From assembly GCA_013112685.1 (NCBI GenBank), contig JABFGC010000002.1, positions 124,001-188,000 on the forward strand: a DNA stretch of 64,000 nt. The letters run 5' to 3'. The notes below the pieces were generated by a model. That model was not told the DNA's origin. It searched no databases and saw nothing but the letters and a program-made list of their open reading frames with translations. Below are positions 1-64,000 of this stretch, one piece after another; the stretch's first letter is position 1, and each line of letters starts with the position of its first letter. Both the position numbers and the translations under genes were made by a program. Source of the stretch: Chloroflexota bacterium. Its GTDB lineage: Bacteria > Chloroflexota > Anaerolineae > Anaerolineales > Villigracilaceae.

Positions 1-61
1 TAGAAGGGCAGGGCTATTGTACCAACTGTCTAGTTTTTGTCAAGCATTCCTTTGCAAAATA

Positions 62-89
62 TTGACAAAATTCGGAATTCCTGTACAAT
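62..89 (+). promoter_or_regulatory. Sigma-70-type promoter of the phytoene synthase-like gene
   Basis: TTGACA lies at 62-67 and TACAAT at 84-89, with a 16-base spacer. Transcription would begin near base 96, about 40 bases before the ATG at 136. The TspO-like gene that follows 12 bases after the first gene is probably carried on the same transcript. Confidence 0.7.
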
Positions 90-135
90 TCGAGCGTCAA
101 CCAGACCTTTTGTCAGTAAGCCAGGAGCCAAACAC

Positions 136-1086
136 ATGCAGGTACACGCCAACTGGGAGAACCAATTACTTGCCCTCGCGGGGCATATCCCCCACCCGTC
201 CACGCGCCCATTTTTCTCGTATTGGGCAGGGGACGCCGCGCTTCGCAGGGCATACAAGCAGGCGGAGGTCATCACAGCCGCCCACAGCAAATCCTTCCAT
301 CTCGCCTCGAGTCTGCTCCCCGAGGAGAAGCGTTCCGCCGTCCGCGCGCTCTACGCCTTCTGCCGCACGGTGGATGACATTGTGGACGAAGTGGAATCGA
401 AGAAGGATCGGGATTTTGAATTGGACTACTGGAGAAACGTGGTTCAATCCGCCTCTCCCCCCGACGATGACCTGATTGCCGCTGCCTGGGCAGATACCCT
501 CACCCGATACCACATCCCGCGTCACTATGCCTTGCAGTTGATTGACGGTGTCGCCCGCGATTTGTCCCAGTCCCGTTACCAGACCTTCGACGACCTCGCC
601 ACGTACTGCTACGGCGTCGCCTCCACGGTCGGGTTGATGAGCATGTACATCGTCGGTTTCAATAATAACAATGCCGTGCCGTACGCCATCAAACTCGGCG
701 TCGCCCTGCAAATGACCAACATCCTGCGCGATGTGGGCGAGGATTACCGCAACGGGCGTCTCTACCTGCCGCGCGAGGAACTCATCGCCTACGGCATCCG
801 CGAAGAGGATATTGCCGCCGGGCGCGTGAGCGACAACTGGCGGCAGTTCATGAAATTTCAGATCGAGCGCACCCGTCGCCTCTATGAAGAATCCTGGGCG
901 GGCGTGAAACTGCTCGAACGCGAGGGCCGGCTTGCCGTCAGCGCAGCCTCCGTTTTTTACAGCGGCATCTTGGATGACATCGAAAAGCGTGATTACAACG
1001 TCTTCAGCCGCCACGCCTCTTTGAGCGCTCTTGAAAAAATATTCCGCCTCCCATCGTTGTGGTGGAAGTTGAAATCCCTCGAATAA
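136..1086 (+). CDS. crtB: Phytoene/squalene synthase family protein
   Basis: This is a 316-residue head-to-head prenyl synthase, the usual length for the family, which condenses two C20 or C15 diphosphates into phytoene or squalene-type products in carotenoid or hopanoid synthesis. Both Asp-rich, Mg-diphosphate-binding motifs are present: DDIVD at residues 80-84 and DVGED at 199-203. I chose the ATG at 136 because AGGAG stands 8 bases before it; an upstream TTG at 37 lies before the promoter. The TspO-like gene starts 12 bases after the stop, suggesting one operon. Whether the product is phytoene, dehydrosqualene or squalene cannot be told from the sequence, so the symbol is tentative. Confidence 0.85.
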   Translation: MQVHANWENQLLALAGHIPHPSTRPFFSYWAGDAALRRAYKQAEVITAAHSKSFHLASSLLPEEKRSAVRALYAFCRTVDDIVDEVESKKDRDFELDYWRNVVQSASPPDDDLIAAAWADTLTRYHIPRHYALQLIDGVARDLSQSRYQTFDDLATYCYGVASTVGLMSMYIVGFNNNNAVPYAIKLGVALQMTNILRDVGEDYRNGRLYLPREELIAYGIREEDIAAGRVSDNWRQFMKFQIERTRRLYEESWAGVKLLEREGRLAVSAASVFYSGILDDIEKRDYNVFSRHASLSALEKIFRLPSLWWKLKSLE

Positions 1087-1098
1087 AAAGGATTACCC

Positions 1099-1857
1099 AT
1101 GTCAAAAGATTCATTACGTCAGTTCGTCAATCTTGTCAGCGTTGTTCTCGCGCTTGCCGTCAACATTCTCGCCTCGACCCTGCCGCTCAACGGACAGAAC
1201 ACCGGCGAAATCTCGGACCGTTTCCAGGTTTACTTTGTGCCTGCGGGTTACGTCTTTGCGATTTGGGGTGTCATTTACATCGGTTGGATCGCGTTCACAG
1301 TCTATCAATTCCTGCCTTCCCAGAGGGAAAATCCGCGCCTGAGGCGGCTGGAATACCTGTTCGCGTTGAGCAGCGTCGCCAATGCGGCGTGGTTATTTTG
1401 CTGGCACTACAACCAGTTCGGTTTGAGCGTGCTCGTCATGCTTTCGCTTTTGGGGCTGCTCGTTGCAAGTTACCTGCAGCTGGACGTGAACCGGTTTCCG
1501 GTTTCCGCGGTCGAGCGCTGGTCTGTGGACATTCCGTTCGGCGTTTACCTCGGCTGGATCACGGTTGCGACCGTCGCAAACGTTTCGGATTGGCTGTATC
1601 TTGTCGAGTGGAACGGCTTTGGAATTCCCGCGCAGGTTTGGGCGGTCGTCATGCTGGCGGTTGCCTCCCTGCTCGGTCTGGCGATGTCCCTTGCGCGCAG
1701 GGATGCGGCTTACCTTTCCGTGCTGGTTTGGGCGTTCATTGGGATTGCGGTGAAGCAAACTACCGCCCCGATGGTCGTGACCGCCGCATGGATAACCGCT
1801 GCGCTGATGGCAGGACTGATCGTCTACAGTTTGTTCCGCAAAGCGCCATCCATGTAA
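1099..1857 (+). CDS. TspO/MBR-like tryptophan-rich membrane protein
   Basis: A 252-residue integral membrane protein rich in Trp, with several hydrophobic segments. The pattern resembles the TspO/MBR (tryptophan-rich sensory protein) fold: an early FAIWG segment near residue 53, a central ANAAWLF segment and Trp-containing helices. It is longer than classical TspO (about 160 residues), as in the bacterial TspO-related branch. TspO proteins bind tetrapyrroles or sterol/carotenoid-like ligands and are often found beside carotenoid genes, which fits the phytoene synthase-like gene just upstream. Start ATG with GGATTACCC before it, a modest ribosome-binding site. A hairpin terminator follows. The ligand is unknown. 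Confidence 0.72.
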   Translation: MSKDSLRQFVNLVSVVLALAVNILASTLPLNGQNTGEISDRFQVYFVPAGYVFAIWGVIYIGWIAFTVYQFLPSQRENPRLRRLEYLFALSSVANAAWLFCWHYNQFGLSVLVMLSLLGLLVASYLQLDVNRFPVSAVERWSVDIPFGVYLGWITVATVANVSDWLYLVEWNGFGIPAQVWAVVMLAVASLLGLAMSLARRDAAYLSVLVWAFIGIAVKQTTAPMVVTAAWITAALMAGLIVYSLFRKAPSM

Positions 1858-1884
1858 AGCCGTTTTGCAATCCGCAGATTCAAC

Positions 1885-1912
1885 AAGGGCGTGACCGCTT
1901 GGTCATGCCCTT
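1885..1912 (+). terminator. Hairpin terminator after the crtB-TspO pair
   Basis: A 12-base stem (1885-1896 paired with 1901-1912, one G-U pair) with a 4-base loop lies 28 bases after the TspO-like stop codon. The following T-run is weak, so termination is likely but not certain. Confidence 0.55.
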
Positions 1913-1924
1913 GCCGTTTAATAA

Positions 1925-2007
1925 CCATGGACGATGGACCAAAGACTGTCCTTTACCGTCTACGGTCTGCCGTCCATCGGCTATGGTCTACCATCCACCG
2001 TCTTTTG
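1925..2007 (+). repeat. Short degenerate repeat, family A (ATGGAC/GGTCTACC type)
   Basis: Words such as GACGATGGACC, GTCTACGGTCT, CCGTCCATCG and ATGGTCTACC recur in both orientations over about 80 bases, giving fold-back potential. The same words recur at 57061-57137. It fills the gap before the GDSL gene and contributes the region where that gene's promoter would lie. Confidence 0.7.
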
Positions 2008-2020
2008 ATATACTTGCCGC

Positions 2021-2716
2021 GTGAGGACAATCGGAATCTTTCTTTGCCTGTCCCTTATCAGTTGTTCAAACATTACAGAGATAAACACGGAGAACGAAAT
2101 GAACCTTCGATACCTGGCATTGGGCGATTCGTACACCATCGGTGAAAGCGTGGAGGAAGCGGAGCGGTTCCCCAACCAACTCGCCAGACTTATTGAACTC
2201 TCTCCCCAATTTGGGGGGAGCCGGAGGGGGGTGGATGTCACCATCATCGCCCGCACCGGCTGGACGACGGACGAACTCTGGCAGGGGATTCAAGCCAACA
2301 CCGTCGAGCCGCCCTACGACCTGGTCTCGCTGCTGATCGGCGTCAACAATCAATATCGCGGCTACGACATCAACGAATACCGCGCGGGTTTCAAGTTTCT
2401 GCTCGGCAAAGCCGTCGAATACGCGGGCGGCGACGTGAAGCGCGTCATCGTCTTTTCCATTCCCGATTGGGGCATCACGCCGTTTGCCGCCGGAAGGGAC
2501 GCCTCGCAGATCGCCGCCGAAATTGATGCGTTCAATCGAGTGAATTTGGAAGAGACCCGCACCGTGGGCGCGCATTACGTGGATGTCACGCCGGTCTCGC
2601 GTCAGGCACTGGACGATGGAGCCTTGATCGCTTCGGACGGCTTGCACCCCTCTGGAAGCATGTACGCGCAGTGGGCGAGCCTTGCCCTGCCCATTGCGTT
2701 GGAAATCTTGAAATAA
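2021..2716 (+). CDS. SGNH/GDSL-type esterase, probable lipoprotein
   Basis: A 231-residue SGNH hydrolase. Block I is LALGDSYT with the nucleophile Ser37; block III is LLIGVNNQ; block V is DGLHPS with Asp206 and His209. If translation begins at GTG 2021, residues 1-15 form a lipoprotein signal ending in the lipobox LISC (Cys15); an alternative ATG at 2099, preceded by GGAGA, would give a cytoplasmic protein. TATACT at 2009-2014 ends six bases before the GTG, consistent with a leaderless transcript, although no good -35 box is seen. Residues around 62-74 (LSPQFGGSRRGVD) are encoded by an inserted CCCC/GGGG fold-back repeat. The ester substrate is unknown. Confidence 0.8.
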   Translation: MRTIGIFLCLSLISCSNITEINTENEMNLRYLALGDSYTIGESVEEAERFPNQLARLIELSPQFGGSRRGVDVTIIARTGWTTDELWQGIQANTVEPPYDLVSLLIGVNNQYRGYDINEYRAGFKFLLGKAVEYAGGDVKRVIVFSIPDWGITPFAAGRDASQIAAEIDAFNRVNLEETRTVGAHYVDVTPVSRQALDDGALIASDGLHPSGSMYAQWASLALPIALEILK

Positions 2717-2732
2717 ATCAACACGGAGAATC

Positions 2733-3137
2733 ATGCCAACAATCAAAGCCATCAATCACGTTGCCGTCGTCGTGGACGATATGGAGAAGTCCCTCGCGTT
2801 CTGGCGCGATGCGCTGGGAATCGAACTGCACGAACTGCGCGATGTGCCTGCCGAAAAATCGCAGGTGGCGTTCCTGCCGCTCGCCGGAGCCGAAGTGGAA
2901 CTGGTCATGCCAACCACGGACGACTCGGGCATTGCCAAGTATCTCGCCAAGCGCGGACCCGGAATGCACCACCTCTGCCTCGAAGTGGACGACATCGAAG
3001 CCATGCTGGGGCAACTGCGGACGAAGAACATCCGCCTCATCAATGAAGAGCCGCGCACCGCCGCGGATGGAAAGAAATACGCCTTCATTCACCCCGAATC
3101 CACGGGCGGCGTGCTGGTGGAACTTTATCAAGTCTGA
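2733..3137 (+). CDS. mce: Methylmalonyl-CoA epimerase (VOC/glyoxalase fold)
   Basis: A 134-residue vicinal-oxygen-chelate protein with two beta-alpha-beta-beta-beta modules. It matches methylmalonyl-CoA epimerase, which interconverts the (R) and (S) forms in propionate/methylmalonyl metabolism. Likely metal ligands are His9 (INHVAVVV), the His in GMHHLCLEV and the Glu in VLVELYQV. The ATG follows GGAGA by three bases. The stop overlaps the first base of the tilS start codon, indicating translational coupling. Other glyoxalase-family functions cannot be fully excluded, but length and motifs fit the epimerase best. Confidence 0.82.
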   Translation: MPTIKAINHVAVVVDDMEKSLAFWRDALGIELHELRDVPAEKSQVAFLPLAGAEVELVMPTTDDSGIAKYLAKRGPGMHHLCLEVDDIEAMLGQLRTKNIRLINEEPRTAADGKKYAFIHPESTGGVLVELYQV

Positions 3138-4591
3138 TGGAAGAGAATTTCGAAACGATCCTGACTGGGGAGTGCGGTCTCGTAAAAGACCGGCATATCA
3201 TCGTCGGAGTGTCGGGCGGACCGGACAGCCTGTGCCTGATGGAAGTCCTCAGGCAGGCAGGGTATCCGATCATCGTAGCGTATTTCGACCACCAACTGCG
3301 CCCCGATTCCGGCGCCGATGCGCGCATGGTGGAAAAGACCGCCGCGCGCCTGATGCTTGCCTGCGTCATCGGCGGCGCCGACGTGCGCGATTACGCCGAG
3401 AAAAACAAACTCTCGGTGGAAGAGGCGGCGCGCAACCTGCGCTATCGCTTCATGTTCGATCTTGCCCGCCGCCGCAACGCCCAGGCGGTGGCTGTCGGTC
3501 ACACCGCCGACGACCAGGTGGAGACGGTGCTGATGCACTTCATCCGCGGCAGCGGCATTGCCGGTTTGAAGGGCATGTCCTACCGCTCGATCATCAAGAC
3601 CTTCGACCCCGAAATTCCGATCGTGCGCCCGTTATTGCACCTTTGGCGGGAGGAGACAGTCGTTTACTGCGCCGTGCACGGACTTCGCCCGCTTTATGAT
3701 TCCACCAACGATTCGTTGAACTTCCAGCGCAACCGCATCCGTCACTTGTTGATTCCAACCCTGGAGACCTACAACCCGAAATTTCGTGAGGCGCTCCTGC
3801 GCATGTCGCAATCCCTGAAGAGCGATTACGCCTTTGTCATGGAGTCGCTGGAGCAGGCTTGGAAGGAGACCGTGCTTGCAGTGGAGGATGACATCGTCAC
3901 CTTCGACCTTGAGCGGCTCTCCGCCTATTCGCCCGGGTTCCAGCGCAATCTGATTCGTCACGCCATGCAGACCCTGCGTCCCAACGTGGAAGTGACGTTC
4001 AACACCCTGGAGCGAGCCAGGCATTTGCTTGCTTCCGCCGCGCACTTGTCCCGCGTGGATCTCAAAGCCGGGCTGCAAATTTTCCGTGAGGAACGGCTGG
4101 TCTATATTTGCACGACGGATGCGGAACTGCCATTCGATCTGTGGCCTCAAATGCCGGGGAACGAGCCGCTTCCTCTCTTGACGCCGGGGCAGGTCCCGCT
4201 GGCTGGCGGGTGGAGAGTCGTCTGCGAGCGCTGGCGGCTCCCCGCTTTGGCGGTGGAACAGGCTGAACGGAACGAGGACCCATTCCAGGTCTGGTTGGAT
4301 GCGGGGGAACTGCCGGAGTCGCTCGAACTGCGGGCGCGGCGTCAGGGCGATTCTTTTGAGCCGCTAGGGATGGACGGTCACTCCCAGAAGATTTCCGATT
4401 TCTTCGTCAACGAAAAGGTCCCGCAGCGCGCGCGTGACCGCTGGCCCCTGCTGTGCGCGGGAGATGAGATCGTTTGGATACCCGGTTACCGCCCCGCGCA
4501 CCGTCACCGCCTCAAAGACGATACGCGCAGTGTGGTCTATTTTTCGGTGATCCGTCCCTCGGACAGCGCGCCAACCGAAACCATCGTCTGA
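3137..4591 (+). CDS. tilS: tRNA(Ile)-lysidine synthetase TilS
   Basis: This 484-residue enzyme attaches lysine to C34 of the CAU-anticodon tRNA-Ile, so that it reads AUA. The N-type PP-loop SGGPDS is at residues 26-31 and is followed by the HTADDQVETVLM segment of the ATP-pyrophosphatase domain. The middle linker and the C-terminal substrate-binding domains (LRARRQGDSFEPLG and KISDFFVNEKVP) are also present, so the protein is full length. It starts at the last base of the preceding stop codon (TGATG overlap). A strong bidirectional hairpin follows two bases after the stop. Confidence 0.95.
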   Translation: MEENFETILTGECGLVKDRHIIVGVSGGPDSLCLMEVLRQAGYPIIVAYFDHQLRPDSGADARMVEKTAARLMLACVIGGADVRDYAEKNKLSVEEAARNLRYRFMFDLARRRNAQAVAVGHTADDQVETVLMHFIRGSGIAGLKGMSYRSIIKTFDPEIPIVRPLLHLWREETVVYCAVHGLRPLYDSTNDSLNFQRNRIRHLLIPTLETYNPKFREALLRMSQSLKSDYAFVMESLEQAWKETVLAVEDDIVTFDLERLSAYSPGFQRNLIRHAMQTLRPNVEVTFNTLERARHLLASAAHLSRVDLKAGLQIFREERLVYICTTDAELPFDLWPQMPGNEPLPLLTPGQVPLAGGWRVVCERWRLPALAVEQAERNEDPFQVWLDAGELPESLELRARRQGDSFEPLGMDGHSQKISDFFVNEKVPQRARDRWPLLCAGDEIVWIPGYRPAHRHRLKDDTRSVVYFSVIRPSDSAPTETIV

Positions 4592-4592
4592 T

Positions 4593-4628
4593 AAAATCCC
4601 CGTCCTGTAACTTGCGGACGGGGATTTT
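4593..4628. terminator. Bidirectional intrinsic terminator
   Basis: A perfect 13-base stem (4593-4605 with 4616-4628), with A-runs and T-runs at its ends, sits between the convergent tilS (+) and recombinase-like (-) genes. The A/T ends let it work on both strands. Confidence 0.85.
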
Positions 4629-4630
4629 CG

Positions 4631-5530
4631 TTATTTCAGTTCGCCGTTCAATTGCTTCAACTTGATGAACAACTCGCGCCACTGGATTTTGGAAACGCCG
4701 ATCTTTTGGCGGATCTTATCCGGCTCCACGCCGGTTTGATAATCGCGCAGGGCGCACGTCCAGCGGCACATGTCGAATGACAGGTGCTTGTTCAAGCCCG
4801 CCTCTTCGCCGATGTCTTCGAGCAGGTATTCCAACCGGCGCGGCGACCAGGGGAAGACCTGGTCCACAGGCTGGTATTGGGTGAGGTACTCGTTGTAGGC
4901 GGTTACCCAGTCGTCATCGAGTTCGATCTTGCGTTCCTTGTAGCGGTTGGCTGGGCTGGCATAACGGACGAACAAATACGGTCCGTTCTTGCCGTCCAAA
5001 TCAATGTGGTTGACGTGGATGCCCAGGCACTCGCTCTTCTTGATGCCCGTCGTCAGCAGCAGATAGACGAGGGTGTAAGGGCGGGCATCCGGTTTCTTGC
5101 CGCGGCGGTGACGGTCCGCCGCCAGCAGAACAGTTTCGTATTCATTCTCGGACAAAACCTGCGGCAGGGGGCTGATGGCGGAGCGCTGCATGACCTTTTC
5201 CGCCGGGTCGAGGGTCACCACGCCATATTGATGCAGCCAGCGGAAGAACGATTTCACCGAGGTGATGCGCCGCGAAAGAGTCTTGGGGCTGCACGGAATC
5301 CCGCGTCCTTTTTCCATCCATTCGAAGAAGCGGTTGAGGTCTTCTGTGCTGACCGCGCCGACGGCTTGATCGGGCGGGATAAACTTGCTGAGCAGGCGCA
5401 CATCCGAAAGAAAGGCTTTGACCGTGTTCGGGGAACGTCCCTGGTCGAGCAGGAACATCTCCCAGCCGTTGATGGCGGCGGGCAGCAGCGATTTTGCGCT
5501 GATATGGGCTGGTGCGGAATTTTTTGCCAT
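4631..5530 (-). CDS. XerC/D-like tyrosine recombinase with degenerate active site
   Basis: A 299-residue protein with the XerC/XerD layout: an N-terminal SAM-like core-binding domain (about 15-100) and a C-terminal catalytic-fold domain (about 125-290). Aligned by eye to E. coli XerD, the catalytic set is almost wholly replaced. Arg148 is Lys164 (TGIKKSE), His244 is Asp253, His270 is Val279, Tyr279 is Phe288, and the beta-hairpin Lys is not in place; only the second Arg (Arg256) remains. The fold is intact with no frameshift, so this looks like a conserved DNA-binding but non-cleaving paralogue rather than decay. The start at 5530 is supported by AAGGG upstream and a promoter at 5568-5596 that lies inside a possible longer reading frame (ATG at 5692). 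Confidence 0.8.
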   Translation of the reverse strand: MAKNSAPAHISAKSLLPAAINGWEMFLLDQGRSPNTVKAFLSDVRLLSKFIPPDQAVGAVSTEDLNRFFEWMEKGRGIPCSPKTLSRRITSVKSFFRWLHQYGVVTLDPAEKVMQRSAISPLPQVLSENEYETVLLAADRHRRGKKPDARPYTLVYLLLTTGIKKSECLGIHVNHIDLDGKNGPYLFVRYASPANRYKERKIELDDDWVTAYNEYLTQYQPVDQVFPWSPRRLEYLLEDIGEEAGLNKHLSFDMCRWTCALRDYQTGVEPDKIRQKIGVSKIQWRELFIKLKQLNGELK

Positions 5531-5567
5531 ACGAAGTACCCTTGCGTGTAGATTTTGTTTTGCGTAT

Positions 5568-5596
5568 AGTTTAGCGAATTTGGAAGGCGTTGTCAA
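5568..5596 (-). promoter_or_regulatory. Promoter of the recombinase-like gene
   Basis: On the minus strand TTGACA (5596-5591), a 17-base spacer and TAAACT (5573-5568) form a good promoter 38 bases before the ATG at 5530. Its position decides against the longer start at 5692. Confidence 0.75.
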
Positions 5597-6079
5597 CGGG
5601 CAATCTTTCAACACTAATTCACCCTGCACACCCTCGCTCCGGGGCGGTAAGCGTCGGCTTTTCCAAGCCAGTCTTTTGCTCGGCTTTGACATCCAGAATT
5701 AATACTGATGTTACGCAGTTCCTTCTCCCTCACCCCTTTCCCAATGGGAGAGGGGTGAGGGTGCATAAGGCGAGCTAATAACTGACCTTACGCGAGTTCA
5801 CCGTAGGGGCGGTCCGTCAGAGATGGGCGCAGTTTCAATCAACAAGAAAGGGTCGCCCTTTGCGGAGAGTTTTCACAGAGCGCGATTGGGTCGCCTCTAC
5901 TGCGTAACATGAGGCAGGTACCCCCTTTTTGAACCGCCACCCCCATCCCGAGGACTTAGCCCGCCAAAAAGGATAGAAGAGATGAAAAAACCTGGCGGCT
6001 TGGCGTCAGGCGGTTTTTCGCGTAAGGTGAATAATAAAACTGTAAGCAGGATTTTGGAAAACTCTGCTAACATTGAATT
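5597..6079. other. Non-coding region with element and hairpins
   Basis: No credible gene is seen here. The stretch holds the inverted-repeat-bounded element at 5708-5910 and a GC-rich hairpin (5991-5997 with 6004-6010) followed by a T-run. Just before the MBL gene, TAACAT at 6068-6073 ends exactly six bases before its ATG. Short reading frames in the region have no ribosome-binding sites and are probably chance. Confidence 0.6.
5708..5910. repeat. 203-base MITE-like element with 12-base terminal inverted repeats
   Basis: ATGTTACGCAGT at 5708-5719 and its exact reverse complement ACTGCGTAACAT at 5899-5910 bound the element. Inside are a fold-back of CCCTCACCCC against GGGGTGAGGG (about 5726-5761), a partial third copy of the end (CTTACGCGAGTT near 5787), and a second imperfect inverted pair GTAGGGGCGG (near 5804) against GTCGCCTCTAC (near 5890). 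It has no coding capacity. No clear target duplication is visible at the outer edges. Confidence 0.55.
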
Positions 6080-6835
6080 ATGCCCCGCGTCATTATCCTT
6101 GGATCATCGAACGCCATTCCCACAAAAGACCATGAGAACACGCACATGGTCGTTGTGGGGCAGGAGCGCATGTTGCTCGTTGATTCGGTCAGCAATCCCA
6201 TTCTGAGATTGGAACAAGCCGGGCTGGATTTCAACGACTTGACCGACCTTGCCATCACCCACTTCCACCCGGACCATGTCTCCGGCGTCCCGCTTCTTCT
6301 CATGGACATGTGGCTGATGGGCAGACAAAAGCCGCTCAATATCTACGGACTGCACTACACGCTGGACAGGGTGGAGGACATGATGGGTTTTTACAACTGG
6401 TCGGAATGGCCCAACTTTTTCCCTGTCGTCTTTTACCGCCTGCCCGCCCGCGAAATGACCCACGTGCTTACCTGCCCGGATTTCATCGTCCATGCCTCGC
6501 CGGTGCATCACATGATTCCCAACATCGGGCTGCGCATCGAATTTCCGACCAGCGGCAAACTGCTGGCGTATTCCTGCGATACCGAACCCTGCGATGAGGT
6601 CGTCCGCCTCGCCGCCGGGGTGGATGTGTTGATCCATGAAGCGACTGGCGAACTGCCCGGTCACTCCTCCGCCAAGCAGGCGGGCATCGTCGCCTCAAAA
6701 GCGGAAGTAAGTAAACTTTATCTGATCCACTATCCAACCGGCAGGTTTGCCAAAGGCGACCCGGTTGCAGAAGCGAGGACTACCTTCCAGGGCAACGTCC
6801 TGCTCGCAAAAGACTTTATGACGCTGGATTTTTAA
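6080..6835 (+). CDS. MBL-fold hydrolase, RNase Z-like
   Basis: A 251-residue metallo-beta-lactamase-fold protein. The metal motif THFHPDH is at residues 60-66. Further ligand candidates are the His in SPVHHM, the Asp in YSCDTEP, and the His in the final LIHYP segment. This pattern fits the RNase Z/ElaC branch, whose members process tRNA 3' ends or cleave phosphodiesters, but the long exosite arm of true RNase Z is not evident. No Shine-Dalgarno is present; TAACAT ends six bases before the ATG, so the message may be leaderless. The substrate is not known. Confidence 0.78.
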   Translation: MPRVIILGSSNAIPTKDHENTHMVVVGQERMLLVDSVSNPILRLEQAGLDFNDLTDLAITHFHPDHVSGVPLLLMDMWLMGRQKPLNIYGLHYTLDRVEDMMGFYNWSEWPNFFPVVFYRLPAREMTHVLTCPDFIVHASPVHHMIPNIGLRIEFPTSGKLLAYSCDTEPCDEVVRLAAGVDVLIHEATGELPGHSSAKQAGIVASKAEVSKLYLIHYPTGRFAKGDPVAEARTTFQGNVLLAKDFMTLDF

Positions 6836-6913
6836 CTCCCCAAGCCGGAAGCGGATAAACCCAAAAGAATTTGTGGCTAATGATTTTCCCGTAAAAACAG
6901 GAGACTCACTAAA

Positions 6914-6943
6914 AATCCCCTCCTCCAATCGGAAGAGGGGATT
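6914..6943 (-). terminator. Intrinsic terminator of the HNH gene
   Basis: Read on the minus strand, AATCCCCTC near 6943-6935 pairs with GAGGGGATT near 6922-6914 within a nearly complete stem, followed by five T. It lies just after the HNH gene's stop and also separates it from the convergent MBL gene. Confidence 0.8.
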
Positions 6944-6948
6944 ACGGT

Positions 6949-7452
6949 TTACCAGCCGGAAATGAACGGCTCCCACTCGTGATTATCCGCCAGGTGCTTG
7001 CCAAAGATGTACGCGGCGTCGGCGGGCGGTTCCCTGGGGATGTGCAGAAGGCGCATGTGCGCCTCCTCCGCTTTGCGCCCGCCCTTGCGGTGATTGCAAG
7101 CCGAGCAAGCCGTCACCAGGTTCGTCCAGACGTGCTGACCGCCCATGTGACGCGGGATCACGTGGTCAATGGTCAATCCCACCTCGCGCTTGCCGCAATA
7201 CTGGCAGGTATAATTATCGCGGCGGAAGATCTCGCGGCGCGTTAATTTGACGCGCGGACGCGGACGGTGAACCTGCGACTCAAGCCGGATGACAGAAGGA
7301 CGCGGAATCAGTTGTGAAATTGTTCTGATATGCCCGCGCCCGTTCGCGATCATCCCCGCCTTGCCTGCCAGGATCAAGCCAATTGCCCGGCGCGTTGTAC
7401 AAACGTGGATCGGCTCGAAATTTGCGTTGAGCACCAAAACGGGTTCGTTCAT
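6949..7452 (-). CDS. HNH endonuclease family protein
   Basis: A 167-residue protein with a C-terminal HNH nuclease domain. Zinc-binding Cys pairs are C83-x2-C86 and C116-x2-C119; the catalytic His is in the IDHVIPRHMGG segment (Asp96-His97), with Asn111 and Asn120 following. The first 70 residues are a conserved extension seen in free-standing bacterial HNH proteins of this type. I chose ATG 7452 because the longer frame would begin upstream of the TATAAT at 7479-7474 (minus). It is divergent from the epimerase gene. These stand-alone HNH proteins are common in bacteria and their role (repair, defence or phage-derived) is unsettled. Confidence 0.85.
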   Translation of the reverse strand: MNEPVLVLNANFEPIHVCTTRRAIGLILAGKAGMIANGRGHIRTISQLIPRPSVIRLESQVHRPRPRVKLTRREIFRRDNYTCQYCGKREVGLTIDHVIPRHMGGQHVWTNLVTACSACNHRKGGRKAEEAHMRLLHIPREPPADAAYIFGKHLADNHEWEPFISGW

Positions 7453-7538
7453 GGCTTCTCGACAATCTGCGTGATTATACATCCAGTTTGTTAAATGCGT
7501 GGCGGGCTTCAACGGTAATACAAAAAAGGAGCGCTTTT

Positions 7539-8433
7539 GTGAACGTATTGATCTCGGGCGGTTCGGGTTTTCTGGGGAGCGCCCTGACCCGTTCCTTTCT
7601 TGAGGATGAACACAAGGTTTTCGTTCTCACACGCGGCGCGCGCGTCCCTGCCGGGGCTGAAGCGGTGATGTGGGATGGCAGAACCATGAGCGGCTGGGGG
7701 CGGCTCGTCAACGAGATGGATGCGGTGATTCATCTTGCGGGGAAGACGCTCGCCTCCTGGCCCCGGACGAAGGCGACGAAGCAAGCCTTCCCGGATTCCC
7801 GCATCCTTCCCGGACTGGCGCTTGCTCAAGCCATTCGGGAAGCGGCTCGACGCCCAAAGGTTTTCCACCAGAGCTTCCGGCATCAACCACTACGGCTTGC
7901 GCGGCGACCTCGCCGATGAATCCACACCGCCCGGCGGGGATTTCCTCGCGCAGTTGACGGTCAAATGGGAGGATGCCACCAAATCCGTTGAAGAACTGGG
8001 CGTGCGGCGGGTGGTCACCCGCTCGGCGGTTGTGTTGGGAAGGGGCGGCGGTCTGCTCGGCTTGATGGCGTTGCCGGTAAGGATGTTCGTGGGCGGTCCG
8101 CTTGGCTCCGGCAGGCAAGCCATGCCGTGGATTCACATCACGGATTGGGTGCGGGCGGTGCGTCATTTGATCGCGGATGAAAATGCGCGCGGCGCATACA
8201 ACCTGATTGCCCCCACGCAGACATCCAACGCCGAATTCAATAAGATCCTGGCGGGCGTTTTGCATCGTCCATACTGGTTCCCCGCGCCGGCATTTTTATT
8301 AAGGAACGTTTTGGGCGAAATGAGCGTCTTAGTCCTCGAGGGCCGCTTTGCCCAGCCCAAACGGTTGATCAACTCTGGGTTCGTGTTCCAGTTTCCGGGT
8401 CCGCGTGAAGCGCTGACCGATTTGTTCGGTTAA
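7539..8433 (+). CDS. NAD-dependent epimerase, TIGR01777/YfcH family (frameshifted)
   Basis: A Rossmann-fold extended SDR-like protein of about 297 residues once a frameshift is bridged. The GTG start follows AAGGAG by 8 bases and leads into the nucleotide-binding glycine motif SGGSGFLGSAL. Next come VIHLAGKTL and, after the shift, ASGINHYG, the usual Ser/Tyr region of this family, and the C-terminal domain (GREAL-type end PREALTDLFG). One extra base near 7870-7874 (between KVFHQ and ASGINHYG) breaks the frame. The rest of the coding sequence is intact, so I read this as a sequence error rather than a dead gene. The physiological substrate of the family is unknown. Confidence 0.8.
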
Positions 8434-8454
8434 CTCAAAGGAGTAGATAAGTCC

Positions 8455-9129
8455 ATGAAAAAGTATATCGTCTTGTTGCTGGTATTCCTCGCCGCCTGCG
8501 GACCCTCTTCGCAGGAACCGTCGGTGGTGATGCCTGTGTTTTTACCGACCGCCACCGCGTACATTGATCCATCTTATCCCACGGCAGAGGTTGAGGTGGC
8601 GTCGCCGAACCAGACCGCGAGCGGCATCGAGGTGCGGGTGGAGCACGCCTGGATGGAGGGCAAGAACGTGAACGCCGATGTGTGTTATACCCTGCCCGAC
8701 GCATCCGACTGGTCCATCTGGTCGGCGAGCCTCACATACGCCGGGACGGTGTTGCAGGAATACGGCACGACCCTGGTAAGTTTGCAGGAGGCGGCAGATG
8801 GGCAGCCCGGTCTTCGTTGTGATACGCTGACCTTTGTCGTCGCGCCGGACGCCGATTTGACCAACGCAATCATCGAGATCGGCGCCATCGCCGCGCCGCC
8901 CCAGCAGGATGATTATTGCTCGGTCTATATGCCGAAAATCCAGCAAGCCATGCAGGAACGCGGGATCGGCATCGTGCTGGAATGCCTGGACGTGAACGGC
9001 ACGCTGACCATGCAGATCACCAGCCGTCCGCTGGAGATGACCCAGGAGCAGGCGGAGCAGATCGTCTACAGCGACGAGTTTTACACCGTGAAGGGACCAT
9101 GGAGTTTTCCGTTCAATTTGTCCCAGTAG
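8455..9129 (+). CDS. Lipoprotein of unknown function
   Basis: A 224-residue secreted lipoprotein. Residues 1-14 are a typical signal (MKKYIVLLLVFLAA) with Cys15 as the lipidation site (LAAC). A Pro/Thr/Ser-rich linker follows, and then a soluble domain without recognisable catalytic motifs; two Cys pairs in the domain (near VCYTLP, RCDTL, DYCSVY, LECLD) could form disulphides. AAGGAG stands before the ATG. It lies between the epimerase and tyrS and shares no obvious pathway with them. I do not recognise the domain. Confidence 0.8.
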   Translation: MKKYIVLLLVFLAACGPSSQEPSVVMPVFLPTATAYIDPSYPTAEVEVASPNQTASGIEVRVEHAWMEGKNVNADVCYTLPDASDWSIWSASLTYAGTVLQEYGTTLVSLQEAADGQPGLRCDTLTFVVAPDADLTNAIIEIGAIAAPPQQDDYCSVYMPKIQQAMQERGIGIVLECLDVNGTLTMQITSRPLEMTQEQAEQIVYSDEFYTVKGPWSFPFNLSQ

Positions 9130-9146
9130 GGTTCTTGTTGTATAAT
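9118..9146 (+). promoter_or_regulatory. Promoter of the tyrS leader
   Basis: TTGTCC (9118-9123), a 17-base spacer and a perfect TATAAT (9141-9146). The -10 box ends exactly six bases before the ATG of the leader peptide at 9153, so the transcript would start at or next to that codon. The -35 box overlaps the end of the lipoprotein gene. Confidence 0.75.
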
Positions 9147-9152
9147 AGCCGC

Positions 9153-9203
9153 ATGTCCGGCAAGTCGTTCGCTCGTTTCTATTATTACCGCGTCCATCCA
9201 TAA
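9153..9203 (+). CDS. Putative tyrosine leader peptide (MSGKSFARFYYYRVHP)
   Basis: A 16-residue reading frame, ATG to TAA, with three consecutive tyrosine codons (TAT 9180, TAT 9183, TAC 9186). It lies 123 bases before tyrS, between a strong promoter and a terminator hairpin. The position fits the classical leader peptide of ribosome-mediated attenuation: when charged tRNA-Tyr is scarce, a ribosome would stall at the Tyr codons and cover bases up to about 9200. No Shine-Dalgarno exists; translation would be leaderless. This is read from sequence only; such peptides are known for other synthetases (for example pheST) but I know of no described case for tyrS here. Confidence 0.62.
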   Translation: MSGKSFARFYYYRVHP

Positions 9204-9255
9204 GCCTTTGCGATGGTGTGAATTGAACGCGCCCCATCATCGCGGGCGCGTTTTT
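9189..9255 (+). promoter_or_regulatory. Attenuator with alternative pairings ahead of tyrS
   Basis: The terminator is a perfect 9-base stem (9226-9234 with 9244-9252), with loop CATCATCGC and a run of five T (9251-9255). A preceding segment GCGATGGTG (9210-9218) is complementary over 9 bases (one G-U) to that whole loop, so it can compete with the stem. A still earlier segment CCATC (9194-9198), at the end of the leader peptide, can pair with GATGG (9212-9216). This gives a 1:2, 2:3, 3:4 arrangement in which a ribosome stalled on the Tyr codons frees segment 2. ACCGCG at 9187-9192 resembles part of a T-box, but the TGGN core is missing. Confidence 0.55.
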
Positions 9256-9326
9256 GTTTCCGGCTCTGGAGCGACCGGAGACGAACAGCGGCGAGTTGCG
9301 AGATCATTTTTCCGCAGGGAGAACTT

Positions 9327-10538
9327 ATGAACATTGACGAACAGGTTGAATTGTTGATGCAAGGCACCGACTATGGCGACGAGGAGTTGCAGAAAGCCAT
9401 GGCGGCGGAACTGCGCGAGCGCCTGCTGACGGCGCAAAAAGAAAATCGCCCCCTAAGGGTCTACTGCGGCTACGATCCCACGTCCACCGACCTGCATTTG
9501 GGTCACACCATTTCCATGCAGAAACTGCGCCAGTTTCAGGATTTGGGTCATGACGTGACTTTCCTGATCGGCAGTTACACCGCGCTGGTGGGCGACCCTT
9601 CGGATAAGAACCGGGCGCGTCCGGTCCTGACCGAGGAGCAGGTCAACGAAAATGCCCGCACCTACGCCGAACAAGCCTTCCGCGTGCTGGACCGCGAGAA
9701 GACGAGAATCCGCTACAACGGCGAGTGGCTGTCGAAGTTAACGCTGGTGGATTTGATCCGCCTCGGTCAGAACTTTACCGTCCAGCAGTTTTTGGCGCGC
9801 GAGAACTTTGCCAAACGCCTCGAAAAGGGCGAGCCGATATTCCTCCACGAGACCTTCTATGCGCTGATGCAGGGATACGACGCCGTTGCCATGCAGACCG
9901 ACGTGCAAGTGGGCGGCTCGGACCAGTTGTTCAACATCATCGTGGCGGGACGCAAATTGCAGGAAGCGCTTGGGCAGAAGCCGCTGGTGGGCATCATCAC
10001 GGGCATCCTGCCGGGGACGGACGGCGTGCAGAGAATGTCCAAGTCCACAGGCAATATCGTGCCGATCAACACCGGCGCGGACGATATGTTCGGCAAGTTG
10101 ATGTCCGTTCCGGATTCGGCGATGGGCATTTACATGCGCTTGGTCACGCGTTGGAATCCGCACGAGATTGCGAAGATCGAAGCCGATGTAGACTCCGGCG
10201 CGCTTCATCCGCGCGACGCGAAGATGGCGATGGCAAAGGAGATTACCGGCATCTTCTATGGCGATGTTGAAGCCGCCGCCGCGCAGGAACAGTTCGTCAA
10301 GATGTTCCAGCAGAAGGAAGTCCCGGATGAGATGCCCGAATACGAACTGCAAGCCGGTCAAACGGTGGTGGATGTAATCCTCGCCGCGAAACTGGCGGAG
10401 AGCAAGAGCAAGGCGCGCGCGTTGATTGACCAAAAGGGCGTTCGGTTGGATGGGGTCGCGCTCGAGCGCGGGGACGCTCCCTTCCCGCATCCCGGCGTGC
10501 TTCAAGTGGGCAAACGCCGGTTTGTGCGCGTGACGTAG
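9327..10538 (+). CDS. tyrS: Tyrosyl-tRNA synthetase
   Basis: A 403-residue class I aminoacyl-tRNA synthetase that charges tRNA-Tyr. The HIGH-type motif is HLGH at residues 57-60 and the KMSKS-type motif is RMSKS near residue 237. The Tyr-binding segments QGYDAVAMQTDVQVGGSDQ are present, and a C-terminal S4 RNA-binding domain (about 340-400) ends the protein. GGGAGAA precedes the ATG. Expression is probably controlled by the leader at 9153-9255. A bidirectional terminator separates it from the convergent HD-GYP gene. Confidence 0.97.
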   Translation: MNIDEQVELLMQGTDYGDEELQKAMAAELRERLLTAQKENRPLRVYCGYDPTSTDLHLGHTISMQKLRQFQDLGHDVTFLIGSYTALVGDPSDKNRARPVLTEEQVNENARTYAEQAFRVLDREKTRIRYNGEWLSKLTLVDLIRLGQNFTVQQFLARENFAKRLEKGEPIFLHETFYALMQGYDAVAMQTDVQVGGSDQLFNIIVAGRKLQEALGQKPLVGIITGILPGTDGVQRMSKSTGNIVPINTGADDMFGKLMSVPDSAMGIYMRLVTRWNPHEIAKIEADVDSGALHPRDAKMAMAKEITGIFYGDVEAAAAQEQFVKMFQQKEVPDEMPEYELQAGQTVVDVILAAKLAESKSKARALIDQKGVRLDGVALERGDAPFPHPGVLQVGKRRFVRVT

Positions 10539-10548
10539 CGCGGATATG

Positions 10549-10580
10549 AAAAGAAGCGGTGAGTTTTCACCGCTTCTTTT
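10549..10580. terminator. Bidirectional terminator between tyrS and the HD-GYP gene
   Basis: A perfect 14-base stem (10549-10562 with 10567-10580) with a 4-base loop and A/T-rich ends. It ends tyrS on the plus strand; the stop codon of the convergent HD-GYP gene lies inside its right arm. Confidence 0.88.
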
Positions 10581-13500
10581 TGTTCTGGCTGCTTTTCCGT
10601 TTTTGCCGGACTGCTTCCGGTTGATTTGTGTCGGGGAAATTCGAGCGGATAAATTTGGGGTCGTTCGCCAGCATTTTTTGGAACGTTTCCACCACGCGCG
10701 GATCGAATTGTTTGCCGGAGAGATCGTTGATGTACTTCACCACTTCTTCCTCGTCCCAGGCTTTCCGGTAGGGTCGGTCTGAGAGCAGGGCGTCCCACAC
10801 GTCCACGACGGCGAAGATGCGGGCGGAGAGGGGAATCTCCTCGCCTTTCAGCCCGCGTGGATAGCCGCTGCCGTCCCACCATTCGTGATGGCAGTAGGCA
10901 ATGTCCAGGGCGGGGCGCAGGTAGGGGATGGGGGAGAGCAGGTCGTAGGCATACTGCGGATGTTTCTGCATTTCGATCCTCTCCCCCTCGGTGAGGGGAC
11001 CGGGTTTGTGGAGGATGCTGTCTGGCACGCCCATTTTGCCGATGTCGTGGAGCAGGGTTCCGCGGCGGATGTGAATCAATTCGGCTTCGGGAATGCCCAT
11101 TTGCCGCGCCAGCTCCACGGTCAGGTTGGTGACGCGCCGGGTGTGTCCCTGGGTTTCCTTATCCCGCAGTTCAAGGGCTTTTCCCCAGCCTTCCAGGGTT
11201 GTATCGTACGCGAGCGAAAGTTCCTGGTTGGTCCGCTGCAGGTTTTCGAATAACTGGGTATTGTCAATCGCAATGGCGGCTTGCCCTGCAAGGGTCTGGA
11301 TGAAATCCAGCCAGTCGGATGTGGGGGTGAACGGCGTTCTGAAATAGGTTTCCAATATCCCGCGCGCGGCTCCTTTTATGAACAAAGGCACAGCATAGTA
11401 GCTGACAAATTTTTCGATGGAATAAGGGTCGGAGTGTTCGATGGGTTTTTCCTGGCTCAGGTCTTTTATGTAGACCGGTTTGCGGGTCAACAGTATCTGA
11501 CCCATGACGCCGTCACCGATGCTTACGGACGCATAGGGGGTTTCGCGGTTGTGGAATCCCTTCCTGGCGTAGTAATCCATCATCTGGCTTTCGGGGTTGA
11601 AGACCAGGATGGCGGCGGCGCTGACGCCCATCTTTGAGATCAGATGTTCGGTGATGATGTTCAGCGTGATCCGCAGGTCGAGGCTGGATGAAATGGCTGT
11701 GTCCATTTCGCGCAGGGTGGTGAGACGCCGGATCTGTTCCTCGCTTCTTTCGTACAACGTGGAGCGGTAGATGGCGTTCCCGGCGATTTCTGCAATGGTG
11801 GTGATCAGCCTTTGGTAGTGCGCCTCGAACGTCCTCGGCGCCTGGATGCCCACCACAAGCACGCCGATGGTCTCTGAAGTCGTTTGAATGGGCACGGCAA
11901 GCGCCCCCCAGCCGGGACCCATGAACTCCCTGTTTTGAGGAAGGGCATCCGGGTCGCTGCTGAAATCCTGGCTGAAGTGGGGTTTTCCGCTTACAAAGAC
12001 AGTTCCGATGATACCCTCGCCCGGTTCGAAGATTGGTTTGGGTATATCCGCCAGTTTCCCGTCAGCCGCCTGGGGGATGAGGACGTGTTTGTTGGGGTCG
12101 AAGATCCAAAAAGCGGTTGCCTGCGTTCCGATGATGTTTTTGATCTCGTTCAGCAGAATGGGAAGCATTTCCTGCGTGTCGCGCGCCGCCCGAAGCGCAA
12201 AGGAGATGCGGCTTACCATTTCGAGTTCTTCGAGTCGCTGCCTGGTCTCTGTATACAACCGGACATTTTCAATGGATGTGGCGGCTTGTTGCGCAAAGGT
12301 CTGCGCCGCAATGGCATCGCTCTGGGTGTAGACATGCGGCATGTAACTGTCTATCGTCAGGAAACCGATCACTTGTCCGCGGGAAATGAGCGGGACGCCC
12401 ATCCATCCGCGGACGTGCTGCGAGTCGCCCCATTTTTCGAAGCGCGGGTCGGACCAGCAATCTTCGATGATCAGCGCCTGTCCCGTCTCCATCATGATCT
12501 GGCAGAGTTCGTTATTCAATGGATAGATGTGTTCCAGCGCCAGTTCGGGCTTGGACAATCCGTTTTGGGCGGTCAGTTTGAGATGATCCCCTTCGATTTC
12601 CAAAATCGAAGCGCTGTCGTAAGGGATGATCCTGGAAAGCCATTCGAAAATGGATTTGTGCAGGGTGGGCAGGTCGAGCACGTTGGTCAGCGCGGTGGAT
12701 GCCTGCCGGACGGTTTCGGCGGTCTCGCGTCGTTTCTTCTCCAGCTCGAAGAGCCGGACTCGTTCGATGGCGGTCGCCGCCTGGTTGGCGAACGTCTGAA
12801 TTAGTGCGGCGTGTTCCCCCGTGAAGGCGCCCGGCGTGCGGCTGTCGAGATTGATATAGCCGATCAGGGTATCCTGGGCGAACATGGCAATTGCCATCCA
12901 GCCGCGGATGTATCCGCTGCCGGGCCACTTTTCGAAGTTGTCATCCTTCTGGGCGTCTTCGACGATCAGCGGCTTGCGGCTTTTTTCGATAGTCTCCCAT
13001 TTTCCGCTGATCGGGAATTCCTGTCCAATGTAAAATTCCTGCGGCAGATTCCGATGCGCAACGATCCGAATCGAATTTTCGAGTCTCCTTATGATGGACG
13101 CGCTGTCGTAGGCGACGAGTTCGTAAAGCCAGTCGAGAATTTTTTCGAAAAGATCGTTTGGATCCAGCAGGTTTGCAAGCGAGGATGTGGCGCGGCTGAG
13201 GGTCTCGGCTTCTTTCCGCCGGCGCTGTTCAAGATCGAACAGCCGGGCGTTCTCGATGGCGATCGCCGCCTGGTTGGCAAACGTCTGAACAATGGCGGCA
13301 TGCTCGATATTGAAAAAATCCGGGGTGCGGCTGTCCACATTCAGGAAACCGATCAACTTATCCTGGGCGAGAAGCGGGATCCCCATCCAGCTTCTGATGT
13401 AGTTCGTCTGCTCGAATTTGATAAAGCGTTTATCCTCGCGGACATCGGGAATGAAGATTGGCTGCCGGAACGCTTCTTCGCCGCCCCACTTGTTCGGGTC

Positions 13501-15729
13501 GAAGGGATATTGATATCCGATCAGTTCCTTCGGGACGTTCTTTCCCGCAACGATCTCGACGGTTCCCTGGTGGAACATCTCGATCGAAGCGCTGTCGAAC
13601 TTGATCATTTTCTCGAGGAGCATGAATATTTTCTCGAAAAGCCTTCCCGTGTCGAAATAGGAGGTCAATTCCATGGTTGCTTCGCGGAGGATTTCGGACT
13701 GTTCGAACCGCTTCCTCTCCAACTTGAGCAGTTGAAGACGTTCCATGGTATTTGCCATTCCCCCGGCAAGGGTGTTGAGGAGCCGCTCCTCCCGTTCCGT
13801 GAAGGCGTTCAGCGAGCTGCTTTCCACATTCAAGACGCCGTAAACTTTCAAGCCGCTGATGATTGGCACACAAAGCTGGGAGCGCGTATCTTTCGATATT
13901 TCAAAATAGGATGGATCGCGGGATACGTCGCCGATGCGGATGGACCGCCTGCCCGCCGCGACTTTTCCATAAATCCCCTGCGCGACCGGCAGGCTTTCGA
14001 ACATGCTTTGCATATCCATGCCGCGATAAGAAGGATGCGGGATCAATTTGTCGCGGTTCTCGCTGATCAGCAATACGCCGCAATTGCTGCATTGCAGGCT
14101 GTCGTCAATGATTTCCGTGATCTGCTCGATCAGTTCGTCGGTATTCCTGGCGGCGGATTCGGTCATGGCGGCGTCATGAAGGACGCTCAACTCCTGGAGT
14201 TGTTGTCTTAATGCTTCCTCGTATTGCTTGCGGGCGGTGATGTCCTGCGCAACCGCGATGATCACTTCCTGACCAAAATAGGTCCCTTTAAAAAGACGCA
14301 CGTCCTTCGGGAAAACCTCGCCGTTACTGCGAACACCCCAGAATTCGAATTCCTGCGCCTCGCCCTCGAACGCCTTGTGAATCGACGCCGCAATCTTCTG
14401 CATGTCGTTTTTGCCGGGGGCGCTCAGGAATTCCGGCGTTTTCCCCGTAAAGTATTCCTTGGGATACCCGTACATCTGGGCTGCGCCGTCGTTTACGTCC
14501 AGGAAACGCCCCTCCCTGTCCTGGATGTAGATTGCGTCGCGTACTGTATTGAACAACCCGCGGTAACTCGTTTCACTTTCCAGCAGAGCCTCGACGAATT
14601 GTTTTCGTTCGATTGCCAGCCCAAGCGTGCGGGCAGCGGCGTGCAGGGCTTCGACTTCCGAATCGGTCCATTCGCGTTCGGTCACACAATCGTCGAATCC
14701 GATGAACCCCCATAAGTCGTTCCCGGATTGAATGGGAATGCACACCAACGAACGAATATCCTGACTTTGCAACAGAGCCTGTTCTTCGGCTGGAAAGTCC
14801 CTTGTGCGCCCCCTCACCGGCAGTCCCTGTTTGAAAAGCCCAGCCCAGCGCGCAAACCCGATCTCCTCCGGGTTGACCTGCTGCAAGAGTGGGTTGGAAA
14901 TCTGCGCCGTTATGTCCTTGTTGCACCATTCGTAGAGTTGGGAGAACGTTTCCGTCCCTGAAGCGAATTTCCTTTTAAATATATACACACGGCTTGCTTC
15001 GGTTGCCAGCCCAAGCCTTTCGAGGACCTGTTCGGCGCTGTACTCCCAATTGGTGGTCTTCAAGAATTGCTCGGCGGAATAGCCGACCGCCTTGAGGATC
15101 GCATCGCGGCGGAGGAGGGCATCCTCCACCTTTTTCTGTTCCGTAACATCCAACAGGATGCCCTGCCAGAAGCGGGGAACGCCGTCCTTGTCCCTGACGA
15201 GCGAGGCGTTCTCTTTTATCCAAACATAGTGCCCGTCCCGGTGGTGCAGCCTGTACTCAATACGGAACGGCTCGCCGGTTTCGTTCGTACGAACATCCTC
15301 CGCCAGCACACGTTCCTTGTCGTCCGGGTGAAGCGAATTCTCCCAGAGGTTGGTCCCCATCACCCATTCCTCTGGTGTGTATCCGAGTAAATCCAACAGC
15401 CGCGGACTCATGTATTGGGAAACCTGGGGATTATCGAACCTGTCCATGAATACGACCCCCGGCAGTCCTTCCACCAGCATCCGGTATTGTTCGGCGGCTT
15501 TATTTTCCGATTGTGACTTGTTCTTTTCGTTTGCGGCTAGTACAAAGAAGATCAGGAGCGCCGTTGCGGTGATGAAAAACCACTCTTTATACGTTTGGAT
15601 GACCGTCGACTCTTCTGAATTGAAATATGCAAATACCGGGATTTTGTCCGAAAACAAAATCCACAGCCCCCCGACGAAGAAGTAAACAAGGGAGACGCTT
15701 GCGGCAAAGGCGGCATTTTTTTTATTCAT
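10567..15729 (-). CDS. PAS/multi-GAF/HD-GYP signalling protein, 1720 residues
   Basis: A very long membrane-anchored sensor. N to C: two transmembrane helices (about 8-28 and 50-67), a PAS/PAC domain (about 85-205), a GAF domain, a second PAS (about 390-510), then five or more consecutive GAF domains, and a C-terminal HD-GYP phosphodiesterase domain (about 1530-1690). The HD pair is His1561-Asp1562 (LLHDIGK), the second metal motif is HHEWWDGSGYP (1614-1624, GYP intact), so cyclic di-GMP hydrolysis is likely. Three middle GAF domains share near-identical segments (RGWM, VDSRTP, QTFANQAA), showing internal duplication. It has no receiver or kinase domain. TATAAT at 15761-15756 (minus) is a candidate -10 box. 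Confidence 0.9.
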   Translation of the reverse strand: MNKKNAAFAASVSLVYFFVGGLWILFSDKIPVFAYFNSEESTVIQTYKEWFFITATALLIFFVLAANEKNKSQSENKAAEQYRMLVEGLPGVVFMDRFDNPQVSQYMSPRLLDLLGYTPEEWVMGTNLWENSLHPDDKERVLAEDVRTNETGEPFRIEYRLHHRDGHYVWIKENASLVRDKDGVPRFWQGILLDVTEQKKVEDALLRRDAILKAVGYSAEQFLKTTNWEYSAEQVLERLGLATEASRVYIFKRKFASGTETFSQLYEWCNKDITAQISNPLLQQVNPEEIGFARWAGLFKQGLPVRGRTRDFPAEEQALLQSQDIRSLVCIPIQSGNDLWGFIGFDDCVTEREWTDSEVEALHAAARTLGLAIERKQFVEALLESETSYRGLFNTVRDAIYIQDREGRFLDVNDGAAQMYGYPKEYFTGKTPEFLSAPGKNDMQKIAASIHKAFEGEAQEFEFWGVRSNGEVFPKDVRLFKGTYFGQEVIIAVAQDITARKQYEEALRQQLQELSVLHDAAMTESAARNTDELIEQITEIIDDSLQCSNCGVLLISENRDKLIPHPSYRGMDMQSMFESLPVAQGIYGKVAAGRRSIRIGDVSRDPSYFEISKDTRSQLCVPIISGLKVYGVLNVESSSLNAFTEREERLLNTLAGGMANTMERLQLLKLERKRFEQSEILREATMELTSYFDTGRLFEKIFMLLEKMIKFDSASIEMFHQGTVEIVAGKNVPKELIGYQYPFDPNKWGGEEAFRQPIFIPDVREDKRFIKFEQTNYIRSWMGIPLLAQDKLIGFLNVDSRTPDFFNIEHAAIVQTFANQAAIAIENARLFDLEQRRRKEAETLSRATSSLANLLDPNDLFEKILDWLYELVAYDSASIIRRLENSIRIVAHRNLPQEFYIGQEFPISGKWETIEKSRKPLIVEDAQKDDNFEKWPGSGYIRGWMAIAMFAQDTLIGYINLDSRTPGAFTGEHAALIQTFANQAATAIERVRLFELEKKRRETAETVRQASTALTNVLDLPTLHKSIFEWLSRIIPYDSASILEIEGDHLKLTAQNGLSKPELALEHIYPLNNELCQIMMETGQALIIEDCWSDPRFEKWGDSQHVRGWMGVPLISRGQVIGFLTIDSYMPHVYTQSDAIAAQTFAQQAATSIENVRLYTETRQRLEELEMVSRISFALRAARDTQEMLPILLNEIKNIIGTQATAFWIFDPNKHVLIPQAADGKLADIPKPIFEPGEGIIGTVFVSGKPHFSQDFSSDPDALPQNREFMGPGWGALAVPIQTTSETIGVLVVGIQAPRTFEAHYQRLITTIAEIAGNAIYRSTLYERSEEQIRRLTTLREMDTAISSSLDLRITLNIITEHLISKMGVSAAAILVFNPESQMMDYYARKGFHNRETPYASVSIGDGVMGQILLTRKPVYIKDLSQEKPIEHSDPYSIEKFVSYYAVPLFIKGAARGILETYFRTPFTPTSDWLDFIQTLAGQAAIAIDNTQLFENLQRTNQELSLAYDTTLEGWGKALELRDKETQGHTRRVTNLTVELARQMGIPEAELIHIRRGTLLHDIGKMGVPDSILHKPGPLTEGERIEMQKHPQYAYDLLSPIPYLRPALDIAYCHHEWWDGSGYPRGLKGEEIPLSARIFAVVDVWDALLSDRPYRKAWDEEEVVKYINDLSGKQFDPRVVETFQKMLANDPKFIRSNFPDTNQPEAVRQKRKSSQNKKKR

Positions 15730-15848
15730 AAAGCGAGAAGATAGTTTCCTGTTTCATTATAGGCTGTTTTGATGAAAAATTCATGGCAATTCAGTTGTAT
15801 TAATTCCGCGGCGGGAGAATGGATTTTTGAACGGGATGGGAAAATAAA

Positions 15849-15876
15849 AAAGCGAGTCCGAGAGCGGACTCGCTTT
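15849..15876 (-). terminator. Terminator of the tRNA cluster
   Basis: A perfect 12-base stem (15849-15860 with 15865-15876) and a 4-base loop, followed on the minus strand by a T-rich run. It stands three bases after the encoded CCA of tRNA-Cys. Confidence 0.88.
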
Positions 15877-15878
15877 GC

Positions 15879-15953
15879 TGGAGGCGTCGACGGGATTTGA
15901 ACCCGTGAATGAGGGTTTTGCAGACCCTTGCCTTACCACTTGGCCACGACGCC
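15879..15953 (-). tRNA. tRNA-Cys (GCA)
   Basis: A cloverleaf with acceptor GGCGTCG/CGACGCC, anticodon loop CTGCAAA (anticodon GCA), T-arm GGGTTCAAATCCC, discriminator T and an encoded CCA end. It is the third tRNA of a minus-strand cluster (Phe, Gly, Cys). Confidence 0.95.
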
Positions 15954-16011
15954 ATATAAACAAAAGGATTGCCGACCGATTTCCATTCCAATCTGCAATC
16001 CTCCGTGTTTG

Positions 16012-16083
<72 letters not shown>

Positions 16084-16112
16084 AGATGACGACCTTCTTA
16101 CTTGGCCGAGAG

Positions 16113-16185
16113 TGCCGAGACCCAGGATCGAACTGGGGACACCGCGATTTTCAGTCGCGTGCTCTACCAACTGAGCTATCTCGGC
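16113..16185 (-). tRNA. tRNA-Phe (GAA)
   Basis: A 73-base cloverleaf with acceptor GCCGAGA/TCTCGGC, anticodon loop CTGAAAA (anticodon GAA), T-arm CCCAGTTCGATCCTGGG and discriminator A; CCA is not encoded. A second copy of the 3' acceptor strand (TCTCGGC, followed by CA) lies three bases downstream (16104-16110) and could also pair with the 5' end. Confidence 0.95.
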
Positions 16186-16215
16186 CAAATGGTATTTTAT
16201 TGTTAAGCGCCGGTG

Positions 16216-16244
16216 ATTTTACACGCACTTATATAGATTGTCAA
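16216..16244 (-). promoter_or_regulatory. Promoter of the tRNA cluster
   Basis: On the minus strand TTGACA (16244-16239), a 17-base spacer and TAAAAT (16221-16216) lie 30 bases before the 5' end of tRNA-Phe. It is divergent from the rpoB promoter. Confidence 0.8.
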
Positions 16245-16293
16245 GAAATGCGCCGAGTTGTTATTTATCCAGCAATCAAACCGCACATTTTTC

Positions 16294-16322
16294 TTGACTT
16301 TTTATCTTCAGTTCGATATAAT
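16294..16322 (+). promoter_or_regulatory. Promoter of rpoB
   Basis: TTGACT (16294-16299), a 17-base spacer and TATAAT (16317-16322), about 70 bases before the rpoB ATG. It is one of the strongest promoters in the window by sequence. Confidence 0.85.
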
Positions 16323-16392
16323 TTTAGGTCGCTGTCCATCGGGACAGTTTAAGTTGTTTATGAACCTGCCAAAAATAAACCAGGAGAGAAGA

Positions 16393-20292
<3,900 letters not shown>

Positions 20293-20301
20293 CATTTCCT
20301 A

Positions 20302-20330
20302 TTGACTTGATTAACACAGCATGATAAAAT
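20302..20330 (+). promoter_or_regulatory. Promoter of the rpsL-rpsG-fusA-tuf transcript
   Basis: TTGACT (20302-20307), a 17-base spacer and TAAAAT (20325-20330). It begins 10 bases after the rpoB stop and leaves a leader of about 150 bases before rpsL. Confidence 0.8.
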
Positions 20331-20353
20331 GTCATGCCTTTGTTAAGGAAATG

Positions 20354-20436
20354 GAGCGGCAATACATCCCCGCTCGACGACATACTTGGGCAGTGACAAA
20401 TGAGGCCATCAGGGTTTGTGTATGATGGTCTCATTT
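20354..20436 (+). promoter_or_regulatory. Two-hairpin leader of rpsL
   Basis: A 6-base stem (20354-20359 with 20370-20375) is followed by a long 14-base stem (20398-20411 with 20423-20436, one G-U pair). The second is terminator-like but has only a short T-run. Position in the leader of the S12 operon suggests attenuation or binding of a ribosomal protein such as S7 or S12; this is inference. Confidence 0.55.
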
Positions 20437-20487
20437 CTTGCGAATATGAAATCAAAAAAACGAAAGACTTGAAATCGGAGGCTGATT

Positions 20488-20904
20488 GTGCCGACAATAA
20501 ATCAAATGGTCCGCAAGGGCCGCAAGAGTAAGCATGTAAAAAGCAAGGCTCCGGCTCTGCAGTTCACCTTGAACAGCTACAAGCAGCGCAGGTTCCGCCA
20601 GGACAAGGGCGCGCCGCAGAAACGCGGCGTTTGCACGGTGGTCCGCACCATGACCCCCAAGAAGCCGAATTCCGCGCTTCGCAAGATCGCCCGTGTGCGC
20701 TTGAGCAACGGCATCGAGGTGACGGCTTACATTCCGGGTGAAGGTCACCAGTTGCAGGAACACTCCGTCGTGCTCGTCCGCGGCGGCCGTGTGAAAGACC
20801 TGCCGGGCGTCCGCTACCACATTGTGCGCGGAACCCTCGACACCACCGGCGTTGCCAATCGCAAGCAGGGCCGCTCGAAGTACGGCGCGAAGCGTCCCAA
20901 GTAA
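20488..20904 (+). CDS. rpsL: 30S ribosomal protein S12
   Basis: A 138-residue S12, which sits at the decoding centre of the 30S subunit. The conserved [13 protein letters not shown] segment and [13 protein letters not shown] (with the Asp that is often beta-methylthiolated) are present. The start is GTG, chosen because CGGAGG stands 7 bases before it and no ATG fits the N-terminus [11 protein letters not shown]. It heads the str-type cluster rpsL-rpsG-fusA-tuf behind its own promoter and structured leader. Confidence 0.97.
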
Positions 20905-20924
20905 TTTTGATGGAGTGATAAAGC

Positions 20925-21392
20925 ATGCGTAGAGCAAAACCAGAAAAGCGGGATTTGCTTCCCGATATCCGTTTTAATAGCGTCAACGTCCAGACCATGA
21001 TCCAGCACGTGCTGAAGAACGGCAAGAAGAGCGTCGCGGCGAGCCTGGTGTACGATGCCATGGACTTGATCAAGGAGCGAACCGAAAAGAGTCCCATGGA
21101 GGTCTTCGACACTGCTCTCAAGAACGTTGGTCCGGTCATGGAAGTCCGTCCGCGCCGCGTGGGTGGCGCGACGTACCAGGTGCCGATGGAGGTTTCTTCG
21201 GACCGCCGCGTGACGCTGGCGATCCGCTGGATTCTCAGTTCAGCCCACGAACGCTCCGGCAAATCCTTTTCGGACAAACTCGCCTCGGAATTGATTGACG
21301 CTTCCAACGAGACCGGCGCTTCCATCCGCAAGCGCGATGAAACGCACAAGATGGCGGAAGCCAACCGCGCCTTCTCGCATTATCGCATTTAG
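20925..21392 (+). CDS. rpsG: 30S ribosomal protein S7
   Basis: A 155-residue S7, the primary assembly protein of the 30S head, which contacts the 3' major domain of 16S rRNA and the E site. The N-terminal MRRAKPEKRDLLPD, the central VGGATYQVPMEV and the C-terminal KMAEANRAFSHYRI match the family and the length is normal. It starts 20 bases after rpsL. In other bacteria S7 regulates the str operon, which makes the hairpins upstream of rpsL relevant. Confidence 0.97.
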   Translation: MRRAKPEKRDLLPDIRFNSVNVQTMIQHVLKNGKKSVAASLVYDAMDLIKERTEKSPMEVFDTALKNVGPVMEVRPRRVGGATYQVPMEVSSDRRVTLAIRWILSSAHERSGKSFSDKLASELIDASNETGASIRKRDETHKMAEANRAFSHYRI

Positions 21393-21434
21393 GTTTAATT
21401 TTAGATTTTATAAAGGAAACAGGTAGCAGGCAGA

Positions 21435-23507
21435 ATGGCACGTGTTCATCCGCTGGAGAAATACCGAAATATCGGCATTATTGCCCACATTGACGCCGGG
21501 AAAACCACCACCACCGAGCGTATCATGTTCTATACCGGTCTGACGCACCGCATCGGTTCGGTTGACGAAGGCACAACCGTCACCGACTGGATGGTCCAGG
21601 AACGGGAACGTGGTATTACCATCGTTTCGGCGGCGGTCTCCGCGGAGTGGAAGGGCTATCAGATCAACATCATTGACACCCCCGGTCATATTGACTTTAC
21701 CGCCGAGGTTCAGCGCTCCCTGCGCGTGTTGGACGGCGGCGTGGTGGTCTTCGATGCCGTTCAGGGCGTGGAGCCGCAGTCGGAAACCGTCTGGCGTCAG
21801 GCTGACCGATACGGCGTCCCCCGCATTTGTTTCGTTAATAAGATGGACCGCGTGGGCGCTTCCTACGAGCGCACCATCGAAACCATCATTGACCGCCTCG
21901 GCGCGAACCCCATTCCAATGCAGGTTCCCATCGGGTTCGAAGCCGGTTTCAAGGGCGTTGTTGACCTTCTTTCCATGAAAGCCATCGTGTGGGAGGACGA
22001 CCTGGGCAAGGAACCCAAGGTCGCCGAAATCCCCGCCGATTTGCAGGAACAAGCCGTCGCCGCCCGCGCCCGGATGGTGGAGAAGATCGCCGAGCTTGAC
22101 GATGAACTCACCATGAAGTTCCTCGAAGCGCAGGACATCGGCGTGGACGAATTGAAAGCCGCGCTTCGCAATGGCGTCATTTCCAATAAAGCCACCCCGG
22201 TTTTCTGTGGTTCTTCCTTAAAGAATAAAGGCGTTCAAGTGATGCTGGATGCGGTAGTGGATTACCTGCCCTCCCCGGCGGATATCCCCTCCATTTCCGC
22301 GTCCGAGCCTGGCAACCCTGAAAACACGTTCGAACTCCCGGCGCGGGACGATGCGCCTTTATCCGCCCTGGTGTTCAAGATCGTGACCGATCCCTACGTG
22401 GGTCGTCTGGCATACATCCGGGTGTACTCCGGTGTGCTGAGCCAGGGGCAAACCGTCCAGAACAGCACCAAGGGCAGGAAGGAACGCATCGGACGCCTCC
22501 TGCGCATGCACGCCGACCGCCGCGAAGATATTACCGAAATCCGCGCCGGCGACATAGGCGCTGTGCTCGGTTTCAAGGAAAGTTTCACCGGCGATACCCT
22601 CTGCGATTCGAAATCCCTCGTGCTCGAAAGCATCACCTTCCCCGAACCGGTGATTTCGATTGCCATCGAGCCGAAAAGCTCGAGCGACCAGGAAAAGATG
22701 GGCGAGGCGCTTCGCAAACTGGCTGAAGAAGACCCCACCTTCCGCGTCAACTCGGATGAAAACACGGGTCAGACCGTCATCCGCGGCATGGGCGAGCTTC
22801 ACCTCGATATTATCGTTGACCGACTCCTGCGCGAATTCAAGGTGCAGGCGAACGTCGGCACGCCGCGCGTTGCGTACCGCGAATCCATCACCAAGCCCGT
22901 CAAGGAAGTCAATTACAAATATGCCAAACAATCCGGCGGCAAGGGTCAATACGGACATGTGATATTCTCCCTCGAACCCGGTGAACGCGGCAGCGGCATT
23001 GTCTTCGAGAACAAGATCGTCGGCGGCGCGATTCCGAAGGAATACATCTCCGCTGTTGAGAAAGGTTTCCGCGAGGCGTGCGAAAGCGGCGTCCTTGCCG
23101 GTTATCCGGTCGTGGATTTGAAGATCACCCTCTTCGATGGTTCCTACCACGAAGTGGACTCGAGCGAAATGGCGTTCAAACTTGCGGCATCCATCGGTCT
23201 CAAGGAAGGCGTCCATAAAGGCAACCCCATCCTGCTCGAGCCGATGATGAAAGTGGAAGTTGTCGTCCCCGAAGAATACCTTGGCGACGTGATGGGTCAG
23301 CTCAACAGCCGGCGCGGTTTGATCCAGGGCATGGATGTCCGCCCGGGCAATGCCCAGTCCATCCGCGCGATGGTGCCTCTGGCGGAAATGTTCGGGTACG
23401 CCACCCAACTGCGTTCCGCCACCCAGGGACGCGGTGTATTCAGCATGGAATTTGACCACTATGCGCCGGTTGCGCAGTCGGTGGCGGAAGATATATTGAA
23501 AGCGTAA
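21435..23507 (+). CDS. fusA: Elongation factor G
   Basis: A 690-residue translocation GTPase of normal length. The G1 motif [13 protein letters not shown], switch region [11 protein letters not shown]3 DTPGHIDF and G4 NKMD are all seen in the first 150 residues. Domain II, domain III ([15 protein letters not shown]), domain IV and the C-terminal domain V ([17 protein letters not shown]) follow. It is the canonical EF-G rather than the shortened or ribosome-rescue paralogue. AGGAAACAGG precedes the ATG. Confidence 0.97.
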
Positions 23508-23534
23508 CGGTTTTTATACTCAAGGAGTTTCATT

Positions 23535-24734
23535 ATGGCGAAGGAAAAGTTTGACCGAAGCAAACCGCATCTGAACGTGGGGACGATGGGGCACATCGAT
23601 CATGGGAAGACGACGCTGACGGCGGCGATCACGAAGGTGGCGGCGATGATGGGGCAGGCGGAATTCAAAGCCTACGACCAGATTGACAACGCGCCGGAAG
23701 AGAAGGCGCGCGGGATCACGATCAACATCGCGCACGTGGAATACCAGACTGCCAAGCGGCACTACGCGCACGTGGACATGCCGGGGCACCGCGACTACAT
23801 CAAGAACATGATCACGGGTGCGGCGCAGGTGGACGGGGCGATCCTGGTGGTGGCGGCGCCGGATGGGCCGATGCCGCAGACGCACGAACACGTGCTGCTG
23901 GCGCGCCAGGTGGAAGTGCCCTCGATCGTGGTGTTCCTGAACAAAGTGGACATGATGGACGACCCGGAGCTGCTGGAGTTGGTGGAGTTGGAGTTGCGCG
24001 AACTGCTGACCAAGCAGGGCTTTCCGGGCGACACGACCCCGATTGTGCGCGGGAGCGCCAAGCAGGCGCTGGACAGCGCCTCGACCGATCCGAACGCGCC
24101 GGAGTATGCGCCGATCCGCGAGTTGCTGCGGGTGATTGACGAATACATCCCGGAGCCGAAGCGCGACATCGAGAAGCCGTTCATGATGAGCGTGGAAGAC
24201 GTGTTTTCGATCAAGGGGCGCGGGACGGTGGTGACGGGGCGCATTGACCGTGGGGTGGTCAAGGTGGGCGAGCCGGTGGAGATCGTGGGCTTGCGCGAGA
24301 CGCGCAGTTCGGTGGTGACGGGCGTGGAGATGTTTCACAAGCAGTTGGACGAAGGCATGGCAGGCGACAACGTGGGGTTGTTGCTGCGCGGCATCGAACG
24401 CGAGGACGTGGAGCGCGGGCAGGTGCTGGCGAAGCCGAAGAGCATCACGCCGCACAAGAAGTTTCTGGCGGAGGTGTACGTGTTGAAGAAGGAAGAGGGT
24501 GGGCGGCACAAGGCGTTCTTCAGTGGGTACAGACCGCAGTTCTATATTCGCACGATGGACGTGACGGGCGACATCAAGCTGCCGGAGGGGGTGGAGATGG
24601 TGATGCCGGGCGACAACGTGAACATGACGGTGGAATTGATCGTGCCGGTGGCGTTGGAGCAGGGTTCGAAGTTCGCCATCCGCGAAGGCGGTCTGACCGT
24701 CGGCGCCGGCGTCGTCACCAAAATCCTCGAATAG
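23535..24734 (+). CDS. tuf: Elongation factor Tu
   Basis: A 399-residue EF-Tu that delivers aminoacyl-tRNA. G1 is [11 protein letters not shown]3 [12 protein letters not shown] and G4 NKVDM. CAAGGAG precedes the ATG. The codon usage is unlike its neighbours: up to about base 24660 Ala, Gly, Val and Thr are mostly GCG, GGG, GTG and ACG, whereas fusA and the ribosomal genes prefer codons ending in C. The last 65 or so bases return to the C-ending style, so the gene looks mosaic. The protein itself is intact. Confidence 0.97.
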
Positions 24735-24744
24735 GCGGCATATT

Positions 24745-25053
24745 ATGGCTAAACAGAAAATCCGCATCCGCCTCAAGGCTTACGATCACCGCGTACTCGA
24801 TCAGTCCGCGAAACGCATTGTCGAAACCGCCGAGCGCACGGGCGCCCACGTGGTGGGTCCCGTACCCTTGCCAAGCAAGACGGAACGCTATACAATACGA
24901 CGCTCGACTTTCATTGACAAGGACTCTCACGAGCACTTCGAGATCCGCACGCACAACCGTCTGATTGACGTTTTGGACCCCGATTCCAAGACGATTGACA
25001 TGTTGATGCGTTTGAACCTGCCCGCAGGTGTTGATATCGAGATCAAGATTTAG
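24745..25053 (+). CDS. rpsJ: 30S ribosomal protein S10
   Basis: A 102-residue S10 of the 30S head; with NusB it also forms the antitermination complex. Recognised by [22 protein letters not shown], here beginning at residue 1, and the [17 protein letters not shown] loop. It starts 10 bases after tuf, so the str and S10 clusters are joined. It is followed by an unusual 240-base gap that contains repeats and a structured leader before rplC. Confidence 0.97.
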
Positions 25054-25057
25054 TATT

Positions 25058-25140
25058 TAGTTCGGTAGTTAGGTAGTTGGATAGTTAGGTAGTTAGGTAG
25101 TTGGATAGTTGAGCGGCTGAACTGCAAAACTATCAAACTG
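25058..25140 (+). repeat. Short degenerate repeat, family C (GTTAGGTAGTT)
   Basis: The words GGTAGTTAGG, GGTAGTTGG and GGATAGTT recur head to tail at 25064-25120, followed by inverted words (AACTGC, AACTATC, AACTGC) that allow folding. It lies inside the ribosomal cluster, directly after the rpsJ stop. Confidence 0.75.
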
Positions 25141-25152
25141 CATAAGGAAAGA

Positions 25153-25264
25153 GAGACAGCGCAAGAGCCGGTCTGTGTGTGGAACCAACACACACCGCTT
25201 CGCACCAGACCCGCTGACTGCGCTGCACGGAGATGATGCGGCTGATGCCCCAGCTGGCAGTCTC
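25153..25264 (+). promoter_or_regulatory. Nested three-stem leader ahead of rplC
   Basis: Three stems are nested: CAGCGCA 25157-25163 with TGCGCTG 25219-25225; GGTCTG 25170-25175 with CAGACC 25206-25211; and GTGTGTG, sharing base 25175, 25175-25181 with CACACAC 25189-25195. An outer GAGAC/GTCTC pair (25153-25157 with 25260-25264) partly competes. The structure sits 30 bases before rplC in place of the L4-responsive leader that other bacteria carry before rpsJ, so autoregulation by L3, L4 or another S10-operon protein is possible. Confidence 0.5.
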
Positions 25265-25294
25265 GTCAATCACTTCTAAAGGAGAAAATTGAGC

Positions 25295-25928
25295 ATGTTG
25301 AAAGGGCTGATTGGACGGAAGATCGGCATGACCCAGATCTTCGATGAGCAAGGCGTTGCCTATCCGGTGACGCTCATCGAGGCTGGGCCATGTTACGTTA
25401 CCCAGGTCCGCACTGCCGAAAAGGAGGGGTACTCCGCAGTGCAGTTGGGCTATGGCGAAGTGAACCCCAAGCGCCTCACCAGCGGTCAGTTGGGACACTT
25501 GAAGACCAATGAGATTCCCCCCCTGCGTTTCCTGCGCGAATTCCGCGCCAAGGACCACGGCTTGAACGTCGGCGACAAAGTGACCGTTGCGGACGCTTTT
25601 TCCGTTGGCGAGCGCGTGGATGTGGTCGGCATCAGCAAGGGGAAGGGCTTTGCCGGAGGCGTGAAGCGCTATCACTTCCACGGCATGAACGCCACGCACG
25701 GCACCTCCGACCGCAACCGCGCTCCCGGTTCGCGCGGTTCCGGCACCACGCCGGGGCGCGTGTACAAAGGCTCGCGCGGCGCCGGTCACATGGGCGTGGG
25801 CCCGCATAACCGTGCAGAACATCAAGGTGGTGATGGTGGATGCCGAGCGCAACCTGATCGCCATCAACGGCGCAGTTCCCGGCGGCAAGGGTAGTCTCGT
25901 GATGATCAAGGAGTCGCGCAAGCAATAG
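25295..25928 (+). CDS. rplC: 50S ribosomal protein L3 (frameshifted)
   Basis: About 210 residues once repaired. L3 binds near the 3' end of 23S rRNA and reaches the peptidyl transferase centre. [16 protein letters not shown] begins at the ATG 25295, 10 bases after AAAGGAG. The central [14 protein letters not shown] and the final [17 protein letters not shown] are normal. One extra G in GGGCCC at 25798-25803 breaks the frame between GHMG and ARITVQN; removing it restores a good L3. I take it as a sequence error. Confidence 0.95.
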
Positions 25929-25957
25929 GCGCGCAGGAAACGGGAGCCAGATTAACC

Positions 25958-26586
25958 ATGAAAGTAGATGTTCTTGATTTGAAGGGCAACAAGGCCCGCG
26001 AGGTGGAACTTCCCGCGGCGCTCTTTGAAGCCCCTGTAAACGTTGACTTGATGCACCAGGCTTACGTGCGCCAAATGGCGAACGCCCGCCTCGGTACCCA
26101 CGACACGAAAGTCCGTTCTGAAGTCGCGGGTGGAGGCCGAAAGCCGTGGAAACAGAAGGGGACTGGCCGCGCCCGCCGGGGTCCAGGCGTGCGGCGCAGT
26201 GGGTCGGCGGCGGCCGCATCCACACCCCGCATCCCCGCAGTTACGAACAGCGCATGCCCAAGAAGATGCGCCAGGCGGCGCTTCGTTCGGCGCTGTCGGT
26301 CAAGGCGGCGGAATCCTCCATTGTCGTTGTGGACGAACTCAACATCGAGGAACCCAAGACCCGTCTGATGGCGGATGCGTTGGGCAAACTGGTCGGCGGC
26401 TCCACCGCGCTGGTGCTGATGCCCGCCAAAGACCAAAACTACGAAACCGTGATGCGCTGCGCCAACAACATCGAGAGTGCCAAGGTCCTGCTTGCCAGTT
26501 ACCTGAACGTGCGCGACGTGATGAATTTTGAAAAAGTTATCCTGCCGGTCAAGACAATTGACGCGCTGGTGGCGCATTTTGGATAG
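25958..26586 (+). CDS. rplD: 50S ribosomal protein L4 (frameshifted)
   Basis: About 209 residues after repair. L4 lines the peptide exit tunnel and in many bacteria represses the S10 operon. [19 protein letters not shown] is the usual N-terminus. The tunnel loop [18 protein letters not shown] is intact up to the break and continues, in another frame, as [16 protein letters not shown]. One base is missing near 26178-26184 (probably a T in a GGTTCC context). The C-terminal [14 protein letters not shown] segment is normal. Confidence 0.95.
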
Positions 26587-26595
26587 GAGAGCGAC

Positions 26596-26901
26596 ATGAC
26601 GAACTTATATGATGTCCTCGTCCGCCCGCTGGTGACCGAAAAATCCAGCTTCCAGTCCGGCAAGTTGAGCCAGTATGTGTTTGTCGTCCGGGATGACGCG
26701 ACACGCACCGCCGTCAAGGATGCCATCGAAACCCTGTTCGACGTGACCGTGGCGCGCGTGAACATTCTCAACGCCCCTGGAAAGCGCGGACGCCGCGGCC
26801 GATCCCGCCGGATGGTGATTCGCCGCCCCGCTTACAAGAAGGCAATCGTTACCCTAGCCGAGGGAAGCAAACCCCTCGAGATCTTTGAAGGGGTGCAGTA
26901 A
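26596..26901 (+). CDS. rplW: 50S ribosomal protein L23
   Basis: A 101-residue L23, located at the exit of the peptide tunnel where SRP, trigger factor and the translocon dock. The segments [14 protein letters not shown] and [15 protein letters not shown] are characteristic. AGGAGAG precedes the ATG, and the stop codon overlaps the start of rplB by one base (TAATG), indicating coupling. Confidence 0.97.
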
Positions 26902-27737
26902 TGGCAGTTAAAAAATACAAACCCGTAACCCCCGGCATGCGCGGCATGACCGGCTACACCTTTGAGGAAATCACAAAGAACACCCCCGAACGTTCCTTGC
27001 TGGTGATCAAGAAGAAAAGCGGTGGGCGCAACGCCCTTGGCCGCGTGACCGTCCGCCATCGCGGCGGCGGCGCGCGCCGTTACATCCGTGTGGTGGATTT
27101 CAAACGCGAGAAGCACGGCGTCCCTGCGAAGGTTGCGGCGATTGAATACGATCCCAACCGCACCGCGCGCCTCGCCCTGCTTCATTATGCGGACGGCGAA
27201 AAGCGCTACATCGTCTCGCCGCTGGACTTGAAAGTTGGCGACACGGTCATCTCCGGTCCCAACGCTGAAATCCGCTCCGGCAATTCCCTGCCGATCAGCA
27301 ACATCCCCGTCGGTACGCTGATCCACAACATCGAGATGAAGCCCGGCAGGGGCGGACAACTCGTTCGTTCGGCGGGAGGCGCGGCTCAACTCCTCGCCAA
27401 GGAAGGCGACTTTGCCCAGATCCGCATGCCTTCCGGCGAAGTGCGTCTCATCCATCAGGTGTGTTACGCCACCATCGGCCAGGTGGGCAACCTCGACCAT
27501 GGCAACATCAAACTCGGCAAAGCCGGACGCAAACGCCACCTGGGGATTCGTCCCACCGTGCGCGGCACTGCGATGAGTCCGCGCGACCATCCACACGGCG
27601 GCGGCGAGGGACGCCAGCCGGTCGGTCTGCCCGGTCCGAAGAGCCCGTGGGGCAAACCCACGCTGGGCAAGAAGACCCGCCTGAACAAGAAGACGGATCA
27701 GTACATTGTGCGCCGTCGCAGCAAGACGAGCCGCTAG
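26901..27737 (+). CDS. rplB: 50S ribosomal protein L2
   Basis: A 278-residue L2, needed for subunit association and for the peptidyl transferase centre. The N-terminal [18 protein letters not shown], the SH3-like and OB segments and the C-terminal [16 protein letters not shown] loop with its functionally important His are intact. Length is normal. It overlaps rplW by one base and is followed by rpsS after 18 bases. Confidence 0.97.
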
Positions 27738-27755
27738 CAGATGAGGTAAGTAACT

Positions 27756-28031
27756 ATGTCACGATCATTGAAAAAAGGTCCCTACATTGAGCCGAAACTG
27801 CTCAAGCGTATCGAGGCCATGAACCAGAAAAAAGAGAAGAAAGTGATCCGCACCTGGAGCCGCGCTTCTGTGATCTTCCCGCAGATGGTGGGACACACGA
27901 TCGCGGTTCACGACGGACGCCGCCACGTGCCGATCTACATTACCGAGAACATGGTCGGCCACCGTTTGGGCGAATTCGCCCCGACGCGCACGTTCCGCGG
28001 TCACCAGACCAGCGAGAAGGCTGCGGCGTAG
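27756..28031 (+). CDS. rpsS: 30S ribosomal protein S19
   Basis: A 91-residue S19 of the 30S head, which contacts S13 and the A-site t[19 protein letters not shown] and [18 protein letters not shown] are characteristic, as is the [12 protein letters not shown] end. Normal length; placed as expected between rplB and rplV. Confidence 0.97.
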
Positions 28032-28042
28032 GAGATCGAGAG

Positions 28043-28384
28043 ATGAGCGATATTCACGCGAAGGTTCGTTTTCTCCCTCAATCCGCGCAGAAGGTGCGCG
28101 CCGTGATTGACCTGGTGCGCGGCAAACGCGCCGACGAAGCGCTGGAGATCCTGCGCTTCGTGAACAAGCGCGCCGCTTTGCCCGTGCGCAAGCTGGTTGC
28201 TTCCGCTGTGGCGAACGCCGAGGAGAATTTCGGCGTCAGCCGCGAAGACCTGTACGTTGCCAAGATCACCGCAGATGAAGCCCCGACCCGCAAGTGGAGG
28301 CGCTTCGGCGCTCGTGGTCGTTTCAAGCCGTTATTGCGCCGCAGTTCACACGTCACGGTTGTGCTGCGCGAGCGTGGAGCATAA
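28043..28384 (+). CDS. rplV: 50S ribosomal protein L22
   Basis: A 113-residue L22 that spans the 50S subunit and narrows the exit tunnel with its beta-hairpin. The N-terminal VRFLPQSAQKVRAVIDLVRG and the hairpin PTRKWRRFGARGRFKPLLRRSS are recognisable. A tiny CCCCG/CGGGG hairpin lies between its stop and the rpsC start, possibly marking a processing or pausing site. Confidence 0.96.
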   Translation: MSDIHAKVRFLPQSAQKVRAVIDLVRGKRADEALEILRFVNKRAALPVRKLVASAVANAEENFGVSREDLYVAKITADEAPTRKWRRFGARGRFKPLLRRSSHVTVVLRERGA

Positions 28385-28410
28385 CCCCGTTCGGGGTAAG
28401 GAGAAATTTT

Positions 28411-29161
28411 ATGGGTCGTAAAGTACATCCCATTGGTTTTCGTCTGGGAATCAACCAGCCCCGGGGTAGTCGTTGGTTTGCGGAGGGAAGCACGTATCGT
28501 CAGCAGCTGCACCAGGATTTTGCTATTCGCAACCTCTTGGTCGGAAGTTTTTCCAAGGGCGGCGCAGCCCGCCAATGAGAAAGTCCGCGTCCTCCGCAGG
28601 GAATTGCCCGATGCCGTGCGAGACGGCAAGGCGGGTGTCTCCCGCGTAGACGTGGAACGCACGCCCGGCAAGATTCGCATTGCGATTCACACCGCCAAAC
28701 CCGGCATCCTGATCGGGCGCAAGGGCGAAGGCGTGAAGAAGATCCGCGCCGCGCTCGAAACGCTGGTCGGCAAGAAGATCGAATTGGACATCAAGGAGAT
28801 TTCCTCCCCCGATACCGATGCGAAACTCGTCGCCGCGAACATCGCAGACCAGTTGGAACGCCGCATCGCCTACCGCCGCGCCATGAAGCGCGCCATCCAG
28901 CAAGCCATGAAGCAGGGCGCGGAAGGAATCAAGATTTTGGTCGGCGGACGCCTCGGCGGGGCGGAAATGTCCCGCGACGTGTGGCTGCGCGAGGGCCGCG
29001 TGCCGCTTCAGACCCTGCGCGCCAACCTGGACTTCGCCACCGACGAAGCCCTGACCACCTACGGTCAGATCGGCGTCAAGGTCTGGATTTATAAGGGAGA
29101 AACCACCCCTGAAGTGGAAGAAAAAGCCGAAGCGACGGAAGGCGTGTATGTTAGTGAATAG
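28411..29161 (+). CDS. rpsC: 30S ribosomal protein S3 (frameshifted)
   Basis: About 249 residues after repair. S3 lines the mRNA entry channel and has helicase activity. [14 protein letters not shown] starts the protein; the KH domain GXXG is in [15 protein letters not shown]; the C-terminal domain ends in [10 protein letters not shown]. The frame shifts by +1 somewhere in 28543-28577. An extra stretch of about 25 residues between IRNLL and GVSRVDVER compared with E. coli also lies here. The last codons are built from the downstream AATAGAG repeat (family D). Confidence 0.93.
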
Positions 29162-29226
29162 AGAATAGAAGAATAGAGAATAAAAGAACCTTTTACCATT
29201 CTCTGCTCTCTAAGATCTACTCTCTA
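29152..29226 (+). repeat. Short degenerate repeat, family D (GAATAGAGAATAG)
   Basis: GAATAGAGAATAGAAGAATA-type words run from the last codons of rpsC into the gap before rplP, followed by inverted words (CCATTCTCTGCTCTCT, CTACTCTCTATC) so that the whole can fold back. It ends just before the rplP ribosome-binding site GGAG. Confidence 0.7.
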
Positions 29227-29244
29227 TCACTTGGAGTAATAACT

Positions 29245-29664
29245 ATGTTGATGCCGAAACGTGTTAAATGGCGCAAGCAGATGCGCGGCCGCATGAGAGG
29301 CAAGGCTCTCCGCGGCGCAGAAGTCTCCTTTGGCGACTTCGGTTTGCAGGCGCTGGAACCGGGCTGGATCACAGCCCGACAAATCGAAGCGGCGCGCCGC
29401 TCGATCGTCCGTGAAATGAAACGCCGCGGCAAGGTTTGGATCCGCATTTTCCCCGCCAAACCTTTCACGCACAAGCCGCCCGAGACCCGCATGGGTTCCG
29501 GCAAGGGCAACGTGGAATATTACGTGGCGGTCGTCAAGCCGGGCCGCATCATGTTCGAAGTCGGCGGTCTGTCCGCGGATGTGGCGGTGGCTGCCCTGAA
29601 GAGCGCCCAGTATAAATTCTCCATCAAAACCAAGGTTGTGGGCCGCAGCGCAGGAGGAGAATAG
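29245..29664 (+). CDS. rplP: 50S ribosomal protein L16
   Basis: A 139-residue L16, which organises the A-site of the 50S subunit. [19 protein letters not shown], the [14 protein letters not shown] helix and the [17 protein letters not shown] loop are all present and the length is normal. GGAG stands 9 bases before the ATG; rpmC starts two bases after the stop. Confidence 0.97.
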
Positions 29665-29666
29665 AA

Positions 29667-29888
29667 ATGAAAGCAGTAAAAGCCGAAGAAATTCGCAAAC
29701 TGGCGCCCGAGGAGATCCGCACGAAGATCGCGGATGCGCGCGACGAACTGATGCGCCTGCGCTTTCAACAGGTGACCGGTCAGTTGACGGATACCAGCCG
29801 CCTGAACCTGTTGCGCAAGGACATCGCCCGTATGGAGACCATTCTGCGCGAACTCGAACGCGCCGCTGTTGTGGAAGGTGCAAAATGA
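29667..29888 (+). CDS. rpmC: 50S ribosomal protein L29
   Basis: A 73-residue two-helix protein near the exit tunnel, where trigger factor binds. The segments [17 protein letters not shown] and [18 protein letters not shown] fit L29. Its stop overlaps the rpsQ start by four bases (ATGA), a typical translational coupling. Confidence 0.95.
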
Positions 29889-30157
29889 ACAATCGCCGCC
29901 GCATGACTGGCGTAGTGACCAGCAATAAAATGACCAAGACGGTCGTGGTGGAGATCACCCGCAAGTTCCGTCACCCCCTATACAAGAAGGTGGTGTATTC
30001 GAGCATGCGCGTGAAGGCTCACGACGAGATCGGCTGTCAGGTTGGGGACGAGGTCCGCATCGTGGAAACCCGCCCGCTGTCCCGCGAGAAGCGCTGGGCG
30101 GTCGAAACCGTCGTCAAGCGCGAGACCCGTACCGCCGATCAGGGCGTGGGAGAGTAA
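29885..30157 (+). CDS. rpsQ: 30S ribosomal protein S17
   Basis: A 90-residue OB-fold protein of the 30S body. [20 protein letters not shown] and [19 protein letters not shown] match S17. The start at 29885 overlaps the rpmC stop. rplN begins three bases after its stop. Confidence 0.96.
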
Positions 30158-30160
30158 GCC

Positions 30161-30532
30161 ATGATCCAGCATGAATCACGCCTGAAAGTCGCCGATAACA
30201 CCGGCGCACGCGAACTGCTTGTGATCCACGTGTTGGGCGGGTCCAAGCGCAAATATGGCGCCATCGGCGACGTGGTGGTGGCAACCGTCAAAGCCGCCAC
30301 GCCGCAAGGCTCCGTGAAGAAGAGTGAAATTGTGAAAGCCGTCATTGTGCGCTGCACGAAGGAATGGCGCCGTGAAGACGGCTCGTACATCCGATTTGAC
30401 GATAACGCCGCGGTCATTCTCGACACGGACGGCGAAAACCCGCGGGGCACCCGCATCTTTGGACCGGTGGCGCGCGAACTGCGCGACATGGGTTACATGA
30501 AGATCGTGTCGCTTGCCCCGGAAGTGTTGTAG
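30161..30532 (+). CDS. rplN: 50S ribosomal protein L14
   Basis: A 123-residue L14, which forms intersubunit bridges with 16S r[23 protein letters not shown] is the usual N-terminus, and the [10 protein letters not shown] and [18 protein letters not shown] segments complete the family pattern. Normal length and position. Confidence 0.97.
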
Positions 30533-30541
30533 GAGCTGGGA

Positions 30542-30871
30542 ATGAAAGTCAAGATTCGAAAAGGTGATACGGTCGAGGTGATCAGCGGCCGCCTCGAAGA
30601 TAAAGGCAAACGGGGCGAGGTCATCAACGTGCTGCTGGACGAACGCCGGATTGTGGTTCAGGGCGTGAACATCCGCACCAAGCACCAGAAGCAGGTGCAG
30701 GCTGGAAACCGCCAGATGAACCCGGGCCGCGTTCAATTCGAGGGTCCCGTTGATATTTCAAACGTGATGCTCGTCTGCCCGAAGTGCAATGAAGCCACGC
30801 GCATCGCTGTGCAGAGGGACGACGAAGGCGCGCATCGCGTGTGCAAGAACTGCGAAGCCATGATTGACTAG
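30542..30871 (+). CDS. rplX: 50S ribosomal protein L24
   Basis: A 109-residue assembly-initiating protein. The KOW motif lies in IRKGDTVEVISGRLEDKGKRG. The C-terminus carries a zinc-ribbon-like pair CPKC and CKNC near residues 80 and 102, as in many non-proteobacterial L24 proteins. AGGAGCTGGGA precedes the ATG. Confidence 0.96.
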   Translation: MKVKIRKGDTVEVISGRLEDKGKRGEVINVLLDERRIVVQGVNIRTKHQKQVQAGNRQMNPGRVQFEGPVDISNVMLVCPKCNEATRIAVQRDDEGAHRVCKNCEAMID

Positions 30872-30889
30872 CCCGTGGAGCAGATGAAG

Positions 30890-31441
30890 ATGAACAGATT
30901 GCAGGAACTCTATAAAAACGAAATAACCCCGGCTTTGCTCAAGGCATTCGGCTTCAAGAACGTGATGCAGGTCCCGCGCCTGGAGAAGATCGTCGTAAAC
31001 ATCGGTCTCGGCGAGGCGCTGGACAACCCCAAGGCGCTCGAGTCCGCCGTAAGCGACCTGATGCTGGTCACCGGGCAGAAACCGGTCCAGACCAAGGCGC
31101 GCAAGAGCATTGCGAACTTCAAACTGCGCGAAGGACGCCTGATCGGCACCAAAGTAACCCTGCGCGGACCCCGCATGTGGGCATTCCTCGACCGCCTGGT
31201 CAACATTGCCCTGCCGCGCGTGCGCGACTTCCGCGGTGTGTCTGCCAATGCCTTCGATGGCCGCGGGAATTACACGCTCGGTCTCAAGGACCAGCTGGTC
31301 TTCCCCGAGATCGAGTACGACAAAATTGACAAATTGCGCGGCATGGAAGTCACCATCGTGACGACCGCGAAGAACGACGACGAAGCGCGCGCTTTATTGA
31401 AAATGCTCGGAATGCCGTTCAGCGGCAAGAAGGAAGCTTAA
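30890..31441 (+). CDS. rplE: 50S ribosomal protein L5
   Basis: A 183-residue protein of the central protuberance that binds 5S rRNA and contacts P-site t[23 protein letters not shown] begins at the ATG 30890, with GGAG 9 bases before it; in-frame GTG 30875 and ATG 30884 are less well placed. [16 protein letters not shown] and [20 protein letters not shown] are typical. The stop is three bases before rpsN. Confidence 0.96.
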
Positions 31442-31443
31442 TT

Positions 31444-31626
31444 ATGGCAAAGAAATGTATGCAATATCGTGAATTACGCCGCCGCCACACGGTGCAGGTG
31501 CGGAACCGCTGCCAACGCTGCGGACGTCCGCGCGGATACATGCGCCGTTTCGGTCTGTGCCGTATCTGCTTCCGAGAACTGGCGTTGAAGGGCACAATCC
31601 CCGGCGTCGTGAAGTCGTCCTGGTAG
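31444..31626 (+). CDS. rpsN: 30S ribosomal protein S14, zinc-binding type
   Basis: The short, 60-residue zinc form of S14. Four Cys in two CxxC pairs (CQRC and CRIC) are intact and the end is GVVKSSW, as usual. The zinc-free long form is not seen in this window. Confidence 0.96.
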
Positions 31627-31644
31627 CCGGGTGGAGGTAGAGTC

Positions 31645-32059
31645 ATGTCATTCACTGATCCAATTGCCGATATGCTGACCCGCATCCGCAACGCCATTAT
31701 GGCGGGTCATGCCCAGGTTGCCATGCCCAACTCGAAGATGAAAGCTCGAGATCGCCAAGATTCTCAAGGAGGAGGGCTTCCTCGAGAGTTATGAAGTGGT
31801 GGACGGCGAACGTGAGGGACAGAAAGTCCTGCGTTTGAAGATCAAGTACGTTGGCGAACGCCGCCAGCGCCGCGCGGTCCTCTCCGGTTTGGAGCGCATC
31901 AGCTCGCCGGGACGCCGCATCTACACCAAGAAGACGGACATCCCCTGGGTGCTTTCGGGAATCGGCGTTGCCATTCTCTCCACCCCCAAGGGCGTCATGA
32001 CCGGCGCGCGCGCCCGACAGTTGGGCGTGGGCGGCGAGATCATCTGCAAGGTGTGGTAG
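31645..32059 (+). CDS. rpsH: 30S ribosomal protein S8 (frameshifted)
   Basis: About 137 residues after repair. S8 is a central assembly protein of the 30S body and in other bacteria represses the spc operon. [19 protein letters not shown] starts the protein. One extra A in the AAA at 31741-31743 shifts the frame inside [11 protein letters not shown]; the rest ([10 protein letters not shown] to GGEIICKVW) is normal. Because of the shift only the C-terminal part is visible as one open frame. Confidence 0.95.
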
Positions 32060-32069
32060 GAGGTTTATT

Positions 32070-32618
32070 GTGTCTCGCATTGGTCGTTTACCTGTAGAAA
32101 TCCCCAGCGGGGTGCAGGTGGAGTTGAACGGCTCCAAGGTCCGCGTGAAGGGACCGAAGGGCGAACTTCAGCGGGAGTTTTCCAGCCTGATCGGCATCGA
32201 AATGGAAAACAACCATTTGAAGATTTCGCGCAAATCGGATAACCCCGAGGAACGCGCCCTGCATGGAACCACCCGCGCCGTGATCGCGAACATGATCCAC
32301 GGCGTAAGCAAGGGGTTCGAGGTTGTGCTCGAAGTGGAAGGCGTGGGATACCGCGCCGAAATGGAAGGCAGTAAGCTCGCCCTGTTCGTCGGTTATTCAC
32401 ACCCGGTCAAGATCGAACCCCCGGCGGGTGTGTCGTTTGAAACGGATGCGAAGACCCGCCAGATCAAGGTGAAAGGCTTCGACAAGGAATTGGTGGGCCA
32501 GGTGGCGGCGAACGTCCGCAAGGTGCGCCCGCCCGAGCCTTATCATGGCAAGGGTCTGCACTATCTCGGCGAGCGCGTCCGCCGCAAGGCTGGCAAAGCC
32601 GGGAAAGGAGCCAAGTAA
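32070..32618 (+). CDS. rplF: 50S ribosomal protein L6
   Basis: A 182-residue L6 at the base of the L7/L12 stalk, near the sarcin-ricin loop. The start is GTG with AGGAGG 6 bases before it. The segments SRIGRLPVEIPSGVQV, HGTTRAVIANMIHGVSKGFE and PEPYHGKGLHYLGERVRRKAGK are characteristic of the two-domain protein. Confidence 0.97.
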   Translation: MSRIGRLPVEIPSGVQVELNGSKVRVKGPKGELQREFSSLIGIEMENNHLKISRKSDNPEERALHGTTRAVIANMIHGVSKGFEVVLEVEGVGYRAEMEGSKLALFVGYSHPVKIEPPAGVSFETDAKTRQIKVKGFDKELVGQVAANVRKVRPPEPYHGKGLHYLGERVRRKAGKAGKGAK

Positions 32619-32621
32619 TCC

Positions 32622-32987
32622 ATGGCTGGAAAGAGTCGCTCAATCGCTCGCGAGCGCCGTCACGTGCGCGTTCGCAGGCATATTTTTGGTACGCCCAACC
32701 GTCCGCGGTTGAATGTCTTCAAAAGCCTTACCGCCATTTACGCCCAGATCATTGACGATGTGGACGGCAACACGCTGGTGTCCGCCTCCACCGTGGACAA
32801 GGAACTGCGCGAAGCGGTGAAAGGCATGAAGAAGTCCGACCAGGCGAAAGCCGTTGGCAAGGCGATTGCCGAACGCGCCCAATCGAAGGGAATCTCCTCG
32901 GTGGTATTCGACCGCGGCGGTTTCCGTTACATCGGACGTGTGAAAGCGCTGGCAGACGGCGCGCGCGAAGGCGGCCTGCAATTCTAG
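32622..32987 (+). CDS. rplR: 50S ribosomal protein L18
   Basis: A 121-residue 5S rRNA-binding protein of the central protuberance. [20 protein letters not shown] and [24 protein letters not shown] match the family. It starts four bases after rplF and precedes rpsE by 25 bases. Confidence 0.96.
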
Positions 32988-33012
32988 CAGGCGTTGATAC
33001 TTGGAGAACTTT

Positions 33013-33558
33013 ATGGCAGAAACTCAATATGACAAGCAGCAATACGAGACGCAGGACGCCTTTGAAGAACGCGTGATCGAAATCGCCCGCGTGGCAAAAG
33101 TGGTGAAGGGCGGCCGCCGCTTCCGCTTCCGCGTGACGGTGGTGGTCGGCGACAAAAAGGGTACGATCGGTCTCGGCATTGGAAAAGCCAACGCTGTCCC
33201 GGATGCGATGCGAAAGGCATCTGACCGCGCCCGCAAGGATTTGCGTTCCGTCAACCTGGCTGGCACCACCATCCCGCATGAATCGCTGGGCAAGGTGGCG
33301 GGTGCGCGCGTCTTCCTCAAACCTGCTTCCGCCGGTACGGGCGTGATCGCCGCCGGCGGTGTTCGCGCCGTGCTGGAAGTGGCTGGCGTGCGCGACATCC
33401 TCACCAAATCCATGGGCAGCGCGAACGTGCTGAACGTGGTCATGGCGACCTTCGACGCCCTCGACAACCTGCGCTCCCCGGCGGCGGAAGCCGCCCGCCG
33501 CGGCAAACGCGCCGAAGAATTGATCCCATTCTGGGAACGGAGGAAGCAACATGCCTAA
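33013..33558 (+). CDS. rpsE: 30S ribosomal protein S5
   Basis: A 181-residue S5, important for decoding accuracy and mRNA unwinding. The N-terminal double-stranded RNA-binding-like domain has [20 protein letters not shown] and [21 protein letters not shown]; the C-terminal domain has the [19 protein letters not shown] segment. I chose ATG 33013, with GGAGA 5 bases before it, over TTG 33001. Its end overlaps rpmD by 8 bases. Confidence 0.96.
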
Positions 33559-33748
33559 GAAGGAAACCGCAGGCAAGACCATCCGCGTCACCCTGGTGCG
33601 GAGCGCCATCGGTTACAGCAAAGACCAGAAAGCCACGGTCAAAGCGCTCGGTCTGCGCCGTCTGCATCAAACTGTCGAGCATAAGGACACTCCCGCCCTG
33701 CGGGGCATGTTGAACAAGGTGATCCATTTGCTCAAGATCGAAGAGTAG
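33551..33748 (+). CDS. rpmD: 50S ribosomal protein L30
   Basis: A 65-residue L30. [29 protein letters not shown], of which [14 protein letters not shown] is the family signature, identifies it. It begins inside the last codons of rpsE, which implies coupled translation. Confidence 0.94.
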
Positions 33749-33758
33749 GTGTTTTGAT

Positions 33759-34214
33759 ATGAAACTACACGATCTCGTACCCAATCCTGGGTCTAAAAAG
33801 GAAAGAAAACGCGTGGGACGCGGCATTTCGGCGGGGCAGGGCAAGACCGCCGGACGCGGCACCAAGGGCGCGGGCGCGCGCTCCGGCGAAGGCGGGCACT
33901 TGTACCGTCAGGGCGGCAACCTGCCGTTCTACCGCCGCCTGCCGTTCATCCGCGGCGAGGGTTTCACTCCGCCCAACCAGGTCGTCTACAACGAAGTGAA
34001 CCTGGATCAACTCTCCGAGGCGTTCAAAGCCAATGCGGAAGTGACGCCCGAATCCCTGGCGGAAGCGCGCCTCCTGCGCGACTCGCGCAACCCGGTCGTT
34101 GTTCTCGGCCGCGGTGAGATGACCGTCGCCCTCAAGGTCCGCGTCCATCGCGTGAGCGCGGGCGCCAAAGCCAAGATCGAAAAGGCTGGCGGCACGGTGG
34201 AATTGATCGCCTAA
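33759..34214 (+). CDS. rplO: 50S ribosomal protein L15
   Basis: A 151-residue L15, a late-assembly protein of the large subunit. The basic Gly-rich N-terminal arm (RVGRGISAGQGKTAGRGTKG) and the C-terminal globular domain (VHRVSAGAKAKIEKAGG) are both present. It sits directly before secY, as in most bacteria. Confidence 0.96.
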   Translation: MKLHDLVPNPGSKKERKRVGRGISAGQGKTAGRGTKGAGARSGEGGHLYRQGGNLPFYRRLPFIRGEGFTPPNQVVYNEVNLDQLSEAFKANAEVTPESLAEARLLRDSRNPVVVLGRGEMTVALKVRVHRVSAGAKAKIEKAGGTVELIA

Positions 34215-34227
34215 AAAGGATATTTTC

Positions 34228-35610
34228 ATGAAGACCACCTTCTCAGGCTGGCGCTATCTCTGGAGATCGGAAGACATCCGCCGAAAGCTGATCATCACCC
34301 TCATCATCCTGGTGATTTACCGCATCGCGGCGAACGTCCCCGCTCCCGGCGTGGATCACGAGATCCTCGCCGCGTTCCGCAATTCGACCACCGGTCAGGG
34401 AAATTTCCTCGACTTCCTCAACCTGCTTTCGGGCGGTACGGTAGCCAACTTCTCCCTGCTGTCCATGGGCGTGTATCCCTACATCACCGCCCAGATCATT
34501 TTGCAGCTGCTGATTCCCATCATCCCTTCCTTGCAGAAACGGATTCAGGAAGACCCCCGCGAAGGACGCCGCTGGCAGGAAAAGTGGACGTACTATCTGG
34601 CTGTGCCGATGGCGGCGCTTTCCGCAATCGGGCAGATCAACATCTTCAATTCGCTCTCTCTCAGTTCCTCCATCGGGCAGGAGATTTTGCCGTTCAGCCT
34701 TGTTGAACCCGAACTTGCGCTCTCCTCGTGGGCGGTGCTGATCGCGATGACGGCTGGCACCATGTTCGCCATCTGGATGGGTGAGTTGATCTCCGAGTAC
34801 GGCATCCGCGGACAGGGGCTTTCGCTGGTGATTTTCGCGGGCATCGTTTCACAAATGCCCGGCAACCTCGCCTCGCTCCTCGCCGACGAACAGACCCGCT
34901 GGATCATGGTTGCCTTCACGGTGATCATCATCATGCTGACGGTGCTTGCCATCGTCTACGTCCAGCAGGGACGCCGCAACGTCCCGGTCATGTATCCGGG
35001 ACGGCGCATCGGCAACCGCATGTCCATGCCGGTGAAGGGCACCCTGCCGCTCATGGTCAACCTCTCCGGCATGATCCCGCTGATCTTCGCCAGCGCCATC
35101 CTGCAATTCCCCGCCATCATTGCCAGTTATTTTACGCGCAGTGAAAACCAGGGCGTCGCCGACTTCTTCCTCGGCATCCAGAACTTCTTCGGCGCCACAG
35201 GCACGAGCAACTGGGGCTACTGGCTCATCTACTTCGTCTCGGTCGTTGCGTTTACCTTCTTCTATACCGCCGTGCTGTTCGACCAGCAGAATTACGGCGA
35301 GAATCTCAAGAAAGTCGGCGCGAACGTCCCTGGCGTGCACACAGGCGAAGCGACCCAGAAATACCTGAGCACCGTCCAGCGCCGCATCACGCTCGTGGGC
35401 GCGGTTTTCCTCGGCGTGGTTGCCATCATGCCCTTCCTGCTGGGTCTGCTGTTGGGCGCGTTCAACCTCTCGGCTTCAGCCAACACGGGCATCTTCCTCG
35501 TCTCGTCGTCGGGCTTGCTCATCGTGGTCGGCGTGGTGCGCGACACCTTCCAGAACATTGACGCCGAACTGAAACTTCACGGCTATCAGGACTCCCTGCT
35601 CGTCCGCTAA
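34228..35610 (+). CDS. secY: Protein translocase subunit SecY
   Basis: A 460-residue integral membrane protein with ten predicted transmembrane segments; the central pore of the Sec translocon. The plug region follows TM1 (VPAPGVDHEIL). The conserved cytoplasmic loops with PGRRIGNRMSMPVKG and the C-terminal NIDAELKLHGYQDSLLVR are intact. It lies between rplO and adk; the expected partners secE and secG are elsewhere. Confidence 0.97.
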   Translation: MKTTFSGWRYLWRSEDIRRKLIITLIILVIYRIAANVPAPGVDHEILAAFRNSTTGQGNFLDFLNLLSGGTVANFSLLSMGVYPYITAQIILQLLIPIIPSLQKRIQEDPREGRRWQEKWTYYLAVPMAALSAIGQINIFNSLSLSSSIGQEILPFSLVEPELALSSWAVLIAMTAGTMFAIWMGELISEYGIRGQGLSLVIFAGIVSQMPGNLASLLADEQTRWIMVAFTVIIIMLTVLAIVYVQQGRRNVPVMYPGRRIGNRMSMPVKGTLPLMVNLSGMIPLIFASAILQFPAIIASYFTRSENQGVADFFLGIQNFFGATGTSNWGYWLIYFVSVVAFTFFYTAVLFDQQNYGENLKKVGANVPGVHTGEATQKYLSTVQRRITLVGAVFLGVVAIMPFLLGLLLGAFNLSASANTGIFLVSSSGLLIVVGVVRDTFQNIDAELKLHGYQDSLLVR

Positions 35611-35619
35611 GGAGACGTC

Positions 35620-36270
35620 ATGGCAACCTTCATCGTCCTGCTCGGTCCTCCGGGCGTCGGCAAAGGTACGCAAGCCAAGATATTGTCCGAAACCACGAAA
35701 CTCGCGCACGTCTCTTCTGGAGACCTCTTCCGCGAAAACCTGAAGAATCAAACCGAGCTGGGCAGGCTTGCAAAATCCTTTATGGACAAGGGCGAACTGG
35801 TGCCTGACGATGTGACCATCCGCATGATACGAGACCGCATCTCCCGCCCGGACTGTGAGGCTGGCGCCATCTTAGACGGCTTTCCCCGCACTCCAGCCCA
35901 GGCGGACGCGCTCGAAAAGATGCTGGCAGAATTCAACAGCGAGGTGAATGTCGTCCCTTACATCACCGCGGCGGAGCCGGTCCTCGTCGAACGCGCCAGC
36001 GGACGCTGGACCTGCCGCGCACAGGGACACATCTATCACGAAAAGTTCAACCAGCCGAAACAGGCAGGCATCTGCGATGTGGACGGCTCCGAACTGTACC
36101 AGCGCGAGGATGACAAGGTCGAGACCGTGACCAAGCGCATCCGCGTCTACCTCGAACAGACCATGCCGCTCGTGGATTACTACCGCAAGGCTGGCAAGCT
36201 GGTCGAAATAGACGGCACGCATCCCGTCGAACAGGTCACGGCGGAACTGCTCGCCGCCCTGAAAAAATAG
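35620..36270 (+). CDS. adk: Adenylate kinase
   Basis: A 216-residue long-form kinase that interconverts ATP, AMP and ADP. The P-loop is GPPGVGKGTQA (residues 8-18); the AMP-binding and DGFPRT segments follow. The LID keeps Cys (RWTC), Cys (GIC) and Asp of the usual zinc site but the second Cys is Gln (CRAQG), so metal binding is doubtful. AAGGAG precedes the ATG; it is placed between secY and map. Confidence 0.96.
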   Translation: MATFIVLLGPPGVGKGTQAKILSETTKLAHVSSGDLFRENLKNQTELGRLAKSFMDKGELVPDDVTIRMIRDRISRPDCEAGAILDGFPRTPAQADALEKMLAEFNSEVNVVPYITAAEPVLVERASGRWTCRAQGHIYHEKFNQPKQAGICDVDGSELYQREDDKVETVTKRIRVYLEQTMPLVDYYRKAGKLVEIDGTHPVEQVTAELLAALKK

Positions 36271-36331
36271 GAATTATTGTGAATTCGCGGAGAACACCAC
36301 GCTCCGCTTATCAAACAAAGGTTTATTCGTA

Positions 36332-37102
36332 ATGTTTCACGAACGCCAGATCAACATCAAGACCCCCGCCGAGCTGAAGATCATGCGCGAAGCGGGGCGC
36401 ATCAACGCAACCGTTCTGGCGACCGTGAAGGAACTTTTACAACCGGGTGTGACGACCGCCGACCTCAACGCGGCCGCTGAGGAAGTGCTGAAGTCATACG
36501 GATGTGTATCGCCGTTCAAGGGCTATGGACGCCCGCCGTTCCCCGCCTCCATCACCGTCAGCATCAACGACGAGATGGTGCACGGAATTCCCCACCCGAA
36601 GCGCAGGCTGAAGGAAGGGGATATCGTCTCGATTGACTGCGGCGCGATCCATCAGGGCTTCGTTGCGGACTCGGCGTTTACCGCCGGGGTGGGGGAGATT
36701 TCCCCCGAGGCGAAGCGCCTGCTCGAGACCGCCGAAGGCGCGCTCTACGCCGGCATCGAAAAGCTGCGCAAAGGCAGGCGCACCGGCGACATCTCGGCGG
36801 CGATACAAAAATATGTGGAAAGCAATGGTCTCCACGTCACCCGTGAATACACGGGACACGGCGTCGGGAAGGACATGCACGAAGGTCCCCAGGTGCCAAA
36901 CGTCGGCATGGCGGGAAGCGGTGTCGTCCTCAAGCCCGGCATGACCATTGCGCTCGAGCCGATGGTGCTCGTTGGGACGCATGAAACGCGCGTCCTGCCT
37001 GATCAATGGACGGTGGTGTCTGCGGATGGGTCCCTGACGGCGCATTTCGAACACACGATTGCCGTCACCGAAGGAGAACCTCTTATCCTGACTGTCCTGT
37101 GA
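36332..37102 (+). CDS. map: Methionine aminopeptidase, type I
   Basis: A 256-residue enzyme that removes the initiator Met from nascent proteins. The five metal ligands are present: Asp in SIDCGAIH, Asp in GFVADSAF, His in YTGHGVGKDMHEGP, Glu in IALEPMVL and Glu in HFEHTIAVTEGE. No N-terminal zinc extension. The usual next gene, infA, is absent; a 100-base gap leads to rpmJ. Confidence 0.96.
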   Translation: MFHERQINIKTPAELKIMREAGRINATVLATVKELLQPGVTTADLNAAAEEVLKSYGCVSPFKGYGRPPFPASITVSINDEMVHGIPHPKRRLKEGDIVSIDCGAIHQGFVADSAFTAGVGEISPEAKRLLETAEGALYAGIEKLRKGRRTGDISAAIQKYVESNGLHVTREYTGHGVGKDMHEGPQVPNVGMAGSGVVLKPGMTIALEPMVLVGTHETRVLPDQWTVVSADGSLTAHFEHTIAVTEGEPLILTVL

Positions 37103-37202
37103 ACCCGCAGACCGCCGAATACGTATGGACGAATTGTTAAACGACCGGTATAATCAGAACTTTGGCTGTCCATGAAACAGCCGCAAGCAAGGAGAATTTT
37201 TC

Positions 37203-37316
37203 ATGAAAGTTTCGCCTTCCATTCGCAAGCGCCGCGCCAAGTGCCGCATCGTCCGGCGCAAGGGCCGCGTCTATATCATTTGCGAAAATCCAAAACATAA
37301 ACAGAGACAAGGGTAG
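37203..37316 (+). CDS. rpmJ: 50S ribosomal protein L36
   Basis: A 37-residue gene: [17 protein letters not shown], then [21 protein letters not shown]36 is a small zinc-ribbon protein of the 50S subunit. Of the four usual ligands Cys14, Cys27 and His32 are present, but Cys11 is Arg, an intermediate between the C+ and C- forms. AAGGAGAA precedes the ATG, and rpsM follows after six bases. Confidence 0.93.
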
Positions 37317-37322
37317 TGACCT

Positions 37323-37709
37323 ATGGCGAGAATTGAAGGTGTTGATCTTCCCCGCAACAAGCGGACCGAAGTAGGCTTGACCTACCTTTACGGCATTGGT
37401 CCCACCCGCGCGCGCAGGATTTTGGCGGATACCAAAATCAACCCCGATACGCGCATCAAAGACCTGACGGAAACCGAAGTGGCTGCCATCCGCGACTACA
37501 TCGCCAAACATTACAAGGTCGAGGGCGACCTGCGCCGCGAAGTCCAAATGAACATCAAGCGCCTGATCGAAATCGGCTCGTACCGCGGCTTGCGCCATCG
37601 CCGCAACCTGCCCGTTCACGGTCAGCGCACCAAGACCAACGCGCGCACCCGCAAGGGCGTCAAGAAGACCGTCGCCGGCCGCGGACGCCGCCGCGGCGCC
37701 AAGAAGTAA
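37323..37709 (+). CDS. rpsM: 30S ribosomal protein S13
   Basis: A 128-residue S13 of the 30S head, which contacts the P-site tRNA and forms bridges with L5. [26 protein letters not shown] and the basic tail ([25 protein letters not shown]) are typical. It begins the alpha part of the cluster, followed by rpsK. Confidence 0.97.
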
Positions 37710-37735
37710 TCCTGTCCGAAAGGTAATAAAGAAAC

Positions 37736-38141
37736 ATGGCTCAGAGTGTTCGTTCCACCCGCCGCGCCTCCGGCGCGAAAAAAGGGAAGCGATCCCTGTC
37801 CTACGGGCAGGTGCATATCTTTGCTTCCTTCAATAATACGATTGTGACCGTTACCGATACCGAAGGCAACACCGTTGCCCTGGGGTCGGCAGGCTCGGCG
37901 GGCTTCAAAGGCTCCCGCAAGAGCACCCCGTTTGCCGCGCGGCTTGCCGCCGAGCAAGCCATCAAAGCCGCCCAGCAGTTGGGGCTCCGGGAAGTGGACC
38001 TGTACGTCAAAGGTCCCGGGACCCGGACGCGAGAACGCCATCCGCGCAGTGCAGGCGCTCGGCTTGAAAGTCCGCTCCATCGCCGATGTGACCCCGGTTC
38101 CGCACAACGGTTGCCGCCCGCCCAAGAAGCGGCGCGTGTAA
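37736..38141 (+). CDS. rpsK: 30S ribosomal protein S11 (frameshifted)
   Basis: About 134 residues after repair. S11 lies on the platform of the 30S subunit. [22 protein letters not shown] and the C-terminal [17 protein letters not shown] are unmistakable. One extra A at 38021, in GGGACCC, shifts the frame inside the [16 protein letters not shown] segment. Removing it restores the family sequence exactly, so I read it as an error. Confidence 0.95.
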
Positions 38142-38157
38142 GTGAGGTTGTTAATTT

Positions 38158-38811
38158 ATGGCTAAATCATTAAGTCCGGTCTGCAAACTTTGCCGCCGCG
38201 AAGGTGAAAAACTCTACCTCAAAGGCGAGCGCTGTTTCACTCCCAAATGCGCTTTTGAAAGGCGCAATTTCGCGCCCGGTCAGCATGGGCGCACCGCAAG
38301 CCGCGGAGGCGGCGCCAATATGGGTCGCTCTTCCGACTTCGCCCGCCAGTTGCGCGCCAAACAGAAAGCCCGCCGCATCTACGGTGTGTTGGAACGCCAG
38401 TTCCGCCGCTACTACGATACCGCCATCACGCGCCGGGGTCTTACCGGTTTGAACCTGCTTCAAATCCTCGAGTCGCGCCTCGATAACGTGGTCTACCGCC
38501 TCGGCTTTGCAACCAGCCGCGCGCAAGCCCGTATGCTCGTCACCCACGGTCACTTCGTTGTGAACGGCCGCCGCACCGATGTCCCCTCCATGCTCCTCAG
38601 CGAAGGGGATTCCATCGCCGTGCGCGAAGGCTCGGGCAAACTGCCCTACTTCAAGGAACTCGGCGATCTTGCCGAAAAGCGGACCTATCCCGCCTGGCTC
38701 AACCGCGACCTGAAAGCGCTGAGCGGCTCGGTGGGGCGCATGCCGGAACGCGCTGAAATTGACGGAAGTCTCGACGAGCAATTGATCGTCGAATACTACT
38801 CCAGACGCTAA
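38158..38811 (+). CDS. rpsD: 30S ribosomal protein S4
   Basis: A 217-residue primary assembly protein and translation-fidelity factor. The N-terminus has the zinc-binding Cys set (C9, C12, C26, C31), then FAPGQHGRT. The S4 RNA-binding domain is centred on [29 protein letters not shown]. In many bacteria S4 regulates the alpha operon. Normal length. Confidence 0.97.
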
Positions 38812-38887
38812 TCCTTCTTACCGCTTCGGGTCGGGACTGCTGGCTGGTCCGCGACCCGGAGCCTGATTCAAAAGGGAAAGGTGAACC

Positions 38888-39856
38888 GTGACGGGTATCA
38901 TCACGAACATGGTCATGCCGAAGATCGAGCGCGAAGCAGAGGCTCGAAACTACGGCAAATTCGTAATCAGCCCGCTGGAAGGCGGCTACGGTGTGACGCT
39001 GGGCAACGCCCTGCGGCGCGTTCTGCTTTCTTCGCTGGAGGGCGCCGCGATCACATCCGTGCGTTTTGCGGATGTCCTGCATGAATTCAGCGACATCCCC
39101 GGCGTGCGCGAAGACGTCATCCAGGTGATGCTTCAGATCAAGCAGATCCGCATCAAGATGGACGGCGTGGACAGCGCGCGCATGCACCTCGAAGTGCGCG
39201 GCGAGGGGACGGTCACTGCGGCGGACGTCATCACACCCGCCGAGGTCGAGATCGTCAACCCCGATACGTATCTCTTTACGGTGGACAACCCCAAAACCAA
39301 GCTTGACGTCGAGTTCGTCGTCGAGCGCGGACGCGGATATTCCCCCGCCAACGACCGCTCCGGGCACATGCCCATCGGCGAACTGCCGGTGGATGCCATT
39401 TTCAGCCCGGTCAAGCGCGTCAACTGGGAGGTGGCATCCGCCCGCGTGGGGCAGAGCACGAATTACGACAAATTGATTTTGGAAATCTGGACAGACGGCA
39501 CAGTTTCCCCCGAACGCGCCCTCAGCAACTCCGCGCGCATCCTGATTGACCACCTGCGCTACATTGCGGGCGTCAACGAGGAAATGCTGGCGGTGGCTGT
39601 GGAACGCGAGGCTTCGGGAAGCCGCCTGAGCAGTGAAATGGCGGACACGCCCGTGGAAGCCCTCGACCTTTCCGTGCGCGTCTTCAACTCCCTGAAACGC
39701 ACGGGCATCACCACTGTGGGCGACGTGCTCGACCTGCTCGAAAAGGGCGAGTCGGCGGTCATGTCCATTCGCAATTTCGGCGAGAAGAGCCTCGATGAGC
39801 TCCGTGAAAAGATGCGCGAAAAAGGCTTCCTGAAAGACCAACCATCGGAGAATTAA
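38888..39856 (+). CDS. rpoA: RNA polymerase alpha subunit
   Basis: A 322-residue alpha subunit. The N-terminal dimerisation domain has GKFVISPLEGGYGVTLGNALRR; the C-terminal domain ends with the helix-hairpin region SLKRTGITTVGDVLDL and FGEKSLDELREKM that contacts UP elements and activators. The start is placed at GTG 38888, seven bases after AAAGG, but ATG 38909 or 38915 is possible and would remove 7 or 9 residues. It is followed by rplQ. Confidence 0.95.
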   Translation: MTGIITNMVMPKIEREAEARNYGKFVISPLEGGYGVTLGNALRRVLLSSLEGAAITSVRFADVLHEFSDIPGVREDVIQVMLQIKQIRIKMDGVDSARMHLEVRGEGTVTAADVITPAEVEIVNPDTYLFTVDNPKTKLDVEFVVERGRGYSPANDRSGHMPIGELPVDAIFSPVKRVNWEVASARVGQSTNYDKLILEIWTDGTVSPERALSNSARILIDHLRYIAGVNEEMLAVAVEREASGSRLSSEMADTPVEALDLSVRVFNSLKRTGITTVGDVLDLLEKGESAVMSIRNFGEKSLDELREKMREKGFLKDQPSEN

Positions 39857-39859
39857 GAA

Positions 39860-40237
39860 ATGCGACATTCAGTAGCAGGTTACAAGTTGGGACGCACCAA
39901 GAGCGCCCGCATCGCTCTGCGCCGCAACTTGATCAAACAATTCTTTACTAATGAGCGGATCCAGACCACCAAAGCCAAAGCCGCCGCCATCCGCGGCGAC
40001 GCCGAACGCCTGATCACGCTCGCCAAGAACAGCGCCGACGGCTCCGCCGAACAGAAGGTTCACGCCCGCCGTCTTGCCGCTTCCAAACTGGGCGATAACC
40101 AGCTCATCAAGCGCCTGTTCGACGAGATCGCCCCCCGCTTTGCCTCCCGCAACGGCGGTTACACCCGCGTGACCAAACTCGGTCCGCGCCTCGGCGACTC
40201 CGCCGAGATGGTGGTTTTAGAACTGGTTGAGGAATAA
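39860..40237 (+). CDS. rplQ: 50S ribosomal protein L17
   Basis: A 125-residue protein near the exit tunnel. MRHSVAGYKLGRTKSARIALRRNLI, SADGSAEQKVHARRLAASKL and GDSAEMVVLELVE match the family. It starts three bases after rpoA. A long fold-back repeat follows. Confidence 0.96.
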   Translation: MRHSVAGYKLGRTKSARIALRRNLIKQFFTNERIQTTKAKAAAIRGDAERLITLAKNSADGSAEQKVHARRLAASKLGDNQLIKRLFDEIAPRFASRNGGYTRVTKLGPRLGDSAEMVVLELVEE

Positions 40238-40303
40238 CAGTAGTCAGTGAACAGTAAACAGTGATCAGTAACTGATTACTGACTACTGATCACTGCTCAC
40301 TGA
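40238..40303 (+). repeat. Short degenerate repeat, family B (CAGTGATCAGTAACTGAT)
   Basis: CAGTGATCAGT/ACTGATCACTG words in both orientations make one long near-perfect hairpin filling the whole gap between rplQ and truA; the truA ribosome-binding region (GAAAG) abuts it. The same family is found at 52737-52799. Confidence 0.8.
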
Positions 40304-40306
40304 AAG

Positions 40307-41117
40307 ATGGCACGTTACCAAGTGATCCTTGCCTACGATGGCTCCGGGTTTTCCGGCAGTCAGCGGCAGGCGCACTCCCGGACGGTGCAGGGCGAGTTGG
40401 AAAAAGCCCTTCACAAAATCGGCTGGTCCGGCAAGTCCGTATTGATGGCTGGACGGGACCGACACGGGAGTGCATGCAACCGGGCAGGTCGCCGCCTTCG
40501 ATTTCGACGAATGGGCGCACCCGGCGGAGACCCTGCTCCGGGCGCTCAACGCGGAACTGCCCCCCGACCTTGCCGTCCGAAGCCTGCGCCCGGTATCTGC
40601 GGCGTTTCACCCGCGCTTCGATGCCCTCTCGCGGACGTACCGCTACAGGCTGTTCTGTGAACCGATCCGCGACCCGTTACGCGAAAAGTTCGCCTGGCGC
40701 GTACATCCCCCAGTGGATGGCGACGCGCTCAAACAGAACGCTGGAATCTTCCTCGGCACACATGATTTTGCCGCCTTCGGCTCACCGACATCCGAAAATG
40801 GGACGACGGTGCGCACGGTGACAAAATCCGAGTGGAGAAAAAAGCCTGATGGTGAGTGGCAGTTCGAGGTCCGGGCGGATGCGTTTTTGTATCGCATGGT
40901 CAGAAGACTGGTCTTTGTGCAGGTATCCCTTGCGCAGGGAAAAGTTTCGGTGGATGAAGTCCGGCACGCCCTCAAAGGGCGGGGAAAACTTCCCGCCGGG
41001 CTGGCTCCCGCTCACGGGCTGACGCTGGTCGAAGTCGAATATGGATCATCTGGAAAGATATTAAAAAAACGGAGAGACGAAAGTGCAACAAAAGACGTAT
41101 TATCCGAAAGCCGCTGA
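40307..41117 (+). CDS. truA: tRNA pseudouridine synthase TruA (frameshifted)
   Basis: About 269 residues after repair. TruA makes pseudouridine at positions 38-40 of the anticodon stem. The catalytic Asp lies in the GRTDTGVHATGQVAAFDF motif, which is exactly where the frame is broken: the sequence has one extra G in the GGG at 40455-40457. Downstream, SRTYRYRLF, THDFAAFGS and FLYRMVRRLVF are normal. Its end overlaps the rplM start by 35 bases. Placement between rplQ and rplM is common. Confidence 0.93.
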
Positions 41118-41525
41118 CATTCAACGCGACTGGGTTGTCATCAATGCCGAAGGACAGAACCGGGACGCCTTGCCGCGCGCATCGCGCATATTTTGCTTGG
41201 AAAGCACAAGCCCTCCTTCACGCCCGGCGTGGAAATGGGCGACTTTGTGGTGGTGGTCAATTGCGGGCGCGTGACCGTGACCGGAACCAAGACCAAATCG
41301 CGCCTGATTTCCAAGCAGTATCACCGCGTTTCGGGCTACCCCGGCGGCATCAAAAGCATCTCCCTGCGCGACCAGCTCGCCGCCTTTCCCGACCGCGTTC
41401 TGCGCGAGGCGGTATGGGGCATGCCGCCGCACAACCGCATGGGACGCTCGGTGCTCAAGCGTTTGAAACTTTACGCCGGCCCCGAACACCCGCACGGGAT
41501 GCAGAACCCGAAAGTTTTGGAATAA
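41083..41525 (+). CDS. rplM: 50S ribosomal protein L13 (frameshifted)
   Basis: About 147 residues after repair; an early assembly protein of the 50S subunit. It starts at GTG 41083 with GGAGAG upstream and begins MQQKTYYPKAADIQRDW. One base is missing near 41159-41164, where AACCGGGAC should be AACCTGGGAC, giving GQNLGRLAARIAHILLG. The VYHRVSGYPGG-like segment (QYHRVSGYPGGIKS) and HNRMGRSVLKRLKLYAG are intact. rpsI follows. Confidence 0.94.
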
Positions 41526-41539
41526 AGAGGTAAGAGAAT

Positions 41540-41932
41540 ATGGCTCAATACTACGAAGGCATCGGCCGCCGCAAGGCAAGCACCGCCCGCGTGCGCGTCA
41601 CGGCTGGCGCCGGCAAGTTCATCGTCAATGAAAAAGAAGCGGCGTCGTTCTTCTCCCGCTATGGCGATGTGGAAAGCGTCCTACGCCCGTTCACCGCGGT
41701 CGGACAGGAAGCCGGCAAATACGACGTGACCGTGCTGGTCAACGGCGGCGGCGTGGCGGGACAGGTTGAATCCGTCCGCCTCGGCATCGCCCGCGCGCTC
41801 CAGCGCCTCAACGCGGACTGGACAGCCGCCCTGCGCCGGAAGGGCTTGCTCACCCGCGATGCCCGCGTGAAGGAACGCAAGAAGCCCGGTCTCAAGAAAG
41901 CCCGCAAGGCGCCGACCTACACCAAGCGTTAA
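41540..41932 (+). CDS. rpsI: 30S ribosomal protein S9
   Basis: A 130-residue S9 whose C-terminal tail (TYTKR) reaches the P-site tRNA. QYYEGIGRRKASTARVRV and KKPGLKKARKAPTYTKR are the family ends. It closes the ribosomal cluster and is followed by a repeat hairpin with a T-run. Confidence 0.97.
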   Translation: MAQYYEGIGRRKASTARVRVTAGAGKFIVNEKEAASFFSRYGDVESVLRPFTAVGQEAGKYDVTVLVNGGGVAGQVESVRLGIARALQRLNADWTAALRRKGLLTRDARVKERKKPGLKKARKAPTYTKR

Positions 41933-41960
41933 AATATTTCCATTCCGACACACGAAATGG

Positions 41961-42003
41961 TGTAATTGGTAATTCGTAATTACGAATTGCCAATTACGTT
42001 TTT
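41961..42003 (+). repeat. Fold-back repeat, family E (AATTCGTAATTACGAATT), terminator-like
   Basis: A near-perfect AT-rich palindrome (about 41961-41998) centred on ATTCGTAATTACGAAT with AATTGG/CCAATT outer arms, followed by five T. It stands where the terminator of the ribosomal cluster is expected, so a repeat seems to have been adopted as terminator. Confidence 0.7.
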
Positions 42004-42014
42004 AAGGAGAAAGC

Positions 42015-43106
42015 ATGGACTTTTCCCAAATTGCCTCCATCTTCGAGACGCTGCGCCTCGCCCCGCCCTCGAAGTTGACCCTGCTCGAGGGAGCGGAGTT
42101 TACCTCCCGGCATTATCCGCCCACCCCGCCGGACATGGATACGCTGATCCTCGGCATCGGCTCGCAGGAATTGGCTTCGCAGGTGAAGGCGGTGTTGCTA
42201 GCGGTGTATCCGGAAGGGCATAAGGTGTATCTTGTCGAAGGTCGGGTATCGAAAGTCAAGCAGCTTGGCGACCTTCAACCCTCGACTCTTGACCTGCAAC
42301 CTTCAACCTGCCTGTACATTCCTTCATTGGGGGAGGGGACATCCTTCGAGTCCTTTGCCGAGATCGTGGCTCACCTGCGCGCGCCGGATGGATGCCCGTG
42401 GGACAGGGAGCAGACCCATCAAACCCTTCGCAAACACCTGCTCGAAGAATCCTACGAGACTTTGTCCGCGCTGGATGCGAACGATGTGAATGCGATGCGC
42501 GAGGAGTTCGGCGACCTGCTCTTGCAAATTGTATTGAATTCACAAATCGCGTACGAAGCCAAAGAATTCAACTTCACCGAAGTGGTCAAGCACATTTACG
42601 ACAAGATCATCCGCAGGCATCCGCACGTGTTCGGGGATTTGAAACTGGATGGGGTGGAGGGTGTGTTACAGAATTGGGAGAAGTTGAAGGAGAAGGAAAG
42701 AGGAGAGAAAAAGGAAGATAAAGGGATATTGGATGGAGTGCCAGCCGCATTGCCTGCATTGAGTCAGGCGCAGGAATACCAAGAACGCGCCGCGCGGGTC
42801 GGCTTTGACTGGCCCGAGATCGAAGGCGTGCTGGAGAAGATCCGGGAAGAGATCGAGGAGATCAAAACCGCCGCAAACCCGGAGCAGGTCAAAGCGGAAT
42901 TGGGCGATCTGTTCTTCGTACTAGTCAATTTAGCCCGCTGGCGGGACGTGGACGCCGAGTCCGCCCTGCGTGAGGCGAATTTGAAATTCAAAAAACGTTT
43001 TGCTTATGTGGAAAAAAAGGCGAAAGATCAGGGACGCAATCTCTCCGACATGACGCTGGAGGAGATGGATTCGTTTTGGAATGAGGCGAAGAGGTTGGGG
43101 ATGTGA
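42015..43106 (+). CDS. mazG: MazG-like nucleotide pyrophosphohydrolase with short N-terminal domain
   Basis: A 363-residue protein. From about residue 112 it is a two-part MazG (LRAPDGCPWDREQTH, LLEESYETL, EEFGDLLLQIVL; later ELGDLFFVLVNLARW), which hydrolyses NTPs to NMP and pyrophosphate; the EExxE-type metal residues are present. The first 85 residues (TLILGIGSQELASQVKAV) resemble the end of the tetrapyrrole-methylase-like domain of YabN-type fusions but are far too short for it. Residues 86-98 (DLQPSTLDLQPST) are encoded by repeat family F inserted in frame, and KEKERGEKKEDKG looks like another low-complexity insert. AAGGAGAA precedes the ATG. Confidence 0.85.
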   Translation: MDFSQIASIFETLRLAPPSKLTLLEGAEFTSRHYPPTPPDMDTLILGIGSQELASQVKAVLLAVYPEGHKVYLVEGRVSKVKQLGDLQPSTLDLQPSTCLYIPSLGEGTSFESFAEIVAHLRAPDGCPWDREQTHQTLRKHLLEESYETLSALDANDVNAMREEFGDLLLQIVLNSQIAYEAKEFNFTEVVKHIYDKIIRRHPHVFGDLKLDGVEGVLQNWEKLKEKERGEKKEDKGILDGVPAALPALSQAQEYQERAARVGFDWPEIEGVLEKIREEIEEIKTAANPEQVKAELGDLFFVLVNLARWRDVDAESALREANLKFKKRFAYVEKKAKDQGRNLSDMTLEEMDSFWNEAKRLGM

Positions 43107-43207
43107 TGTTAAACAGAATTTGGCACGTAAATCCCTGTTTATCTCCGTTTATCTCTGGTGTGCCTTCTCTTGCGCACTGAAAAGTTCCATTTTTCACAAA
43201 TTGGCTG

Positions 43208-43213
43208 TATAAT
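43208..43213 (+). promoter_or_regulatory. Candidate -10 box of the prenyltransferase gene
   Basis: A perfect TATAAT 55 bases before the ATG at 43269, directly preceded by TG. The -35 position (TTCCAT at 43185-43190, 17-base spacer) is poor. Confidence 0.45.
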
Positions 43214-43268
43214 CCTACATAGTTTATCCAATTATCGCATGATCAATTTGACCCAAGGAGAGAGTACC

Positions 43269-44291
43269 ATGCGCATCAACTTCGCCATGTGGCGCAAAGC
43301 CTCTTGGCAGCTCATCAAAATGGACGACAAAAAAGAGTGGGACGCGCTCGATGTCGTTTCCAAATGGCTGATCGCCACCCGTTCCGCCGTGACGCTGGTC
43401 ACGGTCTATTCCTGCGTTATCGCCGGCATCCTCGCCGCCCGCGACGGGACCTTCGACTGGCTCACGTTCATCATCGTCACCCTCGGTTTGTTCATCGCAC
43501 ACGGCACGAACAACATCCTCAACGACTACACCGACTTCAACCGCGGCGTGGACAAGGACAACTACTTCCGCGCGCAGTACGGCGTGCATCCGCTTGTGCA
43601 AAATTTCTGGGATACCAAAACCTCCATCCGCTGGTTCATCGTGAGCGGCGCGCTGGCGGTTCTGGCGGGCGTCTATGCCCTGTTCCGCACGGATTTTTCA
43701 CCCGTCACCTTCATCCTCTTCGGGTTTGGCGCGCTCGTCCTGCTCGCCTACACCTATCCCTTCAAGTATTGGGGGCTTGGCGAATTCATGATCTTCCTCA
43801 TCTGGGGACCCATCACGATCGCCGGTGTGTATTTCGTCCTCACCGGCGTTTGGAACTGGAACGTTGTCATCGCGGGCGTTCCCTTCGGGCTGAGCGTTGC
43901 CAGCATCAACGTTGCCAAACACATAGACAAGCGCGAAGACGACCAAGCCAAAGGCGTCGGCACGTTTCCCGTCCGCGTGGGGGAGGCAACCGCCCGCCGC
44001 GTGAATCAAGCCGCCATCGTGTTGATCTATCTGGTCATCGCTTATCTTGTCTTTGTGCCGCGCTACTTCACCCCTGCCATGCTCATCGTCCTCCTTGCCT
44101 ACAAAGAGGCGTTGACCGCCCTCAAGGTGATGAACCACCCCAAGCCCGCCCAACCGCCCGAAGGCTGGCCCGCTTGGCCCGTGTGGTTCTCCGGCTTTGC
44201 CTTCCAGCACAACCGCAGGTTCGGCGGCTTGCTCATCCTCGGTCTCATCGCGGATGCGTTGCTGCGCCACTTTGTGCCAGCGTTCTGGTGA
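43269..44291 (+). CDS. UbiA-family prenyltransferase (MenA-like)
   Basis: A 340-residue membrane protein with about eight or nine transmembrane helices. The first Asp-rich motif is NDYTDFNRGVDKDN and the second is DKREDDQAKGVGT; together they bind the prenyl diphosphate through Mg. The pattern is closest to MenA (dihydroxynaphthoate prenyltransferase of menaquinone synthesis), but other aromatic acceptors are possible. The ATG 43269 has AAGGAGAGAG before it; an upstream in-frame TTG or ATG lies before the -10 box. No other quinone genes are in this window. Confidence 0.82.
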   Translation: MRINFAMWRKASWQLIKMDDKKEWDALDVVSKWLIATRSAVTLVTVYSCVIAGILAARDGTFDWLTFIIVTLGLFIAHGTNNILNDYTDFNRGVDKDNYFRAQYGVHPLVQNFWDTKTSIRWFIVSGALAVLAGVYALFRTDFSPVTFILFGFGALVLLAYTYPFKYWGLGEFMIFLIWGPITIAGVYFVLTGVWNWNVVIAGVPFGLSVASINVAKHIDKREDDQAKGVGTFPVRVGEATARRVNQAAIVLIYLVIAYLVFVPRYFTPAMLIVLLAYKEALTALKVMNHPKPAQPPEGWPAWPVWFSGFAFQHNRRFGGLLILGLIADALLRHFVPAFW

Positions 44292-44309
44292 CGCGGAATT
44301 AATTTTGCG

Positions 44310-45110
44310 CTACGCCAGTTTCAGGTCGGCGATTTCCAGCCATGCGGGTTCGGGGTTCTCCAACACTCCGAACCCGATTTTTCCTTCGGGGGTAAATGCC
44401 GCAAACTGATTGTCAATCCAGATGACCAGCCCCAGCGGCCGATTCGGACTTACCGGTGACTCGAACACCCGCGCCTCGTCCACCTGCCAGACCACGCGCT
44501 TCGGACTCCATTCGAGCTGGTAACTGTGCCATTGAGCGACATCCACGCCGTCATGGACTCCGGGAGTTTGCTCCCGATGTTCTGCAATATCCAAACCGTC
44601 TTCTTGAATGATTCTTCCCAGCATTCGCCGCGTCGTCTTTGCGGAGAAGGGCAATACCAACCCGGCGGGAATCAGGGATGCGTGAAATTTCGGCGAACGG
44701 AAGGACTGGGCAAGAAACCCATTCCCCGGTAACGGTAGTCGAGCAGCGGACTCATGACGCCGCCTACCGGGACTACCTTGGAACGACAGATAATTTTCCG
44801 GCGAGGCGAAGAAAAACCACGCCGCATTTGGCAGGGTAGGCAGGCGAAAACGTTTCCCGCCAAAGCCCAGCGACATGCCGAAGGGGTCGTTCCAAATGCC
44901 GAATCCCCAGGTCCCGGGGAGGGAACGGCTCGAGACTCTGGCGCGCAGGCTCAAAGTCAGGGAATGATGCGGGAACTGCCTGCGAGGCAGACCAAAATAA
45001 TCGTCCATCTGCGCAAACCGGTAGGCGGACGAGTCCCCGGCGGGGATTTTCAAGAGATAGCCGTTCCCGGTCTTTTCGACGCTTGCGTCTGGAGTTGTGC
45101 GCGACTTCAT
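44310..45110 (-). CDS. Hypothetical protein with probable lectin/GH16-like fold
   Basis: A 266-residue protein without signal peptide. The C-terminal half (HSYQLEWSPKRVVWQVDEARVFE, then PLGLVIWIDNQFAAF) has the beta-sandwich pattern of concanavalin A-like domains and glycoside hydrolase family 16. The middle (GNGFLAQSFRSPKF) fits a related Chloroflexota group that I recall but cannot check. Catalytic residues of GH16 (ExDxxE) are not seen, so binding rather than hydrolysis is possible. The start codon is uncertain. It is convergent with the prenyltransferase gene, with only 18 bases between them. Confidence 0.6.
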   Translation of the reverse strand: MKSRTTPDASVEKTGNGYLLKIPAGDSSAYRFAQMDDYFGLPRRQFPHHSLTLSLRARVSSRSLPGTWGFGIWNDPFGMSLGFGGKRFRLPTLPNAAWFFFASPENYLSFQGSPGRRRHESAARLPLPGNGFLAQSFRSPKFHASLIPAGLVLPFSAKTTRRMLGRIIQEDGLDIAEHREQTPGVHDGVDVAQWHSYQLEWSPKRVVWQVDEARVFESPVSPNRPLGLVIWIDNQFAAFTPEGKIGFGVLENPEPAWLEIADLKLA

Positions 45111-45111
45111 C

Positions 45112-45148
45112 TTTCAACCTTCAACCTTCAACCTGCAACCTTCACCCC
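45112..45148 (+). repeat. Short degenerate repeat, family F (CAACCTTCAACCT)
   Basis: Tandem CAACCTTCAACCTTCAACCTGCAACCTTC-type heptamer repeats lie between the two minus-strand genes, covering the stop region of the EamA transporter. The same repeat is inside mazG at 42266-42312. Confidence 0.8.
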
Positions 45149-46029
45149 TGCCGATTCACCAGCCACACCCCGAAGAGGATGACTGCGCCGCCGACGATGG
45201 AAGCGAGCGTGACCTGCTCGTTCAAAACGATTGCCGCGACGATCATGCTCGACGGCGGTTCGAGGAAAAGGAACGCGCCCGACTGTGCGGCAGGCAGTTG
45301 ACTGAGCACGTCGAACCAGGCGATGTAAGCAAGACCGGTGGTGAAGACGCCGAGATAGATCAACGACCACCAGCCGCGCGCATCGAGTTGCGGAAGTTCT
45401 GCGTAGCGCCCCTGCGCGACGAACGCCGCAGAGGTGAGAAGCCAGCCGATGGTCATTACCCAGAAGGTCATGCGCGTGGAGGGATGATCCCGCAGCCCGC
45501 GCCGCGAGAGGATGGAGAACACTGCCCAGTTGACCGAACTGATGAGGATGAGCACGTCGCCCGGCGCGCCGAATTTGCCGATGCGGACCGAGCCGAGATC
45601 GCCCTTGCTGACCACGACGATCACGCCGACCATTGCCAGCGCGATGCCGGAGATTTGGAGGAGCGTCAGTTTTTCTTTGAGCGCCAGCCAGCCGAGGATG
45701 CTGAGAAATGCAGGCGTGGTGGCGATGATCCATGCGGTGGTGGTGGCTTGGGAGGTTTGCAGTCCGTTCGATTGCAGCCACTGATGGAAGGTGATGCCCA
45801 GAAAACCGAGCAGGGCGAAGTACAGCCACTCGTGCCCTTTGGGGAACGCGAACTGTTTGCGCATCAGCACCGCCGCAAAGAGGATGGGAATACCGATGGC
45901 GAAGCGCACCCACACCACCGAGATGGGGGAGATTTGCCCGACGGCGATCTTGGTGGCGATGAACGATGCGCCCCAAACGACCACGGCAAACAGGGCTTCG
46001 AGGTAGGGAAGGAGTTTGGTTTTGGGCAT
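45142..46029 (-). CDS. EamA/DMT-family transporter
   Basis: A 295-residue inner-membrane protein with about ten helices in two EamA repeats (WGASFIATKIAV in the first; SAAQSGAFLFLEP-type segment in the second). Members export or import small metabolites such as amino acids or nucleotides; the substrate cannot be told. I chose ATG 46029 (MPKTKLLPYLEAL) because the longer frame only adds low-complexity residues. TATAAT at 46062-46057 (minus) is a candidate -10 box. The last residues lie within repeat family F. Confidence 0.85.
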   Translation of the reverse strand: MPKTKLLPYLEALFAVVVWGASFIATKIAVGQISPISVVWVRFAIGIPILFAAVLMRKQFAFPKGHEWLYFALLGFLGITFHQWLQSNGLQTSQATTTAWIIATTPAFLSILGWLALKEKLTLLQISGIALAMVGVIVVVSKGDLGSVRIGKFGAPGDVLILISSVNWAVFSILSRRGLRDHPSTRMTFWVMTIGWLLTSAAFVAQGRYAELPQLDARGWWSLIYLGVFTTGLAYIAWFDVLSQLPAAQSGAFLFLEPPSSMIVAAIVLNEQVTLASIVGGAVILFGVWLVNRQG

Positions 46030-46069
46030 GGAGATTCCTGAAAATGAAGATGGGGAATTATAATTCTTG

Positions 46070-46098
46070 TTGACGGTAGCCTTTGAACATTGTACATT
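46070..46098 (+). promoter_or_regulatory. Promoter of the TIR-WD40 gene
   Basis: TTGACG (46070-46075), a 17-base spacer and TACATT (46093-46098), giving a short leader of about 40 bases before the ATG at 46147. Confidence 0.6.
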
Positions 46099-46146
46099 CG
46101 TCAATAAAATTGTTCTGGCAAGTCAGTCTTACAAAAAGGCGGTGTC

Positions 46147-49137
46147 ATGTCTCACATTTTCATCTCGTACTCCCGCAAAGATGCGAAAATCGTCGAGAAA
46201 ATAGTAGATGCCCTCACGGAGAACGACCTCAGACCGTGGATTGATTGGAAAAGCATCCCCAAAGGTGAACAGGTTCAAAGGGAAATTCATCAAGCTATCG
46301 AAGAAGCGGATATTTTTTTATTTTTCATCAGCCCCAAATCGGTTCAATCAAAGTGGTGTGTCAACGAGATTGAACACGCTGCCAAGAACAACAAGCGGAT
46401 TCTTCCCATTGTATTAAAAGATACCAATCCCAACTCCATCCACCCCGAAATCTCAAAACGCAACTGGATTTTCTGTCGTGAGGGAAAAGATGATTTTGAC
46501 AAGGCGATTGAAGAAGCACGTATAACCATTCACACTGATTATGAATGGCTGAAATACCACACAGAATTACAGGTTAAAGCACTGAAGTGGGAACAGAAAA
46601 AAGATGCCAAGGATACAAGCCGTCTCTTGCGGGGAGCCGAATTACGGGAAGCGGAACGAAAACTAAAAGAGATCAACAGCCAAACAGATCCATGGCCGAC
46701 GCCGTTACATGAAGAGTATGTTCGAATGGGCAGGAAACATGAGGACCGGCAACGGAGACGAGTCCTCGTTGGGAGTGGAATTGGCCTATTGGTCATCATG
46801 ATTGTCTCTCTTGTTGCGTGGAGACTGGGAATTTCATCGATCGAGGAAGCCAGGTTGCGTGCCACCGCCCAGGTCGCCGCTCAGAATTCAGATGCGACCG
46901 CCATCGTAGAAGCCAATGCCCGCGCGACTGCGCAATCGAATGCCGAGATCAAAGCAAAGGCTGCTCGCGCGGGGGAGCTCGCAGCGCTCGCAAATGCTCT
47001 ACTCAAGACCCAGCCAAATATCGCGTTTCTCCTGAGCGTAGAAGCATTTAACATGCAGGACATATATGAGACTCGCAACGTTTTGTTGAAGAGCGCACAA
47101 TCACATCCGCATTTGATGCAATATTCTTATAATGGAGAGCTTGCAAGAAATATTCTTGCCTTCAGCCCGGATGGAAAGTATCTGGCGTCAACAGGCTCAT
47201 CGATTGGCGATCCGCTTGTTTTGAGAGATGCAAGCACTCATAACCTTGTCGATCAACTGGTTCTCAGTGATTTTTCTTCGTTTTCGAGCATAACATTTAG
47301 CCCAGACGGAAACCTCCTGGCCGCAGCCTCGGACTTGGATGGATCCATTACCCTATGGGATATAGACACGCGTCAACAGATCGGCCAGATACTGAATGAC
47401 AATCAGGATTATGTTGATACAATAGCATTTAGCCCGGATGGAAAGATCCTGGCATCTGGGAGCGAAGATAAAGTTGTATTATGGGATGTTGCCAAACGTC
47501 AAGCTATCGGGCAACCCATCATGATACCATCCGAATGTTTCCCTTTAGATAGCTTAGTTTTTAGTTCAGACAGCAAGTTGTTGCTTGCAGCCATCGGTGT
47601 GAGGGATAATCAGTTCAGAATCTTTGGATGGGGTTTAGACACACGTCAGGAAGAGAGTTTGCCATTAGAGTTGAACAATGATTCATATTTTGTTCCGGGG
47701 GTCATGGTTTTCAGCCCTGAAAACGGGTTTATGGCAGCAAATGATGTAGATGGCGATAAGATATATTTTTGGAACTTGAATAATCTATCCCTGATTGGGC
47801 AATTAACAGTCGGTTTTGAGGGCATAATTGCGAGTATGGCTGTATCTCCAGATGGGAAAATTTTGGCAACCGGTTATTCTGACAAAACCATCAAGTTATG
47901 GGATCTGGAACGGATGCAATTGCTTGACGATGCGCTTCTCGCGGCGCATACTGGTAGCGTGACAAGCCTGGCGTTCAGCCCGGATGGCAAGACCTTGGTA
48001 TCTGGAAGCAGTGACCTGACATACAATGATTATTCCCAGATTTTTTGGGATGTCGAAAGCCGTCAACGAATCAGTCAAGTACTTGCACAAAATACTCCGG
48101 TTAACTCACTTGATAATGGTCTGGCACTAAGTCCAGATGGCAGAATTCTGGCTGTAGCAAATGGCAGTAGTATCTCTTTCTGGGATCTTCCAACACAGCA
48201 GCGCATAGGCATACCTCATGAGGAGCACCAAGCCGGGATCCTCAGCATGGCATTTAGCCCCGATGGAAAACTGATGATTTCTGGCGACCGGAACAACACG
48301 CTCCTCCTCTGGGATGTGCTCGCTCAAAAGGTCATTAGGCAACTTCCAGCCAGCACAATTCTAGACAGTGAATTCTCAGAGGTGGGCTTTAATCCAGATG
48401 GCAAAACATTCGTAGTCGGTTATTCCCTGCCCCACTTGATCAATCCAGATGGTTCGGCTGTTACGTCTGGCCCAGGGCGTAGTTATCCATATATCACGTT
48501 CTGGGACATTTCGACTATGGAACAAACGGGCGAGCCACTTCTGGGTGAAGGTCCCCATTTTGCTTTCAGCCCGGATGGTAAACTGCTTGCATTTCCTCAT
48601 CCACCAGAAGCTGAAGTAGTTATTTGGGATTTAGCGCTGCAAAAGCCGGTTGGTCAACCGATAAGGGGATTCGGGCATGGGTTAGCATTCAGCCCTGATG
48701 GAAAGTTGCTGGCATTGCCCGCCGGAAGCTACCCGTATATTGATCTATGGAACCTGAAAACCAATCAGTTTCTACAACAGCTCACCGGATATGAGGCCTA
48801 TGAGATAAGTTTCAGTCCAGGTGGTATGATTCTGGCATCATCATCTTCTGAGGGCATTCATTTGTGGGATTTGATGAGCGGCAAAACAATCGGTGATCCA
48901 CTGACCCTGCCAGGCTCTTCTGGTTCCTATCATTTGCTAATTACGCCTGATGGCGAAACTCTGGTGGCCTCTGCCGGCGCTTACGATCCTATTATGTTGT
49001 GGCACATCAGCCCCGAAGCATGGATCTCCGTGAATTGCCAGCGTGCCGGCCGCAATTTCACCCAAACCGAATGGGCTCAGTACTTCTCTAACGAATCTTA
49101 CCGTATCACCTGCCCTCAATGGCCCGCTGGAGAGTAA
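46147..49137 (+). CDS. TIR domain-transmembrane-WD40 protein
   Basis: A 996-residue protein. The TIR domain (1-130) has FISYSRKD at its start, a WIDWKSIPKGEQ BB-loop and WCVNE at 70-74, where Glu74 matches the catalytic Glu of NAD-cleaving TIR domains. An adaptor (LLRGAELREAERKL, PTPLHEEYVRMGRK) leads to one transmembrane helix (about 206-226), an Ala-rich coiled coil and a helical segment (ELAALANALLKTQPN). About 14 WD40 repeats follow, recognised by FSPDGKxLAS and LWD, enough for two seven-bladed propellers. No NTPase domain separates TIR from WD40. The gene is visibly AT-richer than its neighbours, and lies beside a restriction-gene fragment; this suggests transfer and a defence or stress role, which is inference. 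Confidence 0.9.
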   Translation: MSHIFISYSRKDAKIVEKIVDALTENDLRPWIDWKSIPKGEQVQREIHQAIEEADIFLFFISPKSVQSKWCVNEIEHAAKNNKRILPIVLKDTNPNSIHPEISKRNWIFCREGKDDFDKAIEEARITIHTDYEWLKYHTELQVKALKWEQKKDAKDTSRLLRGAELREAERKLKEINSQTDPWPTPLHEEYVRMGRKHEDRQRRRVLVGSGIGLLVIMIVSLVAWRLGISSIEEARLRATAQVAAQNSDATAIVEANARATAQSNAEIKAKAARAGELAALANALLKTQPNIAFLLSVEAFNMQDIYETRNVLLKSAQSHPHLMQYSYNGELARNILAFSPDGKYLASTGSSIGDPLVLRDASTHNLVDQLVLSDFSSFSSITFSPDGNLLAAASDLDGSITLWDIDTRQQIGQILNDNQDYVDTIAFSPDGKILASGSEDKVVLWDVAKRQAIGQPIMIPSECFPLDSLVFSSDSKLLLAAIGVRDNQFRIFGWGLDTRQEESLPLELNNDSYFVPGVMVFSPENGFMAANDVDGDKIYFWNLNNLSLIGQLTVGFEGIIASMAVSPDGKILATGYSDKTIKLWDLERMQLLDDALLAAHTGSVTSLAFSPDGKTLVSGSSDLTYNDYSQIFWDVESRQRISQVLAQNTPVNSLDNGLALSPDGRILAVANGSSISFWDLPTQQRIGIPHEEHQAGILSMAFSPDGKLMISGDRNNTLLLWDVLAQKVIRQLPASTILDSEFSEVGFNPDGKTFVVGYSLPHLINPDGSAVTSGPGRSYPYITFWDISTMEQTGEPLLGEGPHFAFSPDGKLLAFPHPPEAEVVIWDLALQKPVGQPIRGFGHGLAFSPDGKLLALPAGSYPYIDLWNLKTNQFLQQLTGYEAYEISFSPGGMILASSSSEGIHLWDLMSGKTIGDPLTLPGSSGSYHLLITPDGETLVASAGAYDPIMLWHISPEAWISVNCQRAGRNFTQTEWAQYFSNESYRITCPQWPAGE

Positions 49138-49146
49138 AATTCCATC

Positions 49147-49227
49147 ATGCCCACCCCCGAAGAACTCGCACGCGAAAACATTGACAAGCAACTAACCGCC
49201 TGCGGTTGGGTATTTCAATTCAGCTAG
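49147..49227 (+). pseudogene. Fragment of a type I restriction enzyme R-subunit-like gene
   Basis: Only 26 codons: MPTPEELARENIDKQLTACG followed by WVFQFS and a stop. The words match the N-terminus of EcoEI-type HsdR/DEAD-helicase proteins (TPEqxARexIDxxLxxAGW). Nothing of the nuclease or helicase follows, so this is a remnant left by a deletion or insertion event. Confidence 0.6.
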
Positions 49228-49267
49228 AACCCCATTCGGTTATAATACACCCCGGAGGCACACCTGA

Positions 49268-49921
49268 ATGGAAATTACCTGGTACGGACATTCCTGTTTT
49301 CGCTTGACCGAACGCAACTACGCAACCGTCGTCACCGACCCGTTTGACCACAAGACGGTGGGGTACGACGCGCTCAAACTCAAGGCGGAGATCGTCACCA
49401 TCAGCCACGATGCGCCCGGTCACAACAACAGCGACGCCGTCAAAGGCACGACCCACGTCCTCACCGGCGCGGGCGAGTTCGAGATCGGCGGCGTGTTCAT
49501 CACCGCCGTGCAGACCGGCGGCGGAGGCGGCGGCAAAAAGAACAAGGATAAGGTCCGCAACACGCTTTATGTTTTCGATTACGACGGCATCACCGTGGCG
49601 CACCTCGGCGATTTGCAGGAGGTCCCCACCCAGAGCGAAGTCGAAGCCCTGGGAACGGTCAACGTGCTCCTCGTCCCGGTGGGAGGCGGGGGCAGTCTCA
49701 ACGCCGCCAAAGCCGCGGAAGTGGTCAGCCTCATCGAGCCGAATCTCGTCGTCCCCATGCACTATTCCACGCCCGCCGCAAAGATCAGCCTCGACTCGCT
49801 CAACAAATTCCTCAAGGAAATGGGCTTGGGTAAAATCGAAGCGCAGCCTTCACTGAAGGTGACCCGCTCCGGCTTGCCCGAGGAAACCAGGGTTGTCGTG
49901 CTGGATTACCAGCAAGGGTAG
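49268..49921 (+). CDS. MBL-fold protein, UlaG/UPF0173-like
   Basis: A 217-residue metallo-beta-lactamase-like protein. MEITWYGHSCFRL at the start, SHDAPGHNN near residues 48-56 (the metal motif with Asp49 and His52 but with altered spacing), AHLGDL and the final VPMHYSTP fit the UlaG/YtkL branch. A Gly/Lys-rich loop (GGGGGGKKNKDK) is inserted near residue 85. TATAAT lies at 49241-49246 and GGAGG before the ATG. The reaction is unknown. Confidence 0.8.
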   Translation: MEITWYGHSCFRLTERNYATVVTDPFDHKTVGYDALKLKAEIVTISHDAPGHNNSDAVKGTTHVLTGAGEFEIGGVFITAVQTGGGGGGKKNKDKVRNTLYVFDYDGITVAHLGDLQEVPTQSEVEALGTVNVLLVPVGGGGSLNAAKAAEVVSLIEPNLVVPMHYSTPAAKISLDSLNKFLKEMGLGKIEAQPSLKVTRSGLPEETRVVVLDYQQG

Positions 49922-49938
49922 ATGCCCGAAGGGTAAAC

Positions 49939-50241
49939 ATGCCAGTCAAAGTCATCATGACCTGGGACATCGCGGCGGAACGCGATCAGGAATATTTCGA
50001 ATTCGTCATCGGTGAATTCGTGCCCGGCGTGCAGAGGCTCGGTTTACAGCCCGCCGAAGCCTGGGCGACACTGTACGGCTCGTACCCGCAGATCCAGGTG
50101 GGCTTGCTCGCGTCCGACGTGGAACAGGCGCGGAAAATCCTCGCCTCGTCCGAATGGGGCATGTTACAGGACCGCCTGTTTGGGTACGTCAAAAATTACT
50201 CGTATAAAATCGTGCCCGTCCGCACAGGATTTCAGTTCTAA
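49939..50241 (+). CDS. Conserved hypothetical protein, small alpha/beta
   Basis: A 100-residue protein with no signal or membrane segment. The pattern (VKVIMTWDI, WATLYGSYPQIQVGLLASD, KIVPVRTGF) suggests a ferredoxin-like or dimeric alpha/beta-barrel fold. It starts 17 bases after the MBL gene, behind GAAGGG, and is probably co-transcribed with it. I do not recognise a function. Confidence 0.7.
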   Translation: MPVKVIMTWDIAAERDQEYFEFVIGEFVPGVQRLGLQPAEAWATLYGSYPQIQVGLLASDVEQARKILASSEWGMLQDRLFGYVKNYSYKIVPVRTGFQF

Positions 50242-50318
50242 CCACAGATGAACATAGATGAGCGCAGATGGATTGGATAATTCATTTGTGTTTATCCGGC
50301 TTCATCTGTGGTGAATTT
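50242..50318 (+). repeat. Short degenerate repeat, family H (ACCACAGATGAACATAGATG)
   Basis: The left arm (CCACAGATGAACATAGATG) and right arm (GTTTATCCGGCTTCATCTGTGGTG) are inverted, folding the gap. Similar words (AGATAAACACGGAGA) occur at 2080-2095 before the GDSL gene and, inverted, at 43130-43160. Confidence 0.65.
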
Positions 50319-50322
50319 CAAC

Positions 50323-52776
50323 ATGCAAAATAAAACGACCCAACTCCTGCCGTGGTTCTTCTTCGCCGCGGCTTTTCAGTCTCTGGTTGCCGCCGCCGCA
50401 CTGATGCGCGTGCCGTCGGAGGGCTTATCCCTTGCGCGCCTTGCCCTGCTTGGGGTGTTTGCGTTCCTTTTCCTTTCAGGGATTGGATTGGGAATTTTTG
50501 CACGCCGCGACATTTCCCGCTTCGAGCGGCTTACTGCCGCGCCGGTCATTTTCTCCACTGCGCTTCTTGCGCTGACGTTGAGCCTGATCCTGTTCCTTTT
50601 GCGTTATCTCGACCCGGAGCGGCTCCTGCCTTACCACGAGCGGATCAGCCCGCTGCTGTGGCTCTTGCTCTTTCTCAGCCTCGAAGCGACCCTGCTTCTC
50701 CTGCTCCTCAAAAACGGATTTCATCCCGATGCGCTCATCGCGCGCAAGCCGGTTTACCTCACTGCCCTCGCTGGATCCCTTTTACTGATTATCGTCTTCC
50801 TGTTCGTTTCCATTACCAAAATCGGAGTGACTCCCGACACCGCCTACTGGGGCGAACCCGGCGTAGCCATTCAAGGCTGGCAGTTTATCCTCGCGCTTCT
50901 CATCGGTTTTTCCATCCTTCTACTTTCCACTTTCTACTCGCCACTTATCCCACGTTCCTCGTTCCTTATCCCTTTATCTCTCTACCTCGCCGCCGCCGCC
51001 CTCTGGCTGAGCGTCCCGCTTGAGACGCTCGCCAACAGTTTCTACGCCCCCATCTCCCCGCCGACGAATCTTCCCCTGCCGTATTCCGATGCGGGATTCT
51101 ACGACTTCTCCGCGCAGAGCCTGCTCATCGGCGCGGACTACTTCGGCGGCATCCCGCCGCGTCCGTTGTATGTGACGTTCCTCGCCTTCCTGCACCTGCT
51201 CTTCGACCAGAACTATCCCGCCATCATCGCCGCGCAAACGCTGGTATTGGCGCTTTTCCCGGTGGCGTTGTATTTCCTCGGAAAAAAACTGCACTCTCCC
51301 GCCGCCGGTGTGACCGCGGCGCTGTTCGCCGTTTTCCGCGAGTACACCGGTTTGTGGATCGCCTCGAACACGCGCGTGGCAAATTCCAAAATGTTCACCA
51401 CCGACTTCCCGACCACGATGGCGATTGCGCTGACCTGTCTGGTCGTCATCTGGTGGCTGGAGCGGCGCGACCTCAAATCCACGCTGGCAGCGGGCGGGGC
51501 GTTCGGCTTGTTCCTTTTGTTCCGCACGCAGTCCATGCTGACCCTGCCGGTGTTGTTCGTGCTTGTCCTTTTCGTCATGCAATTCGATTGGACGGCATGG
51601 TTCAAGGCGGGCATTGTCTTCGGCGCGACAATGCTGCTCGTCCTCCTGCCATGGCTCACGCATAACTACACGATTTCCGGCAAATTTTCCTTCGACGATC
51701 CCAATCAAGTGGCGGTGATCTACAGTCAATATGCCTTCACGGGCAACCTGGATTTGAGCCAGTTCGACCCGGAGACCGACAGCGTGCGCGAACGCATCGT
51801 CTCATTCACGCTCGAAAATCCCGCCTACGTTGCCAATTTCATCGCGGCGCATTTCCTGAACACCGAGATCGGCGGCTTGCTCGTGCTTCCGCTCATCAAA
51901 CCGTTCAACGGGTTTCAGGAGCCGGTCAACCTGTATTGGGTCGAATGGGACGGCTCGCTTGAATGGTATAACGTCATTCTGGTTTTGGTCTATCTCCTTG
52001 TCCTCGCGGTGGGATTTGGCGCGGCGTGGCGGCGCATGGGCTGGCTGGGGTTTGTCCCGCTGGCGTTCAATTTGGGATACGCGCTCTCCAACGGCATTGC
52101 CCGCTTCTCCAGTTGGCGTTACAACATGCCGGTGGATTGGGTCATCTATTTTTACTTTGCCGTCGGCGCAATTGAGATTTTGGGCGGTTTGGCGCTTTTG
52201 TTTGGCGCAAAGCCGGAAAAAGTCTTTCCACAGGCGCAGCCGCCCGAGCCAACCTCCATCACGTTTGCCGGGTTCCACCCGAAGTTTCTTTTGCCGGTGT
52301 TTATCTTCGTGTTTATTGGTTCGCTTCCCTGGCTTGCAAAGGGACTTGCCCAGCCGCGTTACACGTCCACGCAGGATGAATTGATCGCAAAACTCGAAAC
52401 CAGCGGCTATGACCGTGAAGACGTGCAATCCTTTTTGGCGCAGCCGGATGCGGTTCTGCTCGAAGGGCGCTTGATGTTCCCACGCATGTATTGGAAAGGG
52501 GAGGGGCTTTCCTCCGCCAATCCCTGGCCCGCATATGCCGAGCAGGATTTTCCACGCATCGGTTTCATCCTCATCAATTCCAGTCATCAGAATTTGATCT
52601 TCCCTACAAGGGAATTGCTCGACTTCAAACAGGGGGCGGATGCCATCGTCCTTGCCTGCGACGTGGGCGACAGCCTGCTTGAAGCGCGCGTGGTTGACTT
52701 TGAACATGTTTCCCATCAAAGCAAACCCCTCACCGATCCCTGCCCTGATCACCGATCACTGATAACTGATCACTGA
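50323..52776 (+). CDS. Multi-pass membrane protein, glycosyltransferase family 39-like
   Basis: An 817-residue protein with about a dozen hydrophobic helices. The large hydrophilic loop after YSDAGFYDF and the placing of an Asp-containing segment between helices resemble GT-C glycosyltransferases (PMT/ArnT type), which use lipid-linked sugars at the outer membrane face; this is by pattern only. Residues around FYSPLIPRSSFLIPLSLY are encoded by a pyrimidine-rich degenerate repeat. The last residues (DPCPDHRSLITDH) and stop are made by repeat family B, so the natural C-terminus may have been replaced. The ATG 50323 is chosen; a GTG 50308 lies inside repeat H. Confidence 0.72.
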   Translation: MQNKTTQLLPWFFFAAAFQSLVAAAALMRVPSEGLSLARLALLGVFAFLFLSGIGLGIFARRDISRFERLTAAPVIFSTALLALTLSLILFLLRYLDPERLLPYHERISPLLWLLLFLSLEATLLLLLLKNGFHPDALIARKPVYLTALAGSLLLIIVFLFVSITKIGVTPDTAYWGEPGVAIQGWQFILALLIGFSILLLSTFYSPLIPRSSFLIPLSLYLAAAALWLSVPLETLANSFYAPISPPTNLPLPYSDAGFYDFSAQSLLIGADYFGGIPPRPLYVTFLAFLHLLFDQNYPAIIAAQTLVLALFPVALYFLGKKLHSPAAGVTAALFAVFREYTGLWIASNTRVANSKMFTTDFPTTMAIALTCLVVIWWLERRDLKSTLAAGGAFGLFLLFRTQSMLTLPVLFVLVLFVMQFDWTAWFKAGIVFGATMLLVLLPWLTHNYTISGKFSFDDPNQVAVIYSQYAFTGNLDLSQFDPETDSVRERIVSFTLENPAYVANFIAAHFLNTEIGGLLVLPLIKPFNGFQEPVNLYWVEWDGSLEWYNVILVLVYLLVLAVGFGAAWRRMGWLGFVPLAFNLGYALSNGIARFSSWRYNMPVDWVIYFYFAVGAIEILGGLALLFGAKPEKVFPQAQPPEPTSITFAGFHPKFLLPVFIFVFIGSLPWLAKGLAQPRYTSTQDELIAKLETSGYDREDVQSFLAQPDAVLLEGRLMFPRMYWKGEGLSSANPWPAYAEQDFPRIGFILINSSHQNLIFPTRELLDFKQGADAIVLACDVGDSLLEARVVDFEHVSHQSKPLTDPCPDHRSLITDH

Positions 52777-52799
52777 TAACTGCCCACTGATCACTGGCA
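52737..52799 (+). repeat. Short degenerate repeat, family B, second copy
   Basis: CTGATCACCGATCACTGATAACTG words repeat up to the mutY start. The left part is translated as the C-terminus of the preceding membrane protein. Confidence 0.75.
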
Positions 52800-53837
52800 A
52801 TGAAACACCTCTCCACCCCGCTGCTCAAATGGTATGCCCAGCACCGCCGCCCCATGCCCTGGCGCGACCACCCCGACCCGTATGCAGTTTGGGTTTCGGA
52901 GATCATGCTCCAGCAAACGCGCGTGGAAACGGTCATTCCATATTTTGAAAAATGGATGAAATTATTTCCAAACGTGAAGACACTGGCGAACGCCAAAGAG
53001 CGGGATGTGTTGAACGCCTGGGAGGGACTTGGCTATTACACCCGCGCGCGCAACCTGCACAAAGCCGCAAAAATCGTCGCCTCGGACTTTAACGGGAAAT
53101 TGCCTCGTGACCCCCAAGCCTTGCGCTCCCTTCCGGGCATTGGTCGCTACACGGCGGGGGCAATCGCTTCCATTGCCTTCAGAATGGACGAGCCAACGCT
53201 CGACGGCAACATCCGCCGCGTCCTCTCGCGTTTGTTCGACCTGAGCGAATATGCCGATTCCTCTGCTGGCGAAAAAATCCTGTGGGAGTTGGCGGCGAGG
53301 AATCTGCCCAAAGGAAAAGCAGGCGACTACAACCAGGCGCTCATGGAACTGGGCGCGACGGTCTGCCTGCCGAAGAATCCGCGCTGTTTGCTCTGCCCGC
53401 TGATGAAGTTGTGCCGGGCGCGCGAAAACGGCACACAGGATTTACGCCCCGTCATGAAGCCGAAGAAGCGGATGCCGCAATATATCCACGCGGCGGCAGT
53501 GATCGTGGAACGCGGGCGCGTGCTGCTCAGTCAACGCCCGGCGGGCGGATTGCTCGGAGGGATGTGGGAGTTCCCGAACGTGCGGGTGGGGGAGGACCCG
53601 GCAAAGGAATTGGCAAACGCCTTGAGAGCAACAGCCAGCCTGCGGGTCCGGCGAGGCGAGGCGCTGGGTGTTGTCTCACATGCGTATAGCCACTTGAGGG
53701 TTCTGGTGTATCCATTTCGATGTCAGGTGTTATCAATCCCCAGAGATAAAAACTTGAAATGGGTGAACCTCAGCGAATTGGATGATTACCCGATGGGGAA
53801 AGTGGACCGGCAGATCGCAGATAAACTGACCCTGTAA
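52800..53837 (+). CDS. mutY: A/G-specific adenine DNA glycosylase MutY
   Basis: A 345-residue base-excision repair enzyme that removes A opposite 8-oxoG. The catalytic Glu is in EIMLQQTRV; the helix-hairpin-helix is LPGIGRYTAGAI, followed by the catalytic Asp in LDGNIRRV. The 4Fe-4S motif C-x6-C-x2-C-x5-C is seen in CLPKNPRCLLCPLMKLC. The C-terminal NUDIX-like domain that recognises 8-oxoG is present. The ATG adjoins a repeat and has no clear Shine-Dalgarno. Confidence 0.95.
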   Translation: MKHLSTPLLKWYAQHRRPMPWRDHPDPYAVWVSEIMLQQTRVETVIPYFEKWMKLFPNVKTLANAKERDVLNAWEGLGYYTRARNLHKAAKIVASDFNGKLPRDPQALRSLPGIGRYTAGAIASIAFRMDEPTLDGNIRRVLSRLFDLSEYADSSAGEKILWELAARNLPKGKAGDYNQALMELGATVCLPKNPRCLLCPLMKLCRARENGTQDLRPVMKPKKRMPQYIHAAAVIVERGRVLLSQRPAGGLLGGMWEFPNVRVGEDPAKELANALRATASLRVRRGEALGVVSHAYSHLRVLVYPFRCQVLSIPRDKNLKWVNLSELDDYPMGKVDRQIADKLTL

Positions 53838-53968
53838 AAACTACCGGTCATGCAGGCGGCGGTGTACCAACCAACGAATCGGACGAAGTGGAAGAATCGT
53901 ATCTTGCGCCGCCTATCGTTGAAGCCGCCTCAAGAGCCAACAGTTTTCCAACCGCTATTCTTGTTGGC

Positions 53969-54442
53969 TTACTCCCTGGCGAGCTTCAATACTTTACCCA
54001 GTAATTCATCTCCATATCGAATGGAGGAGGCGCGCAGCCTTTCGATGTATGGTGCGACCTGATCTATCTCTCCCCTCTGCTTTGCCATCAGAAGGACGCC
54101 CAGGGCGCCGATGCAATTGATTTGATTATGTTCAGCGATCATTCTGGCGCGACGGTCGTCAATCAGTAGCGCGTCGGCGGATAACTGTTTATAAAGAGCC
54201 ATCGCTTCGATCTCGCCGCGTCCGAGTCCGCCCGCCGCAACAACCCAGCGCGTAACATCCACTTCCTCGACCCTGCCAGACAAAAATTCCCTCAGCACGC
54301 CCGCCTGCGGCTTATCAGGGTCAACAACCTCCTTGTAAACCGCTAGTGGAACTTTAACATCGTCATACACACGCAATAAAATATCCAGTCCGTCGCAGGT
54401 TGCCAAAGCAATGAGGGCAGAACTGTCGGCAACAACGAGCAT
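53969..54442 (-). CDS. DUF3368/PIN-like toxin
   Basis: A 157-residue PIN-fold protein. Acidic residues expected at the nuclease site are Asp6 (VVADSSALIAL), the Glu in RGEIEAMAL and the Asp pair in LLIDDRRAR. It lies four bases after the UPF0175 gene on the same strand, the usual antitoxin-toxin order. RNA cleavage by the toxin is the family expectation. Confidence 0.88.
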   Translation of the reverse strand: MLVVADSSALIALATCDGLDILLRVYDDVKVPLAVYKEVVDPDKPQAGVLREFLSGRVEEVDVTRWVVAAGGLGRGEIEAMALYKQLSADALLIDDRRARMIAEHNQINCIGALGVLLMAKQRGEIDQVAPYIERLRASSIRYGDELLGKVLKLARE

Positions 54443-54445
54443 GGG

Positions 54446-54700
54446 TTATTTTTCCCCGCTAAACTTTTCGAAATCCGCTTCCAATTCCTCGGGCGTTTGA
54501 GAGCGTAAAGTGACTCCTTCGCGTTTACAAAAATCGAGGAACGCATAGCGATCCACCCCCGCCAGTTCGCTTGCAGCACCGATCGAAAGTTCCCCCGATT
54601 TGTAAAGTCCAAGTGCCGCATACAAGCGGATTTTTCTTGCCGCTTCTTCAGGAGACTCGGCGATAAATTGGTTCTCGGGGAGTGAAAATGAAATTTGCAT
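54446..54700 (-). CDS. UPF0175 family antitoxin
   Basis: An 84-residue DNA-binding type antitoxin. The helix-turn-helix-like segment GELSIGAASELAGVDRYAFL and the end SQTPEELEADFEKF match UPF0175. GAGGTG precedes the ATG. TATAAT at 54722-54717 (minus) is a candidate -10 box, and the near-palindrome TTGTTCAACAA at 54731-54741 next to it could be its operator. Confidence 0.88.
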   Translation of the reverse strand: MQISFSLPENQFIAESPEEAARKIRLYAALGLYKSGELSIGAASELAGVDRYAFLDFCKREGVTLRSQTPEELEADFEKFSGEK

Positions 54701-54813
54701 GTTTCACCTCGATCCAATTATACAACTATATTGTTCAACAAATTTCCCGCGCGAAGCATTCGGGAGCATTCAGATTCTGTAGAATCGCCGTTCAGAACAT
54801 TTTTCGTTTTTTT

Positions 54814-54979
54814 ACCGCCAAGGACGCCAAGCCGCCATGTTCCTTCTTTATTTCCTCTTTGGGATGAAGAATACCCCGCCGCTCTGCGGCGAAAAGTTCT
54901 TAAGGGGTTGCGGTCTTTGATACCCCGTCCGCTTGCGGCGGGGTAGTTCATTCTTGGCGTTCTTGGCGACTTGGCGGTT
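54814..54979. repeat. Composite fold-back repeat, family G (CGCCAAGGACGCCAAG)
   Basis: The left arm ACCGCCAAGGACGCCAAG (54814-54831) and the right arm of three CTTGGCG units (54953-54979) are inverted. Between them are two smaller hairpins built from TACCCCGCCGC and TACCCCGTCCGC words. No gene is found in 54701-55048, which otherwise holds the promoter of the toxin-antitoxin pair. Confidence 0.75.
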
Positions 54980-55048
54980 CATTTTAGAAATTTGTGCAGG
55001 GTGTGAATTTTGGGAAAGTATCTACGACATTTGAATGCTCCCAAGCAT

Positions 55049-56734
55049 TCAATTCTTCAATCCACTCCGCTCGCGGCGAACATCGCCTTGTGTCATTTTG
55101 CTCAACGTCACGAACACCATCGGTCTGCGTTTGGTTTCCTGGTACAGGTAACTCTTCACCGCGTTGATGATGTCCTTCTCGTCGTCCAGCCCGCCTTCAT
55201 GCACGACGTTCATCACCACCTTGCGGACTTCGGGCAGGAGGTCCTCAGCGTCTTCCGGCGAGACGAAACCGCGCGTGATGACCTCCGGCTCGTGCAGCAA
55301 CCGCCCCGTCAGTTTATCGAGGCTGATGTCAATCAGCATGATGCCGTTGCGCGCCAGTTGACTGCGCTCGCGCATCACGTCGCGATCGATATCGCCGATG
55401 GATTCACCGGTGACGAAGACATAATCCCCGGGGATGCGTTCGCCGAGCATGATCTTGTTGCCCGCCAGTTCCACCACCTGCCCATTTTCCACGACGATGG
55501 TGTTTTCAGGCTCGATGCCCAACTGCTGGGCGAGTTCGGCGTGGCGCACCAGCTGGCGCAGTTCGCCGTGGATGGGCATGAAATGCCGGGGCGCACCAAG
55601 GTTGATGAGCAGTTTCTGCTCCTCCTGCGAGGCGTGACCGGAGACGTGGATGGGCGCGATGCCGTCGTGAATGACCCGCGCGCCTCTCCTTAACAGACGG
55701 TTGATCGTCTTGCTGATGGTTTCTTCGTTGCCCGGAATCGGATGCGATGAAAGCACGACCGTGTCGCCTTCCTTCAAACCAAACTGGCGGTTCGTGCCCG
55801 TGGAGAGCCGCCCGACGATGGAAGAAGGTTCGCCCTGCGAGCCGGTGCACATCAGCACAACCTTGTGGTTCTGCATGTTCAACGCCTGTTCGAGCGGCAC
55901 GATGACGTCATCTGGAATATCTAGGTATTTCATCTTGCGCGCGATCTTGACGTTATCCACCATGCTCGGACCGGCTAACGCCATCTTGCGCCCGTGCTCG
56001 GCGGCGGCGTCCGCCACCTGCTGGACGCGCGAAATCAGCGATGCAAACGTGGCGACGATCACGCGCCCTTTCGCTTCGGCAAAGACCTTGTCGAACGCGG
56101 GACCGATGACGGTCTCGGAGGGGGTCCAGCCGGGGCGTTCGGAGTTGGTCGAGTCGGAGAGCAGCAAGTCCACGCCGCGCGTGGAGAACTCGGAGAGCTG
56201 GCGAAGTCGGTGGGGCCAGCCGTCCACGGGGGTGTGATCGAATTTGAAGTCGCTCATGTGCACCACCAGACCCGCAGGCGTGGTGATGCCCAGCCCGACC
56301 GCATCCGGGATGGAGTGGCTGACGTGGAAATATTCGATGGTAAAGGGACCGATCTTGCTCGTTTCGCCCGCCTGGATGGTTTTGATCTGGGCTTTGTGAT
56401 GCGAGTTGTTTCGCAGCAATTTGCCTTCGATCAAGCCGCGCGTCAGCGGCGTGGCATAGACCGGCACGGGAATATCCTCCAGAAAGTGGTGGATCGCGCC
56501 GATGTGGTCTTCGTGTCCGTGCGTGATGACGAGCGCGAGGACGCGGTTTGCCTTTTTCTTTAAATACTCGTAGTCCGGAATGATGTAATCCACGCCCAGC
56601 ATGTCGTTCAGGGGGAACATGATGCCCGCGTCCACCACGATGATGTCGCCGCCGAACTCGTACGCCATCATGTTCTTTCCCACTTCACCCAGCCCCCCGA
56701 GCGGGATGATTCTCAATTTATTCTTTTTACTCAT
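55049..56734 (-). CDS. rnj: Ribonuclease J
   Basis: A 561-residue RNase J, an MBL/beta-CASP enzyme with 5'-exo and endonuclease activity in mRNA decay and rRNA maturation. The metal motif HGHEDH is at residues 72-77; the beta-CASP domain carries the STNSERPG segment and STGTNRQF-like loop, and the C-terminal dimerisation domain follows. It is full length. Its mRNA would have a 5' leader of about 280 bases with several hairpins (see the leader entry), suggesting autoregulation as for RNase E in other bacteria. Confidence 0.96.
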   Translation of the reverse strand: MSKKNKLRIIPLGGLGEVGKNMMAYEFGGDIIVVDAGIMFPLNDMLGVDYIIPDYEYLKKKANRVLALVITHGHEDHIGAIHHFLEDIPVPVYATPLTRGLIEGKLLRNNSHHKAQIKTIQAGETSKIGPFTIEYFHVSHSIPDAVGLGITTPAGLVVHMSDFKFDHTPVDGWPHRLRQLSEFSTRGVDLLLSDSTNSERPGWTPSETVIGPAFDKVFAEAKGRVIVATFASLISRVQQVADAAAEHGRKMALAGPSMVDNVKIARKMKYLDIPDDVIVPLEQALNMQNHKVVLMCTGSQGEPSSIVGRLSTGTNRQFGLKEGDTVVLSSHPIPGNEETISKTINRLLRRGARVIHDGIAPIHVSGHASQEEQKLLINLGAPRHFMPIHGELRQLVRHAELAQQLGIEPENTIVVENGQVVELAGNKIMLGERIPGDYVFVTGESIGDIDRDVMRERSQLARNGIMLIDISLDKLTGRLLHEPEVITRGFVSPEDAEDLLPEVRKVVMNVVHEGGLDDEKDIINAVKSYLYQETKRRPMVFVTLSKMTQGDVRRERSGLKN

Positions 56735-57012
56735 ACAGTTTCTCTGTTAACCTCTCGATGATCGAAATTTTTATAAAACCGCCTATGCGGTTAAAGTCAA
56801 GGTAAGGGTTGCAGGCAGACGGGATAAACACAGGGCGCGGAAAGGGAAATCCCTCAATCGTCCCGTTGATTCCGTTCGTCTGCTGCGGCTATTGGGTGGT
56901 CTTTTCCCTCAAACAAAAAGACCTCCGCTGACTTGCTCGCGAAGATCGGTCCGGTAAAACACGATGGTTCTCAAACAAATGGCGCTTCAGCGCCAATAAA
57001 GTCAACTCAACG
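56735..57012 (-). promoter_or_regulatory. Long structured 5' leader of the RNase J gene
   Basis: No gene is seen here. Three hairpins stand out: TGGCGC/GCGCCA (56980-56985 with 56990-56995), GGTCTTTT/AAAAGACC (56898-56905 with 56916-56923) and AACCGC/GCGGTT (56777-56782 with 56787-56792). The last is followed on the minus strand by an A/T-rich run and lies 40 bases before the start codon. The leader could be a target of RNase J itself. Confidence 0.5.
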
Positions 57013-57018
57013 ACGGTG

Positions 57019-57047
57019 AGTATAGCAGGGTGGGGGGGATTTGTCAA
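57019..57047 (-). promoter_or_regulatory. Promoter of the RNase J gene
   Basis: On the minus strand TTGACA (57047-57042), a 17-base spacer and TATACT (57024-57019). Confidence 0.78.
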
Positions 57048-57060
57048 AGCGGGTTTGGGA

Positions 57061-57137
57061 CCATAGACCGAGCTCAGACCGTAAACGATGGACTGTTGCC
57101 AACCGCCCGCCATCCACCGTCCATCGTCTTCGGTCAT
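57061..57137 (+). repeat. Short degenerate repeat, family A, second copy
   Basis: ACCATAGACCG, CAGACCGTAAACGATGG, CCATCCACCGTCCATCG words recur, with the same vocabulary as 1925-2007. It lies between the RNase J promoter and the end of the DUF1992 gene. Confidence 0.7.
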
Positions 57138-57442
57138 TTCTTCTGGCGCTTCTGCCGCTCCATCATCACATTGAACCGCAACTGCTTTTCCGAGATGGCT
57201 TTCCTGATCTTCCTGCGCAGGCTTTCTTCGTGGGTGACGGCGAGCCGTTCTTTCAACGCAGCGATCTCCTGCAATAGTTCGATCTCCGCCGAGACCATGC
57301 CCGCATTTTTCAAAACAGAATACGCAATGCGTAACTCCTCCGGCGTTTCGAAATACGCCGCCAGGTCGAGCGGCTTGCCCTTCAAGTCGTCGAACTCGCC
57401 GCGCTCCATCGCTTCGCGGATGATTTTTTCAATGGAATACAT
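57134..57442 (-). CDS. DUF1992 (DnaJ homologue subfamily C member 28-like) protein
   Basis: A 102-residue protein. IEKIIREAMERGEFDDLKGKP and the helical remainder match DUF1992, a conserved domain found in bacteria and in eukaryotic DNAJC28; no J domain is present. Function is unknown. Its last codons overlap the end of repeat family A. Confidence 0.85.
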   Translation of the reverse strand: MYSIEKIIREAMERGEFDDLKGKPLDLAAYFETPEELRIAYSVLKNAGMVSAEIELLQEIAALKERLAVTHEESLRRKIRKAISEKQLRFNVMMERQKRQKK

Positions 57443-57498
57443 ACCCCTCGATTTTACCCAAAAACCTGCCGCACGCGCTTACGTGTAAACGGCGCACC

Positions 57499-57714
57499 TC
57501 ATGGATTCGGCGGCGTTGCAGGCGGATTGGGATTATCCTGCGCGGGCGTTTCGCCTTCCTTCGCGCCAGACAGCGAGGAAAAGGTCGCTTGGAAAACGCC
57601 GACGATCACAGGTCCCAGGATGACTCCCACAATTGCCGAGGCAAGACCGCTCCAGCCGAAGCCCCAATAACAAATCAGGGCGATGATCAGACTTACGACA
57701 CCGATGGCACCCAT
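57499..57714 (-). CDS. Small membrane protein of unknown function
   Basis: A 71-residue protein with two hydrophobic helices (about 5-22 and 26-45) and a polar Pro-rich tail (PAQDNPNPPATPPNP). The ATG 57714 follows AAGGAG by six bases, a strong start; the longer open frame upstream has no ribosome-binding site. Repeated G-x3-G spacing suggests packing into an oligomer. I cannot assign a function. Confidence 0.72.
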   Translation of the reverse strand: MGAIGVVSLIIALICYWGFGWSGLASAIVGVILGPVIVGVFQATFSSLSGAKEGETPAQDNPNPPATPPNP

Positions 57715-57774
57715 GGTGAACTCCTTCACAACCAGTATAGCACGCTGAAAATTCGTATTCAATCCCGGAAAAAA

Positions 57775-57803
57775 TTGACATCTCTGCCCAACTCCTGTAA
57801 ACT
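57775..57803 (+). promoter_or_regulatory. Promoter of the hydrolase-ligase fusion gene, leaderless geometry
   Basis: TTGACA (57775-57780), a 17-base spacer and TAAACT (57798-57803). The -10 box ends six bases before the ATG at 57810, so the mRNA would start at or beside the start codon. Confidence 0.78.
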
Positions 57804-57809
57804 CTCTAC

Positions 57810-60282
57810 ATGGACATAGACCTCGATCTCTACCGGCACGAAATCCGCGCGTCGTCCAATCCCCTTGTCCGTCTTTCCGCAATTGATGTCTCGCCCGAAC
57901 GCCCGAAACGAACCGTCGTTTTCGTTCATGGATTCGGCGGCAAGGCGGAACAGTGGCAATACCAGTTGCAGAAATTTGCGATGGACAACCGCGTCATTGC
58001 CCTGGACTTGCGCGGACACGGACTCTCCGACAAGCCCTCCACCGGCTACGACATGCCGCGCATCCAGCTGGACCTCGAGACTGCGCTGACCCAGTTGAAA
58101 GTATCCACGCCGGTAGTTTTGGTCGGGCACTCCTTCGGCGGCGCCATCGTCACAGACTACGCCCTCAACCATCCCGATCACGTCGAGCGGCTCATCCTGA
58201 TCGCCACCGCTGGCGAGTTCCGGTTGAGTCCGCTGTTCAAACTGGGATTGAACCTGCCCTCCTTCGTTTTGAAAATCATCGGTCCGTTGACGCGCTCGTG
58301 GCTGCACGCTCCCCCGCACGCCTTGCGCGAGTTCTATCACCGCAACCTGTCCGGGTGGGCGGGCTGGGAGAAGTTCGCGCAACTCACCATGCCGGTCATG
58401 GTCATCCGCGGACACCGTGACCTGGTCTTCGACCGCCCGCTGTTCGAGAAGGTGGCAAAATCCATCGTCGGAGCAGAGGACGTTGACATCGGTGTATCCG
58501 GTCACATGGTCATGCTCGAGAGGCGCGAGGCGGTGGACCGGGCGATCGCCAGCTTCCTCAAGGGCGAGTCCTCCAAGTCCTGGCGCGATGCGTCCATCGT
58601 CACCGCCAAATCCCAGCGCGATGAGTTGAAGCGCGAACGCAACTGGCTCAATCAATACGAAGACGGCGTTCCCTACACGGTGGACGTGCCGCGCATCCCC
58701 GTCCAGCATTTGCTGAGATCGGCGGTGAGGCGTTTTCCGAATCAGCCCGCTGTGTTTTTCGAGGGCGCGAAACTCAGTTATCGCAGGTTGAACCACGAAG
58801 CCAACCGTTTTGCCAACGCCCTTCTCGCCCAGGGACTTGGCAAAGGCGCGCGGGTCGTTTTGCTGCTGCCGAACATCCCGCAGATGGTGATTGGCTATTA
58901 CGGCGCGCTGAAAGCGGGCGCGGTGGTGGTTTTGATTCCCCCGATGACCGAACCGGAGGAACTGATTCGCCAGGTCCGTGAGTCCGATGCGAGCGTGCTG
59001 GTGACGCTTTCCACGTGGGCTGGGCTGGCGAAGCAGATCAAAGATGCCACCGGCATTCCGCACGCGGTCTTGACCGACCCCGCCGAGTATTTGTCGCTCC
59101 CGAAATATTTGATCTCCCGCTGGCGCAACCGCGGCTTGGACGTGCCCACCTCCCTGCATTGGAACCGCTGGCTTGCCCAGCAGGAACGGAAGTCTCCAAC
59201 CATGGAAGTCCTGCCGGAAGATTTGGCGGTCATCATTTACACGGGCGGCACGACGGCGCAGTCGAAAGGCGTGATGCTTTCGCACCGCAACCTGGTTGCC
59301 AATGCGATCCAAACCCGCCACTGGCTGCCCGATGCCGCCGAGGGGAAGGAGCGCTTCCTTTGCGTCGTTCCCTTTTTCCATAGTTACGGTATGACCACGG
59401 CGTTGAACGTGCCGGTCACCATTGGCGCGGCGATGATTCTCAAACCGCAGTTTCAAACGCTGGATATTTTGAAATCCATCAAACGCTACAAGCCGACCAT
59501 CTTCCCCGGCGCGCCGAGCATGTACGTCGCCATCAACAACTTCCGCGACGTGCGGAAATACGGCATCCACTCGATCAAGGCCTGCATCAGCGGCTCCGCG
59601 CCCCTGCCGGTGGAAGTGCAGGAAGCCTTCGAAAAACTCACCAAAGGCAAACTTGTGGAAGGTTATGGATTGACCGAGGCTTCGCCGGTGACTCACGCCA
59701 ACCCGTTGAACAAGAACCGCCGCGTGGGCACGATCGGCGTGCCGCTTCCCTCCACCCATGCTGTCATCGTGGATTTGAAAACGGGAAGCCGCGAAGTACC
59801 GGCGGGACAGATCGGCGAACTGGCAGTGCGCGGTCCGCAGGTGATGATGGGGTATTGGAAGGACGAGGAGGCAACCAGGCAGGTCCTCACGAACGACGGC
59901 TGGGCTGCTCACCGGCGATGTGGCGCAGGTGGACGAAGACGGCTTCTTCCGCATCATCGCCCGCAAAGCGGATATGTGGTATCCCGATAAAGCGGGCAAG
60001 GAGCCAGCCTTCCCGCGCGACGTGGAAGAGGTCATTTACGAAATCCCGCAGATCAAGGAGGCGGCGGTGGTGGCGGTGGCGGGACATCCATTTGCCTTCG
60101 TCATTGCCGGCAGGGAAAAGCCCAGCGCGGAATCCGTCATTGCCTATTGCAAACGCCGACTTCCGCCGCATCTCGTCCCGCGCTTCGTCATCTTCATGGA
60201 AGAGTTCCCGCGCACCTTCATCGGTAAAGTCCTGCGGCGCGAACTGGCGAAGCGTTACGGCAAGCAGATTGCAAGCGAGTAA
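57810..60282 (+). CDS. Alpha/beta hydrolase-AMP-dependent acyl ligase fusion (frameshifted)
   Basis: About 824 codons after repair. Residues 1-270 are an alpha/beta hydrolase with a Ser nucleophile in GHSFGG (Ser108) and a likely catalytic His in VSGHMVM. From about 290 it is an acyl-CoA synthetase-like ligase: YTGGTTAQSKGVMLSH is the ATP loop, GYGLTEASPVTH follows, and IGKVLRREL holds the C-terminal Lys. The usual GGFNVYP segment is replaced by KAGKEPAFPRDVEE. One extra G at 59902-59904 breaks the frame at TNDGWLLTGDVAQVDEDG. The OleBC olefin enzymes have a similar order, but their hydrolase uses Asp, so the pathway is probably different. Fatty acid activation is the best guess. Confidence 0.85.
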
Positions 60283-60375
60283 GGAAATTGAAAAGCGGAT
60301 GTTCATCCGCGATTAATGTTGATGGGATAAGGTTGTCGCCGAGGCGTGAAGATATTGAAAACAGAGAGCAGTTGG

Positions 60376-61230
60376 ATGAACATCAAGACGAACGGCATCC
60401 TCTACCAGAGCATGATGCTGGGAAACGATCAAAAAGTCAATTACGTTCGTCAGGGCGCGGGTGAGCCGGTTGTGCTGGTGCATGGCTTGGCGGCTTCGCT
60501 TCACGATTGGAACGATCTTTTGCCGGAACTCGCCGCGTCGGGATACGCCGCTTACGCGCTCGACTTGCTTGGGCACGGCGAAAGCGCGAAACCGGCGGGC
60601 ATCCACGAATACACGGTGGAGAACACCTTCGCGCATTTTTCCCATTGGCTCGATTCCCTGCATCTGCATACGCCGTTCACGTTGATCGGTCATTCGTTGG
60701 GCGGGGGCTTGTCGCTGATGTATGCCCTGCGCCATCCCGAACGTGTGAAGGCGCTGGTGCTGGTCAACCCGTTTTACGATTTGAGTCAACTGCCGCCCAT
60801 TCTCCGAAAATTTTTCCATCACCAATTGGTCAACACGAGTCTCATCGAGCGAACGCCTTACCGCATCTTTCGCTTCCTGGTGGATGTGACCAGTTTCTCC
60901 ACCTATGTCGGTCAGCGCGAGACGCACAGCCTGCCGGAACATATCCGCTATCAGACGGCGCTGGATTACAAACGCGCCTCCTCCGGGATTTACAACGTCC
61001 CGCGCACGCTTCCTTCCTCGACGCTGGAGTTATCCCGCGTCACCCAGCCGACTCTGCTCCTGTGGGGTGGTCGTGACCAAACCCTCGCGCCCGCGTCCTT
61101 CCCAAGTTTGGCGGAGTCCCTGCCCAACCTGAAAGGGAAGCATACCTTTCCAGCCTGCGGACATGTGCCGCATCAGTGCCACCCCGACGATTTCAATCCG
61201 CATGTGATGAAGTTTCTGCGCAATCTGTAG
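60376..61230 (+). CDS. Alpha/beta hydrolase
   Basis: A 284-residue hydrolase with a complete triad: Ser in GHSLGG, Asp in WGGRDQTLAP and His in ACGHVPHQ. The oxyanion region is VLVHGLAAS. It is related to, but distinct from, the hydrolase half of the fusion gene upstream. I favour ATG 60376 over GTG 60346 because GAGAG lies before it. Substrate unknown; lipid or ester hydrolysis is plausible. Confidence 0.85.
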   Translation: MNIKTNGILYQSMMLGNDQKVNYVRQGAGEPVVLVHGLAASLHDWNDLLPELAASGYAAYALDLLGHGESAKPAGIHEYTVENTFAHFSHWLDSLHLHTPFTLIGHSLGGGLSLMYALRHPERVKALVLVNPFYDLSQLPPILRKFFHHQLVNTSLIERTPYRIFRFLVDVTSFSTYVGQRETHSLPEHIRYQTALDYKRASSGIYNVPRTLPSSTLELSRVTQPTLLLWGGRDQTLAPASFPSLAESLPNLKGKHTFPACGHVPHQCHPDDFNPHVMKFLRNL

Positions 61231-61347
61231 TGTCGCTGCGAGGTAACTCCTCGCCGAGGACGGCGCAGGGAGCGGCGCCTTGCGCTGTGATACTAACAAG
61301 CGGGGAAAATGCAACGATATTTTAAGATTTATCACCCCAATTTCCTC

Positions 61348-61376
61348 TTGCCAACGCCCTTGTAAAGTGCTACAAT
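61348..61376 (+). promoter_or_regulatory. Promoter of nrdR
   Basis: TTGCCA (61348-61353), a 17-base spacer and TACAAT (61371-61376); the start site would be near 61383, just before the NrdR boxes. Confidence 0.75.
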
Positions 61377-61387
61377 GCCGAACACTT

Positions 61388-61434
61388 TAGCCATATATAC
61401 GGGGATGCAGCGCCTGAACGCCCATATATGGCTC
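61388..61434 (+). promoter_or_regulatory. Pair of NrdR boxes
   Basis: CCATATATAC (61391-61400) and the better CCATATATGG (61422-61431) are 31 bases apart, three helical turns, as in known tandem NrdR sites. They lie immediately downstream of the start site, where bound NrdR would block transcription of its own gene. Confidence 0.7.
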
Positions 61435-61468
61435 TGACATTTGTTCTAAAATTGGAGCACCTTTTCGG

Positions 61469-61918
61469 ATGCGTTGTCCGTACTGCAAACATCATGATTC
61501 CAAGGTCCTGGATACCTCCCATGACAGTCATGGGGGCATCCGCCGCCGCCGCGAATGCCTGAAATGCCGCCAGCGTTTCAGCAGTTACGAGCGTCCCATC
61601 CTTGCCGTGCCGCTCATCATCAAGCAGGACGGGACTCGTGAAGAATTCGACCGCGAGAAAATGGCGCGCGGCATCCGTATTTCCTGCGCCAAGCGCCCCG
61701 TCTCCGCGGCGGACATCGAACGCATGATCGGGCAGGTGGAGGCGCAGTTGCAGAAAATGGGCAAAGCCGAGGTCTCGTCCCGCGTGGTGGGCGACCTGGT
61801 GATGCAAATCCTGAAGGAAGTGGACCAGATCGCATACATCCGCTACGCGATCGTGTATCTCGGTCTGGACGATCTCCAATCCATCCGCAAAGAAATAGAC
61901 CACCTGCTCGAAGACTAG
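61469..61918 (+). CDS. nrdR: Transcriptional repressor NrdR
   Basis: A 149-residue repressor of ribonucleotide reductase genes. The N-terminal zinc ribbon has MRCPYC and CLKC, followed by RRRRECLKCRQRFSSYE; the ATP-cone domain (VPLIIKQDGTREEFDREKMARGI) senses ATP/dATP. Full length. Tandem boxes upstream suggest self-control, and the ribonucleotide reductase gene itself lies next, after a terminator. Confidence 0.96.
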   Translation: MRCPYCKHHDSKVLDTSHDSHGGIRRRRECLKCRQRFSSYERPILAVPLIIKQDGTREEFDREKMARGIRISCAKRPVSAADIERMIGQVEAQLQKMGKAEVSSRVVGDLVMQILKEVDQIAYIRYAIVYLGLDDLQSIRKEIDHLLED

Positions 61919-61924
61919 TTCAAA

Positions 61925-61962
61925 GCAAAGACCCCCCAAGGGGGGAGTGTCTTTGCCTTTTT
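61925..61962 (+). terminator. Intrinsic terminator of nrdR
   Basis: GCAAAGAC (61925-61932) pairs with GTCTTTGC (61949-61956), with an inner run of C against G, followed by five T. It should separate nrdR from nrdJ transcription. Confidence 0.88.
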
Positions 61963-61980
61963 GTTTCCCTGTTCAAGACT

Positions 61981-62040
61981 GTGGGGACGACCCGCTTCGA
62001 TGCGGCACGACGAGTGCAGCGCCGCGACGGGTCGCCCCTG
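61981..62040 (+). repeat. GC-rich fold-back (GGGACGACCC...GGGTCGCCCC)
   Basis: GGGGACGACCCGC near 61982 and GCGACGGGTCGCCCC near 62028 are inverted, with a smaller hairpin between. Similar GGGTCGCC words occur at 5840-5900. It fills the gap before nrdJ; no promoter or cobalamin riboswitch is recognisable here. Confidence 0.5.
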
Positions 62041-62074
62041 CGAAGAAAGAAAAAACCTTATAGGAGAGTGCCTT

Positions 62075-64000
62075 ATGGCAACGAAATCTGCTGAGTCTAT
62101 TGTCAAGAACGGTCTATTGCCCACGCTTCCCATGCCGAAGGGATTGCCCAAAGCGCAGTTGACCGACAACGCCCGCCAGGTGTTGATGAAGCGCTACGTC
62201 CGCCGCGGCGACGATGGAAAACCCGCCGAGACCGTCGAGGAAATGTTCTGGCGCGTCGCCTACCATGTCGCAAAAGTCGAAGAGCAATGGGGCGCGGACG
62301 TGCAGAAGCGCACCATCGAATATTACCATTTGCTTTCCAGCAAGAAATTCTTCCCGAACTCTCCCACTTTTACCGGCGCGGGAACTCCGCTGGGGCAGCT
62401 TGCGGCCTGTTTTGTGCTTCCCATCACCGACGACATGGGACGACACAGCGCGGGCATCTTCCAAACCCTGCGCGACGCCGCGCTGATTCAGCAGACAGGC
62501 GGCGGCAACGGATTTTCCTTCTCGCGCCTGCGCCCAAAGGGTGCGATGGTGCAAACCTCGGCAGGACAAGCCACGGGTCCCGTCGGCTTCCTGCGCGTGT
62601 ACGACCATGCTTTTTTGGGGAGATCGCGCAAGGCGGCTCCGGGCGTGGCGCCAATATGAGCGTCCTGCGCGTGGATCACCCGGACGTGGAGGAATTCATC
62701 ACCTGCAAGACCAACGAGAACCACATCACCAACTTCAACATCTCCGTCGGCATCACGGATGCGTTCATGCAAGCCGTGAAGGATGACAAGGAATGGGATT
62801 TGCGCTTCCCCGATTTGATCGAGATGAAACAGAAGGGCTTCACCGGCACGCTCGAACAGGCGGAAGCCGCGGGAATAAAGATCCATACTTACAAAAAGGT
62901 CAATGCGCGCGAGTTGTTCAACAAGATCGTCAGGCAGGCGCATCACAACGGCGAGCCGGGCGTGCTGTTTTTGGATGCGGCGAATCGCAGTAACCCTGTT
63001 CCGCATTTGTACCCGCTGGAGGCAACAAACCCGTGCGGAGAGCAATGGCTTGGTCCTTACGAGAACTGCTGCCTCGGTTCGGTCAACCTCAACGAGCATT
63101 GCGCACCCGATGGCACGGTGGATTGGGAATCTTTGCGCCAGAGCGTGGTGCTTTCCACGCGCTTCCTCGATGATGTGGTGGAGGCGAATGCTTACGTTCC
63201 CGCTGTGCCGCAGTTGAAGGAAGCCGCTCACCGCGCGCGGCGCATCGGCTTGGGAATCATGGGCTTGGCGGATTTGATGTATCACGTCGGCGTGCGCTAT
63301 GGGTCGAGGGAAGGTCAGGAGTTCGGCGCGCAGGTGATGGAATTCGTCCGCTATCACGCCATGCTGACCAGCATCGAACTCGCCCAGGAGCGCGGTCCCT
63401 TCCCCGCCATCGAAGGCTCGATCTACGACATGGACAACATGCGCTGGACTCCGCCCCACTCGCTGGTCAACTATCAGAACAACTGGGGCAGACCCCAGGT
63501 CCAGTGGGAGGCGGTGGTGAAGGGCATCAAGCAGCACGGCATCCGCAATGCGGCTCAGACCACCGTCGCGCCCACCGGCACCATCGCCACCGTCGCAGGC
63601 TGTGAAGGCTACGGCTGTGAACCGGTCTTTGCGCTCGCCTACATCCGCCACGTCAACGACAACGGCAGGGATTTGAAACTGACCTACGCCAGCCCGCGCT
63701 TCGATGAGGCGTTGAAGAAACTCGGCTTGGGCGAGGAAAAGCGCCAGGAGATCGTGGAGCAGGTGATGCGTGAAGGAACCTGCCAGCACATCCTTGAAAT
63801 TCCGCAGGCGGTGCGCGACGTGTTCGTCGTCTCGTCGGACATCACCGCCGAGGAACACGTGCGCATGCAAGCCGCCCTGCAAGCCTTTGTGGATAACTCG
63901 CTTTCAAAGACGGTCAACTTCCCCGAAGGCGCGAGCGAAGCGGACGTTGCCACGGCGTACATGCTGGCGTGGGAACTCGGCTGCAAGGGGATTACGGTGT
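62075..64000 (+). CDS. nrdJ: Ribonucleoside-diphosphate reductase, adenosylcobalamin-dependent (class II), partial and frameshifted
   Basis: The N-terminal two thirds of a B12-dependent reductase that makes deoxyribonucleotides; it runs past the window end. Recognised by [47 protein letters not shown] (the radical Cys), and the [18 protein letters not shown] segment. There is no N-terminal ATP cone. AGGAGAG precedes the ATG. The frame breaks at TTTTTTGGGG (62611-62620): the expected [11 protein letters not shown] needs two T fewer, or a -1 shift. The site is a perfect T TTT TTG slippery heptamer, but given the other indels here an error is more likely. Confidence 0.92.

What the first reader, a model, noticed from the sequence alone, without database searches (positions are those of the whole stretch)
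9118..9326. Tyrosine leader peptide and attenuator upstream of tyrS
Between a good promoter and tyrS there is a 16-codon frame, MSGKSFARFYYYRVHP, with three Tyr codons in a row. It is followed by three segments that can pair as 1:2, 2:3 and 3:4, where 3:4 is a 9-base terminator stem with a T-run. This is the classical layout of ribosome-mediated attenuation, here matched to the amino acid of the downstream synthetase. T-boxes usually do this job for tyrS, so a peptide-based system would be new for this lineage. The -10 box ends six bases before the ATG, so the leader would be leaderless as well.
Basis: partly seen in the sequence, partly recalled or inferred. Interest (0 to 1): 0.78.

Follow-up and report, generated by a model that had tools for sequence, protein, structure and literature searches.

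The report
Tyrosine-codon attenuator switch before tyrS
In this Chloroflexota bacterium the gene for tyrosyl-tRNA synthetase is preceded by a 16-codon frame with three tyrosine codons in a row and then a terminator hairpin; a frame end rich in tyrosine codons followed by such a hairpin stands before the same gene in 119 of 185 genomes of its order examined, and it is likely a switch that would let RNA polymerase through only when charged tyrosine tRNA runs short.

Summary
In the order, a Tyr-rich frame end followed by a terminator stands before tyrS in 119 of 185 genomes examined (35 of 36 in the window's genus). Frames picked by promoter alone have two or more Tyr in 89 of 90. In the nearest relative the stretch from Tyr codons to T-run is identical while the frame's first half and the stretch up to tyrS drift. 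Pairing of segment 2 with the terminator loop, and of segment 1 with segment 2, exceeds shuffled and swapped controls across 35 genera, with compensatory changes. A ribosome on a Tyr codon would leave segment 2 free in 117 of 117; one on the stop codon would cover it in 104 of 117. The genome has eight T-box matches, none at tyrS. Twists: the leader is predicted leaderless; segment 2 pairs with the terminator's loop; in 29 relatives the Tyr codons end an ordinary upstream membrane-protein-like gene, whose Tyr doublet goes with the terminator (31 of 32 against 3 of 25). No experiment has been done.

The parts
9118..9146 (+). promoter-like site: TTGTCC (9118-9123), 17 nt, TATAAT (9141-9146)
   Evidence: among 87 free-standing leaders the box is exact TATAAT in 86 and lies 6 nt (69) or 7-9 nt (18) before the start (such a box was part of how these were picked)
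9153..9203 (+). leader frame MSGKSFARFYYYRVHP + TAA, predicted leaderless
   Evidence: sequence; conserved frame and Tyr run
9180..9188 (+). Tyr codons TAT TAT TAC (sensor codons)
   Evidence: three codons stand between last Tyr and stop in 92 of 117 systems, four in the window
9189..9200 (+). segment 1, inside the frame just after the Tyr codons; pairs with segment 2
   Evidence: fold of the window; 1:2 covariation in relatives, own against swapped p=0.0018
9209..9220 (+). segment 2 (core GCGATGGTG 9210-9218); pairs with segment 1 or with the terminator loop
9226..9234 (+). segment 3, 5' arm of the terminator (AACGCGCCC)
9235..9243 (+). loop segment CATCATCGC; antiterminator partner of segment 2
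9244..9255 (+). segment 4, 3' arm of the terminator (GGGCGCGTT) and T-run
9316..9322 (+). Shine-Dalgarno-like AGGGAGA of tyrS
   Evidence: sequence
9327..10538 (+). tyrS, tyrosine--tRNA ligase, the controlled gene
   Evidence: TIGR00234

Best explanation
The stretch 9118-9259 is likely a ribosome-mediated transcription attenuator that would match tyrS expression to the supply of charged tRNA-Tyr, with a short Tyr-rich leader that is predicted to be translated from the very 5' end of the RNA. Inferred steps: with little Tyr-tRNA the leading ribosome would wait on TAT TAT TAC and cover segment 1; segment 2 would then pair with the loop of the nascent terminator (and the start of arm 4), so that arms 3 and 4 cannot close, and polymerase would read on into tyrS. 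With enough Tyr-tRNA the ribosome would reach TAA and cover the start of segment 2, or leave so that 1:2 forms; 3:4 would close and transcription would end in the T-run. Shown by comparison: frame, Tyr codons, terminator, both alternative pairings and the ribosome spacing are conserved or covary. Not shown: transcript 5' end, translation, termination and the response to tyrosine. In 29 relatives the last codons of an upstream bPH-like gene are predicted to do the leader's job.
For: 119 of 185 genomes have a Tyr-rich frame end followed by a terminator (87 free-standing, 30 at the end of a long open frame, 2 short frames without the promoter box; two further rule hits dropped by eye). Promoter-picked frames: 89 of 90 have two or more Tyr; Tyr is 21.3% of their residues. 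In the genus the last three Tyr positions are Y in 35/35, 33/35 and 29/35; apart from the start Met and thinly filled end columns the best other residue is P, 19/33. Nearest relative: identical from Tyr codons to T-run. 2:loop pairing: shuffle Fisher p=3.5e-18 (p<0.05 alone in 21 of 35 genera), own below swapped in 28 of 35, p=3.5e-5; control with arm 3 alone Fisher p=0.96. 1:2: Fisher p=4e-8, own below swapped in 25 of 35, p=0.0018. Compensatory changes GC to AU in 7 sequences for 2:loop and CG to UA in 7 for 1:2. Ribosome geometry 117 of 117 and 104 of 117; window P(2:loop) before arm 4 emerges: 0.64 with a Tyr stall, 0.00 with a stop-codon ribosome, 0.10 without ribosome. The sigma-70-type scan finds no second promoter between terminator and tyrS. 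Upstream bPH-like gene: Tyr doublet at its end in 31 of 32 with the terminator, 3 of 25 without.
Against: 66 of 185 genomes miss by the rule, six of 14 families wholly; some are rule misses, others look like real absences, among them G084 in the window's own genus. The window's fold alone is only z=-1.57, and its own 1:2 duplex is not significant (p 0.104; 2:loop p 0.025). With the whole hairpin folded at equilibrium 2:loop is rarely formed even in the Tyr-stall state (mean 0.23, window 0.00), so the antiterminator must act kinetically, before arm 4 is out. In the early snapshot 6 of 34 genera have less 2:loop with a Tyr stall than without a ribosome (18 more), and 4 less than with a stop-codon ribosome (20 more). 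Shuffle p<0.05 for 1:2 in only 9 of 35 genera. The shuffles do not remove relatedness, and numbers of pairs with two-sided change do not exceed them there. On the upstream-gene tree only four independent supported contrasts exist (on average 2.8 agree; median p 0.25).
Confidence: 0.9

Rival explanations
1. Nascent-peptide arrest (as in TnaC or SecM): the peptide stalls inside the ribosome, perhaps at Pro-stop with tyrosine as ligand, and this rather than lack of Tyr-tRNA sets the switch.
For: Free-standing leaders end in Pro before the stop in 52 of 87; slow release at Pro-stop is recalled, not tested.
Against: Apart from Tyr (and the start Met) no residue is strongly conserved in the genus; only 6 of 28 upstream-gene leaders end in Pro, and the number of Tyr among the last ten codons varies from 2 to 5.
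Confidence: 0.05
2. A tyrosine T-box: an unrecognised tRNA-binding leader reads tRNA-Tyr directly.
For: The genome has eight RF00230 matches, before thrS, pheS, serS, valS, leuS, ileS, trpE and a trpB-like gene.
Against: No T-box match at gathering level in the window nor at E up to 5 in 8400-9400; between -10 box and terminator there are about 80 nt, while the genome's T-box matches span 258-375 nt.
Confidence: 0.01
3. Chance: a plain terminator of the upstream gene, a promoter, and an incidental reading frame.
For: For the single window promoter and fold are near chance.
Against: Conservation in 35 of 36 genus members and 119 of 185 genomes and an unchanged core beside drifting stretches in the nearest relative; the terminator lies downstream of the promoter, so tyrS needs read-through.
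Confidence: 0.01
4. The short frame serves only translational coupling or re-initiation at tyrS and the hairpin is incidental.
For: Re-initiation at leader frames has been proposed for bacteria (PMC4833913, passages seen).
Against: Stop codon and tyrS start are 123 nt apart in the window, with a terminator between; tyrS has its own Shine-Dalgarno-like site; the Tyr preference is unexplained.
Confidence: 0.02

Closest known systems
Classical ribosome-mediated attenuators (trp, his, pheST/pheM of enterobacteria; recalled)
   Same: Short frame with runs of the matching codon, stop, alternative 1:2 / antiterminator / terminator pairings, U-run before the first gene; pheST is also a synthetase operon.
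   Different: Codon and gene (Tyr, tyrS); predicted leaderless start; antiterminator partner is the terminator loop; leader sometimes the end of a longer gene.
Predicted trpS and leuS attenuators of Streptomyces (PMC1262725, passages seen including the abstract)
   Same: Leader-peptide attenuators predicted for synthetase genes outside Proteobacteria.
   Different: Trp and Leu, Actinobacteria, a few genomes; no Tyr system in the passages seen (12 of 17 places shown).
Poly-cysteine leaderless short frames of mycobacteria (Canestrari 2020; title seen only as a reference in PMC13236596)
   Same: Leaderless regulatory frame with a run of the sensed codon.
   Different: Cysteine operons; an earlier comparative paper saw no conserved terminator hairpin there (PMC1262725, passage).
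T-box leaders of Chloroflexi (PMC2494555, passages seen)
   Same: Same task in the same genome for other synthetases; ileS, trpE and trpB-like T-boxes reported for Dehalococcoides.
   Different: tRNA binds RNA directly; here a ribosome on Tyr codons is predicted to sense charging.
SecM, MifM, VemP (recalled)
   Same: The C-terminal end of a real protein controls the downstream gene.
   Different: Those use an arrest sequence and translation control; here codons and a transcription terminator.

Membership tests
Ribosome-mediated transcription attenuator | Short frame with runs of the codon that matches the downstream gene's amino acid | tested here: met
   YYY before tyrS; 89 of 90 promoter-picked frames; 35 of 36 in genus
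Ribosome-mediated transcription attenuator | Intrinsic terminator between leader and first gene | tested here: met
   9226-9255; (not listed by the scan, whose loop limit is 8)
Ribosome-mediated transcription attenuator | Antiterminator that excludes the terminator | tested here: met
   2:loop helix, own against shuffled/swapped and covariation; it includes the start of arm 4
Ribosome-mediated transcription attenuator | 1:2 hairpin that frees the terminator | tested here: met
   weaker, register varies, 9 of 35 genera p<0.05 alone
Ribosome-mediated transcription attenuator | Spacing: stall on the sensor codon frees segment 2, ribosome on the stop covers it | tested here: met
   117 of 117 and 104 of 117, assuming a ribosome edge at A site + 13
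Ribosome-mediated transcription attenuator | Read-through rises when the cognate tRNA is uncharged | not testable with these tools
   needs a reporter or RNA-seq
Leaderless mRNA | Transcript begins at the start codon | tested here: inconclusive
   -10 box 6 nt before the start in 69 of 87, 7-9 nt in 18; 5' end not mapped; in-silico leaderless genes with TAtaaT are reported for Chloroflexi (PMC3160421, passages)
T-box leader (RF00230) | Covariance-model match upstream of tyrS | tested here: not met
   also none serving tyrS in 20 attenuator-less relatives at gathering level (the one hit, in L123, is on the other strand)
Arrest peptide | Conserved peptide sequence beyond the sensed residue | tested here: not met

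The most novel reading that the evidence does not exclude
The 3' end of a working membrane-protein gene (bPH_6-like) doubles as the tyrosine sensor of the next gene: an inherited single Tyr near its C-terminus has become a Tyr doublet or triplet wherever the gene abuts the tyrS terminator, and reverts or stays single where it does not or where a separate leaderless leader has taken over. Tyr-codon control of tyrS would then have been built several times in the class on unrelated RNA scaffolds.
Probability: 0.6. Interest if true: 0.75.

Novelty: new variant of a known kind. Interest (0 to 1): 0.62.

Why it matters
No title, abstract start or passage that I saw in the searches describes a peptide-codon attenuator for tyrS, and this one sits in a genome that has T-box matches before other synthetases, so the two classical ways of sensing charged tRNA can be compared side by side. 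The leaderless start would mean that a ribosome loading at the RNA's 5' end sets the switch. The relatives in which the sensor codons are the end of a longer gene give a natural series for how a leader peptide can arise. In many metagenome genomes the element would predict tyrS regulation from sequence alone.

Tried and rejected
CYTH/adenylate-cyclase identity of the upstream gene in relatives: my first guess (notes), rejected; the family is bPH_6-like (15 of 16 members match at E up to 1, best 6.5e-9; the first member lies below Pfam's cut-off). CYTH matches exist elsewhere in the genome.

The swapped-pair mean for 1:2 (328.64) is an artefact of pairs without any duplex; repeated with energies capped at zero.

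Other leaders in the same genome: upstream of two prephenate-dehydrogenase hits nothing similar was seen by eye; no histidinol dehydrogenase was found. This is not a survey of the genome.

The TyrRS hits of the phylum outside the class are another, 38-45% identical, type. Of 40 upstream regions from other orders of the class one (L391) passed the rule, with a different kind of Tyr leader; 8 of 42 (with L211 and L212) have that kind.

Dropped rows: L059 and L157 passed the rule but were dropped by eye; the gene of L157 (G035) is nevertheless counted, as a terminator-coupled gene with a Tyr doublet. Two systems with linkers under 6 nt fell out (117 of 119). Six g32 sequences with other terminators were left out of alignment A1, and identical rows would have been. 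L176, counted among the 30 long frames, looks by eye like a short leader inside a longer open frame. Not every genome with a tyrS match was fetched: 185 upstream regions of the order were analysed, chosen for spread.

Full report
What is there. The window holds, between a gene that looks by eye like a lipoprotein gene (8455-9129; no NCBIfam family) and tyrS (9327-10538; TIGR00234), a promoter-like site (TTGTCC-17-TATAAT), six bases, a 16-codon frame MSGKSFARFYYYRVHP (9153-9200, TAA 9201-9203), then a 9-bp terminator with T-run (9226-9255). For this one sequence the promoter scan finds 1 site where 0.9 is expected, its terminator scan (loops up to 8) does not list the hairpin (loop of 9), and the fold is only 1.57 sd below shuffles, so the case rests on comparison. 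No Rfam family other than tRNAs reaches its threshold in the window; in 8400-9400 two sub-threshold matches appear, P9 (E 0.19) and a toxic sRNA (E 3.5), and no T-box.

Conservation. The window is G000:C2:124001-188000. The 80 nearest named TyrRS loci (68-96% identical) are mostly metagenome genomes called Chloroflexi, Anaerolineales, Anaerolineae or, once, Candidatus Villigracilaceae. TyrRS was searched in 120 genomes of the family, 121 of the order, 101 of the phylum and 120 of the class. From upstream regions of the order, one per genome, were analysed. By a fixed rule (frame ending with two or more Tyr near its end, terminator within 60 nt), 121 hit; two were dropped by eye, leaving 119 of 185 in 35 of 69 genera and 8 of 14 families: 87 free-standing frames behind a TATAAT-like box (type A), 30 at the end of a long open frame (type B), 2 short frames without that box. 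In the window's genus 35 of 36 have it. The exception, G084, has TATAAT close before the tyrS ribosome site and GGGCGTTTTG like a remnant of the terminator, as if the leader had been deleted. Some misses are rule misses (L057, terminator loop of 18; L080, weak T-run; L196 and L205, contig ends); others look like real absences (families f2, f4, f10, f11, f15; L052, L056, L065, L073, L208) or partial forms (L070 and L079, one Tyr with a terminator; L075, YYY without one).

Check by promoter alone. Frames picked only by an exact TATAAT 4-9 nt before ATG/GTG and a length up to 20 codons: 90 found, 89 with two or more Tyr; Tyr makes 21.3% of residues. In the genus the last three Tyr positions are Y in 35, 33 and 29 of 35; apart from the start Met and thinly filled end columns the best other residue is P in 19 of 33. 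The closest relative (L290) is identical from the Tyr codons through the T-run, and in the promoter; the first half of the frame and the stretch up to tyrS differ.

Structure. Segment 2 (GCGATGGTG) pairs with the terminator loop (CATCATCGC) and the start of arm 4; 3:4 is the terminator; segment 1, inside the frame after the Tyr codons, pairs with segment 2. Across one sequence per genus (35), duplex energy of linker with terminator is -18.76 against -14.67 when linkers are swapped between genera (lower in 28 of 35, p=3.5e-5), shuffle Fisher p=3.5e-18 (p<0.05 alone in 21 of 35); linker with arm 3 alone is no better than shuffled (p=0.96). For 1:2: -9.40 against -7.55, lower in 25 of 35, p=0.0018, Fisher 4e-8 (p<0.05 alone in 9 of 35; the window itself 0.104). 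On 46 alignable sequences (A1), 2:loop is 94.3% paired, with GC:33 AU:7 at one pair; with 3:4 the structure is 96.8% paired and slid versions reach at most 66.5%. 1:2 is 91.1% paired, with CG:30 UA:7 at one pair, slid at most 58.7%. Cells with two-sided changes exceed shuffles (7 against 2.2; 10 against 2.9), numbers of pairs with such changes do not.

Geometry. Three codons stand between last Tyr and stop in 92 of 117 systems (four in the window). With a ribosome edge at A site + 13 (assumed), a stall on the first or last Tyr leaves segment 2 free in 117 of 117; a ribosome on the stop covers its start in 104 of 117. Folding the RNA as it would be before arm 4 emerges gives mean P(2:loop) 0.73 with a Tyr stall, 0.39 with a stop-codon ribosome, 0.51 without ribosome over 34 genera; for the window 0.64, 0.00 and 0.10. 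A Tyr stall gives more than no ribosome in 18 genera and less in 6, more than a stop-codon ribosome in 20 and less in 4. At full length 2:loop is rarely formed (0.23, 0.02, 0.17; window 0.00), so the choice must be made during transcription.

Not a T-box. The genome has eight RF00230 matches (one above the gathering score, seven below, E 6e-20 to 5e-12) before thrS, pheS, a trpB-like gene, trpE, serS, valS, leuS and ileS (pheS, trpE, leuS and ileS were scored as incomplete or partly matching proteins below NCBIfam's cut-offs); none at tyrS. In 20 relatives without the attenuator no T-box serves tyrS (the one hit, in L123, is on the opposite strand).

The leader as the end of a gene. In 29 of the 30 type B loci (all but L176) the Tyr codons end a gene of roughly 150-190 codons (starts not fixed) with hydrophobic stretches by eye, weakly bPH_6 (15 of 16 members tested match, best E 6.5e-9). 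The gene was found in 27 of 121 order and 32 of 120 family genomes, 24 of the 27 lie beside tyrS by coordinates. In the 57 genomes with sequence, a Tyr doublet in the last 8 residues occurs in 31 of 32 with a terminator right after the stop and in 3 of 25 without (Fisher 1.4e-11). Of the three exceptions, two (G196, G204) have a terminator by eye with a poor T-run; G063 has none. Where the gene lies apart from tyrS, or where a separate leaderless Tyr leader follows it, the end reads VYSR, IYTR, TYSRP and the like with one Tyr. G067 keeps a YY just outside the last 8 residues without an attenuator, and G152 has the terminator with a single Tyr. Corrected for relatedness, only four supported contrasts exist; on average 2.8 agree, one disagrees in a few of 200 random pairings (median p 0.25): suggestive, not proven.

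Beyond these forms. Of 42 upstream regions from other orders of the class eight, and six of nine of family f5 inside the order, have another Tyr leader Y-x-Y-x-x-G with different hairpins; 12 of these 14 were scanned against Rfam without a match. One of them (L391) also passed the rule.

Prior art. Papers seen as passages: T-boxes in Chloroflexi (ileS, trpE, trpB-like; PMC2494555); leader-peptide attenuators for trpS and leuS in Streptomyces (PMC1262725); in-silico leaderless genes in Chloroflexi (PMC3160421); leader re-initiation (PMC4833913); His-leader attenuators in Firmicutes (PMC9413887); M. tuberculosis ilvB1 attenuation (PMC13236596). Searches for tyrS, Chloroflexi and leader peptides showed no tyrS attenuator in titles or abstract starts. 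Lopatovskaya et al. 2010, seen only as a reference, is not held, so priority is open.

Verdict. The kind of mechanism is old; the gene and lineage, the predicted leaderless start, the loop-paired antiterminator and the recruitment of a gene's end are the new points.

Noticed in passing
L376, L383, L388, L391, L392, L394, L397, L400 (class) and L169, L170, L172, L174, L182, L183 (family f5): Another Tyr leader before tyrS, Y-[IST]-Y-x-x-G, in several behind TATNAT-like boxes; by eye either a GGGGC..GCCCC-like hairpin or a long stem starting in AGCGGATTGTAG lies just after the Tyr codons, often followed by a terminator-like hairpin. Possibly separate inventions of Tyr-codon control of tyrS.
   Followed up: partly
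L019 (G084), upstream of tyrS: In the one genus member without the leader, TATAAT stands close to what looks like a remnant of the terminator's 3' arm, directly before the tyrS ribosome site, as after a deletion.
   Followed up: partly
G000, eight RF00230 matches (L101-L108): T-box matches before thrS, pheS, trpB-like, trpE, serS, valS, leuS and ileS in the same genome.
   Followed up: partly
G000:C1:1441170-1442005: A PF00579 synthetase match split into two pieces; sequencing error or broken gene not examined.
   Followed up: no
upstream bPH-like genes in type B loci (for example L061, L068): Several of these genes also seem to have a TATAAT-like box a few bases before a likely start (LLYNxxM in the translated frame), so they may be leaderless themselves.
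   Followed up: no
window 15882-16185, minus strand: Cluster of three tRNA genes.
   Followed up: no
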